A stretch of 64,000 nucleotides of DNA from Acarospora socialis (taxonomy: Eukaryota > Ascomycota > Lecanoromycetes > Acarosporales > Acarosporaceae), in NCBI GenBank assembly GCA_025617375.2, contig JAMYGW020000004.1, positions 1-64,000 of the forward strand, read 5' to 3'. The notes beneath the pieces are model-generated. The model was not told the origin of the DNA and searched no databases. It worked only from the letters and a program-made list of their open reading frames with translations. Every line of letters begins with the position of its first letter. Positions within the stretch are counted from its first letter, which is position 1. The translations under genes were made by a program, and so were the position numbers. Positions 1 to 64,000 of this stretch are shown here, piece after piece.

Positions 1-1
1 T

Positions 2-1879
2 ATGCCCATCCCCACTGTCAACTCACTCACTCAAACCCTGACTCTACCAGGGTGTGCCCTCCCCGACCTGACGCAGGCCGATCAAGGAAAGCAACCGCTA
101 GTCCAGAAAGACACTGTACACGAGAGAAAGGAGGTGAAGGTACCAGAGAGCGCGCCGCCATTCGGAGCGTCCTCTCCCAACTCCAAAAGAATCATTTGCT
201 TTGGTCAGGGAGATCCGGAGAACCCCTTCAATTGGTCGACGGTATGTAAGGCTGATATTTGCTTTGACCTGCCCCGGCTGACGCCTTTGTGCAGCGTAAA
301 AAGTCCATTGTCGTCCTTGTCGGCATCGTGACTGTGATCAACAGCACGCTCGGCTCAGCTCTACCCAGCGGCGCCATACGGTTTATCGCCCTATACTTCC
401 ATATCACCAATGAACCGCAGCTCGTTCTGCCCATCTCCATGTATCTTGTTGGCTACGTCCTCGGCCCTTTGCTCTTCGGACCGTTAAGTGAGACATATGG
501 AAGGAAGAAGATAATGACCGCAACATTTTGCTCGTACACGATATTTACGATGGCTTGTGCTCTGGCGCCGAACTGGCCTACATTACTGGTCTTCAGACTC
601 CTCGTGGGTATCGGCGCCTCATGTCCAGTATCTGTTGTCGGTGGACTTTACGCAGACATCTTCTCTGACCCTGTGACAAGAGGACGAGCGATGGCTTTGT
701 TCATGGCGGTACGCTCTTGTGCTGCTTTCCCAACTCGAACCTGCTAATGTTTCAAGGCCACGACCTTCGGTCCGCTACTAGGACCGATCATTTCGGGCTA
801 CATCTCTGTGCTCAGCTGGAGGTGGACCTTCTGGATCGGTTTCATCATTGCCGGTGTGTCTGTTATCCCTGTGCTGTTCCTTCCAGAAACCTACGGACCA
901 GTCATCCTTAAGAAGTACGCTCAGCAGATGCGGAAGGCTACAGGGGATCCAAACATCGTTGCGCCTATTGAGCTCGAAAAGAAGGGAGCGAAGCAGATGG
1001 TGACTGTCACTCTTATGAGACCGATCCGCATGCTACTGTTCGAAGCCATTGTTCTGTTCAGCTGTCTGTACCTTTCCCTTGCTTATGCGATCTTTTACAT
1101 GTTCTTTGAAGCATACCCTATAATTTTTCAGGGTGAGCTATTTCAGCATACTTATCGGACGAACATCAATGCTTACTCTGGCAGGTATCTACCGCATGAG
1201 TCCCGGCGTTTCTGGTCTCCCATTCATCCCTAGTATGTCCATCTCTCCGCATGTATTTTATTCATCTCTGACGTCTCCACTTCTAGTCGGCGTAGGGGCA
1301 GTCTTTGCGTGCGGAATCCTAATCTATTACGACTCTATCCTCCAGCGAGCTAAAGCTCGTAACGCTCCCTGGTCCAGTATAGAAGAATACCGCCGGCTTC
1401 CTCTCGCTTGCATTGGGGGTCCACTATACATCATATCTCTCTTCTGGCTCGGTTGGACAGCGTCACCTCATATTCATTGGATTGTACCTACGCTCGCTGG
1501 TCTGCCATTCGGCGTTGGCTTCTTACTCATTTTCATGGCGTTGATCAACTACTTGGCCGATGCCTATCAGATCTACGCGGCATCTGCACTTGCGGCGGCG
1601 AGCTTCTCCCGGTCAATCCTTGGGGCGCTGCTACCGCTGGCGGCAAAGCCCATGTATGACCGGCTCGGTGTTAGCTGGGCAAGCAGTCTCCTGGGATTCA
1701 TCAGTCTTGGGATGACGATTATTCCCTTCGCCTTTCTCAAGTACGGAGATCGGATTAGGGCGCGTTCAAAGTTTTGTCAGGAACTACTGCAACGGAAAAG
1801 TGCGATGCAAAAGAGCGATGGTGGTGGAGAGTACAAGGAGTACTCGAGAGAAGAAATGGGCGAGAAAGAAAAGCCTTGA
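2..1879 (+). CDS. MFS drug:H+ antiporter (DHA1-like, 12 TM)
   Basis: Membrane transporter of the major facilitator superfamily, probably exporting drugs, polyamines or small metabolites by proton antiport at the plasma membrane. I read five exons: 2-241, 295-708, 757-1132, 1185-1232 and 1287-1879, giving 556 aa. The cytosolic N-tail ends in the fungal DHA1 signature NPFNWS just before the first helix. The A-like loop motif is seen as GPLSETYGRKK, and the TM5 region as GPLLGPIISGY followed by WRWTFWIG. A PETYGP stretch opens the central cytosolic loop, and the tail is charged. Four introns of 48-54 nt have good donors (GTATGT, GTACGC, GTGAGC, GTATGT). The start lies at the second base of the window, so an upstream start cannot be excluded. 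It is the nearest neighbour of a flavin monooxygenase in the same orientation, a common pairing in detoxification or secondary-metabolite loci. The substrate cannot be told from sequence. Confidence 0.85.
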
Positions 1880-2201
1880 ACAGGACAGCATTTCTATTGT
1901 CTTCACCACATGAGTTGATGAACTTACGAGCAAAATGGGGCTGGAGTTCTCAAGAGGGGATTTAGGGTCGGGAACTTACAGCATTCGTCTCAAATAGAGG
2001 ATAATACAGGCTCAAAAGTTCAAATGCACGCTGCGATAACCTCGTAACTTCGTGAGGACCATGCATACACCTAATTCGCACAGATGCGACAGCGACCAAG
2101 GCTTGACCCAATCCAACGCCACCGCCCACCACACAACCCTTCCCAACTCCACCAGATCAGTCCCCGCACCGGCAAACCAGCAACGCACCACGATCCCAGC
2201 C
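1880..2201. other. Convergent 3' intergenic region
   Basis: About 320 bp between the ends of the MFS gene and the small minus-strand gene. It should hold both 3' UTRs. No RNA gene or repeat is visible; the right half is C-rich and low in complexity. Confidence 0.5.
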
Positions 2202-2572
2202 CTACCGCACGACCCCGTCTCCTCGCCCCCTCAACGCCCCTCCAACCCTACCCTCCCCTCCCAAACTCTCATAAGCCGGCGGCGGCGCCTCCTCGCTCTT
2301 GCCTCGCCCCACCTTCTCCCCCTCACTCAAATCTTCGCGACTCGAACTCGCACTCGCACTCCTCTTCTCGCCGACGGCGTTCGCCTTGTCGTTCTGGAGC
2401 TCGGAGTAGCGCGAGGCGTTGTGTTGTTCTTTCTTGGCTTTCTTCTTGGCGCGGTGGCTGCGGACTCTGTTTGGTTTTTGTTAGATGGTTGTTGAGAAGG
2501 GGGAGAGGGGTGGAGAGGGGAGGAGGACTTTTCATAGGTCAGAAAGCCGGCGGCGGCGATGAGGGAGGCCAT
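2202..2572 (-). CDS. Small basic fungal protein with C-terminal PPAY motif
   Basis: A 102-aa protein in two exons on the minus strand: 2572-2529 and 2466-2202, total 309 nt in frame with a TAG stop. The N-terminus (MASLIAAAGFLTYEKVRSHR) resembles widespread small fungal proteins with a short hydrophobic start followed by a Lys/Arg-rich stretch (AKKKAKKEQHNASRY). The middle is Ser-rich, and residues 76-80 read PPPAY, a PY motif of the type bound by WW-domain ubiquitin ligases such as Rsp5. The intron (2467-2528) ends in a perfect CTAAC branch and CAG acceptor, but its donor is an unusual GTCCTC. The gene is overlooked if the unspliced frame is read, because the frame changes at the intron. Seen: the spliced reading frame and motifs. 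Inferred: that it is expressed and a possible trafficking or ubiquitin adaptor role. I know of no assigned function. Confidence 0.6.
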
Positions 2573-3267
2573 TGTTGGATTGTCTCGTGGACTGGGGGCA
2601 GATGAGGTCTAGAGCTATATAATCTTTTCTGGCTTCGAGGGTTTTTAGGTATCTAATAATGGCACGGAACGAAGGTAAGAAAGAGGTTCATGGCATCATT
2701 GATAAAGCCCGAGCGTTCTTGGCGTCATGGAAAGCGAGACTGCGCCTCTGAAGGTACGAGGCTGGAGCTAGGGCTGAAAGGGAATGGTGTCCGTCAGATC
2801 GGAACGGGCGGATCTGGGGTTGTGGTGGTGGCGCTAGCAACTTCGACGTTTGCTCACCTTCTACCTTCAATTCGTTGCATATGCACGCTGTTCTGACAGC
2901 TGATGATTAATATGTACGTCGCAGTGAGCATCCGCGATGATGTTAGATCAGGCTTCGGCAGTGAGCGTATATGTAAGGATTCAATTGGAGCCACAACGTC
3001 CAATCCAGGATTGCGGTTAGCACGGATGCATGATTATGATATATCAGACAATTCTTGCTGTTGTTATCATATGATCGAGAACGTCTGCTTTCTCAGACGG
3101 AATCCCTCTGCCGCATCCGCCCCTTTGATCTCTTCAAATATGGGGTCTTTCCTCGATTGTCTGTTCAATAAGATATCCGTGTTATCGGTCAATAAGTATT
3201 AGCATTCCAGACTGGGGTCCTGCATCTATGCATCTGTTTACACTGTAGTGTTTAAGAAAGGGTGGCA
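2573..3267. promoter_or_regulatory. Divergent intergenic region
   Basis: About 700 bp between the start of the small PPAY gene (minus) and the start of the flavin monooxygenase (plus), so it should carry both promoters. I see no clear TATA box, repeat or extra gene. Confidence 0.4.
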
Positions 3268-4650
3268 ATGGGCTTCGAAGTACGGTTTGTTGTTTCACAA
3301 ACCCCCTCTGCAGAATCTCTCAGCTGTAGATTAGGGTAGTTTTCGGTATCTGTCTCTTACTCTCTCACAGGACCGTTATTCAGTCATCATCGTCGGTGCC
3401 GGACCCGTAGGCCTTCTGACTGCCCTCAGGCTCGGTCAGGCGGGTATCTCCACAATCGTGCTCGAAGGTCATGACAAGCTACTGGACACCACTCGGGCCG
3501 TCAGTTATATGCCTGTTGTGATCCCAGCACTTTCAAGCTTAGGAATTCTCGGACGGATTGAGGAGCAAGCCTACAAGAACACTGTTGGCGCAGTATGGCG
3601 AGATATGGAGGGCAATGTGCTTGGCGTGCTGCCATTATCCGGGGACAGTGCGGATGAGTACGGTGGTAACCTACTGATCGGACAGAGTGAACTCAGCGTC
3701 ATCATCCTTGACGCCTTGAATCGATATTCGAGTGTCAAAGTCGAATTCGGACACCGATGTGTGGGTATAGAGCAAGTAAAAGACGGCGTCAAAGTCATGG
3801 TCAACCATGACTATGATGACCAGCTACTACTCGCAGACTATGTGCTGGGGACAGATGGCGCGAACAGTTTCGTGCGCCGTGCTTGTTGCATACCATTCGA
3901 GGGCTATACATGGCAAGACTTCCAGATCACCGGTGCCGACGTCGAGTACGACTTCGAGAAAGAGTGTGGCCTCACTCCCTTCAACTACTTCGTTGACCCG
4001 AAAAATTGGGCGGTCATAGTGAGAACCAGCCACAAAAACCAGTGGCGTGTCGCGTACGCCGAGTCCCTCCAGCTTGACAACTCTGAAGCTGAGGTGAGAG
4101 CTCGATCGCACGAGAGGCTGGAGAAGTATATGAAGGGCTCGAAAGATTACCGGATCATCAGGTTGGCACCTTACCGGACCCACCAGCGATGCGCTGCCAC
4201 ATTTCGAAAAGGCAAGGTTCTGCTCGCAGGCGATGCTGCGCATGTAAGTTGACCGTTTAACATCTCGATATCTCTATCTTCCTCGTCATCTAAATCTACA
4301 CATAGTCGAACAACCCAATGGGCGGCCTCGGCCTCACAGGCGGCATCCTCGGTGCCTACACCTACGGCAATGCCTTGGTCCGTCACCTCAAGGGTGGAGA
4401 GAGCGATGAGATCCTCACCTGGTGTGCGAACTCGAGACGCGATACGTGGCGGAACATTACGCACCCGTGGTCGGTGGCGGAACTGCTTCGGTTGTATTCC
4501 ATGGATCAGAAGTCCGTCAAGGAGCGGGAAGTCTTCTTCGAGAGATTGAAGACGGATCCGGATTTTGCCAAGTCGTTGAGGAAGATTATGTATGACATGC
4601 TGCCGGAGACTTTCGCTGTTGGCTCGAAGTCGGCTGTGTCTGAGCTATAG
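3268..4650 (+). CDS. FAD-dependent monooxygenase (class A aromatic hydroxylase type)
   Basis: NAD(P)H-dependent flavoprotein monooxygenase of the phenol hydroxylase / MhpA / PF01494 type, expected to hydroxylate an aromatic or polyketide-like substrate in the cytosol. Exons: 3268-3279, 3371-4243 and 4306-4650 (409 aa). The ATG gives a four-residue first exon (MGFE) that splices through a GTACGG donor into DRYSVIIVGAGPVG, the Rossmann GxGxxG that binds the ADP part of FAD (residues 13-18). The second FAD motif, KVLLAGDAAH (about 286-295), is split from its continuation SNNPMGGLGLTGG by an intron. The protein is short and lacks the C-terminal thioredoxin-like domain of phenol hydroxylases. It lies downstream of an MFS transporter and about 1 kb from an internal telomere tract. 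The tiny first exon is the least certain part; the rest is clear. The substrate is unknown. Confidence 0.85.
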
Positions 4651-5675
4651 CTACCTTGCGGCCAGATGCAGTGACGAAAAATAGTGGTGCCACCGCAGTG
4701 CCACACTAGAGAATTCTCTATTTGGTGAACAAAGAAGATACTGAAGTACATCATATTGTTATCATTTTCTTACCATAATCATGTCACTCAGTGTAGTTTA
4801 TATATAAGAACATATGTGTATCTCAGACCTGTAATGAAAAAATGTTATATGTTGATGATTCTACACCATTATAGTATTGACACGCTCACATCAGAGTAGT
4901 TGGTTAAGGAATTCCGTGAACACTCCAATAATATGAAAATTCAAGACAGAGAATGGCAGTCAGAACAGTACACCATGGCTCAAACGTATAGAGGACTGAC
5001 GCACATATGCATCTATTAAAACTGGCTGAATTGGTCTGATTCCGCCATTATTTTCTATGTGGTGTTGAGTTTCATGCAATGTGAGTCTACGGAGTTCATC
5101 AACAATCACTGGATTCTGGATGTGTGTCAGCAACTGTGTGAAGTCATGATCACTGTGTCAAATCATATCATGAAGGTTATATAAACCTATTTTTTGGCAA
5201 ATTGTATCTTGTGGTGACATTGTGTTCAGGTACTGTATCTTGCCTATAAGATCTCTATGGTTTCAGGTCATAAATGAATGCCGTGTGGCTCATCACCAAA
5301 ACCTAATGGATGTATGAAGTCCTCTTCAGATTCATAAAAGAATGGTCCATAAGTATTCATACTTCATAGCATACAACATAATATGGAGTCCTCCATGTAA
5401 CATAGAAAGCTTTCCCAAAGAATCTATACCTCAGTACATTTCTGTCTCGTGCTGTTTTGGAGTGCTTCATATGAAATGATTGACATTCATTTACGACCTA
5501 GAACTATATTGAGGCAATCTGCAATCGCTTCTCTAGAGGCACCTATAAGTATTTCGACAATCTTGCTCGAGGGTTTCGGCAAGTAACTTCGCATAACACT
5601 GTAACCTGACATTTGCGGTGAGCCTACACCTGTACCGAAGCTCTCACTATGCAAGAAGGAGGCTCTGTGACTCTT
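4651..5675. other. Degenerate AT-rich stretch left of the telomere tract
   Basis: About 1 kb without an intact gene. Unlike the block to the right it keeps CpG dinucleotides, so it has not gone through the same mutation process. On the minus strand, between roughly 4900 and 5450, short protein-like runs are visible (for example NPVIVDELRRLTLHE) that suggest a decayed coding sequence, possibly of a repeat. I cannot assign a family. The last 40 bases before the telomere tract are GC-richer and show no similarity I can see to the retroelements on the other side. Confidence 0.35.
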
Positions 5676-5810
5676 CCCTACCCTAACCCTAACCCTAACC
5701 CTAACCCTAACCCTAACCCTAACCCTAACCCTAACCCTAACCCTAACCCTAACCCTAACCCTAACCCTAACCCTAACCCTAACCCTAACCCTAACCCTAA
5801 CCCTAACCCT
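5676..5810 (+). repeat. Interstitial telomere tract (CCCTAA)n
   Basis: About 22 uninterrupted copies of the fungal telomere repeat CCCTAA, preceded by a single variant unit (CCCTAC). All units point the same way, with the C-rich strand running 5' to 3' on the plus strand, as at a left chromosome end whose interior lies to the right. At about 5811 it gives way directly to the interior of a retroelement. The perfection of the tract suggests recent origin, telomerase maintenance until recently, or an assembly join. Any reading frame through it (Pro-Asn or Arg-Val repeats) is an artefact. Confidence 0.95.
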
Positions 5811-8800
5811 ATTCTTCTTGTAATGAATTTGAAATTCATAATCTGTCAACTGCTTTGCTCAATGAATCTGTCATTGATTGAGTTGCTTTGTTGTTGCAAA
5901 GTTTCTCAAATTCTTGTGATCTGTATAGATCTGAATTGACTTGCTTGTTCTCATGAAATAAGATCTTCAATCTTGCAGTGCTTTCACTATTGCAAGAAGT
6001 TTCTTGTCATGAACCTCATATCTTTTCTTGAGTTCTGACAACTTTCTAAATTGATATGCTATGAGTTTTTGTTGTTTCTTCTTGATCTGGTATAAGCATG
6101 CTTTTACTGTGAAATCTGAAGCATCAGTTTTCAGTGTTTTTTCACATGCTGAATTGAGTATTCTCAGGTGTGCTGTCTCACTAAGACTTTTCTTTAATGT
6201 GTGAAATGCATTTTTCTGCTCTTGATCTCAATGCTATTCTTTGCTTTTGCATGTCAAATGCATCAGTGATTTCACAATTCTTGCATAGTTTGGTATGAAC
6301 TTTCAATAATAGTTCATTAGTTCTAGAAAGACTTGTACTTTCTTGATTCACTTTGGTGTTGGTCAGTTTCTGACTGCTTTCATTTTCTTTGAATTCTTCT
6401 CAATTTGTTCAGATCAAATCACATAGTCTAGAAACTCAACTTTCTTGATCTCAAACCTGCTCTTTGACTTTTTCATGTACAAGACTTTCTCATTGAGCTT
6501 TGCCAATATCTTTCACACATGCTCACAGTGCTCTTCAAGGTCTTCTGAATATATCAGAATATCATTAAGGTATGTGATCATAAAATCATTGAGATATTCT
6601 CTCAATATATCATTGATCAATCTCTGAAAGATGACTGGTGCATTCTTCAAGTCAAATGACATAATAGTGTACTCATAGTGTCTGTATCTTGTTCAGAATG
6701 CCATCTTTCACTCTTCATCTTCTTTCATTCTAACTTGATAGTAGGTGTTCTTAAGATCTAAGCTTGTGAACCACTTAGTCTTGCTCAATCAGTTCTGCAA
6801 CTCTTCTATCAATGGTAGAAAATAACTGTCTTGATGAGTTATCTTGTTGAGTTGTCTGTAGTCAACACATAGTTATTTCTTGTCATTCTTCTTTGATATA
6901 AACAGGATCAGATATTCTGCTGGTGACTTCAATGATTTTATGAATTCTCTTTTCAGATTCTCATCAAGGTAAGTTTTAACTTTCTTGAGCTGGTTCTCAC
7001 TCATTGAGTATAATGACATTCACTTAGGTTGCTTTCTGTTCAATAGTGGTATTTTATAATCTCATGACTTATGCTCTGATAAGCTCATTTCTGGTTGTTC
7101 AGAAATCTTGTATGTGTCTTTGACTGCACATATCTCTTTTGTAACTCAATCAATTCTCAAATTTCTTCTGCATAATCAGGGCATCTTTAGTACTGTGTTG
7201 TATTCAATTGATTTCATAATATTGAACATTATTTCTTGTGGGTTTTCAAGAATTGAAACTTTCACACAGGTTTTCTCATCAATTCTCTCAATGACTTCAT
7301 TTGTCATTTGTATGTTGAATGAACAGCACACTCACCATGTCTCTAATTCTAACATGTTGACTGTTTTTCAGTTTATGATGTTATTGTCTGCTTCAAAATT
7401 CATCAATGTGTTGATGTGATGTTCATTGATCATAATCTTGATTCATATTCAATGATCATTGTCTTGTCTTTGAGACACCACTAGCTCCTTATTCTCTAGT
7501 CTTGTTGAGAAAGCTCTTCATTTTTTGACTCACTCAGTCATTCAGTTCATCTTCAGATTTCTTGAAATCATCTGAGTTTTCTTTCAATCATAAGATTCAC
7601 ATACTCTAGACTGTGCTGCTCAATGCATCTTTTCAGATGTAGTTGAAGTTCATACTGATTGTACTTCATCTGCAACTGACTCTCAAAGACTTTTACTCTT
7701 TGCAGAAATTCAAATGATATATACTCTTCACTGAAGATTCATCTGTCTTCATTCTGCATGATATATTTTTCAAGTAAGCATATTTTAATCTTGTGACTCT
7801 TAGTCTTTCACACAAGAGATCTCAATAATACTGCATCATCACTGTTGAGACATTCATCTTTAACAGCTATCATCAGCTCTTCTAGCTGATTGCATGTCTT
7901 TTGTTCTTTCACACTCTTGTGTTGTGCTTCTCATTTCTGAGCTTATATCTCTTGCTTAAGCTTCTGCTTCTTGAATTGAAGCTTTTTTTCTTTTAATGCT
8001 TGTTGTTGATTCTCAGAGTGCTGGTATGCTGTCTTCAGTTTTATATCAACTTCTCATTTGTTGATCTCTTTCTGGTTCACATTCAAATTCAGTGCTTGTC
8101 AGATGCTATCACTGTAGTCTTTTTCTATCTGAGTTTCTCAAGTATCAGTCTCTTCAATCTCAGCATCAAGAACATCTTTCTTGATAAAAGTAGCTAATTC
8201 TTTTTCATAGACTGATCTGTTGCATTCATCTTTGTCTTTTCTTCTAGACTTCTGTGAGTACCATTTGACTCTGTCTTTTGCACTCATATGTACTCTGCAC
8301 ATGTCATTGTAACAGACTGTTCAGCTGAGAGTGTTGTGCACTACACATGTATTTTTCTTAACTGTCACTGCAACATTTTTTCTTTCTATCTGAGATCTGT
8401 TGCATTTTCAGACAAGGTGTTTGAGTTTCTCACAGTTATAACATGTTCACATCTTGTTTTGCAGTGTCATCTGAGACTTAGTGAACTGCTTCAGCTGACA
8501 TTCATGCTTCACTCATCTAGTCTTTCATGACTTCTGATGACACTTCTTGATCATATTGAAGTTCATAGAGTTTGTTTCTCTATGTCTTACTGATGAAACA
8601 TATTGCTTTGTTCACAGTCAGAAGCTTTCTTCTTGATCTTTTATCATAGATGGCATTCAATATTCTTTTTGTTTCATCTGTTGTTCTCATTGATGACTGT
8701 CAATGTTGATACTCAGATCAATCATTTTCTGAAGATTATCTGATTGTTCTGCTTGAGCTATCTTGTCTTTGATGAACTCTCTCAACTCACAATAGTACTG

Positions 8801-9734
8801 GTAGATGAGTACTTCATTGTTTTATCTGGTAAGTGCTGCTAATCACTGAAACTCTGTGGTGTATACTGCTGTCAATTCACTCTGTCACAAGGTGTGAACT
8901 TGTCTCTCTGCTGCTCTTTCTTCATTAATCACTCTGAAGACTTTTCTGAGTTCTTTCTTGAACTTGTTGAAGTCATTGAACATGAACTTCATGTTAGCAT
9001 TGCATTCATCATAATTCTTTTCTAGAAATTCATGTAGCCTGAAGTCAACCCAATTGAAGGCTGCATTCACTAGGTAGGTTGTTGCAAACAATGTTTTTTC
9101 TTGATTGGTTTGAAACTTTGATTGATTGAATTCAATGTATAGATTGAGCTTAGTCACAAAGACTCACAGCTTTTCTCATTCTTCACCAAAGATATCAAGT
9201 ACCTGAATCTTTAATGCATTTACAGATAGTTGTATCACCTGAGCTGGCATCACTGATTGTGTCACCATTCTATTTAAAGTAAATGGTAGAGGTGGGTTTG
9301 CCTGAACTTGTCTCAAGAATGAAGTTGAGATGTTCTTCTGTGTGTCAGACATCATACTTGTTATATTGTAAGAATGTTCAAAGTGTAACATTCTAACCTG
9401 AGATTTTCCAGATATGTAGAGCTAAGAGTTTGTGCTTGTTAATATAACAACTGGTCTGAAACAGTTCTGGACTTTTAACTTTTAGATGGTTACTTAAGTT
9501 GAACATAATTCTTTTCATAAGAAAAATGATCATGACTATATACTGAGTCTGCTCATTGATCTCACTGTTGAGTCTGTCAAGACAGCTCACTCATGCAATC
9601 TGTTGAGCTTGCTTGTCAAGCTTGTCATTGAGCATGTTGAGGTGTCACATGACTGCTGCCTAACATTTCTTGAATATACATCTCTCATGTGTACACATCA
9701 GTCTGCTCTAAGTTCATTCTAACTTGACTGTAAC
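5811..9734 (-). mobile_element. Ty3/gypsy chromovirus copy A (incomplete fossil)
   Basis: Minus-strand LTR retroelement. From right to left: 5' LTR (9384-9734), gag start next to it (about 8885-9380), a CCHC zinc-knuckle region near 8380-8460, then reverse transcriptase (about 6390-7000) and part of RNase H up to the telomere tract. Integrase, chromodomain and 3' LTR are absent. Family is judged from the gag-pol order and from matching copy C, which carries integrase and a chromodomain. The copy is broken by many changes and lacks CpG, so it is old or heavily mutated. Its LTR outer edge abuts interior sequence of copy B, as if A had inserted into B. Confidence 0.85.
9384..9734 (-). repeat. 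5' LTR of copy A
   Basis: A 351-bp repeat bounded by TG..CA (minus strand TGTTAC...TTACA) that recurs at 12764-13114 and 19171-19522. The gag start lies just inside it on the left. Confidence 0.8.
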
Positions 9735-12700
9735 ACTTCTGTCTTTTTTGAATTCTTCTTGATCTGTTCAGGTTGAATCACATAGTCTAGAAACTCAACT
9801 TTCTTGATCTTGAACCTGCTTTTTGACTTTTTCACATACAAGACTCTCTTGTTGAGTTTTATCAGTATCTTTTACACATGTTTGCAGTGCTTCTCAAGGT
9901 CTTCTGAATATATCAGAATGTTGTTAAGATATGTGATCACAAAATCATTGAGATATTCTCTCAATATGTTGTTGATCAGTCTCTGAAAGATGACTGAGGC
10001 ATTTTTCAACTTAAATGACATGACAGTATACTCATAGTGTCTATATCTTGTTCAGAATGCTGTCTTTCATTTTTTATCTTCTTTCATTCTAACTTGATAG
10101 TAGGTATTCTTAAGATCTAAGCTTGTGAACCACTTAGTCTTGTCTAATCAGTCTTGTAACTCTTCTATCAGTGGTAGAGAATAACTGTCTTGATGAGTTA
10201 TCTTGTTGAGTTGTCTGTAGTCAACACATAGTCATTTCTTGTCATCTTTCTTTGATACAAACAGAATTAAATATTCTACTGGTGACTTTGATAATCTGAT
10301 GAATTCTCTCTTAAGATTCTTGTCAAGGTAAGTTTTAACTTTCTTGAGCTGGTTCTCACTCATTGAGTATAATGACATTCACTTAGGTTGCTTTCTGTTC
10401 AATAGCAATATTTTGTGATTTCATGACTTATGCTCTGGTAAGCTCATTTTTGGTTGTTTGAGAATTTTATATGTGTCTTTGACTGCATATATTTCTTTTG
10501 TAACTCAATCAATCTGTGAATTCTTTTTGTACAATCAAGACATCTCTAGCATCACATCATATTCAATTGATTTCATGACATCAAACATGATCTCTTGTAG
10601 ATTTTCAAGAATTGAGACTTTCACACAGATTTTCTCATCAATTCTTTTGATGACTTCATTTGCCATTTGTATGTTGAATGGACAGTGTGCTTACTGTGTC
10701 ACTAATTTTAACATATTGACTATTTGTCAGCTCATGATATTTTTATTCACTTCAAAATTCATCAATGCATTGATCTGATGTTCATTGATCATGATCTTGA
10801 TTCATATTTAATGATCATTATTCTGTCTTTGAGACACCACTAGCTTCTTATTCTCTAGTCTTGTTGAGAAAGCTTCTTGTTTTTTGACTCACTCAGTCAT
10901 TCAGCTTGTCTTCAAAGTTCTTGAAATCATCTTGATTTTCTTTTGATCATGAGATTCACATACTCTAGACTGTGCTGCTCAATGCATCTTTCTAAGTGTA
11001 GTCAGAGTTCATACTGATTGTACTTCATTCACAACTGACTTTCACAGACTCTTACTCTTTGCAGAAATTCAAGTGATATATATTCTTCACTGAAGATTCA
11101 TCTTTCTTCATTCTGTGTGATATATTCTTCAAATAAGTGTATCTCAATCTTGTGACTCTTTGTTCTTCAAACAAGAGATTTTGACAATACTGTGTTGTCA
11201 CTGTTGAAACATTTGTCTTTAACAGCTATCATCAGCTCTTCTAGCTGATCATATGTCTTTTGTTCTTTCACACTCTTGTGTTGCACTTTCTGTTTCTGAG
11301 CTTGCATCTCTTGCTCAAGCTCTTGCTTCTCAAATTGAAGCTTTTCTTCTCTCAATGCCTTGTGTTGATTCTTGAGATGCTGGTATACTGTCTTCAGCTT
11401 CATATTGACTTTTTATTCATCAATTTCTTTCTGATTTGCATTCAAATTCAGTGCTTGCCAGATGCTATCACTGTAGTCTTCTTCTATCTGAGTTTCTCAA
11501 GTATTGATTTCTTTGATCTCAGCATCAAGAACATTTTTCTTGATAAGAATAGCTAATTCTTTTTTGTAGATTGATTGACTCATTGTGTTATGTCTATTTC
11601 TTGCACCTTTGTGTGACTTCTGTGAGTATCATTCAGCTTTGTTTTTTGCATTCATGTGTGTTCAACACATATTGTCATAACAGGCTGTTCAACTCAGAGT
11701 GTCATGCACTACACTTGATTTCTTCATTTTTGTTTTGATCATTACTGCTGCAACATTTTTCCTTTTCATTTGAGGTCTGTTGCATTCTCAAGCAAGGTGT
11801 TCAGGTTTTTCACAGTTGTAACACATTCATATCTTGTTTTGTGATGTCATCTGAGACTTAGTGAATTGCTCTGTCTGACATTCAGACTTCATTTATCTAG
11901 TCTTTTATGACTTCTGATGATGCTTCTCAATCATATTGAGATTCATAGAGTCTGTCTTTCTATGTCATATCAGTGAAATGTATCACTTTATTCACAGTCA
12001 GAAGCTTTCTCCTTGACCTTCTATCATAGATGGCATTCAATATTTTTTTTGTTTCATCTGTTGTTCTCATTGACAACTGTCAATGTTGATACTTAGATTA
12101 ACTATTCTCTGAAGATTGTCTGATTGTTCTGTTTGAGCTATCTTGTCTTTGATGAACTTTCTCAACTCACAATAGTACTGGTAGATGAGTGCTTTGTTAT
12201 TTCATCTGGTAAGTGCCACTAATTGCTGAAACTCTGTGATGTATACTGTTGCTGATTCACTCTGTTGCAAGATGTGAACTTATCTTTCTGCTGCTCTTTC
12301 TTTGTTAATCACTCTGAAGACTTTTCTTAATTCTTTCTTAAACTGTGCATAGTCATTGAACATAGACTCTGTATTTGTGTTGTGTTTCTTGTACTCTTTT
12401 TCTAAGAACTCATGCAGTTTGAAATCAATTCAATCAAAAGCTGCATTGATGAGGTAGGTTGTTGCAAACAATGTCTTCTCTTGATTGGTTTGAAACTTTG
12501 ATTGATTGAATTCAATATACAGGTTGAGCTTAGTCACAAAGACTCATAACTTTTCTTATTCTTCTCTGAAGACATTGAGTACCTGAATCTTTGATGCACT
12601 CATGAGTAGTTGTATTACCTGAGCTGACATCACTGATTGTGTCACCATTCTGTCTGAAGTAGATGATAAAGGTAAGTTTGCTTGAGCTTGTTTCAAGAAC

Positions 12701-13114
12701 AAGATTGAGACATTCTTCTGTGTGTCAGACATCATACTTGTTATATTGTAAGAGTGTTCAAAGTGTAATGTTCTAATCTGAGATTTTCTAAGTATGTAGA
12801 ACTAAGAGTTTGTGCTTATTAATATAACAGTTGATCTGAAACAGTTCTGAACTTTAACTCTTAGATGATTACTTAAGTTGAACATGATTCTTTTCATAAG
12901 AAAAATGACTGTGACTATATACTGAGTCTGCTTGCTGATCTCACTGTTGAGTCTGTTGAGGCAGCTTACTCATGCAACTCATTGAGCTTGCTCACTAAGC
13001 TCACCATCAAGCATGTTGAGATGTCACATAACTGCTGCCTAAACATTCTCTGAATGTATGTCTTTCACATGTATGCATCAGTCTGTTCTAAGTTTATTCT
13101 GACTTGATCATAAC
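9735..13114 (-). mobile_element. Ty3/gypsy chromovirus copy B (incomplete fossil)
   Basis: Minus-strand copy colinear with copy A: 5' LTR (12764-13114), gag (about 12240-12760), zinc-knuckle region, and reverse transcriptase up to about 9740, where it stops at the outer edge of copy A's LTR. The remainder of pol and the 3' LTR are not present. It is broken by many changes and CpG-free. Its own LTR outer edge abuts interior sequence of copy C, which points to insertion of B into C. Confidence 0.85.
12764..13114 (-). repeat. 5' LTR of copy B
   Basis: A 351-bp repeat very similar along its whole length to the LTR of copy A, with the same TG..CA ends. Confidence 0.8.
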
Positions 13115-16100
13115 ACTCTTATCAAGAAAAGATTTCTTAATGCTGAGAAAGAAAGAGATGCTCTCAAAGATGACATTGAAGAGACTGATGATCATGAATT
13201 TCAGATTGATGAATCTTGAATATTTCTCAATAACAATACATTCACAGAAGAAAGTTCAGACAATACTGAGACAGAGTTCTCAAGAAAGTACTGAGTGAAG
13301 ATCAAGAGAGATCTAAGTGCTCAGAGAAAGATGACATCAGATTGCAACACAATGCAAAAGAAAAAGCAAAAGACTTGAAATCAGAAAGTGAAAGTATGCA
13401 AAGAATTCAACAATCTAATAAAAGACATACAAACAATCACAGAGAAACTGATATCAGAAGTTCTTGTGTGAAAAATCAAGAGTCACAAGATTGAAATACA
13501 CTTATCTGAAGAATACATCATGCAAAATGAAGACAGATGAATCTTCAGTGAAGAATATATATCATCTGAATTTCTGCAAAGAGTAAAAGTCTTTGAGAGT
13601 TAATTGCAGATGAAGTATGATCAGTATGAATCTCAATTACATCTGAAGAGATGCATTGAGCAACTCAGTCTAAAGTATGTGAATTTCATGATCAGAAGAA
13701 AATCAAGATGATTTCAAGAACTTTGAAGATGAGCTGAACAATCAAGTGAGTCAAAAAACAAAAAGCTTTCTTGACAAGACTAGAGAATAAGAAGCTAGTG
13801 ACATCTCAAAAACAAGACAATGATCAGCAAATATGAATCAAGATCATGATCAATGAACATCAGATCAACACATTGATGAATTTTGAAGCAGACAGTAATA
13901 TCATGAACTGAAAGACAGTCAGCATGTTGAAATTAGAGACATGATGAGTGTGCTGTTCATTCAACATATAAATGATGAATGAAATCATTGAAAGAATTGA
14001 TGAGAAAATCTGTGTGAAAGTCTCAATTCTTGAAAATTCACAAGAGATAACATTCAATGTTATAAAGTCAATTGAATATGATGCAGTACTAGAAATGTCT
14101 TGATTGCACAGAAGAAATTCAAGAATCAATTGAGTTACAAAAGAGATATGTGCAATTGAAGACACATATGAGATTTCTGAACAATTAAAGATGAGCTTAT
14201 CAGAATATAAGTTATGAAATCACAAAATATCACTATTGAAAGAAAAGCAATCTAAATGAATGTCATTGTACTCAATGAGTGAGAATCAACTCAAGAAAGT
14301 TAGAACTTATCTTGATGAAAATCTTAAGAGAAAATTCATAAAATCATCAAAATCACCAGCAGAATATTCAATTCTGTTTATATCAAAGAAGAATGACAAG
14401 AAATGACTATGTGTTGACTACAGACAACTCAATGAGATAACTCATCAAGATAGTTATTTTCTATCACTGATAAAAGAGTTGCAGAATTAATTAAACAAGA
14501 CTAAGTGATTCACAAGCTTAGATCTTAAAAACACATATTATCAAGTCAGAATGAAAGAAGATAAAGAATGAAAAATGACATTCTGAACAAGATATGAGCA
14601 TTATGAGTACATTATCATGTCATTTAAGCTGAAAAATGTCTCAGTCATCTTTCAGAGATTGATCAATGACATATTAAGAGAGTATCTCAATGATTTTGTA
14701 ATCACATATCTTAATGATATTCTGATATACTCAGAAGATCTTAAAAAGCACTGTAAGCATGTGCAGAAGATATTGACAAAGCTTAATGAAAAAGTTTTAT
14801 ATGTGAAAAAGTCAAAGAGCAGATTCAAGATCAAGAAAGTTGAGTTTTTAAACTATGTGATTTGATCTGAACAAATCAAGAAGAATTCAAAGAAGATAAA
14901 AGCAGTCAGAAACTGATCAACACCAAAATGAATCAAGAAAGTACAGATCTTTCTAGAACTGATGAACTATTATTGAAAGTTTGTATCAAATTATGCAAGA
15001 ATTGCAGAATCACTAACACATTTGACACACAAGAGTGAAGAATAACATTGGGATAAAGAACAGAAAGATGTGTTTCACATATTAAAGAAAAGTTTTAGTG
15101 AAACAGCACATCTGAGAATACTCAATTCAGCATACAAGAAGACACTGAAAACTGATGCTTCAGATTTCACAGTAAAAGCATATTTATATTAGATTAAGAA
15201 GAAGCAGCAGAAATTCATAACATATTAATCTAGAAAGTTATCAGAATCTGAGAAAAGATATGAGATTCACAATAAGAAACTTCTTGCAATAGTAGAGACA
15301 CTGCAAGATTGAAGATCTTATTTCACAGAAACAAGCAAGTCAATTCAGATCTATACAGATCATAAGAATCTGAGAAACTTTGCAACAACAAAGCAACTCA
15401 ATCAACAACAGATTTGTTGAGCAGAGCAGTTGACAGACTATAAATTTCAGATTCATTACAAGAGAAATAATGAAAATGACAGAACAGATGTCTTGAGCAG
15501 ATGATTTGATCATGAGAGTATATGAACAATACACATCAAAATTCTAAGCAAAGACAACAACAGAATTCTCACAAAGAACTTAGCAGCAATGTACAAGATG
15601 AAGCAAGCTCTCTTGATAAACAACAAACTCATTGAGATATGTCACTACAGCAAAGTCAATAAACATCTAAAAGTTAAACACACTGAAGATCTAATGCAGA
15701 GAAGACACAATGTTAACAACTTTAGAAATTGAGTCATCAAAATAATTGCTGTGTACAATTCATGCTGAAGAAACAGAGTCAATCAAGATAAACAATATAA
15801 TGAAGTAACACAACTAGATGCACTGAACACATCATGAAAGTCAGTTATTATGAACTTCATCATAAAGCTATTACTGTTCAAGAATTCAGCATGAAAAATG
15901 AGATTCAACAGTATATTGATGATAGTGAATAGATTGACTAAGTACACAATGTTCATTTCATTCAAAGAAACTGCAACAGCACCAGTATTAACATACACAA
16001 TACTAAGAGAATTGATTAGCAATCATGAACTATCAAGAGAATTTATCACTGACAGAGACAAGCTGTTTACAAGCAAGTTTTGAAAAACACTTACAGCAGA

Positions 16101-16889
16101 GCTCAGAATAAAACACAAGATGTCAACAGCATATTACTCACAGACAGATAAACAAAGTAAGTGAATGAATCAGATAGTAAAAACATACTTGAGACACTAT
16201 GTCAACAGAAGTCAAGACAACTGAGTATGACTGTTGTCAACAGCACAGTTTGTGTACAACAACACAAGAAATGAAATCACAAAAGAAATGTCTTTCTATG
16301 TGAACTATGACTACAACTCAGAAATATGACAAGATTTCAAAGAACATGAATCACAGAGTTAAAAAGCAATTTTGAACATCACACAAATGAAAAAACTGCA
16401 TCAAGATCTAACAAAGCAAATCAAACAGCAGACAGAACAAACAACAGAGACAAGATCATTTAAAGAAGAAAAAAAGATATATCTGAGAACAGACAACATA
16501 CAGACAAAGAAAAGAAGCAAGAAGTTAGAAAACAAAAGCATTGAATCATTCAAGATCATATGAAACATCAGAAGATTAAGCTATGAGCTAGACTTACTCA
16601 AGAAAATGAGAATACATTCAGTATTTCATGTATTCATGCTACAGCACTGCAATCAGTTCATATCACTTCAAATCAATGAAATGTCTGTCAAACTCAACAA
16701 AGAATACAAAGTTAAGAACATTCTAGAGAGAAGAATGATTAGTGAGAAAGCTCACTATTTCATTAAGTGAAAAGATTATGACATCTCAGAAAATATCTGA
16801 GAATTCAGAGAGAACCTCAAGAACTGCACAAGAATACTTCAATGTTTTAAGAAAAAAAGTCAATATTAGTTCAGAAGAATGACAACATC

Positions 16890-17299
16890 AAGTCAACAAG
16901 TTATGACATTGTTTGAGAATCTTCATTCTCAGTCTCATCATTATCACTATCAAATTCAGCAGCAAAACAGTCAGTCTTCTGCACAGCACAATGATTCATT
17001 TGATTCAAAGTCTTTTGAAGATGCATCATCTTGATGATAAGAGCATCAAGAATCACATTTGCATCACTTATTTTCTTTTGAAGTGAAAGATGAGTCTTGT
17101 TAAGAGACTTTCACAAAACTGCAACACACAAATGACTGCAGTGAGTACACTTATTGCATTTCAATCTTTCATCAGTCATAACAAAGCAATCAAGATCACA
17201 AGCAGTACAGAATTCACAAGAAAATGTGATGAGACTATCACTGAGTTGATTTTCCTTTATGATTCTTAGACAATTGAAATTTTTAGAAAGCATTGTCAC
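16890..17299 (-). other. Antisense Cys-motif reading frame in copy C
   Basis: A minus-strand reading frame between chromodomain and 3' LTR, opposite to the element's own genes. Its start carries a C-x2-C-x3-C cluster (CEFCTACDLDC) followed by a second C-x2-C-x2-C cluster (CNKCTHCSHLC), and an acidic end (FDSDNDETENED). A TATATAA-like box lies about 45 bases upstream of its ATG, where LTR and frame meet. The same layout occurs in copy E. Small Cys-cluster plus coiled-coil proteins of this kind are common among predicted fungal proteins linked to repeats; the function is unknown. It is broken, as is the element around it. Confidence 0.55.
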
Positions 17300-17370
17300 T
17301 GATGATGAATGATGTAAATACTTTCACTTATATAAACTCTAGAGAACTAGCACCTGAAGAGAAAAAATGA

Positions 17371-17731
17371 TGTTACAATCATATTCAGAAGAAAAGAAAC
17401 TCATGAGTCTGTGACTAAAAGTTCACTCAGAGTGTATACAGAAGAAACTGCTAGACAGCAGTCACATAACAGCACAATGACTCAACAGTGAGCAGACAAG
17501 CTGAGAACTCAACTTCTCAACATTGAGACATCAAGACATCAAGAGTGCTCAATGCAGAGATGTCAAGCACATTCTATATAGTAGAGTTGTTTCTCTTATG
17601 AAAACAATTATGTTCAACTTAAGTAATCATCTAAGAGTTAAAGTTCAGAACCATTTCAGATCAGCTGTTATATTAACAAGCACAAACTCTTAGTTCTACA
17701 AACTCAAGAAATCTCAGGTTAGAACATTACA
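17371..17731 (+). repeat. 3' LTR of copy C
   Basis: A 361-bp repeat bounded TGTTAC...TTACA. Its 3' half matches the LTRs of copies A, B and E, but the 5' half is different and matches only the LTR at 18043-18403. Confidence 0.8.
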
Positions 17732-18403
17732 GATAGATTGTTGCAAACAGTGTTTTCTCTTGATTGGTTTGAAACTTTGACTGATTGAATTCAATATATA
17801 GATTGAGCTTTGTCACAAAGACTCACAGTTTTTCTCATTCTTCATCAAAGACATCAGATACCTGAATCTTTGATGTACTCATAGATAGTTGTATTATCTG
17901 AGCTGACATCACTGATTGTGTCATCATTCTATCTGAAGTAAATGATAGAGATGAGTTTGTCTGAACTTGTCTCAAGAACAAGGTTGAGATGTTCTTCTGT
18001 GTGCCAGACATTGTACTTGTTATATTGTAAGAATGTTCAAAGTGTAATATTCTAATCTGAGATTTCTTGAGTATGTAGAATTAAGAGTTTGTGCTTATTG
18101 ATATAACAACTGATCTGAAACAGTTCTGATCTTTAACTCTTAGATGATTACTTAAGTTGAATATGATTGTTTTCATAAGAAAAATGACTCTACTATATAG
18201 AATGTGCTTGATGTCTCTGTGTTGAGTACTCTTGATGTCTTAATATTTTGATGTTGAGAGATCAAGTTCTCAGCTTGTCTGCTCATCATTGAGTTGTTAT
18301 GCTGTTACATGACTGCTGTCTAGCAGTTCTTCTTGTACACACTTTGAGTGAACTTCTGATCACAGACTTGTGAGTTTCTTTCTTTTTAGACATGATTGTA
18401 ACA
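17732..18403 (-). mobile_element. Ty3/gypsy copy D (gag start plus LTR, incomplete fossil)
   Basis: Minus-strand remnant made of a 5' LTR (18043-18403) and the first part of gag (about 17732-18030), colinear with gag of copies A and B. Everything beyond gag is missing because copy C's LTR edge lies there. It is broken and CpG-free. Its LTR outer edge abuts the chromodomain region of copy E, so D appears to have inserted into E. Confidence 0.8.
18043..18403 (-). repeat. 5' LTR of copy D
   Basis: A 361-bp LTR in inverted orientation to 17371-17731 and of the same subtype, including the variant 5' half. Confidence 0.8.
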
Positions 18404-18681
18404 ATTTCATGCATTCATGCTACAACACTGTGATCAATTCATACTACTTCAAACAATCAAAATGTCAGTCAAACTCAATGAAGAATATGAAGTCAAGAAC
18501 ATTCTGAAAAAGAGAATGATTAGTAAGAAAGTTCACTATCTCATCAAATGAAAAGATTATAACATCTCAGAAAATATCTGAGAATTCAGAGAAAATCTCA
18601 AGAACTGTGTGAGAATGCTTCAATGTTTTGAGAAAAGAAATCAATATTAGTTCAGAAGAATGAAGACATCAAATTGACAAG

Positions 18682-19094
18682 TTATGACATTGTTTGAGAA
18701 TCTTCATTCTTAGTTTCATCATTATCACTATCAAGTTCAGCAGTAAGACAGTCAACTTTCTGTGAGACACAGCAGTTCATCTGATTCAGAATTTTCTGAA
18801 GATGTATGATTTTTGAGAAGAGAGTGACAAGCTCAGTGTGCTTGACTGCTAATTTGCTGTTTGCTTTACTTATTTTCTTTTGAAGCAAAAGATGAGTTCT
18901 ATCAAGAAACTCTCACAATACACTGACACATGAATGATCATGATGAGTACATTTATTGCATTTTGGTCAAGATTTCATTACAAAACAGTTGATGCTGTGA
19001 TGGGCACAATAGTCACAAGAAAATGGGGTGAGTGCATCATCAATTTGAATTTTCTTTGCAATTCTTAGACAATTGAAATTTTTAGAAAGCATTG
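18682..19094 (-). other. Antisense Cys-motif reading frame in copy E
   Basis: Second copy of the antisense frame of 16890-17299, in the same place relative to chromodomain and LTR. The coiled-coil-like middle (VTLFSKIIHLQKILNQM) and acidic end (LDSDNDETKNED) are conserved, and a TATATAAG box again lies upstream of the start. Preservation of this layout in two element subtypes argues that it is a real part of the family rather than chance. This copy is broken. Confidence 0.55.
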
Positions 19095-19170
19095 TTGTCA
19101 ATGACAAAGAATATAAATACTCTCACTTATATAGACTCTAGAGAACTAGCACCTGAGAAGAGAAGAATAA

Positions 19171-19522
19171 TGTTATGATTAAGTCAGAACAGACTTAGAA
19201 CAGACTGATGTGTATGTGCAGAGAGTGTATATTCAGGGAATATTTAAGCAGCAGTCATGTGACACCTCAACATGCTCAATGATGAGCTTGACAAGCAAGC
19301 TCAACAGGTTGCTTGAGCAAGCTGCCTCAATGAGCTCAGTGGTGAGGCTGGCAAGCAGGCTCAGTATATAGTCATGGTCATTTTCCTTATGAAAAGAATC
19401 ATGTTCAACTTAAGTAATCATCTAAGAGTTAAAGATCAAAACCATTCCAGACCAGTCATTATATCAACAAGCACAAACTCTTAGTCCTACATACTTGAGG
19501 AATCTCAGGTTAGAACATTACA
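19171..19522 (+). repeat. 3' LTR of copy E
   Basis: A 352-bp LTR of the A/B subtype, in plus orientation, ending ...TTACA just before host sequence. Confidence 0.8.
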
Positions 19523-19679
19523 GTATGCATTTAAAATTATGAACAATGCAGTCAAATAAGTAGTTGCTATTGGTCTTTCTGAGCTGGTGAGACATGTCAT
19601 GAAGTTCTCTCTTGTGCACATTTTTATCTTGTTATTTCTTTTTTTTGTTGTCTGATTCTTTCTTTTAAACATCTTTGAG

Positions 19680-20828
19680 ATGGTGAATTTGACTTTTGCT
19701 CTCATCACAGCATTGCTTGTTACACTTGCTCAGACAATTGAAGTGACATTCAGTTCTTTCTGTCTCTCAACATGTGAAGATGACTCTACTTTTGACATCA
19801 ATCTTATCTGCAGTGATCACAGTTATAATAACACTGACATTGATAGAAAGATGCAAGCATGTCTTGAATGTGAGAGCACAAGCACAGCTAGTCAACTGTT
19901 CAAGGAAAATAATATGGTCAAAAATGACTTATATTGGTTACTGTGTAAGAAAGCAGGCAAGCTATTGGATGATTGGCTTGCTAACTGTACACTAAAACCA
20001 CAGTCAACATGAAATACACCTTGCAGACATGTCTCTTCATGAACACCACCAATATCTCTGGTATGCCTGTGTGTAGCACATCATGTGATTCTCTGAAAGC
20101 AAACCTTGAAACCTCATGGTTTCAGACTTCAATGCTTACACAGTTTAAATACTGTGAATTGGATGGAGGGTCATTTCCTGCAAACGCAGATGGATGTGCA
20201 ACTTGCCTTAAAGGAAAGCCTGGGTCTATCGTGCTGGGAAACCGTGAGCACCTGTGATGCTGCCTTCCCGTTCAGGGAAATAGTTGATGAGGTTTACTGA
20301 TGCAAAACAGTTTTGAAAGCAATGAACTCAGCCTGCAGCAGTAAGCCCAATGCAACACTAGGTCAGACACTTACTCTGCCGCAACTGCTATTTCAGCTCA
20401 TCGAGTCCATATCGACCCTGACCAGTTTCTCAGCGCCAAGCTCTACGGCAACGACATAAAGCTCTTCTGCCACCACGCTGTCAACTAGCATATCTTCTGC
20501 AGTGTCTTCCGGTCTCTCCACCGGAGCCTCCGTTGGCATTGGTGTCGGAGTTGGCGTCGCAGCTCTTGCTGCGTTGGCCGCTATAACAGCGTGGCTTTGT
20601 CTGCGACGGAAGAAACGAAGTGGACGCCAGCCTATCCAGACTTATGGAGACGACAAGACTGATGCACCCCTACCTAATTATTTGCAAGCACCCACACCGC
20701 TTGAGCTGCACAACGAGCATTCACAATATCCAGAGGAGATGGATGGGGCCCCGAGTCCTGATCTGAGTACCAAGGTAGACACAGCACACACAGGAAGCAA
20801 TATGGCACCTGCTGAGCTGGGACCTTAG
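19680..20828 (+). CDS. Cys-rich secreted/membrane-anchored protein with in-frame stop (probable pseudogene)
   Basis: Resembles fungal cell-surface proteins with a signal peptide, a cysteine-rich ectodomain, a Ser/Thr linker, one TM helix and a cytosolic tail. Exons: 19680-19944, 20004-20243 and 20311-20828. Intron 1 has GTAAGA and a GCTAAC branch; intron 2 has GTGAGC and ACTGAT. The signal peptide is MVNLTFALITALLVTLAQT; the ectodomain has about 15 cysteines. The TM helix (GIGVGVGVAALAALAAITAW) is followed by LRRKKR and a hydrophilic tail. A TAA at 20457-20459 splits the frame inside the Ser/Thr linker, whose coding character is the same on both sides. Without readthrough or an unseen intron (a weak GTTTCT donor exists at about 20425) the product is a secreted 217-aa ectodomain lacking its anchor. 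The first two thirds contain no CpG, like the adjacent retroelements, which suggests mutation spreading from the repeats. Confidence 0.6.
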
Positions 20829-21141
20829 ACAATTCAGAAGCATTGAGTTGGACAGTTGGTGATTAGAACCTGTTGTTAAGCCACTTTCGTTGTGGCTACC
20901 ATACAACTTTTGTCACCACTAGTTTTTTACATTCTTAATTCATCATTCTAAATTGAATCAATAACATATCTTTGTATTAGTCTTCTGTAAGATCTCATTT
21001 TCCTTTTTTAGTAGTAAACTTTGTGTAATTATGTGCTTGAAAACTTTTATTATAATAGCACTGTACTCTAGGCAGTAGATTGGCAGAATGAACTATTTGA
21101 ATTTCTATCATCTACAAAACTCTACCCTAAAACTAAAACCT
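20829..21141. other. AT-rich convergent 3' region
   Basis: About 310 bp between two converging genes, AT-rich and likely made of 3' UTRs. No repeat or RNA gene is visible. Confidence 0.5.
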
Positions 21142-24100
21142 TCAAACCATTCTTGGCTTTCTTGCGAAGAGGTCAACTACACACTCAAATAACTGTTCAA
21201 CTGGGGGCATTGTGAATGCTGAGTTGCTGTCAAACACACCTGCCAGCTGCTGTTGACTTACCACCGGTACATCATCATCATACACTCCTGGCCGAGCTCC
21301 TAAAGACACAGATGGAGAAGTGGCCGCACCATCTTTATCGGCGCTCGAGCCGCTGCCTTCCCTCTCTAATACAACAATTTTAGTCTTGCTTTGGCCGTAA
21401 AGGCTCTCGAGACCTAACGCACGTGGGGTACTCGTCCTTCCGGCATCCACAACTAGGCTCGACATTATGGGTACAGCCTTAGGGCTGAGGATGCGGACTT
21501 CGGCGGCCGAGTCCAGGAACATGTAGCCTTCGGAATTTGTTGCGGGAAGGAGTGACATGACGGTGTGGGGGAGCGTTGTTGTGTACAGCGGCGTGGGTAG
21601 CGAAGGGTCAAAGATAGCTACCTTCGACTGTGGATTGTGCAACGCCTGGGATCGCTGGCTGCGCTTTTCATTGCCTTCAACCGGCAATGCAATCGCAAAG
21701 GTACGGTTTCGCTGGTTAACCGTGAGATGTGTTGCAATCGCTCTCTTTTGCGACGATAAGCTGGGTAACCGCAGGGAAAGACCGAAATGGAGCTCGTCAT
21801 CCACCATATCCCAAACGATAAGTTGGTCAGACAGAATGATGAGATATCGATCGACTACGCCCATATCGACGAGATCGCCAGCAAATAAGCCAGGACGCGA
21901 TTGCCTGATCTCGCCAGACATAGTATCGATGAAATGCACAACACTGGTTTCGTCTGCGGAGGAGCGTTGAAGACATGCGGCAAGCAGCGAGCCATCTGCG
22001 GAAAACGCAATCGCGGCCTTCGGTTTGCTAGTAAACAGTCTCTCCTGCCGGGTTGGGAGGCGTATGACCTGGTGGGATGACCAAGTGATGAGCCCGTTGG
22101 CGTTCCTGTCGCGAACTTGAATGCCGTTTCGACGCCTTGCCTTGGGCCTCCAGAGATACACACCACCGTTCCCCCCAAGGCTAGCGAAACCAAGGTCTGA
22201 AGGATCTGCCGCAAAGGCAAGAACTGGACCAGCACCAGCGTCGTTCACATAGTTCGGTCCGTGGGGAGCATCAACGCGTGTTACTAGTCGCCACTCATTC
22301 CCCTCTGAACTCCATGACCAAAATTTTAGGAACACTTCACGCCGCGCCTCTTGCTCCTCTTCGACGTGATCTTTCATCACGAGATGTTCTATATCTTTGA
22401 CTGGAGCCAACCAATCGTCAACTGTGGCAAGCCATTGCCCGTTATGGCTCACCTGCATGTGCGTGATATCGGGTTCTCGGATCTTCTCCCCACTACCACC
22501 AATATTGACTACTGTTGTGTTATTGCGAGCCAAGGCTTGTCGAGAGATATGCTGAGCTGTAGTAAGATCGAAGGTTTGAAGAAACGCGGCTCGGTATGTC
22601 GTGACTGCCGCCGGTTGACTCGATCGGGATGCAGAAACGGCAAGCATAAGCTGCGTTGGGTTAAGCGGATTGACCGCAGCAGGCGGTTTCAGTAGCTCTT
22701 TGCGAGCCAGTCCGTGTGACACCACCGAGTTACCCGTGACCAAGTGATGCTGCCGATAGTGAGAGCTACTTTGTGAATAGGACTGAATTCCAGCAATACT
22801 CGCTGTAGGTTTCAACTCCGTGGTAGACAGTACCATGAGGGAATTATCGGCGAGCCCGAGTGCGTACGCAGAGCCGGTAGGGGAGACAACAAGAGTCTCG
22901 ATAGCAGACGATAGATGAGGAAGGTACTGCCTCTCGCCGGTGTCGAGCTGCCACAACACAAGAACCGTCTCGACACCACCAGAGATAACATAATTGCCTG
23001 TTTAACTATATAAGTCAAAGCGATTCAGGAAGATATTTCGAGGGGTCCTCACCGTCTCGAGACCATTTGACAGTCCTGACAGCGTCACGATGCCAATGCT
23101 GCAACGAGGCAGCGGGACCTGCAGTTTTTCCAGCTTTGTCGCGCCGTTCTCTTTGGGTCAACATATCCAATAAGTCTTTATATATGTATATCTCGCCTTT
23201 TGAGTCGCCAACAACAACATCGACTGAGGACTTTGGAGCAACATTTCGATTCTTCGCCTTCTCCGAGCCGGCCGACTGCAGTTGCGTTGGGTTAACAGGG
23301 AGCCGCGCATCAAAGCACGTGATATATTCGGGCAGCGTGATCTCCCGCCAAGTGTAAGTGGTGGTGGCAAGCGGCGTCTGATGTGGATCATTTCTTAGGC
23401 CTACCATGAGGCGTTTCCCAGCGGTAGCAACCAGAGTCCTGCCTCCTTCCATAACCTTAAGCCCAGTAATATGTTGCTGCGATCTGCACAGAGTACATAG
23501 CTCACTCTCCGATGCGTCATTACCTGCCATAAGCTTATGAGCTGTTATCATCCATTTACCGGTCTTATCAGATTTATCAATTGTGTAAACAATATCTTCA
23601 TCTGCATTCGGCATGGCCTCCGTAGCCAACCCAGTTATCTGAGATGAAACATCCCATCTGGCAAGTTTCTTGCCTTCAATCCAGTCCCATTTATGGATGG
23701 TCCCGGCAAAGGTGGAGACGAATAGTATATGAGGGTTGACCGTGGAGAGCGAATAGGCACTAACAGGACTGCGGTGACCTATGGCTAATGAGCGCACAAG
23801 CGAAGAGGTTGAGGTTGAATAAACCTCAACAAGGGCTTCTTTGGCCACGATGAGGTACCTATGATAGATATTTAGAGCCTGGTCAGAGCATTGCGGCGGC
23901 ACAATGAAATACATACTTTTCGTCTGCTGAGAAGAGCGGCTCGGATTCAATGAAGCGGCCTCCAATCGGTTCGGAAATTGCCCAAGTGGAGGTTGACTCC
24001 AATCGACCTCCATTTTCCCTAGGCTTCTTCTTTCGAGCAGTGGGACGCTGATCCTCTGTCAGTTTACTGCCCACGTCCTGGCCTGACGATGGGCTTGTTC

Positions 24101-24479
24101 TGTTTGGCTTCTTTCCCTCGCCTGAACGGTCGTGAGATCTAGCTTCCTGTTCACGCTTGGATTTTCTTCTCTCCCTCTTGGCTAGTTTTGTCTCTGAAAT
24201 CACCAAAGGCTTCGTTGCCTTTGACCGAGTTGCATGATCTCTATCTTTGCCTCGTTCCACTTTGGGGACACTCTTAACTACCTCCGTGTTTTGAGCTTGT
24301 GAGTTGCTGGGATTGTCTGTTGAAGGGTGTTTGATTCGGGACCGCTTTTGGGTATTCGGTGCTCTAGATTCGGTGTCGCCAGCTTCTTCCCGTTTCCGCT
24401 TGTGTTGTGATCGAGGGATGCTGGGTCTTGCTTGAGAGGTCAAGCGTGGCTGCGCGCTGCCGTCTAAGATTGGTGACAT
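21142..24479 (-). CDS. NAN1: NAN1/UTP17 (WDR75 homologue), U3 snoRNP WD40 protein
   Basis: WD40 protein of the t-UTP part of the small-subunit processome, needed in the nucleolus for rDNA transcription and early 18S pre-rRNA processing. Exons on the minus strand: 24479-23917, 23858-23053 and 22997-21142, total 3225 nt (1074 aa), against about 900 aa in yeast. Residues 1-150 are a long Lys/Arg-rich tail with nuclear targeting character (HKRKREE, KRERRKSKREQE). Two propellers follow: the first opens with GGRFIESEPLFSADEKYLIVAKEALVEVYS and includes HWHRDAVRTVKWSRDGNYVISGG across intron 2, typical of WDR75. Both introns have clear donors (GTATGT, GTGAGG). It starts 262 bp from RPB10 in the opposite direction, so the two ribosome/RNA polymerase genes may share a promoter. 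The long disordered N-terminus is the main difference from yeast. Confidence 0.85.
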
Positions 24480-24741
24480 GTCTGCTCAATCCGCACAATA
24501 TCCCTCTATATTCAAAGTGTAGCGTACATCTGATGTCCCGAAATCCTACCGAGTTGGCTGCATAACCGTGGTTAGGGTCCAAGGCTTGGCGCAACAGAAA
24601 TATTTCCTGTGTTAGCGCATCACGGATAGTTCCGTTGAGTTTTTTCCGCCCCATGTGGTACTCGATCACAAAGAATTCTTCTACTCTCCGCTCAAATCTA
24701 CTTCCACTCCGGGGGCTTTGGGATACACCAGCACCGGTACA
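24480..24741. promoter_or_regulatory. Divergent promoter NAN1 / RPB10
   Basis: A 262-bp segment between two start codons facing away from each other. Both genes serve RNA polymerase and rRNA production, so co-regulation from this segment is plausible. I did not recognise a specific factor site. Confidence 0.5.
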
Positions 24742-25139
24742 ATGATTATACCAGTCCGCTGTTTTTCTTGTGGCAAGGTAAAGTGATACAAGCAGCCTCG
24801 AGACCCTTCACTAACAATGGGGCGGGTTCAGGTGATAGGTGATCTTTGGGAGCGATACTTGAAGCTCCTTGATTCAGGAGTCACGGATGGGTACGTCTTA
24901 AGGCTTGTCAACAAGTATCAATGGCATGGAGGCTGAAGTTGACTCACATCTGCTAGTGATGCGATGGACCAACTGGGCTGCAAGCGTTACTGCTGCAGAC
25001 GGATGATTATGACGCACGTCGATTTGATTGAAAAGCTTTTACGGTACTTGCTCTGTAAGAGAGTATCTTGGATTTTTTCTAACTATAGCCTAGATACAAC
25101 CCCGCAGAACGAGATCGAACGAAAGCAATGATGCTATAG
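24742..25139 (+). CDS. RPB10: RNA polymerases I, II and III common subunit RPB10
   Basis: Small zinc-binding subunit shared by all three nuclear RNA polymerases. Four short exons: 24742-24777, 24832-24890, 24957-25043 and 25094-25139, total 228 nt (75 aa), the usual size. The atypical zinc site is complete: CFSC near the N-terminus (residues 7-10) and CC in [18 protein letters not shown] and [19 protein letters not shown] are near-invariant family sequences. Introns of 54, 66 and 50 nt have CACTAAC and CTAAC branch sites. No exon is long enough to stand out as an open frame, so the gene is easily missed. It runs divergently from NAN1. Confidence 0.93.
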
Positions 25140-26773
25140 AGCATCGAGATAACACGGCATCTGGAGGAGTTCTGAGACTGGCTTTGATATCCCAAGAGAG
25201 GCGTTAGTCTGGTTGATACTTCTATGGTGTCATCTGAATATACTGCATATGCCTTGCAGAGCTGGATTAGTCGGATGGACAGTGAAGACGTGACATCGGG
25301 CCATCCCATACCGCCGTCCCAGCGGCAGCGAGCACAGATCAGACGAGATCCAGCATCAGAGCGGATTCAGCCAAAGACATAGCGATGCGCGCTTCTAGTA
25401 GTAGATGCGGGGCCCATGGACCCTGTTTAGTGATGAGTCTAGCCAAGTCAAATGTGTGATGCTCCCATACTTCGCCTTCGGAGCCGCTTGGGTGATTCAT
25501 GTGGCTGTGCGGCAAAGCAGAACACCTCTGACTTGTTCAGCGGTGATTGACGGAGGCCTAGCAAAGCTGATCCAGGGCCCGGACCTCGGCCACGACCCAT
25601 AGGTACTGTGTAGTTTCTCCGATCTCAGTCGCTGGATGGTCGCGCGAAGACAATTCCAGGATGCTTCGCACGTCACATATGAATAACATAACACATGTAC
25701 CTCTCGAAAGGATATGTATACGTTAACACTATACGGAAATAGATGGTTGCTACCCAACGTCTTGCGAGTAGGCGAGCAATCGATCAGAACGTTAGATCGT
25801 CCACCTCGACTGCTGGATCCTGACAAGCCGATCCCTTACCAGGTCTGCGGTCTAATCCCCAAAACCGTGGTCCTGGATTCAAGCCTTGACCCCCAGCTTC
25901 CACTCTAAGCCGATCAAACCTCGTTTATTTAGTCTGCTCTTTCTCATGCCGAGTCTTCACTGAACGATTGGTGGCTAATGACAAGAGCCGGCGTTTTTCT
26001 GGGTAACGTTTTGTCCTTTAAGTCTGGTGTCCAAACTCTCAATAATAAGCGCTTGACCTCCTTACTAAAGCCCAAACAACGGAACTCCCTCACTGGCTGA
26101 GCTGGACCACAAGTTTCGCAACTGCAAACTGTGAACGGTAGAACTACTGTGACGGGAAACGCAAGAATCAAATCGCACAATCAACATCGTGTCTCGGATG
26201 CTTCAAAATGCTTTTTGACAAGTAATGATCAATCCGGACATTTGAAGATAGACGTTCAAAGCCCACATCTTGATGCAAATTCAGACCCCACCACACCTGC
26301 AGCTCGCGTGGCAGGGATAGACAGAAGGATCCCCTACTGCCTACCTTACCTTAGTCCTCTAGGCTTGGATGTCGCTGTGCGGCACAGCATAAAGATAGGG
26401 AGAGGAGACCGTCTGGGTGCTTGCAGTGGAACCCTTTGTCATACTTCATGCAAAAGCAGATACCGGTACAACCAACAAACTCCTCATCGCAGTAGCTCCA
26501 GATTTTCATTCCACTTTTACCGATCGGCACAGCACTGTGACTTTGTCAAGTGCATCTTGAGTAATTTACTGCGGACGAGAAGCAATCCATCGTCCTTCCC
26601 CACCTGTCCCATAGGCTCTGCTACCTATTCATCCCTACTCGACCTGCACGCGAAGTTCAGCCTTGCGGTTGAGCAGGCGAGCTTGATGGCATGGTCCAAC
26701 TCATCGAAACGCTGATTTGAGACCATCTCGAAGGCTGAGTATAAAACGAGCCTGGTTCTCCCACTCCTCCGTG
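25140..26773. other. Intergenic region
   Basis: About 1.6 kb downstream of RPB10 and upstream of the next plus-strand gene. It holds normal CpG content and several chance open frames (the longest about 26131-26715) with no family resemblance, no splice-consistent gene and no tRNA box pair that I could find. The right end presumably carries the promoter of the next gene. Confidence 0.4.
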
Positions 26774-29117
26774 ATGATGATGGCCGTCAGATCGCCGTTG
26801 ATGCCGTCACCTAGTGGTCTACGCTCCGCCTTTTCGCCTTACACCGATTCTCCAAGCTCCCCTCTACCAGTCAAATCTCAAAGAAACTCCCTGACGTGAG
26901 ATGAGCCCCCAGCCTTACGTTACAACGGTTAAATTGAAACGAACTATAGGGCCTCCGAGAAACTACAACCACCAGCGCCAACATCCCCGAATCCAGCTTC
27001 AAGTCCATCTGATGTGCCTGACCCTTCGCCGATCGCGCCGTCCTCCAACGGAACAGAAGGAACGGATATAGAGGACTCTGCTATGGAGGATGAATCGCAA
27101 TCGCAATCTACAAATCCATCGTCTGATCAACCACCGCCAAAAGACGCTCTAGTTCAACCGCCGGAGCTCACGGTATATCAAGTGCGACATCAATCCGATC
27201 CATTGGCTTACATGCCCTTAGATACAGACGACAAGCGCAACTAGCTCATCTCTGAGGCCAAGGTCGGACGAGGATGAGCAACCGCAATCGGTTATTCACG
27301 CACCCCCAGGTTATGGAGACTTTGTAGGGCTATCACCATCCCTACAGACTGGGTCCGCTCTGACCCACTGCACAGATGATGCGACGGTCGTCGCCCTCGC
27401 TCAGGCGCTCCACGCCTTCCCCATCGCAAAGATCTGATATGACCATCACGTCAACAGCCGCGTTGGAGGTCAAGGATAACAACAGGGTACGTGAGGTTCC
27501 GATCCAGTAATGCATAACTAACCCTGAGCTACAGAAGTCAGCAAATAGCCCAGTCTCCCCACCACCGATCACCACATCGATTACTCCAGCTAAGGATTGG
27601 TCGGAACGGGCAACACCGAGAGCACAAACACGGCAGGAGTTTGACCCTTTCGACCAAGAGAGGGGTAAGAAGCAGAGATCAAGTAGTCTCGAAGGTGAAG
27701 CGTTCTGTTGTTGTAGAATAAAACAACCCACGCTAATTGGATGATGTCAGACATCCCCGAAGGTCAGGATTTTGAACAGCCCCGCGACGAAGGATTACTA
27801 GAGGACGAAACCGAACTCGCAGATAGAACAGAAGATCATTTCCAGGAGACAGATGGCGAGATTGCCGCATTACAGACGGCGCTGAGTGAGTGTTGGACCT
27901 TGTGCAACACCCTTGCTGGGCTTAGCTACATTCACCGGGAGCGGATATTCAGCTTTGTTGGAAAAGGGGATGCACAGGAGCAAGCATGGAAAAGCTGCTG
28001 GAAGCTTTGTCAGAAGCTTTACGACAGTCGTGATGATGACTCGGCCAGTCAGGTGAGACCGACCCTTGACCTTTGTCGAGACTTTTGTCAATCGCTGTTC
28101 GAGGTGCGGGAACGGGATAACGAGGTAGCGGATGCTGTACTGCGTGTCAGCTTTGAGCTCAACAACCATTTATACAATACGCACGATCGTACTTTACCTG
28201 AAGCGTTCCGGGAAAGGACGTTGGATTTCTACATCACCCTCTGTCACCGTTTTATGAAGCAGCGAAGTCGACTGGCAGAGGAGACCGACTCTCTACTCAG
28301 GGCTTGCTGGTCGCTGGCGGAAATGTTGTTTAGCTTGCGCCAAAATCAGCGTGAGGGTAAGGGGGCTGATGAAGAGCTTCTCGGTTCTGCGGTTCAGGCG
28401 TGTTGGGAGCTGTGCGATCTGTTCCGTGAGGGATGGACTCAAGTCCGACCTGATCGCGGCACCCCGCGGCCTAGCCAGACCACATTTACCCAGGCCTTCC
28501 AACAAGCGAAGCAGTCTGAGCTGGCCAAGGTGGAGGACGCCGATAGCAGACAAACCCCCGAAACTCCTACAACGGTCTTTGAAGATACCCAGATGATGTC
28601 CCCTGACGATGCTCCCGTTCCCAATATTCTCGTGCTTGGTCCTGATCAGTATGGGCGTGTTCATCCCAAATGGTCGTCGACATCCAGTACTCTCTCCGGC
28701 TACTCGCAGTCTTCGGAGCAAACCACGTCGTCTACGAATACAGTGACGACGCCATCAGAAGATCCGAATCTCACTTGTCTCAAGATACTCATCATCAAAG
28801 CGGCGATCAACAATGGTTACCAACGCGGTGGGCCGTACGGCTTACCCGTTTTTGTCAAGTCCTTGTCGTCGAACGCCTTTGGGAACCTACCATGGCAAAT
28901 GAGTCTGTTGGATGCTTACAGGAAGCTCGTTTCATCGGACCCAGGGTTTCGTGCGATTGGCCCACCACGGCGGGCGAGCGCGACAGACGTTGGCCGAGCG
29001 GTGCAATGGATGGTGAAGAGCGGGCAGTATCTGTGGCTAAAGGATCTCTTCCGGTTGGTTTTCGGATTTCACAGCGAGGAGGCTGAGATGCGTCCGACGG
29101 TTGCGATCCAGACATGA
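26774..29117 (+). CDS. Conserved fungal protein with W-x2-C helical repeats (DUF7624-like)
   Basis: Uncharacterised protein conserved in Pezizomycotina; from memory the C-terminal part matches the family named DUF7624, which I could not verify. Six exons: 26774-26895, 26950-27172, 27222-27323, 27376-27486, 27535-27664 and 27751-29117, total 2055 nt (684 aa). Residues 1-230 are Pro/Ser-rich and disordered (SAFSPYTDSPSSPLP, RRSSPSLRRSTPSPSQ), likely phosphorylated. From about residue 250 a helical region repeats a short motif: SECWTLCNTL, KSCWKLCQKL, DLCRDFCQSL, RACWSLAEML, QACWELCDLF. The middle segment (FELNNHLYNTHD) is highly family-like. The C-terminal domain follows a Ser/Thr-rich linker near residue 500. 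Introns are 49-86 nt with good signals (GTGAGA, GTATAT, GTAGGG, GTACGT, GTAAGA; branch CGCTAATT in the last). The splice at 27323/27376 is the least certain. Function unknown. Confidence 0.7.
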
Positions 29118-29644
29118 AGTCATGAGGCATTCTGACCCTGTTGCATTATACCCATTGTATGTTCGGTTGGCAATTTGTGTTCCAGCGTTTTATTGTGTAA
29201 ACAGGCTCGATCTCAGTCTTAGGTATGATCGGAGCTATTTGTATATCTCGGGGAGGTCAATAGTCCATAAACCATATTCCATAAGCCTTTTCAACGAAGA
29301 TAGTCAATTAGATTCATCAGGTCGTGCTATGAGTGGGATCCATAGCTTCTGTATTCCACGAAATCTCTCCGTCAAGGTGATGACTAATGTCAACACCGAA
29401 CCCGCAACAGAACCTCACGTTGATAAGAAAGAATGGGGAAATGGACATCAAGGGCCCAGCGGCGAAGATCGAAGCTAAGCCTCTCGATGTAAACTTAAAG
29501 CCGCGTTGTCATATTCCCACTTCTCCGCCCTACTCATGGTTCGCCGCCGCATGCAGGTACTCCGAGACTGAAGACTCTTGTCGGTCTCTAGCCTGCAAAT
29601 ACCTCTGCAGCATTAGTGAGTTAGGTCGACCTTTCCAAGAGCTG
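29118..29644. other. Intergenic, 3' region
   Basis: About 530 bp after the preceding gene. Only chance open frames are seen. Confidence 0.4.
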
Positions 29645-29964
29645 TTAGTATTCAATGCTACCACAGTTTGACTGTGATCCTGACGTACAGCAAGCAGCCT
29701 TCGCGCCATGTTGATTTCGGTCCTCCCTGGCTGTCTCACGGTCTTTGGATTGTTTTAGAACATCTGCAATGGAATTGAGAATTAGCCTCTGCTTCTTCGG
29801 TCGAACTTGAGGTGTTGATACACAAGAAACGCTGGCTCACAAGGGACAATAGACTCCGTGCTGTGTTCGCTTTTCTTGTCCGAGACCTGAGCGGGCTTAT
29901 CTTTGTGGGCTGGGGAGCCGCTTTGCTCAAGGGATTTGCTTGCTTGGCCTTTGGAAGTCAGCAT
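29645..29964 (-). CDS. Possible small two-exon protein (80 aa)
   Basis: Tentative minus-strand gene: exon 1 29964-29841 and exon 2 29763-29645, which join in frame to 243 nt ending in TAA. The 77-nt intron has GTGAGC, a GCTAAT branch and TTGCAG, all strong for this genome. The protein is hydrophilic and Lys/Ser/Gln-rich, without signal peptide or known domain; the junction reads SIVPYVLKQSKDRETARED. Evidence is only the strong intron and a sensible composition, so it could be chance. Confidence 0.3.
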
Positions 29965-30780
29965 GGTGAGGTAAGAAAGATCAAGGTGGGATGCTCGCCT
30001 TATGCACATCAGGGGAGTAACGAACTGTCTTATACCTTCCACTTGAATTTTGGGGTCATTGCTGCTATCGCACCCCTGTGGGTGTTTGTTTTCCTAGCCC
30101 CCTCGAGAAACGAGGCTCCTTCATGATTTATGGTAAATGGTGCCGTGCTGTTGATTGAGCTGACTGGTGTCGTGCAGTTGCGGCAAAGGGATTCCCAAGG
30201 ATTATCGAAAATGTTGATCTAACTAAGTTATTTTGGGCATAGTCACTTCCTCGTTCGTACTAGGTAGGTAGCCGACTACCATGATCCTACCAGTCCATTG
30301 TCCTCTACGCAACTGCTACGAAGCTGCTCACTTAACAACTATCCGCACAGCTGCATGAGCACTTTCAGCTACCAAGCCCACCTGATGGTCCTTTGTAGCC
30401 GGTGTTCCCATGGATGGTCAACTTAGCATTGAATTCAGTGATATTACTGACTTAGTGTTATATTCTGATACGTAATCAACTAAACACTGTGTTGATACTA
30501 TGAATGATTTAGATTTGACTTGAAAACCGCTGAGAGTTGTGTATAATATGGAATTATATATACCGGTGTCTACACAATGTACATTAAGAAGATGGTGTTG
30601 TCACTGAATTAATATGGTGAGTCAAAACAACTTCATGTACAAAATCCTAACACTGTGTAAACACTGTGTTCGCATATCATATCTACATGTACATCTCCGC
30701 TAAGGTACTTACCCCACCACCCCACACTCCGCCTACCGATACTCCTCTCAACTCCCATCCGTACTCACGCCACCAACGAA
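29965..30780. other. Intergenic with AT-rich block
   Basis: About 800 bp upstream of the 2OG oxygenase. The part from about 30420 to 30680 is AT-rich and repeats the word AACACTGTGT at 30483, 30649 and 30660. It may be a small decayed repeat. The last 100 bp before the gene, CT-rich, are the likely core promoter. Confidence 0.35.
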
Positions 30781-32134
30781 ATGTCCTTCACCAGCATTCC
30801 GATCCTCGACCTCTCTCTGGCGCGGGACCCATCCACCAAACCCGCGTTCCTCTCCTCCCTCCAGCATGCGCTACTAGAGGTCGGATTCCTCTACATCCGC
30901 AACACCGGGATCCCCGAGAATCTAGTGCGCGATGTGATCGCCGAAGGGAAAGCGTTCTTCGAGCTGCCGGAGGCGAAGAAACTAGAGGTGCAGATGAAGA
31001 ATGCTGCCAGCTTCTTGGGTACGGTATCATGATTCGATTCAGTTCGGTTTCGATTGTCGTGAGTTTTGACGCATCGTATGACCTGTCTGTTGTCGGCATG
31101 ATTGAGGAAGAGGCTCACATAGTGCTTCGGGAGATGAAAAGGCTACAGTAAACTCGGCAATGAAATCACGCGCTTCAAGACGGACTGGCGCGAGCAGATC
31201 GACCTCTCGACGCCGCACCCGATACGCAAACCCTCCGATCCGCTTTACCATAACCTCCTCGCGCCGAACCAGTGGCCCGACCCTGACGCCCTCCCTCGGT
31301 TTCGGCCCGTCTACGAAGACTACATACGGCGGATGGGCGAGGTGTCAATGTTCTTCACGCGCCTGGTAGCTGAAGCCATTGGTCTGCCGGCTGACGCCTT
31401 CGATCGTTTCTTCGACGAGGCGCAGCAGCACAAGTTGAAGATCGTCAAGTATCCCGATCTCGCGGAACTCGGGGTTGACGAGGGGGAGGATGAAGCACAG
31501 GGGGTGGGGCCGCACAAGGATAGTATGCTGACAAGCTACCTGCTGCAAGCGACGGAACATCGCGGATTGCAAGTTCAGAATACGTTGGGGGAGTGGATCG
31601 ATTGCGCGCCTATGCCGGGGACGTTGGTTGTTGCGATTGGACAAGGGCTTGAGGCGCTGACGCAGGGCGTGTGTGCGAGCACGACGCATCGGGTGCTGAG
31701 TCCGGCGCGGGGGAGCGGGGCGAGGTATAGTATCCCATTCTTTCAGGGCGTTAGTTATGACGCCACCTTCGAAAGCATGGAGGTGCCGGAAGAGGTGATG
31801 CGGTTGAGGCGGGTGGTGCTGGAACGGAATGGCGGGAGAAAGGATGATGTCGAATTTACATTCTCGAAGGGACGCTGGGGTCATCTTGGGGAGGCTACGC
31901 TGATGAATCGCATCCGTAGTCATCCGGATGTTGGGGAGAGATGGGTATGTTGCATGTTTCTGTTCATCCGGCTGACGGAAACCGCTTTACTGATGATCGC
32001 AGTATCCGGATCTTCTGAAACAAATTCGCGAGCAACAAGCAACGGATACGGTCACCATGAACGGTTCGGAGACAATTGAGACGAGATCACAGGTGAAGGA
32101 GATACAGCGTTCGTCGGCAATCAAAACACATTAG
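30781..32134 (+). CDS. 2-oxoglutarate/Fe(II)-dependent oxygenase (isopenicillin N synthase-like)
   Basis: Cytosolic non-haem iron oxygenase of the DIOX_N plus 2OG-FeII_Oxy type. Exons: 30781-31018, 31142-31944 and 32003-32134 (390 aa). The N-terminal domain opens SFTSIPILDLSLARDP and includes GFLYIRNTGIP and AFFELPEAKKLE. The iron ligands are visible as H-x-D in GPHKDS (about residue 203) and His in TTHRVLS (about 261), and the 2-oxoglutarate clamp as R-x-S in ARYSIPFF (about 274). Intron 1 (123 nt) uses GTACGG and joins FLG to YSKLGNEI; intron 2 has GTATGT. The family includes enzymes of secondary metabolism and of general small-molecule oxidation. The neighbours do not form a cluster, so the substrate is unknown. 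Confidence 0.87.
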
Positions 32135-32623
32135 TTTGGCAGCACACTGTGCCAAGCGTCACCCTCCGCTCACCATATAGGCATGTGAAGGTCGCCATAG
32201 TTTAGTGTCTTCTGTGCAATGACACTGACAACCGACCCTACCGGCAGAACCGTCTTCGCCGTCCGAGTCTCACAACGCTAACCTACGAATCGCAAAATGC
32301 AACGAGACCTCTCCCAGCACAAGTAGATACTCTCAGCACCGAGATGCAGATATTCACACTCAGAACACGAGACCCTCATGTAATTCGCATCCTTCTTATA
32401 CGAATTTACAGTGTACTGTACATGCCGTCAAAATGATACTCGCACCACCCAGTACGGCGACTGTGGCACGTATTATTCGAATCAGCGACACTCCATCAAA
32501 CCAGGAGAGATCCATGATAAGCAACGCCAGCTGTAGGCCTCTTGCAGTGTGTATGTGTTTTATACCGGGCCTATAACCAACAAATGCCTCGCTGCCGACG
32601 CCAATTACAGTCGTTCAACGCCT
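32135..32623. other. Convergent 3' region
   Basis: About 490 bp between the ends of the oxygenase (plus) and the histidine kinase (minus). No further gene or repeat is visible. Confidence 0.45.
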
Positions 32624-35600
32624 CTATACGGAAATGGTGAGCTCTGTCTCGGGGTTGTTGTTCTGATACTTCGCGACCAGTTCCTCGATTTTGGGTATGA
32701 GTTCTGGCATGCGGAAGGGCTTGGATACAACACTGTCCTGTTGAACATGAGAATCAGCACACTGAGACGCTGTATACCAACAGACGGGATGACTGACCAT
32801 TCCAGCCTGAAGCGCGGTGTCAATTTGCTCGACCCGCGCATTAGCCGTCACCGCAATAATGGGAACGTGTTTGACCAAGTTTCCGCTCTGCTGCAACTCT
32901 CGAATCTTACGGGCGCACGTGAGGCCGTCCATGACCGGCATTTCCACATCCATCAGTATGACGCTTATAGATGTGCCGTCCTTTTCGCGTCCTTGCCAGT
33001 AGGTTGACTGCTTCAGTTGATCAAGTGCCTCCTCACCGTGGTTGGCCACGTCGACGGTGTAGCCTAAATTTCGGAGCTGCTGCCGGAGGACCCTCTGGTT
33101 GACCAAATTGTCTTCCACGATGAGCACCACTATAGGGGCTTTATTCGTCGAATTTTGAAGAGCAACGTTGCGAGTGGTCTGCAAGTGCCCGGCTTCCTTG
33201 GAGTTTGGGGTGCTGGGCTCTTCGATGGCGTCGGCTGGAGGGGTTGACCTTCTTACCTCGACGTAAAATGCAAACGTGCTTCCTTTGCCTCTTTCCGATG
33301 AGACACCGATCTCCCCACCCTGAAGCTCGACAAGTTCCCGTGAGATGAAAAGCCCCAGACCGGAACCGCCGTACTGCACGTGTGTACGCGGACTGGCTTG
33401 TGAGAACCGTTGAAATAGCAGCTTCTTCTCGCTTTCGTTCAGGCCTCGACCTGTATCTCGCACGGCGAAATGGATGTAGATTTTCTGGCCGTGTCCCCAG
33501 TCTGGGCCCTCGGTGAAGTCTTCCCTTCTCGACCGTGTAGGGAAGTAAGAAACACTACAGGTTTCGTTCCTTGCTGGCCTCTGCACCGAGACAGATAGAG
33601 TAACGGTGATAGTACGCTTGATTTGAGTGGTGGTGAACTTTATGGCGTTAGTTGTGAGGTTGATCAATACCTGCAGAAGGCGGGAAGGATCCGCCTTGAT
33701 CCAGTCAACCTCAAGCTTCCGCATCGACTCATCGACGCGAAACTTTGTCTTGATATCGGCAGTCGCCATTTCCCCCTCAAACATTTTCAAAGCTCTCTGA
33801 ACGATCTTGATTGGCTGGATGTCAACCGGAGTAACAAGAAGTAATGCAGAATCAAGCTTCGAGAGTGTGAGGATGTCATCAACAATACGCTTTTGGTGCT
33901 GAGCGCACAGAACAATCGTTTGGGCAGCGTCTATATTGCTGTCCAAAAGGTCGTTCGGGAGACTGTCGCGATGTCTGGAACGGAAGGCGACAAGTGACGA
34001 TGATATGCCATCAGCACACTGCAGGATAGCACTCAAGGGGTTCCGCATTTCATGACTGGTTATATCAATAAAATTCTCTTGTTGCCGCTTCATTTCGACG
34101 GCTTCCTCCATCTTTCGCTTTTGGAAATCCTCCGCCCACTTCTGCTGACTGATATCGGTAACGCTGCCAATTACACTTTTCAATACTCCATCTTGGCCTG
34201 TCTCTGGGTACGCACTTGCCAGCACCCAAGTTTCGCCCTTGTTGCCATTCCGATCTTGCCAGGGTGTTTTGAAGCGGAACTCCGCCGTCATTGGTAGTTG
34301 CTTTTCCAGGAGGGTAGTCCAAAGGTTGTGCACGAAGTCTTGGTCTTCTTCGGTGACTGAATCGATCCAGTCATCCGTGTTGGTACCATCTCTAGACCGT
34401 CCCGACAATTTATGCCATGTTTCGTTGCAGTAGTTGATCCGCCCGGTGGAATCGGCTATGATCATACCTACAGGCGAAAGTTCGGCCATTCGGGTGAACC
34501 GTGTCTCACTTTCTACAGCCTCCTGCGTCCGAGCGGCGAGTTGTTCGGAAAGTTCATAACGATCCAAAGCCGCTATTCTTGCTGCCCTCTGGCCGCGTCG
34601 GATCTCCTCCTCGAACAACACCACCGAGGCAAGTGATGTTCCGAGTTGCCGACTTAGCAGCTGCACCAAAAGACTATAGTCATCGTCGTAAGGCCTCCGA
34701 GGGTTGATTCCCATAACTAGAAAGCCTAGTATCGAATCACCAGTCGTCGGCTGTATCGAGCAAACTACAGCTGCTCGACAAGGATCACCGAAACCACGCC
34801 AGTCAATGCCCTTAATCAGATCAGGTGATAGAGAGCCTTTCTCAGCCTCTAAAAGCACGGGGTGATCTGAGCTCATGGCTTCTCGGAACACGGAACCAAA
34901 CCCCTCTGAACCCGATCTAAGATCAATTTGTGGCGGGGCAGCTTGGTGACCTTTTGGTACTCCTAGAGCTCCTTCCAGAAAGCATTGTTCGGGCTGGTTT
35001 AACGAATCTCCGCTGTCAAAATCCTCCGAAACTGAGTAGAGAAGGACAAACGGGGCGTCGTATTCGTTGTACTGAAGTCCTTCAAGAACCTGACCCCAGA
35101 AGTCTTTCACCTCTCTGGCTGTAGCTGTTCTTTCGCCGATTTCCCGAAGGGTTAGCATGCGCCTTTCGGCAATCTTACGCCTGGTCAACTCGAATGCCGG
35201 GTTGTAGAGGCCTACAACTTGACCGATTTCGTCTACTAGTGGTACTATTGACCAGGAGAAATATGTCTCTTCCAAGAAACCGGAACGGCGCATGAACAGG
35301 CAATCGTCGTTTTTCATAGTTGCTTGGCCTGTCGTCCTTGCATTTTTGAATACATCTTTCACCAAAGGCCAAATCTCTGACCATGCCACCTGATAGGAGC
35401 AACCCATAAGCGCCGGGTGTTTTTGCCCCGCAAGTTCAACATAAGCTTCGTTATAGATTGCGATGTTGTTCTCTCCCCAGTACATGGCTGCCGGGTGCGG
35501 GCTAGCCATGACAAGGTTGGACATTGCACGGAGCGTCGGGGACCACTGTTCGATAGGGCCAAGATCCGTCGATGCCCAATCCACGCTTCGAACGAACTGG

Positions 35601-37081
35601 ATATGAGGAGGAAGAGAAGAGGACATTGGAATCCGTGTCCAGTCAAAATAGGCAGGATCCAAAGATGTCTGCGAATGATTGACGCCAGGCATGATAGCCC
35701 TAGCAGCAGCAGATCCGATTCGATAGGGCAGGATACGTGAGGAACTTTCACTTGATCCATTTGCCTCAGGCCTTGGAGAGGCCTGAAGAGCGCCACCAGT
35801 ATCTGAGTTCGGCGTTCCATCCGCTTCTTGAGATCCATCCGCCACCGGAGGCGCCGAGACTGTAGCAGCACCGCTGAAGTAATCAGGTTGTTCGTCTACC
35901 ATTGTCTCAGATGACTCCAGACTGGGTATAGGGTTGTTCTTTCCATGTAGATCATACCGCCTTGTTGGGGATGTGCGCCGAGCCTCAATCACGGTAGGTT
36001 TCGCATTTGAATTTGCGGATTCGGAGCTGTACGTGCCGCTGACGAAACGAAATCTCCTACGAATGGTTGAGCAAGTCCACAAGAAACCGCCCCATTGAAA
36101 CGTTGGTATGCTGAGATCAAGGCCATGTTGATCTTTAACGGACCTGATCAACCAAGTCTTGAACTCCATACAGCCTGTAGATCCCTGGTATGCTCCTGTG
36201 GATATCTCATTCAATAGCTTCGGACGGGATCGTAAGGCTGCATTTGCGAAGAGAACGTGTATGGAGCCAGGTTCGGTTGGGATGGGATCATCTAGATCGA
36301 TAGTGAGCGTGGGACGCTCATCCTGTTCGAGGAACTCAAGTATTCCTATTTGGCCCAAATTGTCCATGACTTTCGAGTGGGTTTCGCTGTCCAACGTTTC
36401 ACTTACGCCGATGCTTGTTCGCTTTGAGGCGTATGTGTGTTGATGACCGCCTGGTGGACTGACTCCACCATCCATCACTTGTCGGCCTGACTCTGTTGTG
36501 CGCATGAGCATCGCCACGCCAGCCTCGGAGCTAGAGATTCTAGGCAGCAAAAGTGGCCTCCGTCGAGGAGTGCGAGAAAAGAAGAGTGGCGAGGAAGGTC
36601 CAGTTTCCTGAGGTATTCCTTTTGTAACGGTCGATAGGTCTACGGTATGATGGTCTACAAAGGACAAACGGCGTTTCTTTTTCGAGTGTTGAGCTTTGTC
36701 TTGCGAATCGTTTTCGAGTGGGTCTGTGGGTAGTGCTCGCTTTTCCTTCGGAGTCGAGATTCGTCCCGTGTTCGAGGTGTCGGCGACCACGTCGTTGGCA
36801 GCTGACGTGAAGGATTTAAAAATGAAGGTTGGTGTTGTCGGTTGTTGCTCGAATTTCCATGTCGAATGAAGCGTGCGTGGCATGGAGGGTGTAGAGTACT
36901 CTGGTGACTGGGCAGACACTAATAGCTGAACTGAATCCCGTCCATCTACATTGTCTTCTCGTGGCTCTGTCGGTGCGCCCGATGCTGTGGAGGGTGTCTT
37001 TGACCGCGTGTGTAGAAGCTGTTGCAGTTTTTGACTTTGGAAACTTGTTGGAACAGTAAAGATCGAACTCGGAGTATTCAT
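32624..37081 (-). CDS. PAS-domain hybrid histidine kinase
   Basis: Two-component sensor with kinase and receiver in one chain, which would pass phosphate to a Ypd1-type phosphotransfer protein. Exons: 37081-32798 and 32737-32624 (1465 aa). Order: disordered Ser/Pro-rich region (1-470); PAS-like domain around 540; GAF-like region about 650-830; second PAS from about 864 (ESETRFTRMAELSPVGMIIA); HisKA with the phospho-accepting His in DITSHEMRNPL (about 1010); HATPase with N box NLTTNAIKFT (about 1145), DTGRGL and GGSGLGLFISREL; receiver with VEDN, the phospho-Asp in ILMDVEMPVMDG (about 1376), TAN and the Lys of VSKPFRM. No TM segment is seen, so it is probably soluble. The 60-nt intron (32738-32797, GTCAGT..CAG) lies inside the receiver and is a multiple of three without a stop, so the unspliced message is also open. 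The sensed signal is unknown. Confidence 0.9.
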   Translation of the reverse strand: MNTPSSIFTVPTSFQSQKLQQLLHTRSKTPSTASGAPTEPREDNVDGRDSVQLLVSAQSPEYSTPSMPRTLHSTWKFEQQPTTPTFIFKSFTSAANDVVADTSNTGRISTPKEKRALPTDPLENDSQDKAQHSKKKRRLSFVDHHTVDLSTVTKGIPQETGPSSPLFFSRTPRRRPLLLPRISSSEAGVAMLMRTTESGRQVMDGGVSPPGGHQHTYASKRTSIGVSETLDSETHSKVMDNLGQIGILEFLEQDERPTLTIDLDDPIPTEPGSIHVLFANAALRSRPKLLNEISTGAYQGSTGCMEFKTWLIRSVKDQHGLDLSIPTFQWGGFLWTCSTIRRRFRFVSGTYSSESANSNAKPTVIEARRTSPTRRYDLHGKNNPIPSLESSETMVDEQPDYFSGAATVSAPPVADGSQEADGTPNSDTGGALQASPRPEANGSSESSSRILPYRIGSAAARAIMPGVNHSQTSLDPAYFDWTRIPMSSSLPPHIQFVRSVDWASTDLGPIEQWSPTLRAMSNLVMASPHPAAMYWGENNIAIYNEAYVELAGQKHPALMGCSYQVAWSEIWPLVKDVFKNARTTGQATMKNDDCLFMRRSGFLEETYFSWSIVPLVDEIGQVVGLYNPAFELTRRKIAERRMLTLREIGERTATAREVKDFWGQVLEGLQYNEYDAPFVLLYSVSEDFDSGDSLNQPEQCFLEGALGVPKGHQAAPPQIDLRSGSEGFGSVFREAMSSDHPVLLEAEKGSLSPDLIKGIDWRGFGDPCRAAVVCSIQPTTGDSILGFLVMGINPRRPYDDDYSLLVQLLSRQLGTSLASVVLFEEEIRRGQRAARIAALDRYELSEQLAARTQEAVESETRFTRMAELSPVGMIIADSTGRINYCNETWHKLSGRSRDGTNTDDWIDSVTEEDQDFVHNLWTTLLEKQLPMTAEFRFKTPWQDRNGNKGETWVLASAYPETGQDGVLKSVIGSVTDISQQKWAEDFQKRKMEEAVEMKRQQENFIDITSHEMRNPLSAILQCADGISSSLVAFRSRHRDSLPNDLLDSNIDAAQTIVLCAQHQKRIVDDILTLSKLDSALLLVTPVDIQPIKIVQRALKMFEGEMATADIKTKFRVDESMRKLEVDWIKADPSRLLQVLINLTTNAIKFTTTQIKRTITVTLSVSVQRPARNETCSVSYFPTRSRREDFTEGPDWGHGQKIYIHFAVRDTGRGLNESEKKLLFQRFSQASPRTHVQYGGSGLGLFISRELVELQGGEIGVSSERGKGSTFAFYVEVRRSTPPADAIEEPSTPNSKEAGHLQTTRNVALQNSTNKAPIVVLIVEDNLVNQRVLRQQLRNLGYTVDVANHGEEALDQLKQSTYWQGREKDGTSISVILMDVEMPVMDGLTCARKIRELQQSGNLVKHVPIIAVTANARVEQIDTALQAGMVSHPVCWYTASQCADSHVQQDSVVSKPFRMPELIPKIEELVAKYQNNNPETELTISV

Positions 37082-38352
37082 GAGCTCTCCGTAAAGTCAC
37101 AGTCTCGGGAGATTCACATCGAACGCAAGGGAGCGCCCAAGCGTAATGGCTTGCTACTTATCCTCGGGCCATTGGCTCAGACAATGTTTGTAATTGGCTT
37201 CAATATCTTTCGAAACTTTTCAATGAGTGTCGCCAACATTCGGGACGAAAGGAGCAATCAGGGCAAGCAAAGCTGAACACGGCCCTGAAGCATACCGTCG
37301 TACCTTAACACCATCATCAGTGAAGTCATAAGGTACCTCGTACTTTGACGGATCGTCAATAATTGCCCCTTGTCGATCCGCCGGTCGTCGGCTACTTTAA
37401 CCTTAACTTTCCCGACTACGGAGCTACTACCTAGGGTAGTTATACCTTATTGTACCCTTACCGACTCCGCAAACAGAGCCCTATGTGAAAGGGGACCTGC
37501 ACCAAAAAAAATGTATTTGTTTGATTTTATAGTCTTAACGGGCATGCTCTAGCATATAGAGATTTTGCACCCCGTACCCTCCTGACTTTTAGCACCTTTA
37601 CTGCCTGTGCAACACAGATCATTGAAAAGCAATGATACTGAATGTCTATTGTAAGTATAATGGGAGCTGATTTGTCACCAACTCAAATCACAGCTAATTG
37701 AGAACCATGCTCTGGTCTGCTACAGCCAGATGCTCTTTAAGATTTGTGATAGATCTAATTGTAGACATTGAGTGATCAATCTCAAAAGATCCTTCTACTC
37801 TGTCTTGCCACATTGTAGAAGTCAGCACTCACACAATGCGCCAAACAGCCGACGAAAGGGGACCTGCAATGATTTGGACAAGAGCGTATATACAAAACAT
37901 GGCATAGATAGACCTTCAACCAAGGATTATATAAGAGACCATTACATAGTAACTCCTTCAGATATACCGAAACTAAGCTGCTGAAATACCTCCCAACCGT
38001 TCATAGGAGGACAATTTGTTGCATGGAAACACTCGAGGGACGTGACTGGGCATGCAAGAGTGTAGATGCTGCAAAAGAGAAAGGAAGAGGACACTTAGCT
38101 TAAGCTACCTCCGAATGGCTAACTTAGCTGGTTATCTCATAATAAAAAAGCGTTACTGAAGGCTGAGACTGCTTTGGTTGGCTGCGTACCAGCTACAACG
38201 CGTGCCCACCAACAAACCTAGTACGATAAACATGGGCAGAGTTACCATCATCGACCCTTTTAGATTCATTAAAGCTCTAGCTTTTGCAGTCAGGGATCCG
38301 ACACGGCTGGCCTCATAGGAGAGAATAGCTTAGGGATCTTGATCCCCGCACC
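37082..38352. other. Intergenic region between histidine kinase and het-c
   Basis: About 1.3 kb: the kinase promoter at the left and the 3' side of het-c at the right. It includes a CpG-free stretch of about 264 bp (37575-37838) flanked by a short direct repeat, listed separately. No gene is visible. Confidence 0.4.
37487..37868. repeat. Direct repeat flanking a CpG-free stretch
   Basis: The 15-mer GAAAGGGGACCTGCA occurs at 37487-37501 and 37854-37868, each preceded by a related CGC-AAACAG-GCC string. The DNA between them is AT-rich and lacks CpG from 37575 to 37838, like the retroelement block. It could be a relic of a small insertion with duplicated flank, but no LTR or terminal inverted repeat is evident. 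Confidence 0.35.
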
Positions 38353-41300
38353 TCAATACTCATCTCCATATCCGCGTTGGTCCTGAGATTCATCCGCTTC
38401 ACCGTAATCCCGACCTTCACCGAAGCCTCGTCTCCCAAGTTCTTCCTCCCTCCCATACCCTTGCTCTAGCCCGAATCCTTCCTCTCTCCCAAATCCCTCC
38501 TCTCTCCCAAATCCCTCCTCTCTCCCATATCCCTCTTGCTCGACAATATCGTCCCGACGCCCATACCCCTCGCGCCTGTTCCAGCCTTCTTCACGCTCGA
38601 GGCCGCCTCCGGATCGCCCGTAACCATACTCTGGTCTATCCGCCTCGTAACCCGAACCATAGCCAGGACGGCCTTCGGCCCCATACCGTTCACCTCGCGA
38701 ACCACCTTCCATCCCGCCAGACTCATAACCAGGGCGGATTGCACTTCCTCCCACGAATCCGCGACGTTCTTGGGAACCGTAGCCTTGACCGAACTCGTGC
38801 CGCTCTTCTCCGTAACCCGGGCGTGATTGATAGCCACTACTTCCCTCGTAGGGCTGGCGATCCTCCCGATGGTAAGTGCCGGACTGCTGGCCGTAACGCC
38901 TCGCTTTGTCTTCATCCGAGTCAGACTCATCTTCGTGGTGCTTCTTCTTATGCTTGTGCTTCTTCTCTTTTTTATATTCGTCCTCAGATTCCGAATCGTT
39001 GCCATAACCGCCGTGACCTTTGTGGTGTTTGGTTTCCTCATAGAACTCACCACCTGCGCCTCGACCTTCGCGGCGTACCTCCGACTCAAAGTCACCACCG
39101 GGGCGCTCATGTCGTCTTACTGTCGTTTCTTCGTAGCCTCCACCATATGTGGGTCGATTCTCCCTGATGACTTGCTCTCCATAACCGGACCGGCCATATT
39201 GTCCCTCTTGCTCGTAATGCTGTACTTCTTCGCGATACCCACCGCCAGCCATGGCTGTCCGGCTGTACTCCGCTTGACCATATCGTTGCTGTTCGCCATG
39301 AATTCGGCTGCGGCCTGTTTCGGTGACACTCTGAGTGTATGAACCATCAGCCCCATATCTCTGCTGTTCATGGACCTGCTTCTGGACGTCTGGGCCTTCA
39401 AAAGCACCACCAAGCAAACTACCACCGACACCGCCAACAATTCCACCGACAATACCACCAAGTGCTCCTCCACCAACAGCATCACCAGCGAGCTTGCTGA
39501 AGCTATCAGACGGACGGCCGATATTTGGACGCATGCCAACGTCGCTCGATCCCCCAGAGCCTCCGCCGAGGGCTTGCGTCAGGCCACCGAGAACAGCTCC
39601 AGCAGCAGGTCCACCAATCGCACCGGAGTTGCCCGCGGTTTTAGCTGTCGGCATACCAAGAGGCTTTCCACACCCATGCCCGCTGTCGTGCACGCCTTCT
39701 TTATGGTTTCTACCTTGTTCAACACCTTGGCGGCTTAGCTGTTCACGCAAGGCGGCCCGCTCGTACTCGTCCTTCTGAGCCCACCACTGCTGCACCACAC
39801 CAAACATGAGGCGTCGGCCATCAACAGCACCATCATCTCCATAATTGGCGAGTGCCGGGTGATGGAATACACCATTCACGATGCGTGTGAGGGTACGATC
39901 GACATCGATGCGTTCGTCATCCCAACAAGCAATCAACTGCGGAACAACCCACTTTAAGACTTGACTCGCGACTTTGCCTGCCGGTTCGTTCAGGATATTG
40001 GAGAAGTGGTCCTTCGAGAGCATGGAGTGCGTCGGGTCTGAGCACAGGTCGTCATGGAAAACGATGTGTTGTTTGTCCCTGCTGCTCTGGATGATTTCTG
40101 ACGAGCCTGTAGCTAATTCAGTCTTTACCTGGTTGATGATTGGCAAGACGAACGGCGCTAAGAGCGAAAACACGAAGATATTGATCTGATCTTGGATCTG
40201 TTCGATCAGAGCTGGTAGAATGGGGATGTTCTCAATTGTCTCTGTGATGGACTGCAAGACTTCGTCGTGCCACTCAAGGATGGGATATATCTGCTTGGAG
40301 ACCTCTTGAAGCTGTCTTGTCCACTCCTCAGGTTCACGAGGGGTGATGTGCGTGTTCTGCAACTGTGCTGCTTGTGCGTTTTGCTGTAACTCATCTGCCT
40401 TGCCAGCTTCATCTTTCCCACCGAAGAGACCGCTTGGGACTTGATTGAGCAAGTCTTGAAGTATGCTTACGTTGCCCTGACCGCTCTGAGACTGCTGTAT
40501 CGTCCCCTCTAGCTCCTGGATTTCCGACTGCGTGGCCTTATCTGAAAACTCCCCCATTACTGAATGTAGGAAGTCAACTCCCCCGAATGTGCCAGTTACT
40601 AGCGGGAAAACAGGTCCACGGCGAGCACCCGGGACGTTGATTTGAGTTTGTCGCCCGACATGGGGAAAGACTCCGCGCTCGCCCAATTCGATGAGAGCTA
40701 GCTCGGTGTAATTGGAGTGTGCTGAGTAGTCTTCCAAGCAGTGGCAACCAGTCCCAAGCAGACGTAAAGCTTCATAGAGATCTGCCTTGTTCTGGGTTCG
40801 TGCATACTGCCTGCCGAGCTCTATACTTCGACCAAATAGATTGCGTACTAAGCCTGCAGAGGTGGCAATTCCCATGTTCTCGGAGGCTATGTAGTTCTTG
40901 AGACCTGGAAAGCCATGTTATTGACTGAATACTTGCTGGGGCGCCAGGGAACTGAGAGGGTGAGAGCGGGGATTCCCTCAGACGAAGGTATGTTTATAAG
41001 ACCTTACCTGTTTGCGGATTGACTGACAGCTCCCTACGCTCATCGACAGGCCCACGTAGCCTGCGATCATACCGACGAGCGTCAATGTTGTCCGCATAGT
41101 CCTTCGGGTTATCAATATGCTCCTCTGGACGGTAGCAACCCAATCTATCGGTAGTGACTTCGAACTCTTTCGTGCCATATCTAGGTGACTCGGTGTCAGA
41201 TATTAAACATCCCCAAGTACGTGGTACCAACTTACCCAAAGCTTAGGAACCCCAACACCCACAAGATGATACGTATCGCTTCAGCCGAGACATATTTGAC

Positions 41301-41576
41301 CGTCCCAACGTCGACAGCCTGGCTGTAATCCCGTAACCAGTTTCCAAAGTATACACGCTTTACATCGAGTTTACTGAATTTTTTTCCCCCAGCCGCACGA
41401 GAGATCAGGAGTGTGAGTAGGGTGTCTTCAATGTCGCCGTGCCTCCAATTCTGACCTTCGATGCGAGCGGTCGATGCGATGTTACCGGCTCCAAACGCAG
41501 AGGTTGGCCGAGCAAGCAGGACCAACAATACGATGCATGGTAAAAGAATCGAGAACGAGGGCGTGGAAGAAGGCAT
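38353..41576 (-). CDS. het-c: HET-C family protein (heterokaryon incompatibility, Gly/Tyr-rich tail)
   Basis: Homologue of Neurospora HET-C, a plasma-membrane-associated protein of vegetative incompatibility. Exons: 41576-41236, 41180-41008 and 40904-38353 (1021 aa). The start MPSSTPSFSILLPCIVLLVL is a signal peptide. The conserved body includes NWRHGDIEDTLLTLL, KRVYFGNWLRDYSQAVD, GCYRPEEHIDNPKDYAD, and the metal-ligand-like GTGCHCLEDYSAHSNYTE. Glycine-rich hydrophobic stretches near residues 600-680 (IVGGIVGGVGGSLLGGAF) could enter membranes. The last 300 residues are Gly/Tyr/Glu/Arg-rich with tandem EEGFGR units close to the end. Intron 2 is 103 nt; introns have GTAAGT and GTAAGG donors. 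Known from the family: alleles differ in a short variable segment and trigger cell death when mismatched. The low-complexity tail makes the exact C-terminus prone to length variation. Confidence 0.9.
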
Positions 41577-42168
41577 CGTCGTCAAATGTTGTTAGATAGA
41601 GCCTTGACCCTGTGGAGGCTCTTGTGCCAATTCAACGCTGCACAGAACTTTTGTGGACTGAGTGTAGGTAGACACGAGTACGATTTGTTTGATGTTTACC
41701 TAAAAGTGATGAGCATTCTCAACCAAGCTGTGGTGAATCGACTACCTACCTATAAGGTAGTTGACGTGGTTGCGGCTAAGGGTGCTAAGGGTCGTCTAAG
41801 GTAACGTGCCCCACATGCTAACCCCCACATGCTTACAGCTTAGCAATAAACCCTCCGCTGAGAAAGATGTTTTAGAGAGCGGCATGGCTCAACTCCCTTA
41901 CTATTCGAAACCCTCCAGATGCTATAAGAATATGTATAAGTTTATAGTCTGTGTATTTTCTTCATACTCCGGAGTGCTCAACAGATTATAGAACAGCATG
42001 CGTTACAGCTCTGGACTATATAATCCTGTAGATGAGATGTCGGACACTCCTCCACCATACATAGAAGCGCCACTGGTACTCTTACACTAGAGATCCTGAA
42101 TCCTCCATGCGCCATGTTCTATCCCCTTCGAATTGTACGCCATAGCCAGGGCCATTAACTCCAGTCAA
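41577..42168. promoter_or_regulatory. Upstream region of het-c
   Basis: About 590 bp between the het-c start and the 3' end of the TRK gene, AT-rich in its right half. It should hold the het-c promoter and the TRK 3' UTR. No other feature is seen. Confidence 0.4.
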
Positions 42169-44501
42169 TCAAACCCGATGGCCTTTACTCATAGTGCGCT
42201 CGAGCCTAATCTGCGCATCTTCCTCCTCCGCCGCAGCCAGATGCTCACCAGGCAACAAGACAGCTCGGTCGATAGCGACCGGTAAGCCCCGATGTCTTCC
42301 CCTGATCATCACGAAACACAGAATAAGTTTACTGAGGGTGTGCCAGCCTCCGCAGAAGCTGTAAGCGACGTTGGGGAGCCCGACACTGATGCCGACGGTC
42401 CCGTACGCTGAAACGACTTCGAACAGGATGTTGAAGACAGAATAATCAACGGGATCGGCTTCAAACTGACCGGTTTCGATGATTGTGATGAGGATGACTG
42501 CTAAGACAAGGATCCAGATGTCATGAGCGATCTGAGCCCGAAGCTGCTGTCGGACAAAGTATCCTCTCGGTTCCTTGGGGTTGCCGTGTGCCGTTAATCG
42601 GCGTTTCATGCCTTTCAAAAACGAACTATCAAAGGCTTGATCCTTTTCCGTCGGGTCGTCAGCATAGATCCCCAGACTACGCTCTTCATATACATTGCTG
42701 TTTCTCATAGTGATGACCACTGGATAAACGGAGATGTACATCATAATAACGTAGAGAACCAATAGGCCAATGCGAAGTTGTGCAATTGAGACGACGTAAA
42801 AACCTCCGGAGCGGACGGCGAGCGCCTGGAAGAGACCATCAAGGACACGAGTGCCGCGAGGAAGGCTGGTGATCGGATCGTTTCCAATGTTGAGGAGCTC
42901 GAAGGCCGCCCAGTCGATACCATTGAGCATCACGATCGACCCCAACAACCACCAAGTGTGAGCTGAGGGGAACAAATTGGTGTAGCATCGTCTCGGGTGG
43001 TCCAACAGAAAGTTGAGGGTAATGATGTGATCACGGCAAGTTGGTGTGCTCGGCATCAGCTTTTTGAATGACCAGATGATAAGCCGCAGAAAGAGTGGGT
43101 AAGCCGTGTTCCCAGCAAGTATGAGTAAACCCATAGTGAGAAGGATGTACACGGAATCCTGAAAGGCTACCATGTTGGCGTCCAAAAGGCTCATACCAGA
43201 GTTGTTGAAAGCGGAGACTGCATTGAATGCTCCAACCCACCAGGGGTTGAGTCCATTCTGTAAAGTTGTGTCGGCTCTATAGTTTGCGATGTATGCTCCC
43301 AGACCGAGAGATCCTAACAGCTGCCAGAGCACGAAATAGATGGGGACTATTATGGCAAGAAGCGTCACCGCCTTGTACTCAACTCCACCTAGCTGTTCGC
43401 GTTCGGCAAGAGTGAGACTATGGAACTGCGAGTTGCGCCCGATGAAGCCTGTTTTTGGATGATACTTGTAGTTGCCGTTGTGCTCAGCTTCGCTCTGCTG
43501 CGCGCCCCGCTCTGTGCTCGTCATTGTTGCTTGGGGTATTAATCTCCCGCGAGGGTAGTTCGTGGTATCCGGGCGAGCCCCAACCCCCTGCATGGATAGC
43601 AGTCGGGAATGCCCTCTCGACCTAGTCGGCGAGACTGGTGAGCCATACTTGACGCCCTCAACAAAGCGAACGTGGTCTTCACTTGAGAGTTGTCTGTCAA
43701 CTTTGGTGGCCTCTGAAGCTTTACCGCCTTCACCTGCGGAATCTTTTGCCTCCTGCGAAGCTGTGGCATGAACAGCAGCCTGTGACCTATCCTCGTCATT
43801 CAAGTCAACACCATCGCCCCCAAAGGTGTTCTCGTTTGCCATTTCCGTAACATGGTTGGTGTTTTCCGTAATTGGTCTCCCTCTGACAACGACACCGTCC
43901 ACTTCTGGCGTAGGCAGACCTTGTGATGCGGGTCTGCGACGTGCCAAAGACACTGACTTGATCAGGGACAGCGGGAATGATGACCCCTGCTCTGAACTAT
44001 TTCGTCGTTTCTCTTTCCTCCTTCGCTGCTCCTCGATAATGCTTTGGAATCGCTTCTCGAAAGCTTTCCTCCGTACGTGTACGACAGCGGAAGAGATCAA
44101 TATCGCGGAGCCCAGCATAATGAGAAGAAACAGTATTGTTTGTTGAAAAGTGTTTAGTAAGGAGAGGTTGATGGTGTTCAACCCAGCCAGCGACATAGCG
44201 CTAACTGTGAGGAACAAAGAGTCCACATAGCTGACGCTATGAGCTGGAGTTGAAGAGCCCCAGAGGATGATGCTTGACAACAGGCTGACACCGATGAAGT
44301 AGGCATAGTGTAGAGTGATAAAGTTCAAAGGAGGTAGATGGAGGCTGAGGGCACGCCATGCTCGTCGCAGAGGGACGGGAGGCCGAAATCCTGAACGGGA
44401 GTGTCAGTCAATGAGCCAGAGTTCCTGTCACTCCAACAACACTCCAGCAGCGACATCATTAGGCTTTGTGATTGTGCAAAGGGTTGCAACGTACCGGCCA
44501 T
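42169..44501 (-). CDS. trk1: TRK-type potassium transporter
   Basis: Plasma-membrane high-affinity K+ uptake protein of the TrkH/Trk family. Exon 1 is only 7 nt (44501-44495, ATGGCCG) and exon 2 is 44390-42169, total 2229 nt (742 aa). The splice restores MAGFRPPVPLRRAWRALSLH before the first TM helix (NFITLHYAYFIGVSLLSSI). Four pore-loop filters are visible, with their glycines in SLAGLN (about residue 69), NNSGMS (about 402), RSGGFY (about 528) and YGTVGIS (about 665), the canonical four M1-P-M2 units. A hydrophilic cytosolic loop of about 230 residues separates the first and second units, as in yeast Trk1, but it is shorter than in Trk1 (1235 aa). After the last unit comes a conserved MIRGRHRGLPVAIDRAVLLP. 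The intron (104 nt, GTACGT..CAG) is well formed. If the first exon is wrong, translation could start at the ATG at 44328. Confidence 0.9.
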
Positions 44502-44975
44502 CCCCTGAACTGAACTCCAAGGTAGGTACTCGTACTTGTACCTAAGATACTTACTGGATCGAAGTTACTCCGTACTCCGGACCTTACCGACCGGGCTCGG
44601 CAAAGTTAATCGTGTTCGAAGCTTAGGACTCACGATCAGGACTCATGCATCGTTCAGCGTGAAGATCGTCTTACGGCGACTAGGTAATAGGTGGCAAGAA
44701 GAGCAAGGTCAAGGTCTTTCATGTAAGGTAGTACGGTATGGGGTCAAAAGAACCCAGACGGGTTTTGCGGCTTTTCCATGCGTCAATTTGCCGAAATTCC
44801 TTTGCTATCATATTTATTATCACTGACACATATCATAACAGGTAACCGGTCATCTTCTGACACAATCTACGTGATAGAACTGGGTATCTACGGTATTATA
44901 ATTCTCACGGTTACAGCCCGATCGCTCTCTACACACGAAACCAGAAAGCAGAACCGTAGTCACAGCTTGCAGCCC
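44502..44975. other. Intergenic region TRK / WDR89
   Basis: About 470 bp with the TRK promoter and the 3' UTR of the next minus-strand gene. It contains a few GTACTCGTAC-like words; nothing else is seen. Confidence 0.4.
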
Positions 44976-46358
44976 TCAGTATGGTTTATATCTGTCTCCT
45001 TTGACTTTGACGCCCTGCTTATGTTTCGGTGCCTTGGTTTCAGCTTCTCCGTAAACGGTGATATCTGTAGGCTCTGAAGCCCTCCATGCCCGGACACAAC
45101 CATCTTCTCCGGCCGTATATACAACATGGGACTAAAAGCCCTTCGTTAGTATAACTCTTTTCGTAATTGGAATTCGAGTTGACCAAGATACCGTGTCATC
45201 TGTGCAAAAGGCTCTGATTATATCTTCGCCATGAGCGCCATCGATTCGCCAAGTTGAAGCTTGGTTGAAGCTCCATTGCTGCCCTGGTTTGAGCGGGACC
45301 AAATCCAGTCGATGATCGCTGTGTTCATGGTCAGGACCATAGCATTTTCGCCTGTAGATGGTAGACGTACCTATGCCGCCCAGCCCCAACCAGCACTCCT
45401 TTACTGCTTTGTAGTACTTCTACCACGTACTCACAGTTCAGCATCTCCCTCAAGTCGCCAAAGACGGTTGGAGAAGGCTCCTCCGTGTTTTCATTCAGGT
45501 CTGCTAATCGATGAACTGATAGAGTCTCGTCATGGCTGAGGGCGAAAACATCCATGTCACCCAGGAAGCCCGCATGGTGGATCGACGATCCATGGTTGAT
45601 GACCTGGTGCAGTGCATCATCTTCATCAGAGATGGTCGTATCGTATATGTTGACAAGTCCGTCTGTGCTACCAGAGAGTAGGAGGTTTGCCTCAGTCGGA
45701 TGATACTGGACCTGCCAAGGAGTTATTGGTGGTCATCAAGCAGCCGTGGAACGTCAATACCTCGGTGATGTCGTCGTTGTGGCTCTCAACATATTACAGT
45801 TGAGGTTTCGTCGGATTTCTCACATCCCTGAAGCATGCGTCAGCCACTTGTAGCCAAGGATCAAGAAACAACAGAAGGGACTGCAAGCTGACCAAAGGAC
45901 CACACTTGCTTGGGACATCTGGAGTTCTGATCCGGTGACAAGCGTTTGCCGCTGAGGACTACAATCCAGTGATAGGAGGGGTGCCCCACTGCCTGTTACG
46001 ATCTAAGTTGCATGCTTGTGCACGAGGTGACAGTGCTCCAATTGATCATACCGCCTCGTATTTCTGTCGCTTTTTGGCCGGCCCTCAAATCCCAGCATCT
46101 GACAAACCCATCCCTTCCGGCGGTAACCCACACGTTACCCTCCTCGCCAAAAGTTCTCAAGCAAGTCACGCCAGCATGGGTTCTTTCGACAACGCCGCCT
46201 GGCTGTAGTCTCAGTGTTGCACCGTCAAAGAGCCGGAGCGAGTCGTCCGATGAGATAACAGCATAGGTGCCTGAGCGTCCGAGAATTGAGTAAATGTATG
46301 ATCCAGGGGAAACGTCTAAAGTGGAGGAAGCCAATGGAGCGAGGATCCCTGCGGTCAT
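44976..46358 (-). CDS. WDR89-like WD40 protein with one in-frame stop
   Basis: Small WD40-repeat protein like WDR89, predicted from the family to form a single beta-propeller. Six exons: 46358-46052, 45992-45893, 45827-45761, 45711-45371, 45318-45192 and 45131-44976, total 1098 nt, 365 codons plus stop, close to the usual length. WD motifs include VWVTAGRDGFVRCWD, QMSQASVVLWDVRNP, LLLSGSTDGLVNIYD and VVYTAGEDGCVRAWRA; the family-typical end is KVKGDRYKPY. All five introns (49-67 nt) have fitting signals, for example GTGGCTGAC and ATACTAACG branches. However, codon 45796-45794 in exon 3 is TAA, where relatives have Gln before YVESHNDD; everything around it stays in frame. Either this strain's gene is a very young pseudogene, or the base is a sequence error, or the exon is processed differently. 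Confidence 0.7.
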
Positions 46359-49300
46359 GGTTCGACGGAGTTACTCGAACGGGCACAAGGTCTGGCACGG
46401 CACACTACTGAATCCGGTGGACTTTGTACATCGGTTAATCATCACTTATGTTTGTGGGGATACCAACCACACGTGGCACATTCGAGGCTTTGCACGAAAG
46501 AGGCAGCAGTCAATGGCCGGTTGCCAGCATGAGTCAGCGAGTGTTTTCAGCAACGTACTTGTATGGAAGAGTGCGAAGACTCGTACGACACTCTATTGAT
46601 TTTTGGTACGCCTACCGGCTACTGTCTGGCTCTGACAGCCGACGATGTTGAGTTGTCGTCCATGTCAACGATGTGTCGATCTTTTGTCTCCTCGAAAGAC
46701 AATGGGGCGGGAGGCTTCGCAGCCGCATCCAAGCAATGAGGCGGTGATCAGCAGCCAGTGAGGATAATTTTATGTGCATCAACTTGCCCAGATCGGTACT
46801 GCATGTCTAGAGTTTTGGACCGTAGCTCGTACATAGTGGCAGTGGCATTGCTGCACATCGCCCCGAGCATTTTGTGTAAGGGAAAGTGCCCAGCACTCTT
46901 TGTCCTTGGCTGATGTGTGTCCGGAAGATGATTTATATCATCAACTGTAGATATCTTTGGAGAGCCACCAATAGTACGGTAATCCATGCAATGAGGTGCT
47001 TCTGGATAGGGCTCCAGGCCCTGATCTACACTGTATGGGATGACACAGAATGTTGATCCAAGCGACGGAGATCGTGAACAACCGATCCATCCGTGGGCGA
47101 TCTAGGAGCCAGATCTTAGATAGGAAAGGGAGTTAAACTATCTTTAAACCCCAAACGACGGAGGGACACATAAAAGGAGGGCCTGAGAAGTATCGCAGCG
47201 CCTCCTTTGATGCCGCAATTACCGCGAATCCGCCATCTCGGTACGGCACTGGCTAAGGTAGTGTGAATCTTCCCGGTCCCTTTACTCTCTTGCATGAAAA
47301 GCACAGGATACGGTTACGTCTGTGGTGGGTCCACGTATGGGTACGACCGACTCTCGCTATGAAGAAATATCACCTTACTGGCCATAAGTTGAAGAGATCA
47401 GCTGCAGTGGCGGGTCTTCTGAAACACAAGGGGCAAGGAAATACCATGTGTGGAAAATGCAGCAGGCAGCTCTGTAACCTCGGTACTCTTACGTAGTACC
47501 CAACATCTTTGACCCCCGAGATGAGTAAACCTCTTTGGCCGTCTAGGTAATGTTGTTCGAAACATGTCAGTATCACCATTTTACTTACAGGATCAAGGTC
47601 GTTGAGTGTACTTCTGTAACCTTCAATCCGCTGTGGAGCCAGCACGTTATAGGTACTCCGTACCAGACCAATGCCACGCTCCAGCAGAGTGGGTCCCAAC
47701 CCTGGGCGTAGTGCCTACCTCTGGCTCTCCTGGCCAGTTGCAAGAAACACATCTCTACAGATGTAAGACAAGGTACAAGGTGGGAAATAGTATACATTAC
47801 CTTGCTGACAGGGCTCCCGTCGGTATACCTTACCTTACCTACCGTATTGAACCAACCTAGCTCGGTGAGGAATACCTCCATTACCTTACCTACCACTAGT
47901 GGCCCGTTCCAACATGGAACCACTGTGTCGGGCAAAAGAAAGCCATCCCAGATTTTGGTTTATGAGTACCCGACAGCTTGGAACGCCAAATGCTTTCTCC
48001 TATGAACTCTATTATCCTTTCTGACCCCATCTCATGGACATGGCTTGGACCATGGCTGAATTGGCACCCCTCCATCCGGGCAGTGGTAACCTTTGTTGGT
48101 AACAGATTTACTCGGTCTAGAAACACGTCGTTCGATGCAGTAGCATAAAGTCAAGTGTTTACAAATACTGACACCCACAATCAGGATTTCAGCGACAATC
48201 GAGAAAAGATGGCCGGCGAGGGGTAACAGAGTGGTTCGATGCATTGACCGACGACAAAACGACCGGCAGGGTAAGAGACGGTTCGGTTGAAGCTACCTTA
48301 CCTACTAGGTACTTGTACCTCGTTAGTCAAGGTCACGTGTGGTTAAGCACCCACCTTGAGTACGGAGTAGGTAGTAATAACCTCAATAACATGAGCATCC
48401 GGCCTGCTGACCGGCCTTGGTAGAGTCGCATGAGCGTATAAAGAAACTCGTCCGGTACGAGTACGAGCACAATGCGATAGGACAAGCCCGTGCTTGAGTG
48501 TTAAGGTAAGGTATCCACGTCAATGCGAAGACCGCCCCCGGTTCCGGCTCGATGCATATCCAGAGCCCCGGGATTTCGTTGTCCGGCCACGACGCACATC
48601 TGCTGCCTCCCGGCGGGGCGAGTCTCGTTGCGCGCCCATGTGCGAGCACGAGCCGAGCTCCTGGGAGAGTTGGAAGGGGGCTGGAAATGGCAATGCACGG
48701 TGAGGTCGACGGTGTTGCGAAATGATTGGGCACATGCGCCTCGGCTTTGGCAACCTGTTCAAGCCTGGCATGCACCTGCGACGTTAAACCGACACATGCA
48801 TGTCCATAAGGTATAACTATTGTGTCAGGTATGTGTAAGGTAGGTAAGGTAGGTAACCTTTCCAGAGTAGAGTGAGTCTGGAAATTGGCAAAGGTAAGTT
48901 GCTTTCTTGCGCGCTTCCACCACATACTTTGTACCTTACTCTCTACCTCCGCAGCTTCGTACATATTTCCAGACAATCATAACGTAAAGTCCCCCTTCTA
49001 AGCTGTTATACCTTAGTCTGTGGAAATTTCTTGTTCACTCTGATTGTTCATCCAGATCACCTGCTCACTAAGTACGGGAAGGCTGGCAGGCCTTTTACCG
49101 TAGGTAAGGTAAGGCAAGGTAGGTGAGCCACAATGGGTCAAGCTGAGCCGTGGTACTCGTACGAATCGGCACGAAACAGCTCACCAACCCAAGGCTCAGA
49201 CATCTGCCTAACTAACTTTGCCTTAAACTTACCAAAGGTGATTGAGTGATTGAATCCGTAGTAATGAGTACCACACATCTTTTCTTATTATAAGGCATCA

Positions 49301-50296
49301 TACAGTATTTCCCTCCTTCTCGATCATCGTTTTGGTCTTTCTACACTTCATCAGTGGACGTAATGGTGTACTCTGTACACTTCCATTACCTTACCTACCT
49401 CACCTTACTTTACTCCCTCCACTGCTGGGTACAAGGGAGACGACGGACGCTTGGAAATCTCACTCGCATGACCGGGATACCCTGCATTGGTGGTCCGAAC
49501 AGGCAGCACCTCGCCGTAATCTTACCGGTGACGGTCCCGCCTTTTGGCTCGGTGGGGATGAAGTTACCACACATGCACCTTAGCCTGCAAACCGAGTCAG
49601 TCCTCTCCAGCCAATAGCCATCCCATTGGGCTTCACTGGTGTCCATTTTCTTGGGAAATGTCAGTCAGTCGTATGGCTCTGGCCTGATCCCCCTGTCCTT
49701 CCCTTCTGCGGATATGGGATCCAAGCAGCAGTTCCGCTAAACTCGTGCTAAAGCCTCCCATGTTACACACCTTCTGCACTCGTCCAGAGCCAGAAAACCC
49801 CCGTTGATTCCACCCTCGCATTCATACATGTACTGTATATCCGCATTATTCACATTTACGTCCACATATATCTCCAGCTCTTGCTTAACCTAAAGTATAC
49901 GTGCTGTACATACGTCTCGACACCACTTGCTGCCTCAACTTACCGTGCTCTGATCGCTCTGCTCTGCTCTGCTCACTGCCGTCCTGATCTACCTTACTTC
50001 ATTCATACCAATCCTCGTACATACTGCTTCTCACCGACAACGCACCTTACCTACCTCATTTCTCTTCCTTTCCCCGTACGTTCGTCGTAGAATAATGCTT
50101 TCAGTCTGTCGCAGCAGCAACAGAAGCAGACACATTCGCCACTACTACCAAAGACCTGGTTCAGCCGTCGGCATCTTCAGCTCGGGCAGCTGATCTTTCA
50201 CTTCGCCACTTCGTCAAATCGACCACGTTCACAAAGCTCTCAGCTGTGGTCCGACGTCTGAATAACGAAGCACTGGGGGCTCCATCCATTGGCAGT
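46359..50296. promoter_or_regulatory. Long upstream region of laeA with AGGTAAGG words
   Basis: A 3.9-kb stretch without a credible gene between WDR89 (minus) and laeA (plus), likely holding a long promoter and 5' leader. Words of the type ACCTTACCTACC or its complement recur at about 47827-47843, 47881-47894, 48293-48306, 48840-48858, 49101-49124, 49388-49410 and 50044-50056. CT-rich tracts near 49860-50090 may mark the transcription start zone. Several open frames here (such as 48383-48976 minus) look like chance. Confidence 0.5.
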
Positions 50297-51896
50297 ATGG
50301 CGACGAACGGGTGAGTTGAGAATTGGCTCTCTGCGCCTTTCCACGTTCCCATAAACTCATGGTCCAATTGATAGGAACGGGAACGTCCCGGTTCCCGTAC
50401 CAAAGAACCATACTGAGAATGGACGGGAGTTTCACGGCTTCCGCCCAGGAATATACATGTACCCGTGCGACGAGGTAAGCGCTCATTCCGTACTGCGAGG
50501 CCGAATGCTTGGTTTCCAAAGCCGACGCTGATATGTTCCTGCGGTGCGCAGCAAGAAAAGGATCGCATGGACATTTACCACAAGCTCTTCCTGGTCGCGC
50601 GAAAGGAACAATTGCATCGCGCTCGCTTGATACCAAACTGGGGACCGCCGCGGATATTAGACCTAGGTACGAGAACGGAAATATGTCTTCTACGGACCTC
50701 TCCCATGTCTGCTTTCACAGGACGTACGGCGTCCGTATGCAAGAGGAACTACGTGCCAAGTGAGGTGACTAATGAGACCTACAGGTACCGGAACTGGCAT
50801 CTGGGCAATTGATATGGCGGAGTAGGTGGCCAATTACTCCCATCTGTTGCTGCTCGCGCCAATTAGTTGTTCCTGATGCTGATCTCGAGTTCCTAATCTA
50901 GCAAGTATCCTGAAGCTGAGGTCAGACATCGACGGCCCCTCATGCCGCCCGGCCCTTTTCACTGATTGTTCCTCTCAGGTAATTGGTATCGATTTAGCGA
51001 ACATACAACCGGAGAAGTATGCGCCTGTTTCTTCGCACCGCAACACTGGACTGATTAGGAGACTCACGCACAGAATCCCACCCAACCTTCGGTTTCGGAT
51101 ACCGCGAGATTACGAGAGTCTATGGTTTTTAGGCGAAGAATCATGGGATTTGATACACCTACGACAAGCATGTGGCGGCGTCTCTAGCTGGCCAGAGCTC
51201 TATCAGAAGATATTCCTGTAAGCATGTCTACTCAACTCGATCCGGCCCCCTGCGTACCAAACCCAGTGGCAACGTCTGACGTTTTGATGGACAGTCATCT
51301 GAAGCCCGGGTTTGGTAGCATGGAACAGGTCGAGATAGACCTGCAGCCTCGGTGCGATGATGGAACCCTGCCACCCAGCCCTCTTGGGCAATGGTACGAT
51401 TGGCTCAGTGACGCCACGCAGCGGGCCAGCAGACCGATTGCCTACCAGCACAACACTCGCCAACTCCTGCAAGCACAAGGATTTGTAGATATAGAGGAAA
51501 GCGTCATCAGGTTGCCTTTGAACTCCTGGCCCAGCGATCAGGCTTCAAAAGAGATCGGCAGGTGGTATAACTTGGGCATGGTTGAAGGCTTAGAAGCCCT
51601 AAGTCTGGGTCCATTCACAAGGGTCTACAGATGGCCCGCCGATGATGTTCGGAGGTTGGTGCAAGAGGTCAGATCGCAGATGTGCAGCAAGAAGATTCAC
51701 GCTTATAACAATCTGTAAGTGTGGCCGCCTAACAGTCAAGATTGTCTATAGCCCAACCGTCATTCATTTTCTGCTCTACATGGATCGTATGCTGTTGCCC
51801 CTTCCCCTTGCTGTTCCTAACAACTCGGTCATCAGAGCGGTCTGTTAACCACGTTACAGACATATTTGGACCGCCAGAAGACCTTCGCTACGATAG
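50297..51896 (+). CDS. laeA: LaeA, velvet-complex methyltransferase
   Basis: Nuclear SAM-dependent methyltransferase-like regulator of secondary metabolism and development that works with VeA and VelB. Nine exons: 50297-50310, 50375-50474, 50552-50666, 50785-50821, 50902-50920, 50979-51016, 51074-51217, 51295-51714 and 51860-51896, total 924 nt (307 aa), about the normal length. Family-typical runs: [42 protein letters not shown] motif I as [15 protein letters not shown] (about residues 75-89) split by intron 3, [71 protein letters not shown] and the end [18 protein letters not shown]. Every intron shows GT..AG and most have a CTRAY branch. Exons of 14, 37, 19 and 38 nt hide the gene from frame-based reading. 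LaeA-like paralogues (Llm proteins) are the alternative, but the N-terminal match favours true LaeA. Confidence 0.87.
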
Positions 51897-52964
51897 CGAA
51901 CACCTCATGATTGATGCAGAATCATACCAAAACACCAAACATTACAATGCCATTTCCCAGGGTCGGGTCGCCTTGGGCTTCTTTCACGGTTGCGGTCAGC
52001 ATCATGATCACCCACACATTATGTCGATGTCTCGTCTTAGACTGTGAGCAGCACATACCGCGATGCTGTAGGACCTCTGCGCCTGCATCGCAAAGGAGCG
52101 CCTGTTTTCAACCGAGATATGCTAGTGGGGTTGACCGCCGGCGAGGCCAAGCCCCTCTGTATGAGGCCAAATCTCGCTCCCGGCGGCCTTGCGGGAATGG
52201 ATGGCTCAGCTTGCTGAAGAGTATGCGCTATCTTCTGGGGTAGCTGTTTTGAAGTCTCAAAGCACTGGGTACGCCGCCAGCTCCATCCATGTTGTAACGG
52301 CACTATGGCTCAGGGGATCTGAAGACGGCTAGATGCAATCACCAAAGGATCATATAAGAAGTCTACTATCGGCGCACAGCACGAAATCACGAAGATATGA
52401 ATCGCTGGAAATAGCGTGTTACGAGGGTATGGGAAAATAGGTAGAAGCCACTCGTGTGTACATTCTTGAAATACTGAGCGCCGCTTTCAGTAGCAGCGTC
52501 CTCTACATAGGGGGTACCTACAAGGGAAGATGATGAAATATGTCCATACTCAGTCTAAATGGCCCATGCAAGTTCGAGACCTTGGCGTGCTCTGCACACT
52601 GTGCGACCATCACCCTGAGTGTTCCACGTTGTAAAGATCGAAACTCGAGAAGTGAAGTTGTCGGTAATACACCTCAGTCCACTCAGGCTAGATGTATTGT
52701 TTTCATAAATAAGTGTGAGATGATCCTCACACAGTTATGTACTTCGTACCTAGGGCGTTCGGTGTCATATCAAAATCCAACGCAGCCTAGTATGTTTTAC
52801 GTAAGCGAAGCTGCTAGCTGGCCTCTTCATGCTTGGTTCCGGCGCATGTGTGGAAACTCCATGACGATCTCAAGCTCACGACAAGTGCCCCTCAGCTCTT
52901 CTTCTTGCTTCATGTACCACCCAACCGCAGTGCTTATGACTGCGTTCAACTTATCGAAACTTCG
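51897..52964. other. Intergenic region laeA / hrd3
   Basis: About 1.1 kb: laeA 3' UTR on the left and the hrd3 promoter on the right. Only chance open frames are visible. Confidence 0.4.
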
Positions 52965-55694
52965 ATGAGGGCACGGTTACGGCGGCTTCTGCCGCTGCTG
53001 CTTTGTATGGTCTCACGGGTCTTGATGTCCGGACTTTTGGACTGATGCTTCTTTGCGCCTTTAGTGATCGTGTACACATTCCTTGTTGTCGTCCGGGCAC
53101 AACAGCGAGAAACTGTATATTCCGACGATGTGGTCCACCCAGCAGGCGAACATGCGAAAGGGACATCGCAGAGTGACGGGCAACACGTGCTCCAGGCGGC
53201 GATACACCGGCAGTCGGAAGGCAATGATGGCAACGGCAGAGGTATATTGACCGCTTTACCGATCAGGCTATTGCTGAAGAGCTCTACACAGATCCACTGG
53301 CGGTACAAGAGGCTCTCTCCATACTGCGAAATCTCAAGCCCTCGAAGCACCAGCTCGGAGGTTTCGACAAGCCCTCCGGGTTCGTTGGGAGCACGTTTTA
53401 CTACGCCAAGGAAGCGTTTCATCTTCTATTCTTGAAAGGTCCTCCAGAGCAGGATGACCTTGACTTGGAACAGGAACAACGCACACTCAGCAAGCCTCTA
53501 GCGAAAGCAGTCATGCTGCTGGAGGAAGCAGCCAGGCATAACGATTCAGACGCCATGTTTCTGTTGGCTGAATTGAACTTTTATGGGAACTTTACGCACC
53601 CGCGGAATTATAGGGAGGCGTTTCGGAGATATCATAATCTCTCCTTGCGGACAGGCAATAGCTCCGCACAGCACATGGTCGGGTTCATGTACTCAACTGG
53701 GATTGGAGGGGCCGTCGACCGGGATCAGGCGAGGGCGCTGTTGTATCAGACGTTTGCCGCGCGAGGTGGAAATGTGAGATCCGAGATGGCGGTGGCGTTT
53801 AGACATCATTCGGGCATTGGGACACCGAGAAACTGCAACGAAGCGGTGGTGTACTACAAGAAGGTCGCGGACAAGGCCATCGAATATCTATATTCGGGTC
53901 CCCCGGGTGGTATGGCGTTACAACGGGATGCATATAGGTTGGCGGACGAGGACGGGGGCGTTTATGGAGAAGGTGCAAGTGTCACCAGCGCTGGAGTAAA
54001 TGCGAATAAGGCCGGTCCAAACTCGGATTCGCATGCTAGCCTTGACGACGTCTTGGAGTACCTGGATTTGATGTCGCGGAAGGGCGATGCCAAAGCCACG
54101 TTTAGCCTTGGTAGACTACACTACGAAGGCTCCAGGGCTTTGAACCAGAACTTCAGAAAAGCAAAAGCTTATTTCACGATTGTCGCGAAAAGGTATTGGG
54201 GAAGGGATGGGAGAATCATCGCCGGAGGCCCGGCTGGCATCGAGAAGGTTGCCTCGAAGTGTGCCGGCTACCTTGGGCGGATATTTTTGCGTGGAGAGGG
54301 AACGGCACAAAGCTTCGAAAAGGCATTGACGTGGTTCAGACGTGGTGTCGCGAATGGAGACGCTCTATGTCAATATGAGCTTGGTCTGATGTATCTGAAA
54401 GGCTTTGGTGTTCCACAGGACGCGCTCAAGGCCACTGACTACTTCAAGGCTGCGGCAGACCAAGACTTTGCTTCCGCACAAGTCAATCTAGGGAAATTGT
54501 TTCTCGACCAGGGCGACGTCCAAACGGCGATAAGGTATTTCGAGCTCGCTGCCAGACATGGACATATTGAAGCTTTTTACTACCTTGCCGAGCTTAGCAA
54601 CCAGGGTATCGGCCGAGATCGTTCTTGCGGGATTGCAACGGCATACTATAAAATCGTTGCCGAGAAAGCCGAAGCAATGCACACATCTTTCGCAGAAGCG
54701 AACGAGGCATATGAGAGCGGTGATTTGGAGACCGCGTTGGTCGATTTCATGCTGGCAGCCGAGCAAGGTTACGAAAATGGTCAGGCGAACGTAGCTTACA
54801 TGCTCGATGAACACAAGTCGATATTGTCACTCGACTCGTTGTTGCCTTGGACCAAGCGAAGACCGAATCTCCTCCGTAATGCAGCTCTGGCTTTGATATA
54901 CTGGACTCGGTCGGCCAAGCAATCGAACGTCGACTCCATGGTCAAGATGGGCGACTACTATCTTGGGGGGTGGGGAGCGAATCCGGACAAGGAAAAAGCA
55001 GCCCTGTGTTATCAGACCGCCGCTGAGTTCCAGCAGAGCGCGCAGGCCCTGTGGAACCTCGGGTGGATGCATGAGAACGGAATCGGCGTCGATCAAGACT
55101 TCCATCTGGCGAAACGTTTCTACGATCAAGCATTGGAGACTAACCAAGAGGCGTACCTACCAGTCAAGCTAAGTTTGTTGAAGTTAAGAATACGGAGCTT
55201 GTGGAACACGTTCACAAATGGACATGTCAAATCCATTCAATCCGAGCCCGGTAAGCGTGATGGACCAGGCAGCAGATTCCACCAGTGTCACTGACACGAA
55301 AGCAGAACCCAAGCAAGACTGGTCTTTGCGCGAATGGATCGCCAACTTCCTCCAAGACGACCACCCTTACTACCATGACGCCGAGGAGGACGACTTCACC
55401 GACCCGATCGCTCCGGATCCGATGCCCGGCGGCGACGATTACTACGACGCGATTGACGAGGGGTTGGTTGAGAGCCTCATCATCCTCGGCTTGGCGGCGG
55501 CGCTGATTTACCTCGTGTATTACAGGCAGCAGAGGACGCTGAATCATCGACGAGCGATGGAGCAGCAGGACGGCCAAGGCGTTGCCGCACAGCCGGCGCA
55601 AGCACCGCCTGGCCAACAGGCTGATGGCGGATTCTTCCCTCCGCCGGGCGATCCCAATTTCAATCAATGGGTTGCCGGTGGGATTGGACATTGA
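52965..55694 (+). CDS. hrd3: HRD3/SEL1L, ERAD ubiquitin-ligase subunit
   Basis: ER-membrane partner of the Hrd1 ubiquitin ligase that receives misfolded lumenal proteins. Exon 1 is 52965-53004; spliced through GTATGG to 53065 it gives a signal peptide MRARLRRLLPLLLLIVYTFL. The main exon runs to 55250 and carries Sel1-like repeats (for example GFMYSTGIGGAVDRDQARAL, YELGLMYLKGFGVPQDALKA, WNLGWMHENGIGVDQDFHLA). The last exon, 55306-55694, follows a GTAAGC intron with a CACTGACAC branch and adds an acidic region and a C-terminal anchor (LVESLIILGLAAALIYLVYY), the expected type I topology. Length is about 800-850 aa. One junction is unsettled: the frame must change between 53065 and 53240. Acceptor ACGGCAG at 53239 fits, and the donor could be GTATAT (about 53115), GTGGTC (about 53130) or GTGCTC (about 53187). 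Confidence 0.82.
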
Positions 55695-56413
55695 GTGTCT
55701 TTCGCCTCCGTGAATTGTTCTGTGTATCATACTCTTCTTGTACAGCGGCATAGCGTGCATGAGTGGGGAGGGTTTCCGCAAGAGAAGGCGTTTGGGCTCC
55801 TTCATAGTTTGTCAGGCAGGTAGCTACAGTCACGCATTGAACAATAATTATTGGAAGGGTAGAGTTTGATAGTGATTCTCATGGCCTCTGGGCACCTTTA
55901 ACCATCTTCAGTACCAAGCGATGATATCAACTTACCAACAACCCTACCGTATAGCTTACAATACAAGTGAATCATGTATTAACGTGTCCTAGTACATGTG
56001 GGCTAAGGTTGAATCAACATGGTTCGATGCTATGGCCCGCTTTCGGCCGGGCATGTATTCGCTTTCGGAACGTTGTGCCGTGTATATTTGAACCACAGGT
56101 ACGAGTACAGCGAGCTAAGGTACATTCAACGCCCATGTCTTCGGGCTCTACGGAGTAAAGATTCACTGATATAGTCCGGGGCGAGACAATACCATTACTG
56201 TCAAACTATGCGCAGATATGCACGACGGGTTTCATGACTCGCGTTGCGCATGGTTTGGGGAGTGCCCTACATTTGGCCGTTCAGTGATATGGGGGCTATG
56301 AGAATAGGGGTGTAAACGCCGGAAGGCATATTTAGCCTGTTGACTGATCGTCAAATAACACTCTGAATCGAGGACTGAAGTCACGCTTCGTCATCTCTCT
56401 GGAAGGGGCCAAC
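55695..56413. other. Intergenic region
   Basis: About 720 bp between hrd3 and mndB, holding a 3' UTR and the mndB promoter. No gene or repeat is seen. Confidence 0.4.
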
Positions 56414-59091
56414 ATGGCTCAACGTACCGTTATCCCGATTGACAAGAACTGGGCCTTCAAACATGCAGATAAAGAGACGGATAGGTTCCTCTCAGTTGCA
56501 CAATTTCCAACGAACGTACATCTGGATTTGAATCATCATGGAATCATACCGGATCCTTTCCTTGGCAAGAACGAGGAGAAAGTCCAATGGGTGGGAGAGA
56601 AGGCCTGGATCTACAGGACCACATTTTCTACTCCGCAAGTGCACGGCTCGAAGGTAGTGCTGGTGTTTCATGGCTTAGACACCTATGCGACCGTGGTACT
56701 CAATGGCAAGCAAATCCTGAAGACGGAGGATATGTTCATCCCTGAGAGGGTCGAGGTTACCAAATTCTTGCGGGGTGATGGCGACAACGAGCTTGAGATC
56801 ACCTTCGATAGTGCTTGGTTGATTGGTAAGAAGATCGTGGAGAAGTACCCGGACCATCGTTGGGGCTGCTGGAATGGAGATGCAAGTCGGCTGGCGGTTC
56901 GCAAAGCACAGTATCACTATGTAAGCGGAATAACCTTATAGGGTATTTTGTCTAGGATGCTATTGACAATCATCTAAACCAAGGGATGGGACTGGGGTCC
57001 GGTTCTTATGACGTGTGGGCCTTGGAGGCCTGTCGAGCTTGAGGTCTACAGTTCACGGATCGCTGATCTCTACTTCACAACTGAGGTCGACAAGTCACTG
57101 AAGTCTGCTGAGGTTGTTGCGAAAGCCGATGTCGAGGGCGAAGGATCGGAAGTACGGTTTGAGATTTCAATAAATGGGAAGGCTGTTGGATCCGAAACCG
57201 TAAGGGTGCAGGAGGGCTATGCCAGTGCAACCTTCAGGATGCAAGACCCAGAACTTTGGTACCCGGCGACCTACGGCAGACAATCGCTTTACCTCCTCAC
57301 AGCGAGCCTCATCTCCGGAGACGAGGTATACGACAAAGCCAGCAAGCGCTTTGGCTTGAGGAGAGCGGAGTTGATCCAACGAAAGCTAAATGATGCTCCC
57401 GGTACCACGTTCTTCTTTGAGATCAACAACATACCAGTCTTCTGCGGCGGTTCCAATTGGATCCCGGCTGATAATTTCATCCCCAGGATCCAGCCGCAAC
57501 GGTACCGCGACTGGGTAAAGCTTATTGTCAACGGAAACCAAGTCATGGTTCGGGTTTGGGGAGGAGGGATTTTCGAAGAGCAAGCATTCTACGACGCCTG
57601 CGACGAAATGGGAGTGCTGGTCTGGCAGGACTTTCTCTTCGGCTGTGGTAATTATCCTGCGTTCACTGAGTTTCTGGATCTGATCAAGCGGGAGGCAACG
57701 GCGAACGTGAAGTTATTGAGGCACCATCCGTCTATTGTCATCTGGGCTGGTAACAATGAGGATTACCAATATCAGGAGAGCGAAAACCTAGATTACGATC
57801 GAGATGACAATGTCCCTGAAAATTGGTTGAAGTCTTCATTCCCTGCCAGGTATATTTACGAAAAGGTGCTGGTGGATGTCACAAAGGAGCTCGTACCGAA
57901 TACGTACTATCACTTCGGATCACCATGGGGAGGTTCTGATACGAGAGATCCCACAGTTGGAGACATTCATCAGTGGAACGGTACGAGGTGTTCCGATTCC
58001 GAAATAGAAGGCAAAATTGTTGACATGATGTTTCAGTTTGGCACGGCACTCAGGAGAAGTACCAAAATTTCGACGAGCTGGCAGGTCGCTTTGTTTCCGA
58101 ATTCGGCATGGAAGCGTTCCCCAACATCGGGACCATCGACAGCTACCTTCCAGAACGGAGGAAGGACGTGGATAGATACCCGCAATCTTCGACCGTAGAC
58201 TTTCACAACAAGGCGGACGGTCACGAGCGACGGATAGCATTGTACCTCGTCGAGAATATGCGGTATACGTTCGAACCCTTCGAGCAATTCATTTACTGCA
58301 CGCAACTGATGCAAGCGGAGTGCCACGCCAGCGCTTACAGGCTCTGGAGACGGCAATGGAAGGGCCCTGGGCGAGAATACTGCGCCGGTGCACTGGTCTG
58401 GCAGATCAATGATTGCTGGCCGGTCACCTCATGGGCCATCGTAGACTATTACCTCCGGCCAAAGCACGCTTATTTCTCTATCAAACGAGAGCTCGCGCCG
58501 ATCACTATCGGAATGAAGCGAACTGTGCATTCGACTCCGGCCGACAAATACACCAGGGCATACGTCAAGACAGTTCATAAGATCGAGGTGTGGGCTTCGA
58601 ACCTCACGCTTCGAAGACGGAGCGTCGATGTGCAGGTCAAAGTCTGGGATGTGGTCAGCGGCAAGCAGACCTACTGCAACACACTACACCATGGCTGGGT
58701 GCTCGAACCCAACCGTAGCGTTGAGATATCGGAGTTTGAGATATCGGTCGAGAAGAATGACACAGACGAGGAGAGCCGAGTCGTTGTTGCAGCGTACTTG
58801 ATTGAGGAAGGAAAACAACTGGCCAGATACGTCAACTGGCCGGAACCGTTGAAGTACACGCATTTACAGCAGCCAAAAAAGCTGGAGGTCAGGTTGTCGT
58901 CTGATGCGGAAAGTGTCGAGATATCTGCGGAGGTGCCGGTGAAGGGAGTGGCACTTGAAAGTGAGGACGATGCGGTGGTGTTTTCGGACAATTGCGTGGA
59001 TATCGTGCCTGGGGAGACGGTATCGATTGGAGTGAAGGGATTGCGAAAAGGCGAAGATGGAAAGCTTGGCGTCCGATATCTTGGTTTATGA
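56414..59091 (+). CDS. mndB: Beta-mannosidase B (GH2)
   Basis: Glycoside hydrolase family 2 enzyme that removes terminal beta-1,4-mannose from manno-oligosaccharides. Exons: 56414-56920, 56984-57980 and 58037-59091 (852 aa). There is no signal peptide, as in the MndB clade of fungal beta-mannosidases, so it likely acts inside the cell on imported oligosaccharides. Domains: N-terminal sugar-binding sandwich (KAWIYRTTFSTP, HGLDTYATVVLNG), the hallmark HYGWDWGP joined across intron 1, Ig-like domain, then the TIM barrel with PVFCGGSNWIPADNF. The acid/base Glu is in IWAGNNED (about residue 425) and the nucleophile Glu in VSEFGMEAFP (about 522). GALVWQINDCWPVTSW follows near 620. Introns of 63 and 56 nt have GTAAGC and GTACGA donors. 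The neighbouring xylitol dehydrogenase suits a plant-polymer diet, though the two need not be linked. Confidence 0.93.
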
Positions 59092-59618
59092 ACCTTTGAT
59101 TCGATGTCGTTTGGCGAGGTTGAGTAACGATATAAAGATCATCCCACCTTCGTTGCATGAGCGTCAAGCGCGGCCAGATCTTGTCTTAAATATATCGTAA
59201 CTAAGCGCACACAGCCTTACCGACCGCCAAAGTAAACTGTTTCCTGTATCACCCTCATCAGTGGAGCGGATAAACGTCAATTCGCGGGAATAGATGCAAC
59301 GTAACACAGATACCCTTAGCCTTTCAACAGGACATCTCCCGCTCAAATGAAGTCACTCCGCTTTCGGTGGGGTAAAAAGTGCCCCACCATGCCATGGCCC
59401 TTTGAGACTCCCTCATCCACGTGTACAGTACTCTCCAAGCCATAGATCGGGACTCGTCGAGGCCAGCCAAACCCGTGCTTGTGTACACATACTGGACTGA
59501 TCTACTGTGCTTCCCTGATCTTGAATCGTTGCCCCCTCAAATAAAGGACGGTCGAAATAGATTAGAAGCCGATCAAACCCTGAAATATTAACGAGGGGAA
59601 CGACACAATCATCACAAT
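59092..59618. other. Intergenic region mndB / xylitol dehydrogenase
   Basis: About 530 bp, with the promoter of the downstream gene. A chance minus-strand frame overlaps the dehydrogenase exons. Nothing else is seen. Confidence 0.4.
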
Positions 59619-60811
59619 ATGACCGAACAGGTAAGTCGGGGGCAACATATTCCTGACTCTGCACCATCCCATAAGAGTCTATGACTGATATGTATTCTAG
59701 AATCTCTCCTTCGTGCTCGAATCGCCGTACAAGGTGAAATTCGAGGACCGCCCCGTTCCAGAACTCGACTCCCCCCATGACGTGCTCGTTGCCATCAATT
59801 GGACTGGAATATGTGGCAGCGATGTATACTCTTCTCCACACTTTCTACTCGGAATGCCATGCTGATCAGTCAACGGTACAACAGGTCCACTACTGGACGA
59901 CCGGCGCCATCGGCAAATTCGTCGTCAAAGACCCCATGGTCCTCGGCCACGAGTCCAGCGGCGTCATCTCCAAAGTCGGCTCCTCCGTCACCACCGTGAA
60001 GGTCGGAGATCGTGTGGCGCTCGAGCCGGGCGTGCCCTGCCGCCGTTGCGAGCGCTGCAAGGAAGGCAAATACAACCTCTGCAAACACATGGCCTTTGCC
60101 GCCACGCCGCCGTTCGACGGCACCCTCGCCAAGTTCTACGCCCTGCCGGAGGACTTCTGCTATAAATTGCCGGACCACATGTCGTTGGAGGAAGGAGCCC
60201 TCGTCGAGCCATTGAGCGTCGCCGTGCATATCGTCAAGCAGGTGCAGGTCAAGCCCGGGAACTCGGTCGTGGTGTTTGGTGCGGGACCGGTAGGTTTATT
60301 GTGCGGAGCCGTGGCCAAGTCGTTCGGCGCGAACAAGATCATCGCCGTCGACATCCAGCAGAACCGGTTGGACTTTGCGCAGAAGTACGCGGCCACGGGC
60401 ATCTTCATGCCTAGCAAGGCGCCGGCGGAGGAGAACGCGGAGCGGCTGCGCACGGAGCACGACCTGGGCGATGGCGCCGATATCATCATCGATGCGTCCG
60501 GGGCCGAACCATCGATCCAGACTGGGATCCTTGCACTGAGGGATGGAGGGACGTACGTGCAGGGTGGCATGGGCAAGAATGAGATCACGTTTCCGATCAT
60601 GGCTATGTGCGTCAAGGAGTTGAATGTTCGAGGCAGCTTTAGGTACGGCAGTGGGGATTACAAGCTCGCGGTGGAGTTGATTGCGAACGGGAAGATCAAT
60701 GTCAAGGATTTGATCACAGGGAAGGTGGCGTTCAAGGAGGCCGAGCAGGCGTTCCAGGATGTCAAGGCGGGTAAGGGCATCAAGATCCTGATTGAGGGGG
60801 TTAAGGATTAG
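59619..60811 (+). CDS. xdhA: Xylitol dehydrogenase (D-xylulose reductase), zinc MDR family
   Basis: NAD-dependent oxidation of xylitol to D-xylulose in the pentose catabolic pathway, cytosolic. Exons: 59619-59630 (MTEQ), 59701-59823 and 59885-60811 (353 aa, normal). Catalytic zinc ligands are the Cys of TGICGSD (about residue 42), split by intron 2 from VHYW, and HE in VLGHESSG. The structural zinc lobe has four Cys in C-x2-C-x2-C-x7-C (CRRCERCKEGKYNLC). The Rossmann motif is VFGAGPVGLL; the Asp of IAVDIQQNRL is what NAD preference requires. The text from FAATPPFDGTLAKFY to LVEPLSVAVHIVK is typical of XDH. Introns have GTAAGT and GTATAC donors with CTGAT branches. L-arabinitol or sorbitol dehydrogenase are the alternatives. 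It converges on the cupin gene 100 bp away. Confidence 0.88.
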
Positions 60812-60911
60812 ATTATTTCTATTCTGCTCTTCATGTTATGATATATGCAGTCTCTTGGACACAGCAGCTCCGTTGGTTTTACAGCAGATGTATTGAAATA
60901 TATTCGCATTT

Positions 60912-61828
60912 TCATTCCCATAACGTCGGATCCGCCTCCTCCGCTGCCCGCTTCCAAATCCCCACCAGCGGCCCACCAGCCCCAAAGATCGGATCCATCT
61001 CGGGGAGCGGTACTTTTCGACACGTCGCCGCCTTCTCCGCCGTCTTCTGCTCGTCCGCGTCACAGAAATTGTTGTCATAATGCGGACTTCCCTACACCAC
61101 GACGCGCCCGCCGAGTCAGTTCGAGCCGCGACCTTCTTTCGAGCTAGTTTCAACGACGACAAAAAGGGTCTACATGCGAGTCCGAAGAAGGTGGACTGAG
61201 TGAGGCGTACCTGGGGATAAAGACCGAGATATTTGTAGTTGCCGTAGGAACTGATGGAGTAGTGGCTTACGCCTGCCTGCAGTTTACAGATTCTCTTAGC
61301 TCTAAGATGAGAAGAACCGTTTCCCGATACAGGCATTAACGTCATCCCAGTATCCCATCATCCCTTCTTCGTCCCCACCTACCTTCACTCCGAGCGAAGG
61401 GTGGAAAGATACTTCCCACTCACCGGCAGAACAATAACATCCCCCACCCCAACCTCGACTTCAACCCCTCCTCCCTCCTCATCTCCACCACTCTGTCGCC
61501 CGTATATCCTATCATCTCTCCCCGTCACCTCCTTCCCCTCATCCTCCTCTTTCCCCTCCGCAACCCCCCTCCCCCTCGCACCAACCCTCAACAAACTCCC
61601 CCCGCTCACAACAGCATAGCACTCATGCGTGACGCTGTGAAAGTGACTTCTCGGGAAGTTTTTGAACGTGCCGCCATAGTACCAGCCGTTCGATTCGATC
61701 AAGGCGCGTGTGGTGTCGCTGGAGGGCGGGATGGGGAGAGCGGAGCGGTAGATGAGGAAGGGCAGGGGTGAGGAGGGGATGTGGGGGGTTGGGAGTGGGG
61801 AGGGGTGGATTTCGGGTGCGGAGGGCAT
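60912..61828 (-). CDS. YjlB-like cupin protein
   Basis: Single-domain cupin of the YjlB type, of unknown biochemical role. Exons: 61828-61424, 61276-61211 and 61091-60912 (216 aa). The cupin core shows SHFHSVTHECYAVVSG (metal-binding His residues and Glu) and VEVEVGVGDVIVLPAGVSH, the latter completed only after splicing intron 1. The C-terminal part, YPQGSPHYDNNFCDADEQ and GPLVGIWKRAAEE, is characteristic of fungal members. A low-complexity Gly/Glu-rich insert (GVAEGKEEDEGKE) lies between the two cupin strands. Introns are 147 and 119 nt, longer than most here, with GTGAGT and GTACGC donors. An upstream ATG in another frame stops early, so the ATG at 61828 is preferred. It is divergent from the PAF-acetylhydrolase gene. 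Confidence 0.8.
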
Positions 61829-62266
61829 GATTGTGATTGTTGGGAAGGAGGGTGTTTTGAATGGAGATCAGGGCTTGGGAATCTTGGGGGCGAGATGGTG
61901 CGGGGGGTTGTTGTTTGCCGAGGTGGAGGGAGGCAGGCTTATCGATAAGGCCATAGTTACGGAGTACATGCGCCGTGCCTAACTCCGCGTGCCACCACTC
62001 CTGATTTAGCAAGGTGTCTGTACTTCGTACCTTACAGTACGAGGGCTAGCGGCATCCGGCCTTGAAAAGGATCCGTGGATCGTCCGGCCCGTCTCCTGGA
62101 AAACGTCATCAAATCTCAGAGGCGCTGCAGGCAAGGTACCGAGACGATGAAATTCAATTGTTAGACTTTCTTGTCTCTTGTTCTCGTAGGAAGGCTCGTA
62201 GATAAGTGCAGTCTCTGTATATTTAAGCGTCGTTGTGCTCCCTCAGTATCACCCTACCTCCCAGCA
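61829..62266. promoter_or_regulatory. Divergent promoter cupin / PAF-acetylhydrolase
   Basis: About 440 bp between two opposite starts. A TATATTTAAG box at about 62217-62226 sits 40-50 bp before the PAF-acetylhydrolase ATG and is the best core promoter candidate of the window. Confidence 0.45.
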
Positions 62267-63960
62267 ATGGCGCACCTGCTTTCTCATCTGAATCCTATAC
62301 CGGGGTTCCCTCCTTACACCGGCCCTTACAAAGTCGGTACTGTCGATGTCGAAGTCCCCGTCACAGATCTCCCTTCACCGTCGCCCGCTCCGGATCCAGA
62401 AATCTCGACGGTCCATTTTCGCATCTTCTACCCATGCGAAGAGCCCACGAAACATCCGAAGAGGACATATTGGATACCGGACCCGCAGCGCGAATACTTG
62501 GGAGCATACGCGCGCTTCTTAGGAGCTGGTCCTTCTGTGTCGGAATTTTTCTCGTAGGTTGAATGAGGGCAACCGAGCAGTCACGCGACCACGGCTAATG
62601 TGGCTGTGCTTCTAGATATCTCCCTCGATTACTCTACCATGTGACTATACCTGTCTTTCAGAGCGCAAGGTTGCTGCCAGCACCAACAAGAACGACAAGA
62701 TGGCCGGTCCTGGTCTTCTCGCACGGCCTGGGCGGCTCGAGGAACGCTTACTCGCATTTGCTGGGTTCACTTTCGAGCCAAGGCGTGGTGGTCGTGGCGC
62801 CGGATCATCGGGACGGGAGTGCGCCGATGGCACTAATCAAGAGTGCGAAGGAAGGAGAGAAACTGAAAAGAGTAGAATATAGAGTAATGCCCCACAAACC
62901 ATCACCAGAGGTTGAGGAAGGCAGGAACCAGCAGCTTCGGATACGTTTGTGGGAGTTAGGGCTTGTTCACGAGGCATTGCTGAAGATTGACCGGGGCGAC
63001 GAGATAACCAGTCTATCTACTTCAGACCAATTCTCCGACCGTGGCTTGAGCATGTTCCGCTCGACTCTTGACGTTCATGAACCAGGTAGTATTACCTGGG
63101 CAGGACACTCCTTCGGGGCCGCTACTGTCGTACAGTTCGTCAAGTCGGTTTTCTGGCGTTCTTCCCAAAGCCGAAGTGCAGAACCCTATCTCGCAGACTA
63201 CCAACCCCTGTACACACCCTCCGCCGAGTCCCATATCGTCCGTCAAATCTCCCCCAGGTCACCAGTCACTCTGCTAGACCTCTGGACTCTTCCTCTACGC
63301 GGCAACTCAACGCGGTGGCTTTGGAACAAACCGCTCCCTTCATATGCGCCAGATGGCCCAGGTGGTGTTAACCTCTTAGCAATCCTTAGCGAAGCTTTCT
63401 TCAAGTGGCGAAGCAATCTGACTCAGACGAAGAGAGTCCTCTCCTCCGACCCGTCAACCGAACATCCTACGCCCTCGGGCAAGCCTGACCCTCGAATATT
63501 TTACCCTGTATCATCAGCACATCTGAGCCAGAGCGACTTCGGCGTTCTTTTCCCACGTTTAACTAAGATGATTTTCAAAGCAGACAATCCCGAGAGAACA
63601 CTAAGACTGAACACACGAGCAATCCTGCAGGTCATGAGGGAGAACGGTATCGAAGTGGCCGATACATGCAGGATAGACATGGAGGAGGAGGAAGAGCATG
63701 TGGTGGAGAAGGCCCGAAATGGCGTTCCGAACGGTCATGTCAATGGGATGGTAGCCGAAGATGACCGCAATGCGGCGAAGCAGGACTGGAAGATATTGGC
63801 AACTGATGGCGGCGTCCATGGCTGGATCTCACTGAGCGTGGACGAAGACTCCGGCACACGCGGCACGAGCGGTGTGACAGACGCGGACGCTATGCCTAGC
63901 AAGGCTGTCATGCAGGGCGAAGTCCTGAACAACGAGGAAGGGCAGAGGGAAAGGCTCTGA
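62267..63960 (+). CDS. Platelet-activating factor acetylhydrolase-like lipase
   Basis: Alpha/beta hydrolase of the PAF-AH II / plasma PAF-AH family, which removes short acyl chains from the sn-2 position of phospholipids. Exons: 62267-62553 and 62616-63960 (543 aa). The start MAHLLSHLNPIPGFPPYTGP and YKVGTVDVEVPV are family-typical. The oxyanion-side motif is VFSHGLGGSRNAYS, followed by VVAPDHRDGSAP; the nucleophile Ser is in WAGHSFGAATV (about residue 258). A catalytic His is probably the one in GGVHGWISL or the preceding SSAHLSQSDFG region near residue 430. The C-terminus is acidic and disordered, with no membrane anchor. The 62-nt intron has GTAGGT and a GGCTAATG branch. Fungal members are mostly uncharacterised; intracellular lipid turnover is the likely role. 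Confidence 0.87.
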
Positions 63961-64000
63961 TTCGTGATGTCGGGAGTCTTTCTTGGATATAGTGATTTTT

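Follow-up and report, generated by a model that had tools for sequence, protein, structure and literature searches.

The stretch of DNA analysed here, which we call the window, comprises the first 64,000 bases of contig C4 (C4:1-64000, window base 1 being base 1 of the contig). C4 is 2,601,389 bases long and belongs to a genome assembly of 31,147,409 bases in 38 contigs, whose TTAGGG telomeres, genes with introns and overall size point to a filamentous fungus as the likely source. Near its left edge a one-way tract of telomere repeats lies between an outer stretch identical to part of contig C12 and an inner block of retroelement remnants, and the features on which our argument turns are as follows.

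1-5677, no strand assigned: contig tip, probably extraneous, an exact copy of C12:453514-459190 (reversed) that includes the greater part of an MFS transporter gene together with a FAD-binding gene; identified by a 100% match, its base-by-base extension, and MFS_1 and FAD_binding_3 matches.
5676-5811, no strand assigned: CCCTAA tract in left-end orientation; identified by Tandem Repeats Finder (TRF), exact units, a genome-wide list of tracts and its junction.
5807-5813, no strand assigned: inner junction, CCCTATT, where the repeat passes into the element through a common TA; identified by comparison with nine other copies.
5810-7817, minus strand: degraded copy of gypsy type that is cut at the tract and contains pieces of RNase H and of reverse-transcriptase-like sequence; identified by BLAST and RT_RNaseH_2.
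5812-19800, no strand assigned: AT-rich subtelomeric block of nested retroelement remnants without CpG (0 observed, 386.8 expected).
13462-15469, plus strand: inverted copy of the same stretch of element (copy C of an earlier reading), the element going on beyond 15469; identified by BLAST, the upstream bases and RVT_1.

Tandem Repeats Finder describes the tract as a period-6 repeat of 22.8 copies with 99% matches, within which 21 CCCTAA units run uninterrupted from 5681 to 5806, preceded by CCCTA and followed by CCCTATT; the first two bases of the tract (CC) are common to the C12 copy. A sequence-only reading of this DNA had reported about 22 perfect units running in the direction of a left chromosome end, and both the length and the direction were borne out: the repeats stand in one orientation only, that of a left end whose interior lies to the right, which leads us to reject a head-to-head fusion of two telomeres at this site. 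A run of 20 units yields 92 sliding matches in the 31-Mb genome (41 forward and 51 reverse) and the reversed pattern, searched as a control, yields none genome-wide; because long runs gather near contig ends and this control is empty, we reject a chance origin for the tract.

The 92 matches resolve into 20 long tracts of at least 20 units, 12 of them forward and near left contig ends and eight reverse and near right ends, the C4 tract being a forward one that lies 5.7 kb from the left end of its contig. Tracts occur at 12 of the 19 left ends surveyed (C1-C18 and C38, with the window standing for C4) and are absent from the other seven. The longest perfect run measures 21 units at the left end of C4, 21-24 units in the other 11 left-end tracts and 25 units at the right end of C2. 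Forward repeat 24-mers number 235 genome-wide, a count for which the 12 left-end tracts fully account, and therefore no forward run of at least four units exists elsewhere; on the reverse strand, 179 of 254 such 24-mers fall in the eight long tracts and the other 75 in shorter runs. Because the window opens at base 1 of C4, the tract, correctly oriented near a contig end and similar in length to the tracts at other ends, is best read as the genuine natural left telomere of C4. The tract at the right end of C1 (C1:4072812-4073063) is about twice as long, with 42 perfect units where the other counted tracts have 21-25.

On its inner side, the tract meets a retroelement. The sequence-only reading had placed the repeats directly against the RNase H region of a gypsy copy, had noted that the same element continues past this point in copy C, and had concluded that the first copy was cut here, and each of these observations held when examined with domain models and alignments. 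RT_RNaseH_2 matches at 5970-6227 (E 2.3e-19) and RT_RNaseH at 5874-5966 (E 0.0024, below the curated cut-off), both on the minus strand, the pieces compared with family models lying inward of the short one that touches the tract. The copy at 5810-7817 aligns by BLAST with the inverted copy at 13462-15469 at 86.5% identity; the latter, beyond whose end the element sequence goes on, contains an RVT_1 match at 14587-14862 (E 1.2e-12). The reverse transcriptase and RNase H domains of the element were found in pieces between stops, a candidate integrase piece at 15895-16080 gave no family match, and the gypsy label follows the earlier reading and the type of RNase H model matched. In all nine comparable copies (one in the window and eight at other contig ends examined), element sequence runs past the junction, where C4 has telomere repeats instead. 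The overlap between repeat and element is a 2-nt TA that is found in all nine copies, and two bases could match by chance.

The earlier reading had further suggested that the chromosome broke within a transposon and then received a new telomere, and the inner junction fits this suggestion in the continuation of all nine copies, in the 2-nt overlap, and in a tract length and orientation like those of other ends, so that this reading is, overall, partly supported. Chromosome C4 would have broken inside the degraded gypsy copy, and telomerase would then have added TTAGGG repeats at the 2-nt TA seed, as the structure of the junction suggests. A study of Magnaporthe oryzae (PMC7367193) describes telomeres formed de novo where chromosome ends had been truncated, some of them inside MoTeR elements; of 24 new telomeres, 19 used seeds of 1-4 nt, and the study reports a sequenced case of element truncation followed by new repeats. 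The likeness to C4 lies in repeats that abut a truncated repeated element across a very short seed; those events, however, were caught in culture whereas only the product is seen here, and the element here, unlike MoTeR, belongs to an ordinary gypsy-type family with many interior copies and is probably not telomere-targeted.

The family is abundant: among the 40 of its 397 candidate members that were scored, the long matches, with the query's own place excluded, are 80-87% identical and five short matches are 67-70% identical. Telomere repeats come within 7 bases of the family at four of the 14 tract-bearing ends whose inner side was examined (C4 left, C7 left, C8 left and C2 right), and therefore ends healed in common repeat DNA are ordinary in this genome; at C11 left the family lies about 64-80 bases from the tract. 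We do not favour an element that targets telomeres, as interior copies are many and the telomeres abut the element at different positions. A second account, confined to the inner junction and compatible with the explanation of the whole locus that we prefer below, is that C4 gained its telomere through recombination or break-induced replication from another end carrying the same family. The proximity of family and tract at several ends favours such an exchange, as do the junctions at C7 left and C2 right, whose positions in the element differ by only some 11 bases, but C4 left and C8 left abut the element at other, different positions, and the 2-nt overlap fits telomerase seeding as the Magnaporthe study describes it (PMC7367193). 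We regard acquisition by recombination as a possible but rather unlikely origin for this junction.

The longest stretch of the window that is free of CpG extends for 14,549 bases, and the next longest for 277. Within the first 3 kb inside the tract, nine of the 14 tract-bearing ends contain no CpG where 42-86 would be expected, and the other five contain 5-202. Across about 2008 positions, the two element copies in the window disagree at 271, and 260 of the differences are C/T or G/A. Loss of CpG on opposite strands would account for 38 adjacent TG/CA column pairs (76 columns), so that most of the differences between the copies are of another kind. The CpG-free retroelement sequence shows no rise in TpA, unlike in classical RIP, and the dinucleotide indices do not support RIP of the classical CpA type as the cause of the AT-richness, the erasure of CpG being seen instead. 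In a survey of 10 fungal genomes, CpG signatures are connected with methylation and subsequent deamination (PMC4352252), and a Coccidioides study mentions repeat mutation affecting CpG and CpC (PMC9409882). A narrow combined query on the absence of CpG from fungal elements returned no literature match, a result that proves nothing about what is in print.

Outside the tract, window positions 1-5670 match C12:453521-459190 at 100%, and base-by-base comparison extends the identity to window position 5677 (C12 453514), with no difference in 5677 bases. Beyond 453514 C12 enters unrelated sequence, which contains no telomere units where it runs on past that point, and at the other end C12 continues past the counterpart of window base 1. 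The sequence read at 453514 leads us to reject a telomere repeat at the source locus. The outer stretch contains an MFS_1 match at 268-747 (E 1.7e-17), with a later MFS piece below the cut-off, and a FAD_binding_3 match (E 1.9e-36); elsewhere in the genome it matches dispersed repeats and distantly related sequences (47 matches in total). One dispersed repeat of about 250 bp, at 5256-5509, has over a dozen copies on many contigs at 83-89% identity and is possibly a small non-autonomous element.

Six other ends of the assembly resemble that of C4. An outer tail of 472-6416 bases lies beyond seven of the 20 long tracts (C1 left, C1 right, C3 right, C4 left, C8 right, C9 left and C12 left), and the other 13 tracts stand within 56 bases of a contig end. 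Over the parts searched, six of the seven tails match a source in the assembly at 100% as rounded, three of these sources being chromosome-size contigs and three being C38. Besides the C4 tail, the chromosomal cases are C1 right, which derives from C4 (first 1935 bases, 1868057-1869991; last 301 bases, 1863577-1863877; 100% and collinear), and C3 right, whose first 646 bases, the part searched, match C11 at 100%. From C38 come the tails of C1 left (3465 bases, of which 3453 match at a rounded 100% a source of 3451, a two-base length difference), C9 left (660 bases, 100% as rounded) and C12 left (470 bases, 100% as rounded). For the C8 right tail, searches with its first 606 and last 301 bases found no exact source in the assembly: the 606-base segment has its only match in C20 (91% identity across roughly 210 bases), and the 301-base segment is 95% identical to C15 and C33. 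A two-unit telomere repeat is absent from the source stretches read at the junctions (C12, C11 and C4) and from the outer end of the C1-left source, and a telomere repeat at the source is accordingly rejected for the C3 right and C1 right source pieces that were read. The contigs break off within the tails, none of which shows a distal telomere in the sequence scanned, namely the four left tails and the last 60 bases of each of the three right tails.

Two of the contigs to which these tails relate have organellar features. The bacterial LSU rRNA model is matched over its full length in the first 10 kb of C38, which also contain seven tRNAs at a GC content of 0.295, and the first 10 kb of C15 contain the same LSU rRNA match and four tRNAs at a GC content of 0.293; from these first 10 kb of each, we read both contigs as mitochondrial DNA. 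By this assignment four of the seven tails are of mitochondrial type, three from C38 and one, C8 right, resembling C15. Matches within C15 (247.5 kb) recur at a spacing of about 131 kb, which would fit two tandem copies of one circular mitochondrial-type molecule in the assembled contig. C38 (67.8 kb) constitutes a second mitochondrial-type contig, 87-99% identical to C15 in the stretches compared, and the pair may represent two mitochondrial types or come from a mixed sample.

The pattern of tails leads us to conclude, with high confidence, that a real telomere formed in an old retroelement copy at the left end of C4 and that the tip outside it derives from C12 through a chimeric read kept by the assembler. 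The sequence-only reading had left the sequence to the left of the tract as either a fusion to another broken end or a wrong joining of contigs; wrong joining is favoured by the exact C12 duplicate and the six other tailed ends, with four tails of mitochondrial type, and fusion is very unlikely. Had C4 fused naturally to another chromosome, the far side should be missing from its own place, whereas it still stands uninterrupted in C12, and we take the 5.7-kb tip as a probable error of assembly rather than a fusion of chromosomes. As expected of a chimeric tip, the C4 tail exactly duplicates an unrelated locus that lacks the repeat. While the duplicate is directly visible, as 5.7 kb of a C12 fragment present in the C4 contig, the events behind it are reconstructed: an unrelated fragment of C12 would have become attached to the telomeric end of a single molecule while the library was being prepared or sequenced, and the assembler would have kept the overhang as a contig tip, since at a chromosome end no other read would contradict it, whereas inside a chromosome neighbouring reads would contradict such a chimera. 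The same process would have operated at the six other ends, and chromosome-end molecules joined at random to other fragments, frequently ones of high-copy mitochondrial DNA, would produce the observed pattern of tails. Points that count against a chimeric tip are the C8 right tail with its lack of an exact source, the length difference between the C1 left tail and its source (3453 against 3451), the 42 units at C1 right, and the share of reverse 24-mers (75 of 254) in shorter runs.

In a nanopore assembly of the fungus Drechmeria coniospora, a misassembly has been attributed to a single very long chimeric read (PMC7500977), and the likeness lies in a contig that carries a piece of another locus through trust in one chimeric read; here, by contrast, such pieces sit at tips outside telomeres, at seven of the 20 long tracts, are partly of mitochondrial type, and are seen in the assembled sequence.

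Among the accounts that compete with a chimeric read, we consider highly improbable a real cellular addition, in which a failing telomere was repaired by break-induced replication of internal sequence or by end joining and the old tract was left inside. The tract does have the orientation of a former telomere, and a review describes alternative telomere maintenance in Pyricularia, in which de-protected ends acquire internal sequence and vestigial telomeres come to lie inside the chromosome (PMC8381367). The telomere relics of Pyricularia oryzae described there resemble the C4 end in having a one-way tract beyond which lies sequence of internal type, and misassembly of one genome was ruled out in that case by three other assemblies (PMC8381367). 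The tail of C4, however, is an exact duplicate without a difference in 5677 bases, and its sister tails include three that match C38 and a fourth that resembles C15, both of mitochondrial type. Moreover, the C4 tract is of normal length and uneroded, with 21 perfect units against 21-24 at the other left ends, the tails are uncapped by telomere repeats in the sequence scanned, and all seven ends would need to have been affected.

We find it scarcely credible that the assembler wrongly joined two contigs through common telomere repeats. Telomeric repeats do sit at the join, and Flye was reportedly confounded by such repeats in one fungal assembly (PMC7500977), but the partner would have to carry the repeat, which is absent from the source stretches read, and a join between two ordinary telomeres would place them head to head and not in a single direction. 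We give equally little credence to the idea that the organism itself adds duplicated internal and mitochondrial DNA outside intact telomeres at about one-third of its chromosome ends, a behaviour unlike that of telomerase or of known recombination-based maintenance.

Recognition that the C4 tip is probably a chimeric product guards against a false report of chromosome fusion. Seven contig ends of the assembly probably require trimming, which at the beginning of C4 would remove a spurious second copy of two genes. Were the tails real, the view of how telomeres are extended would have to change, but their pattern points to read chimeras.
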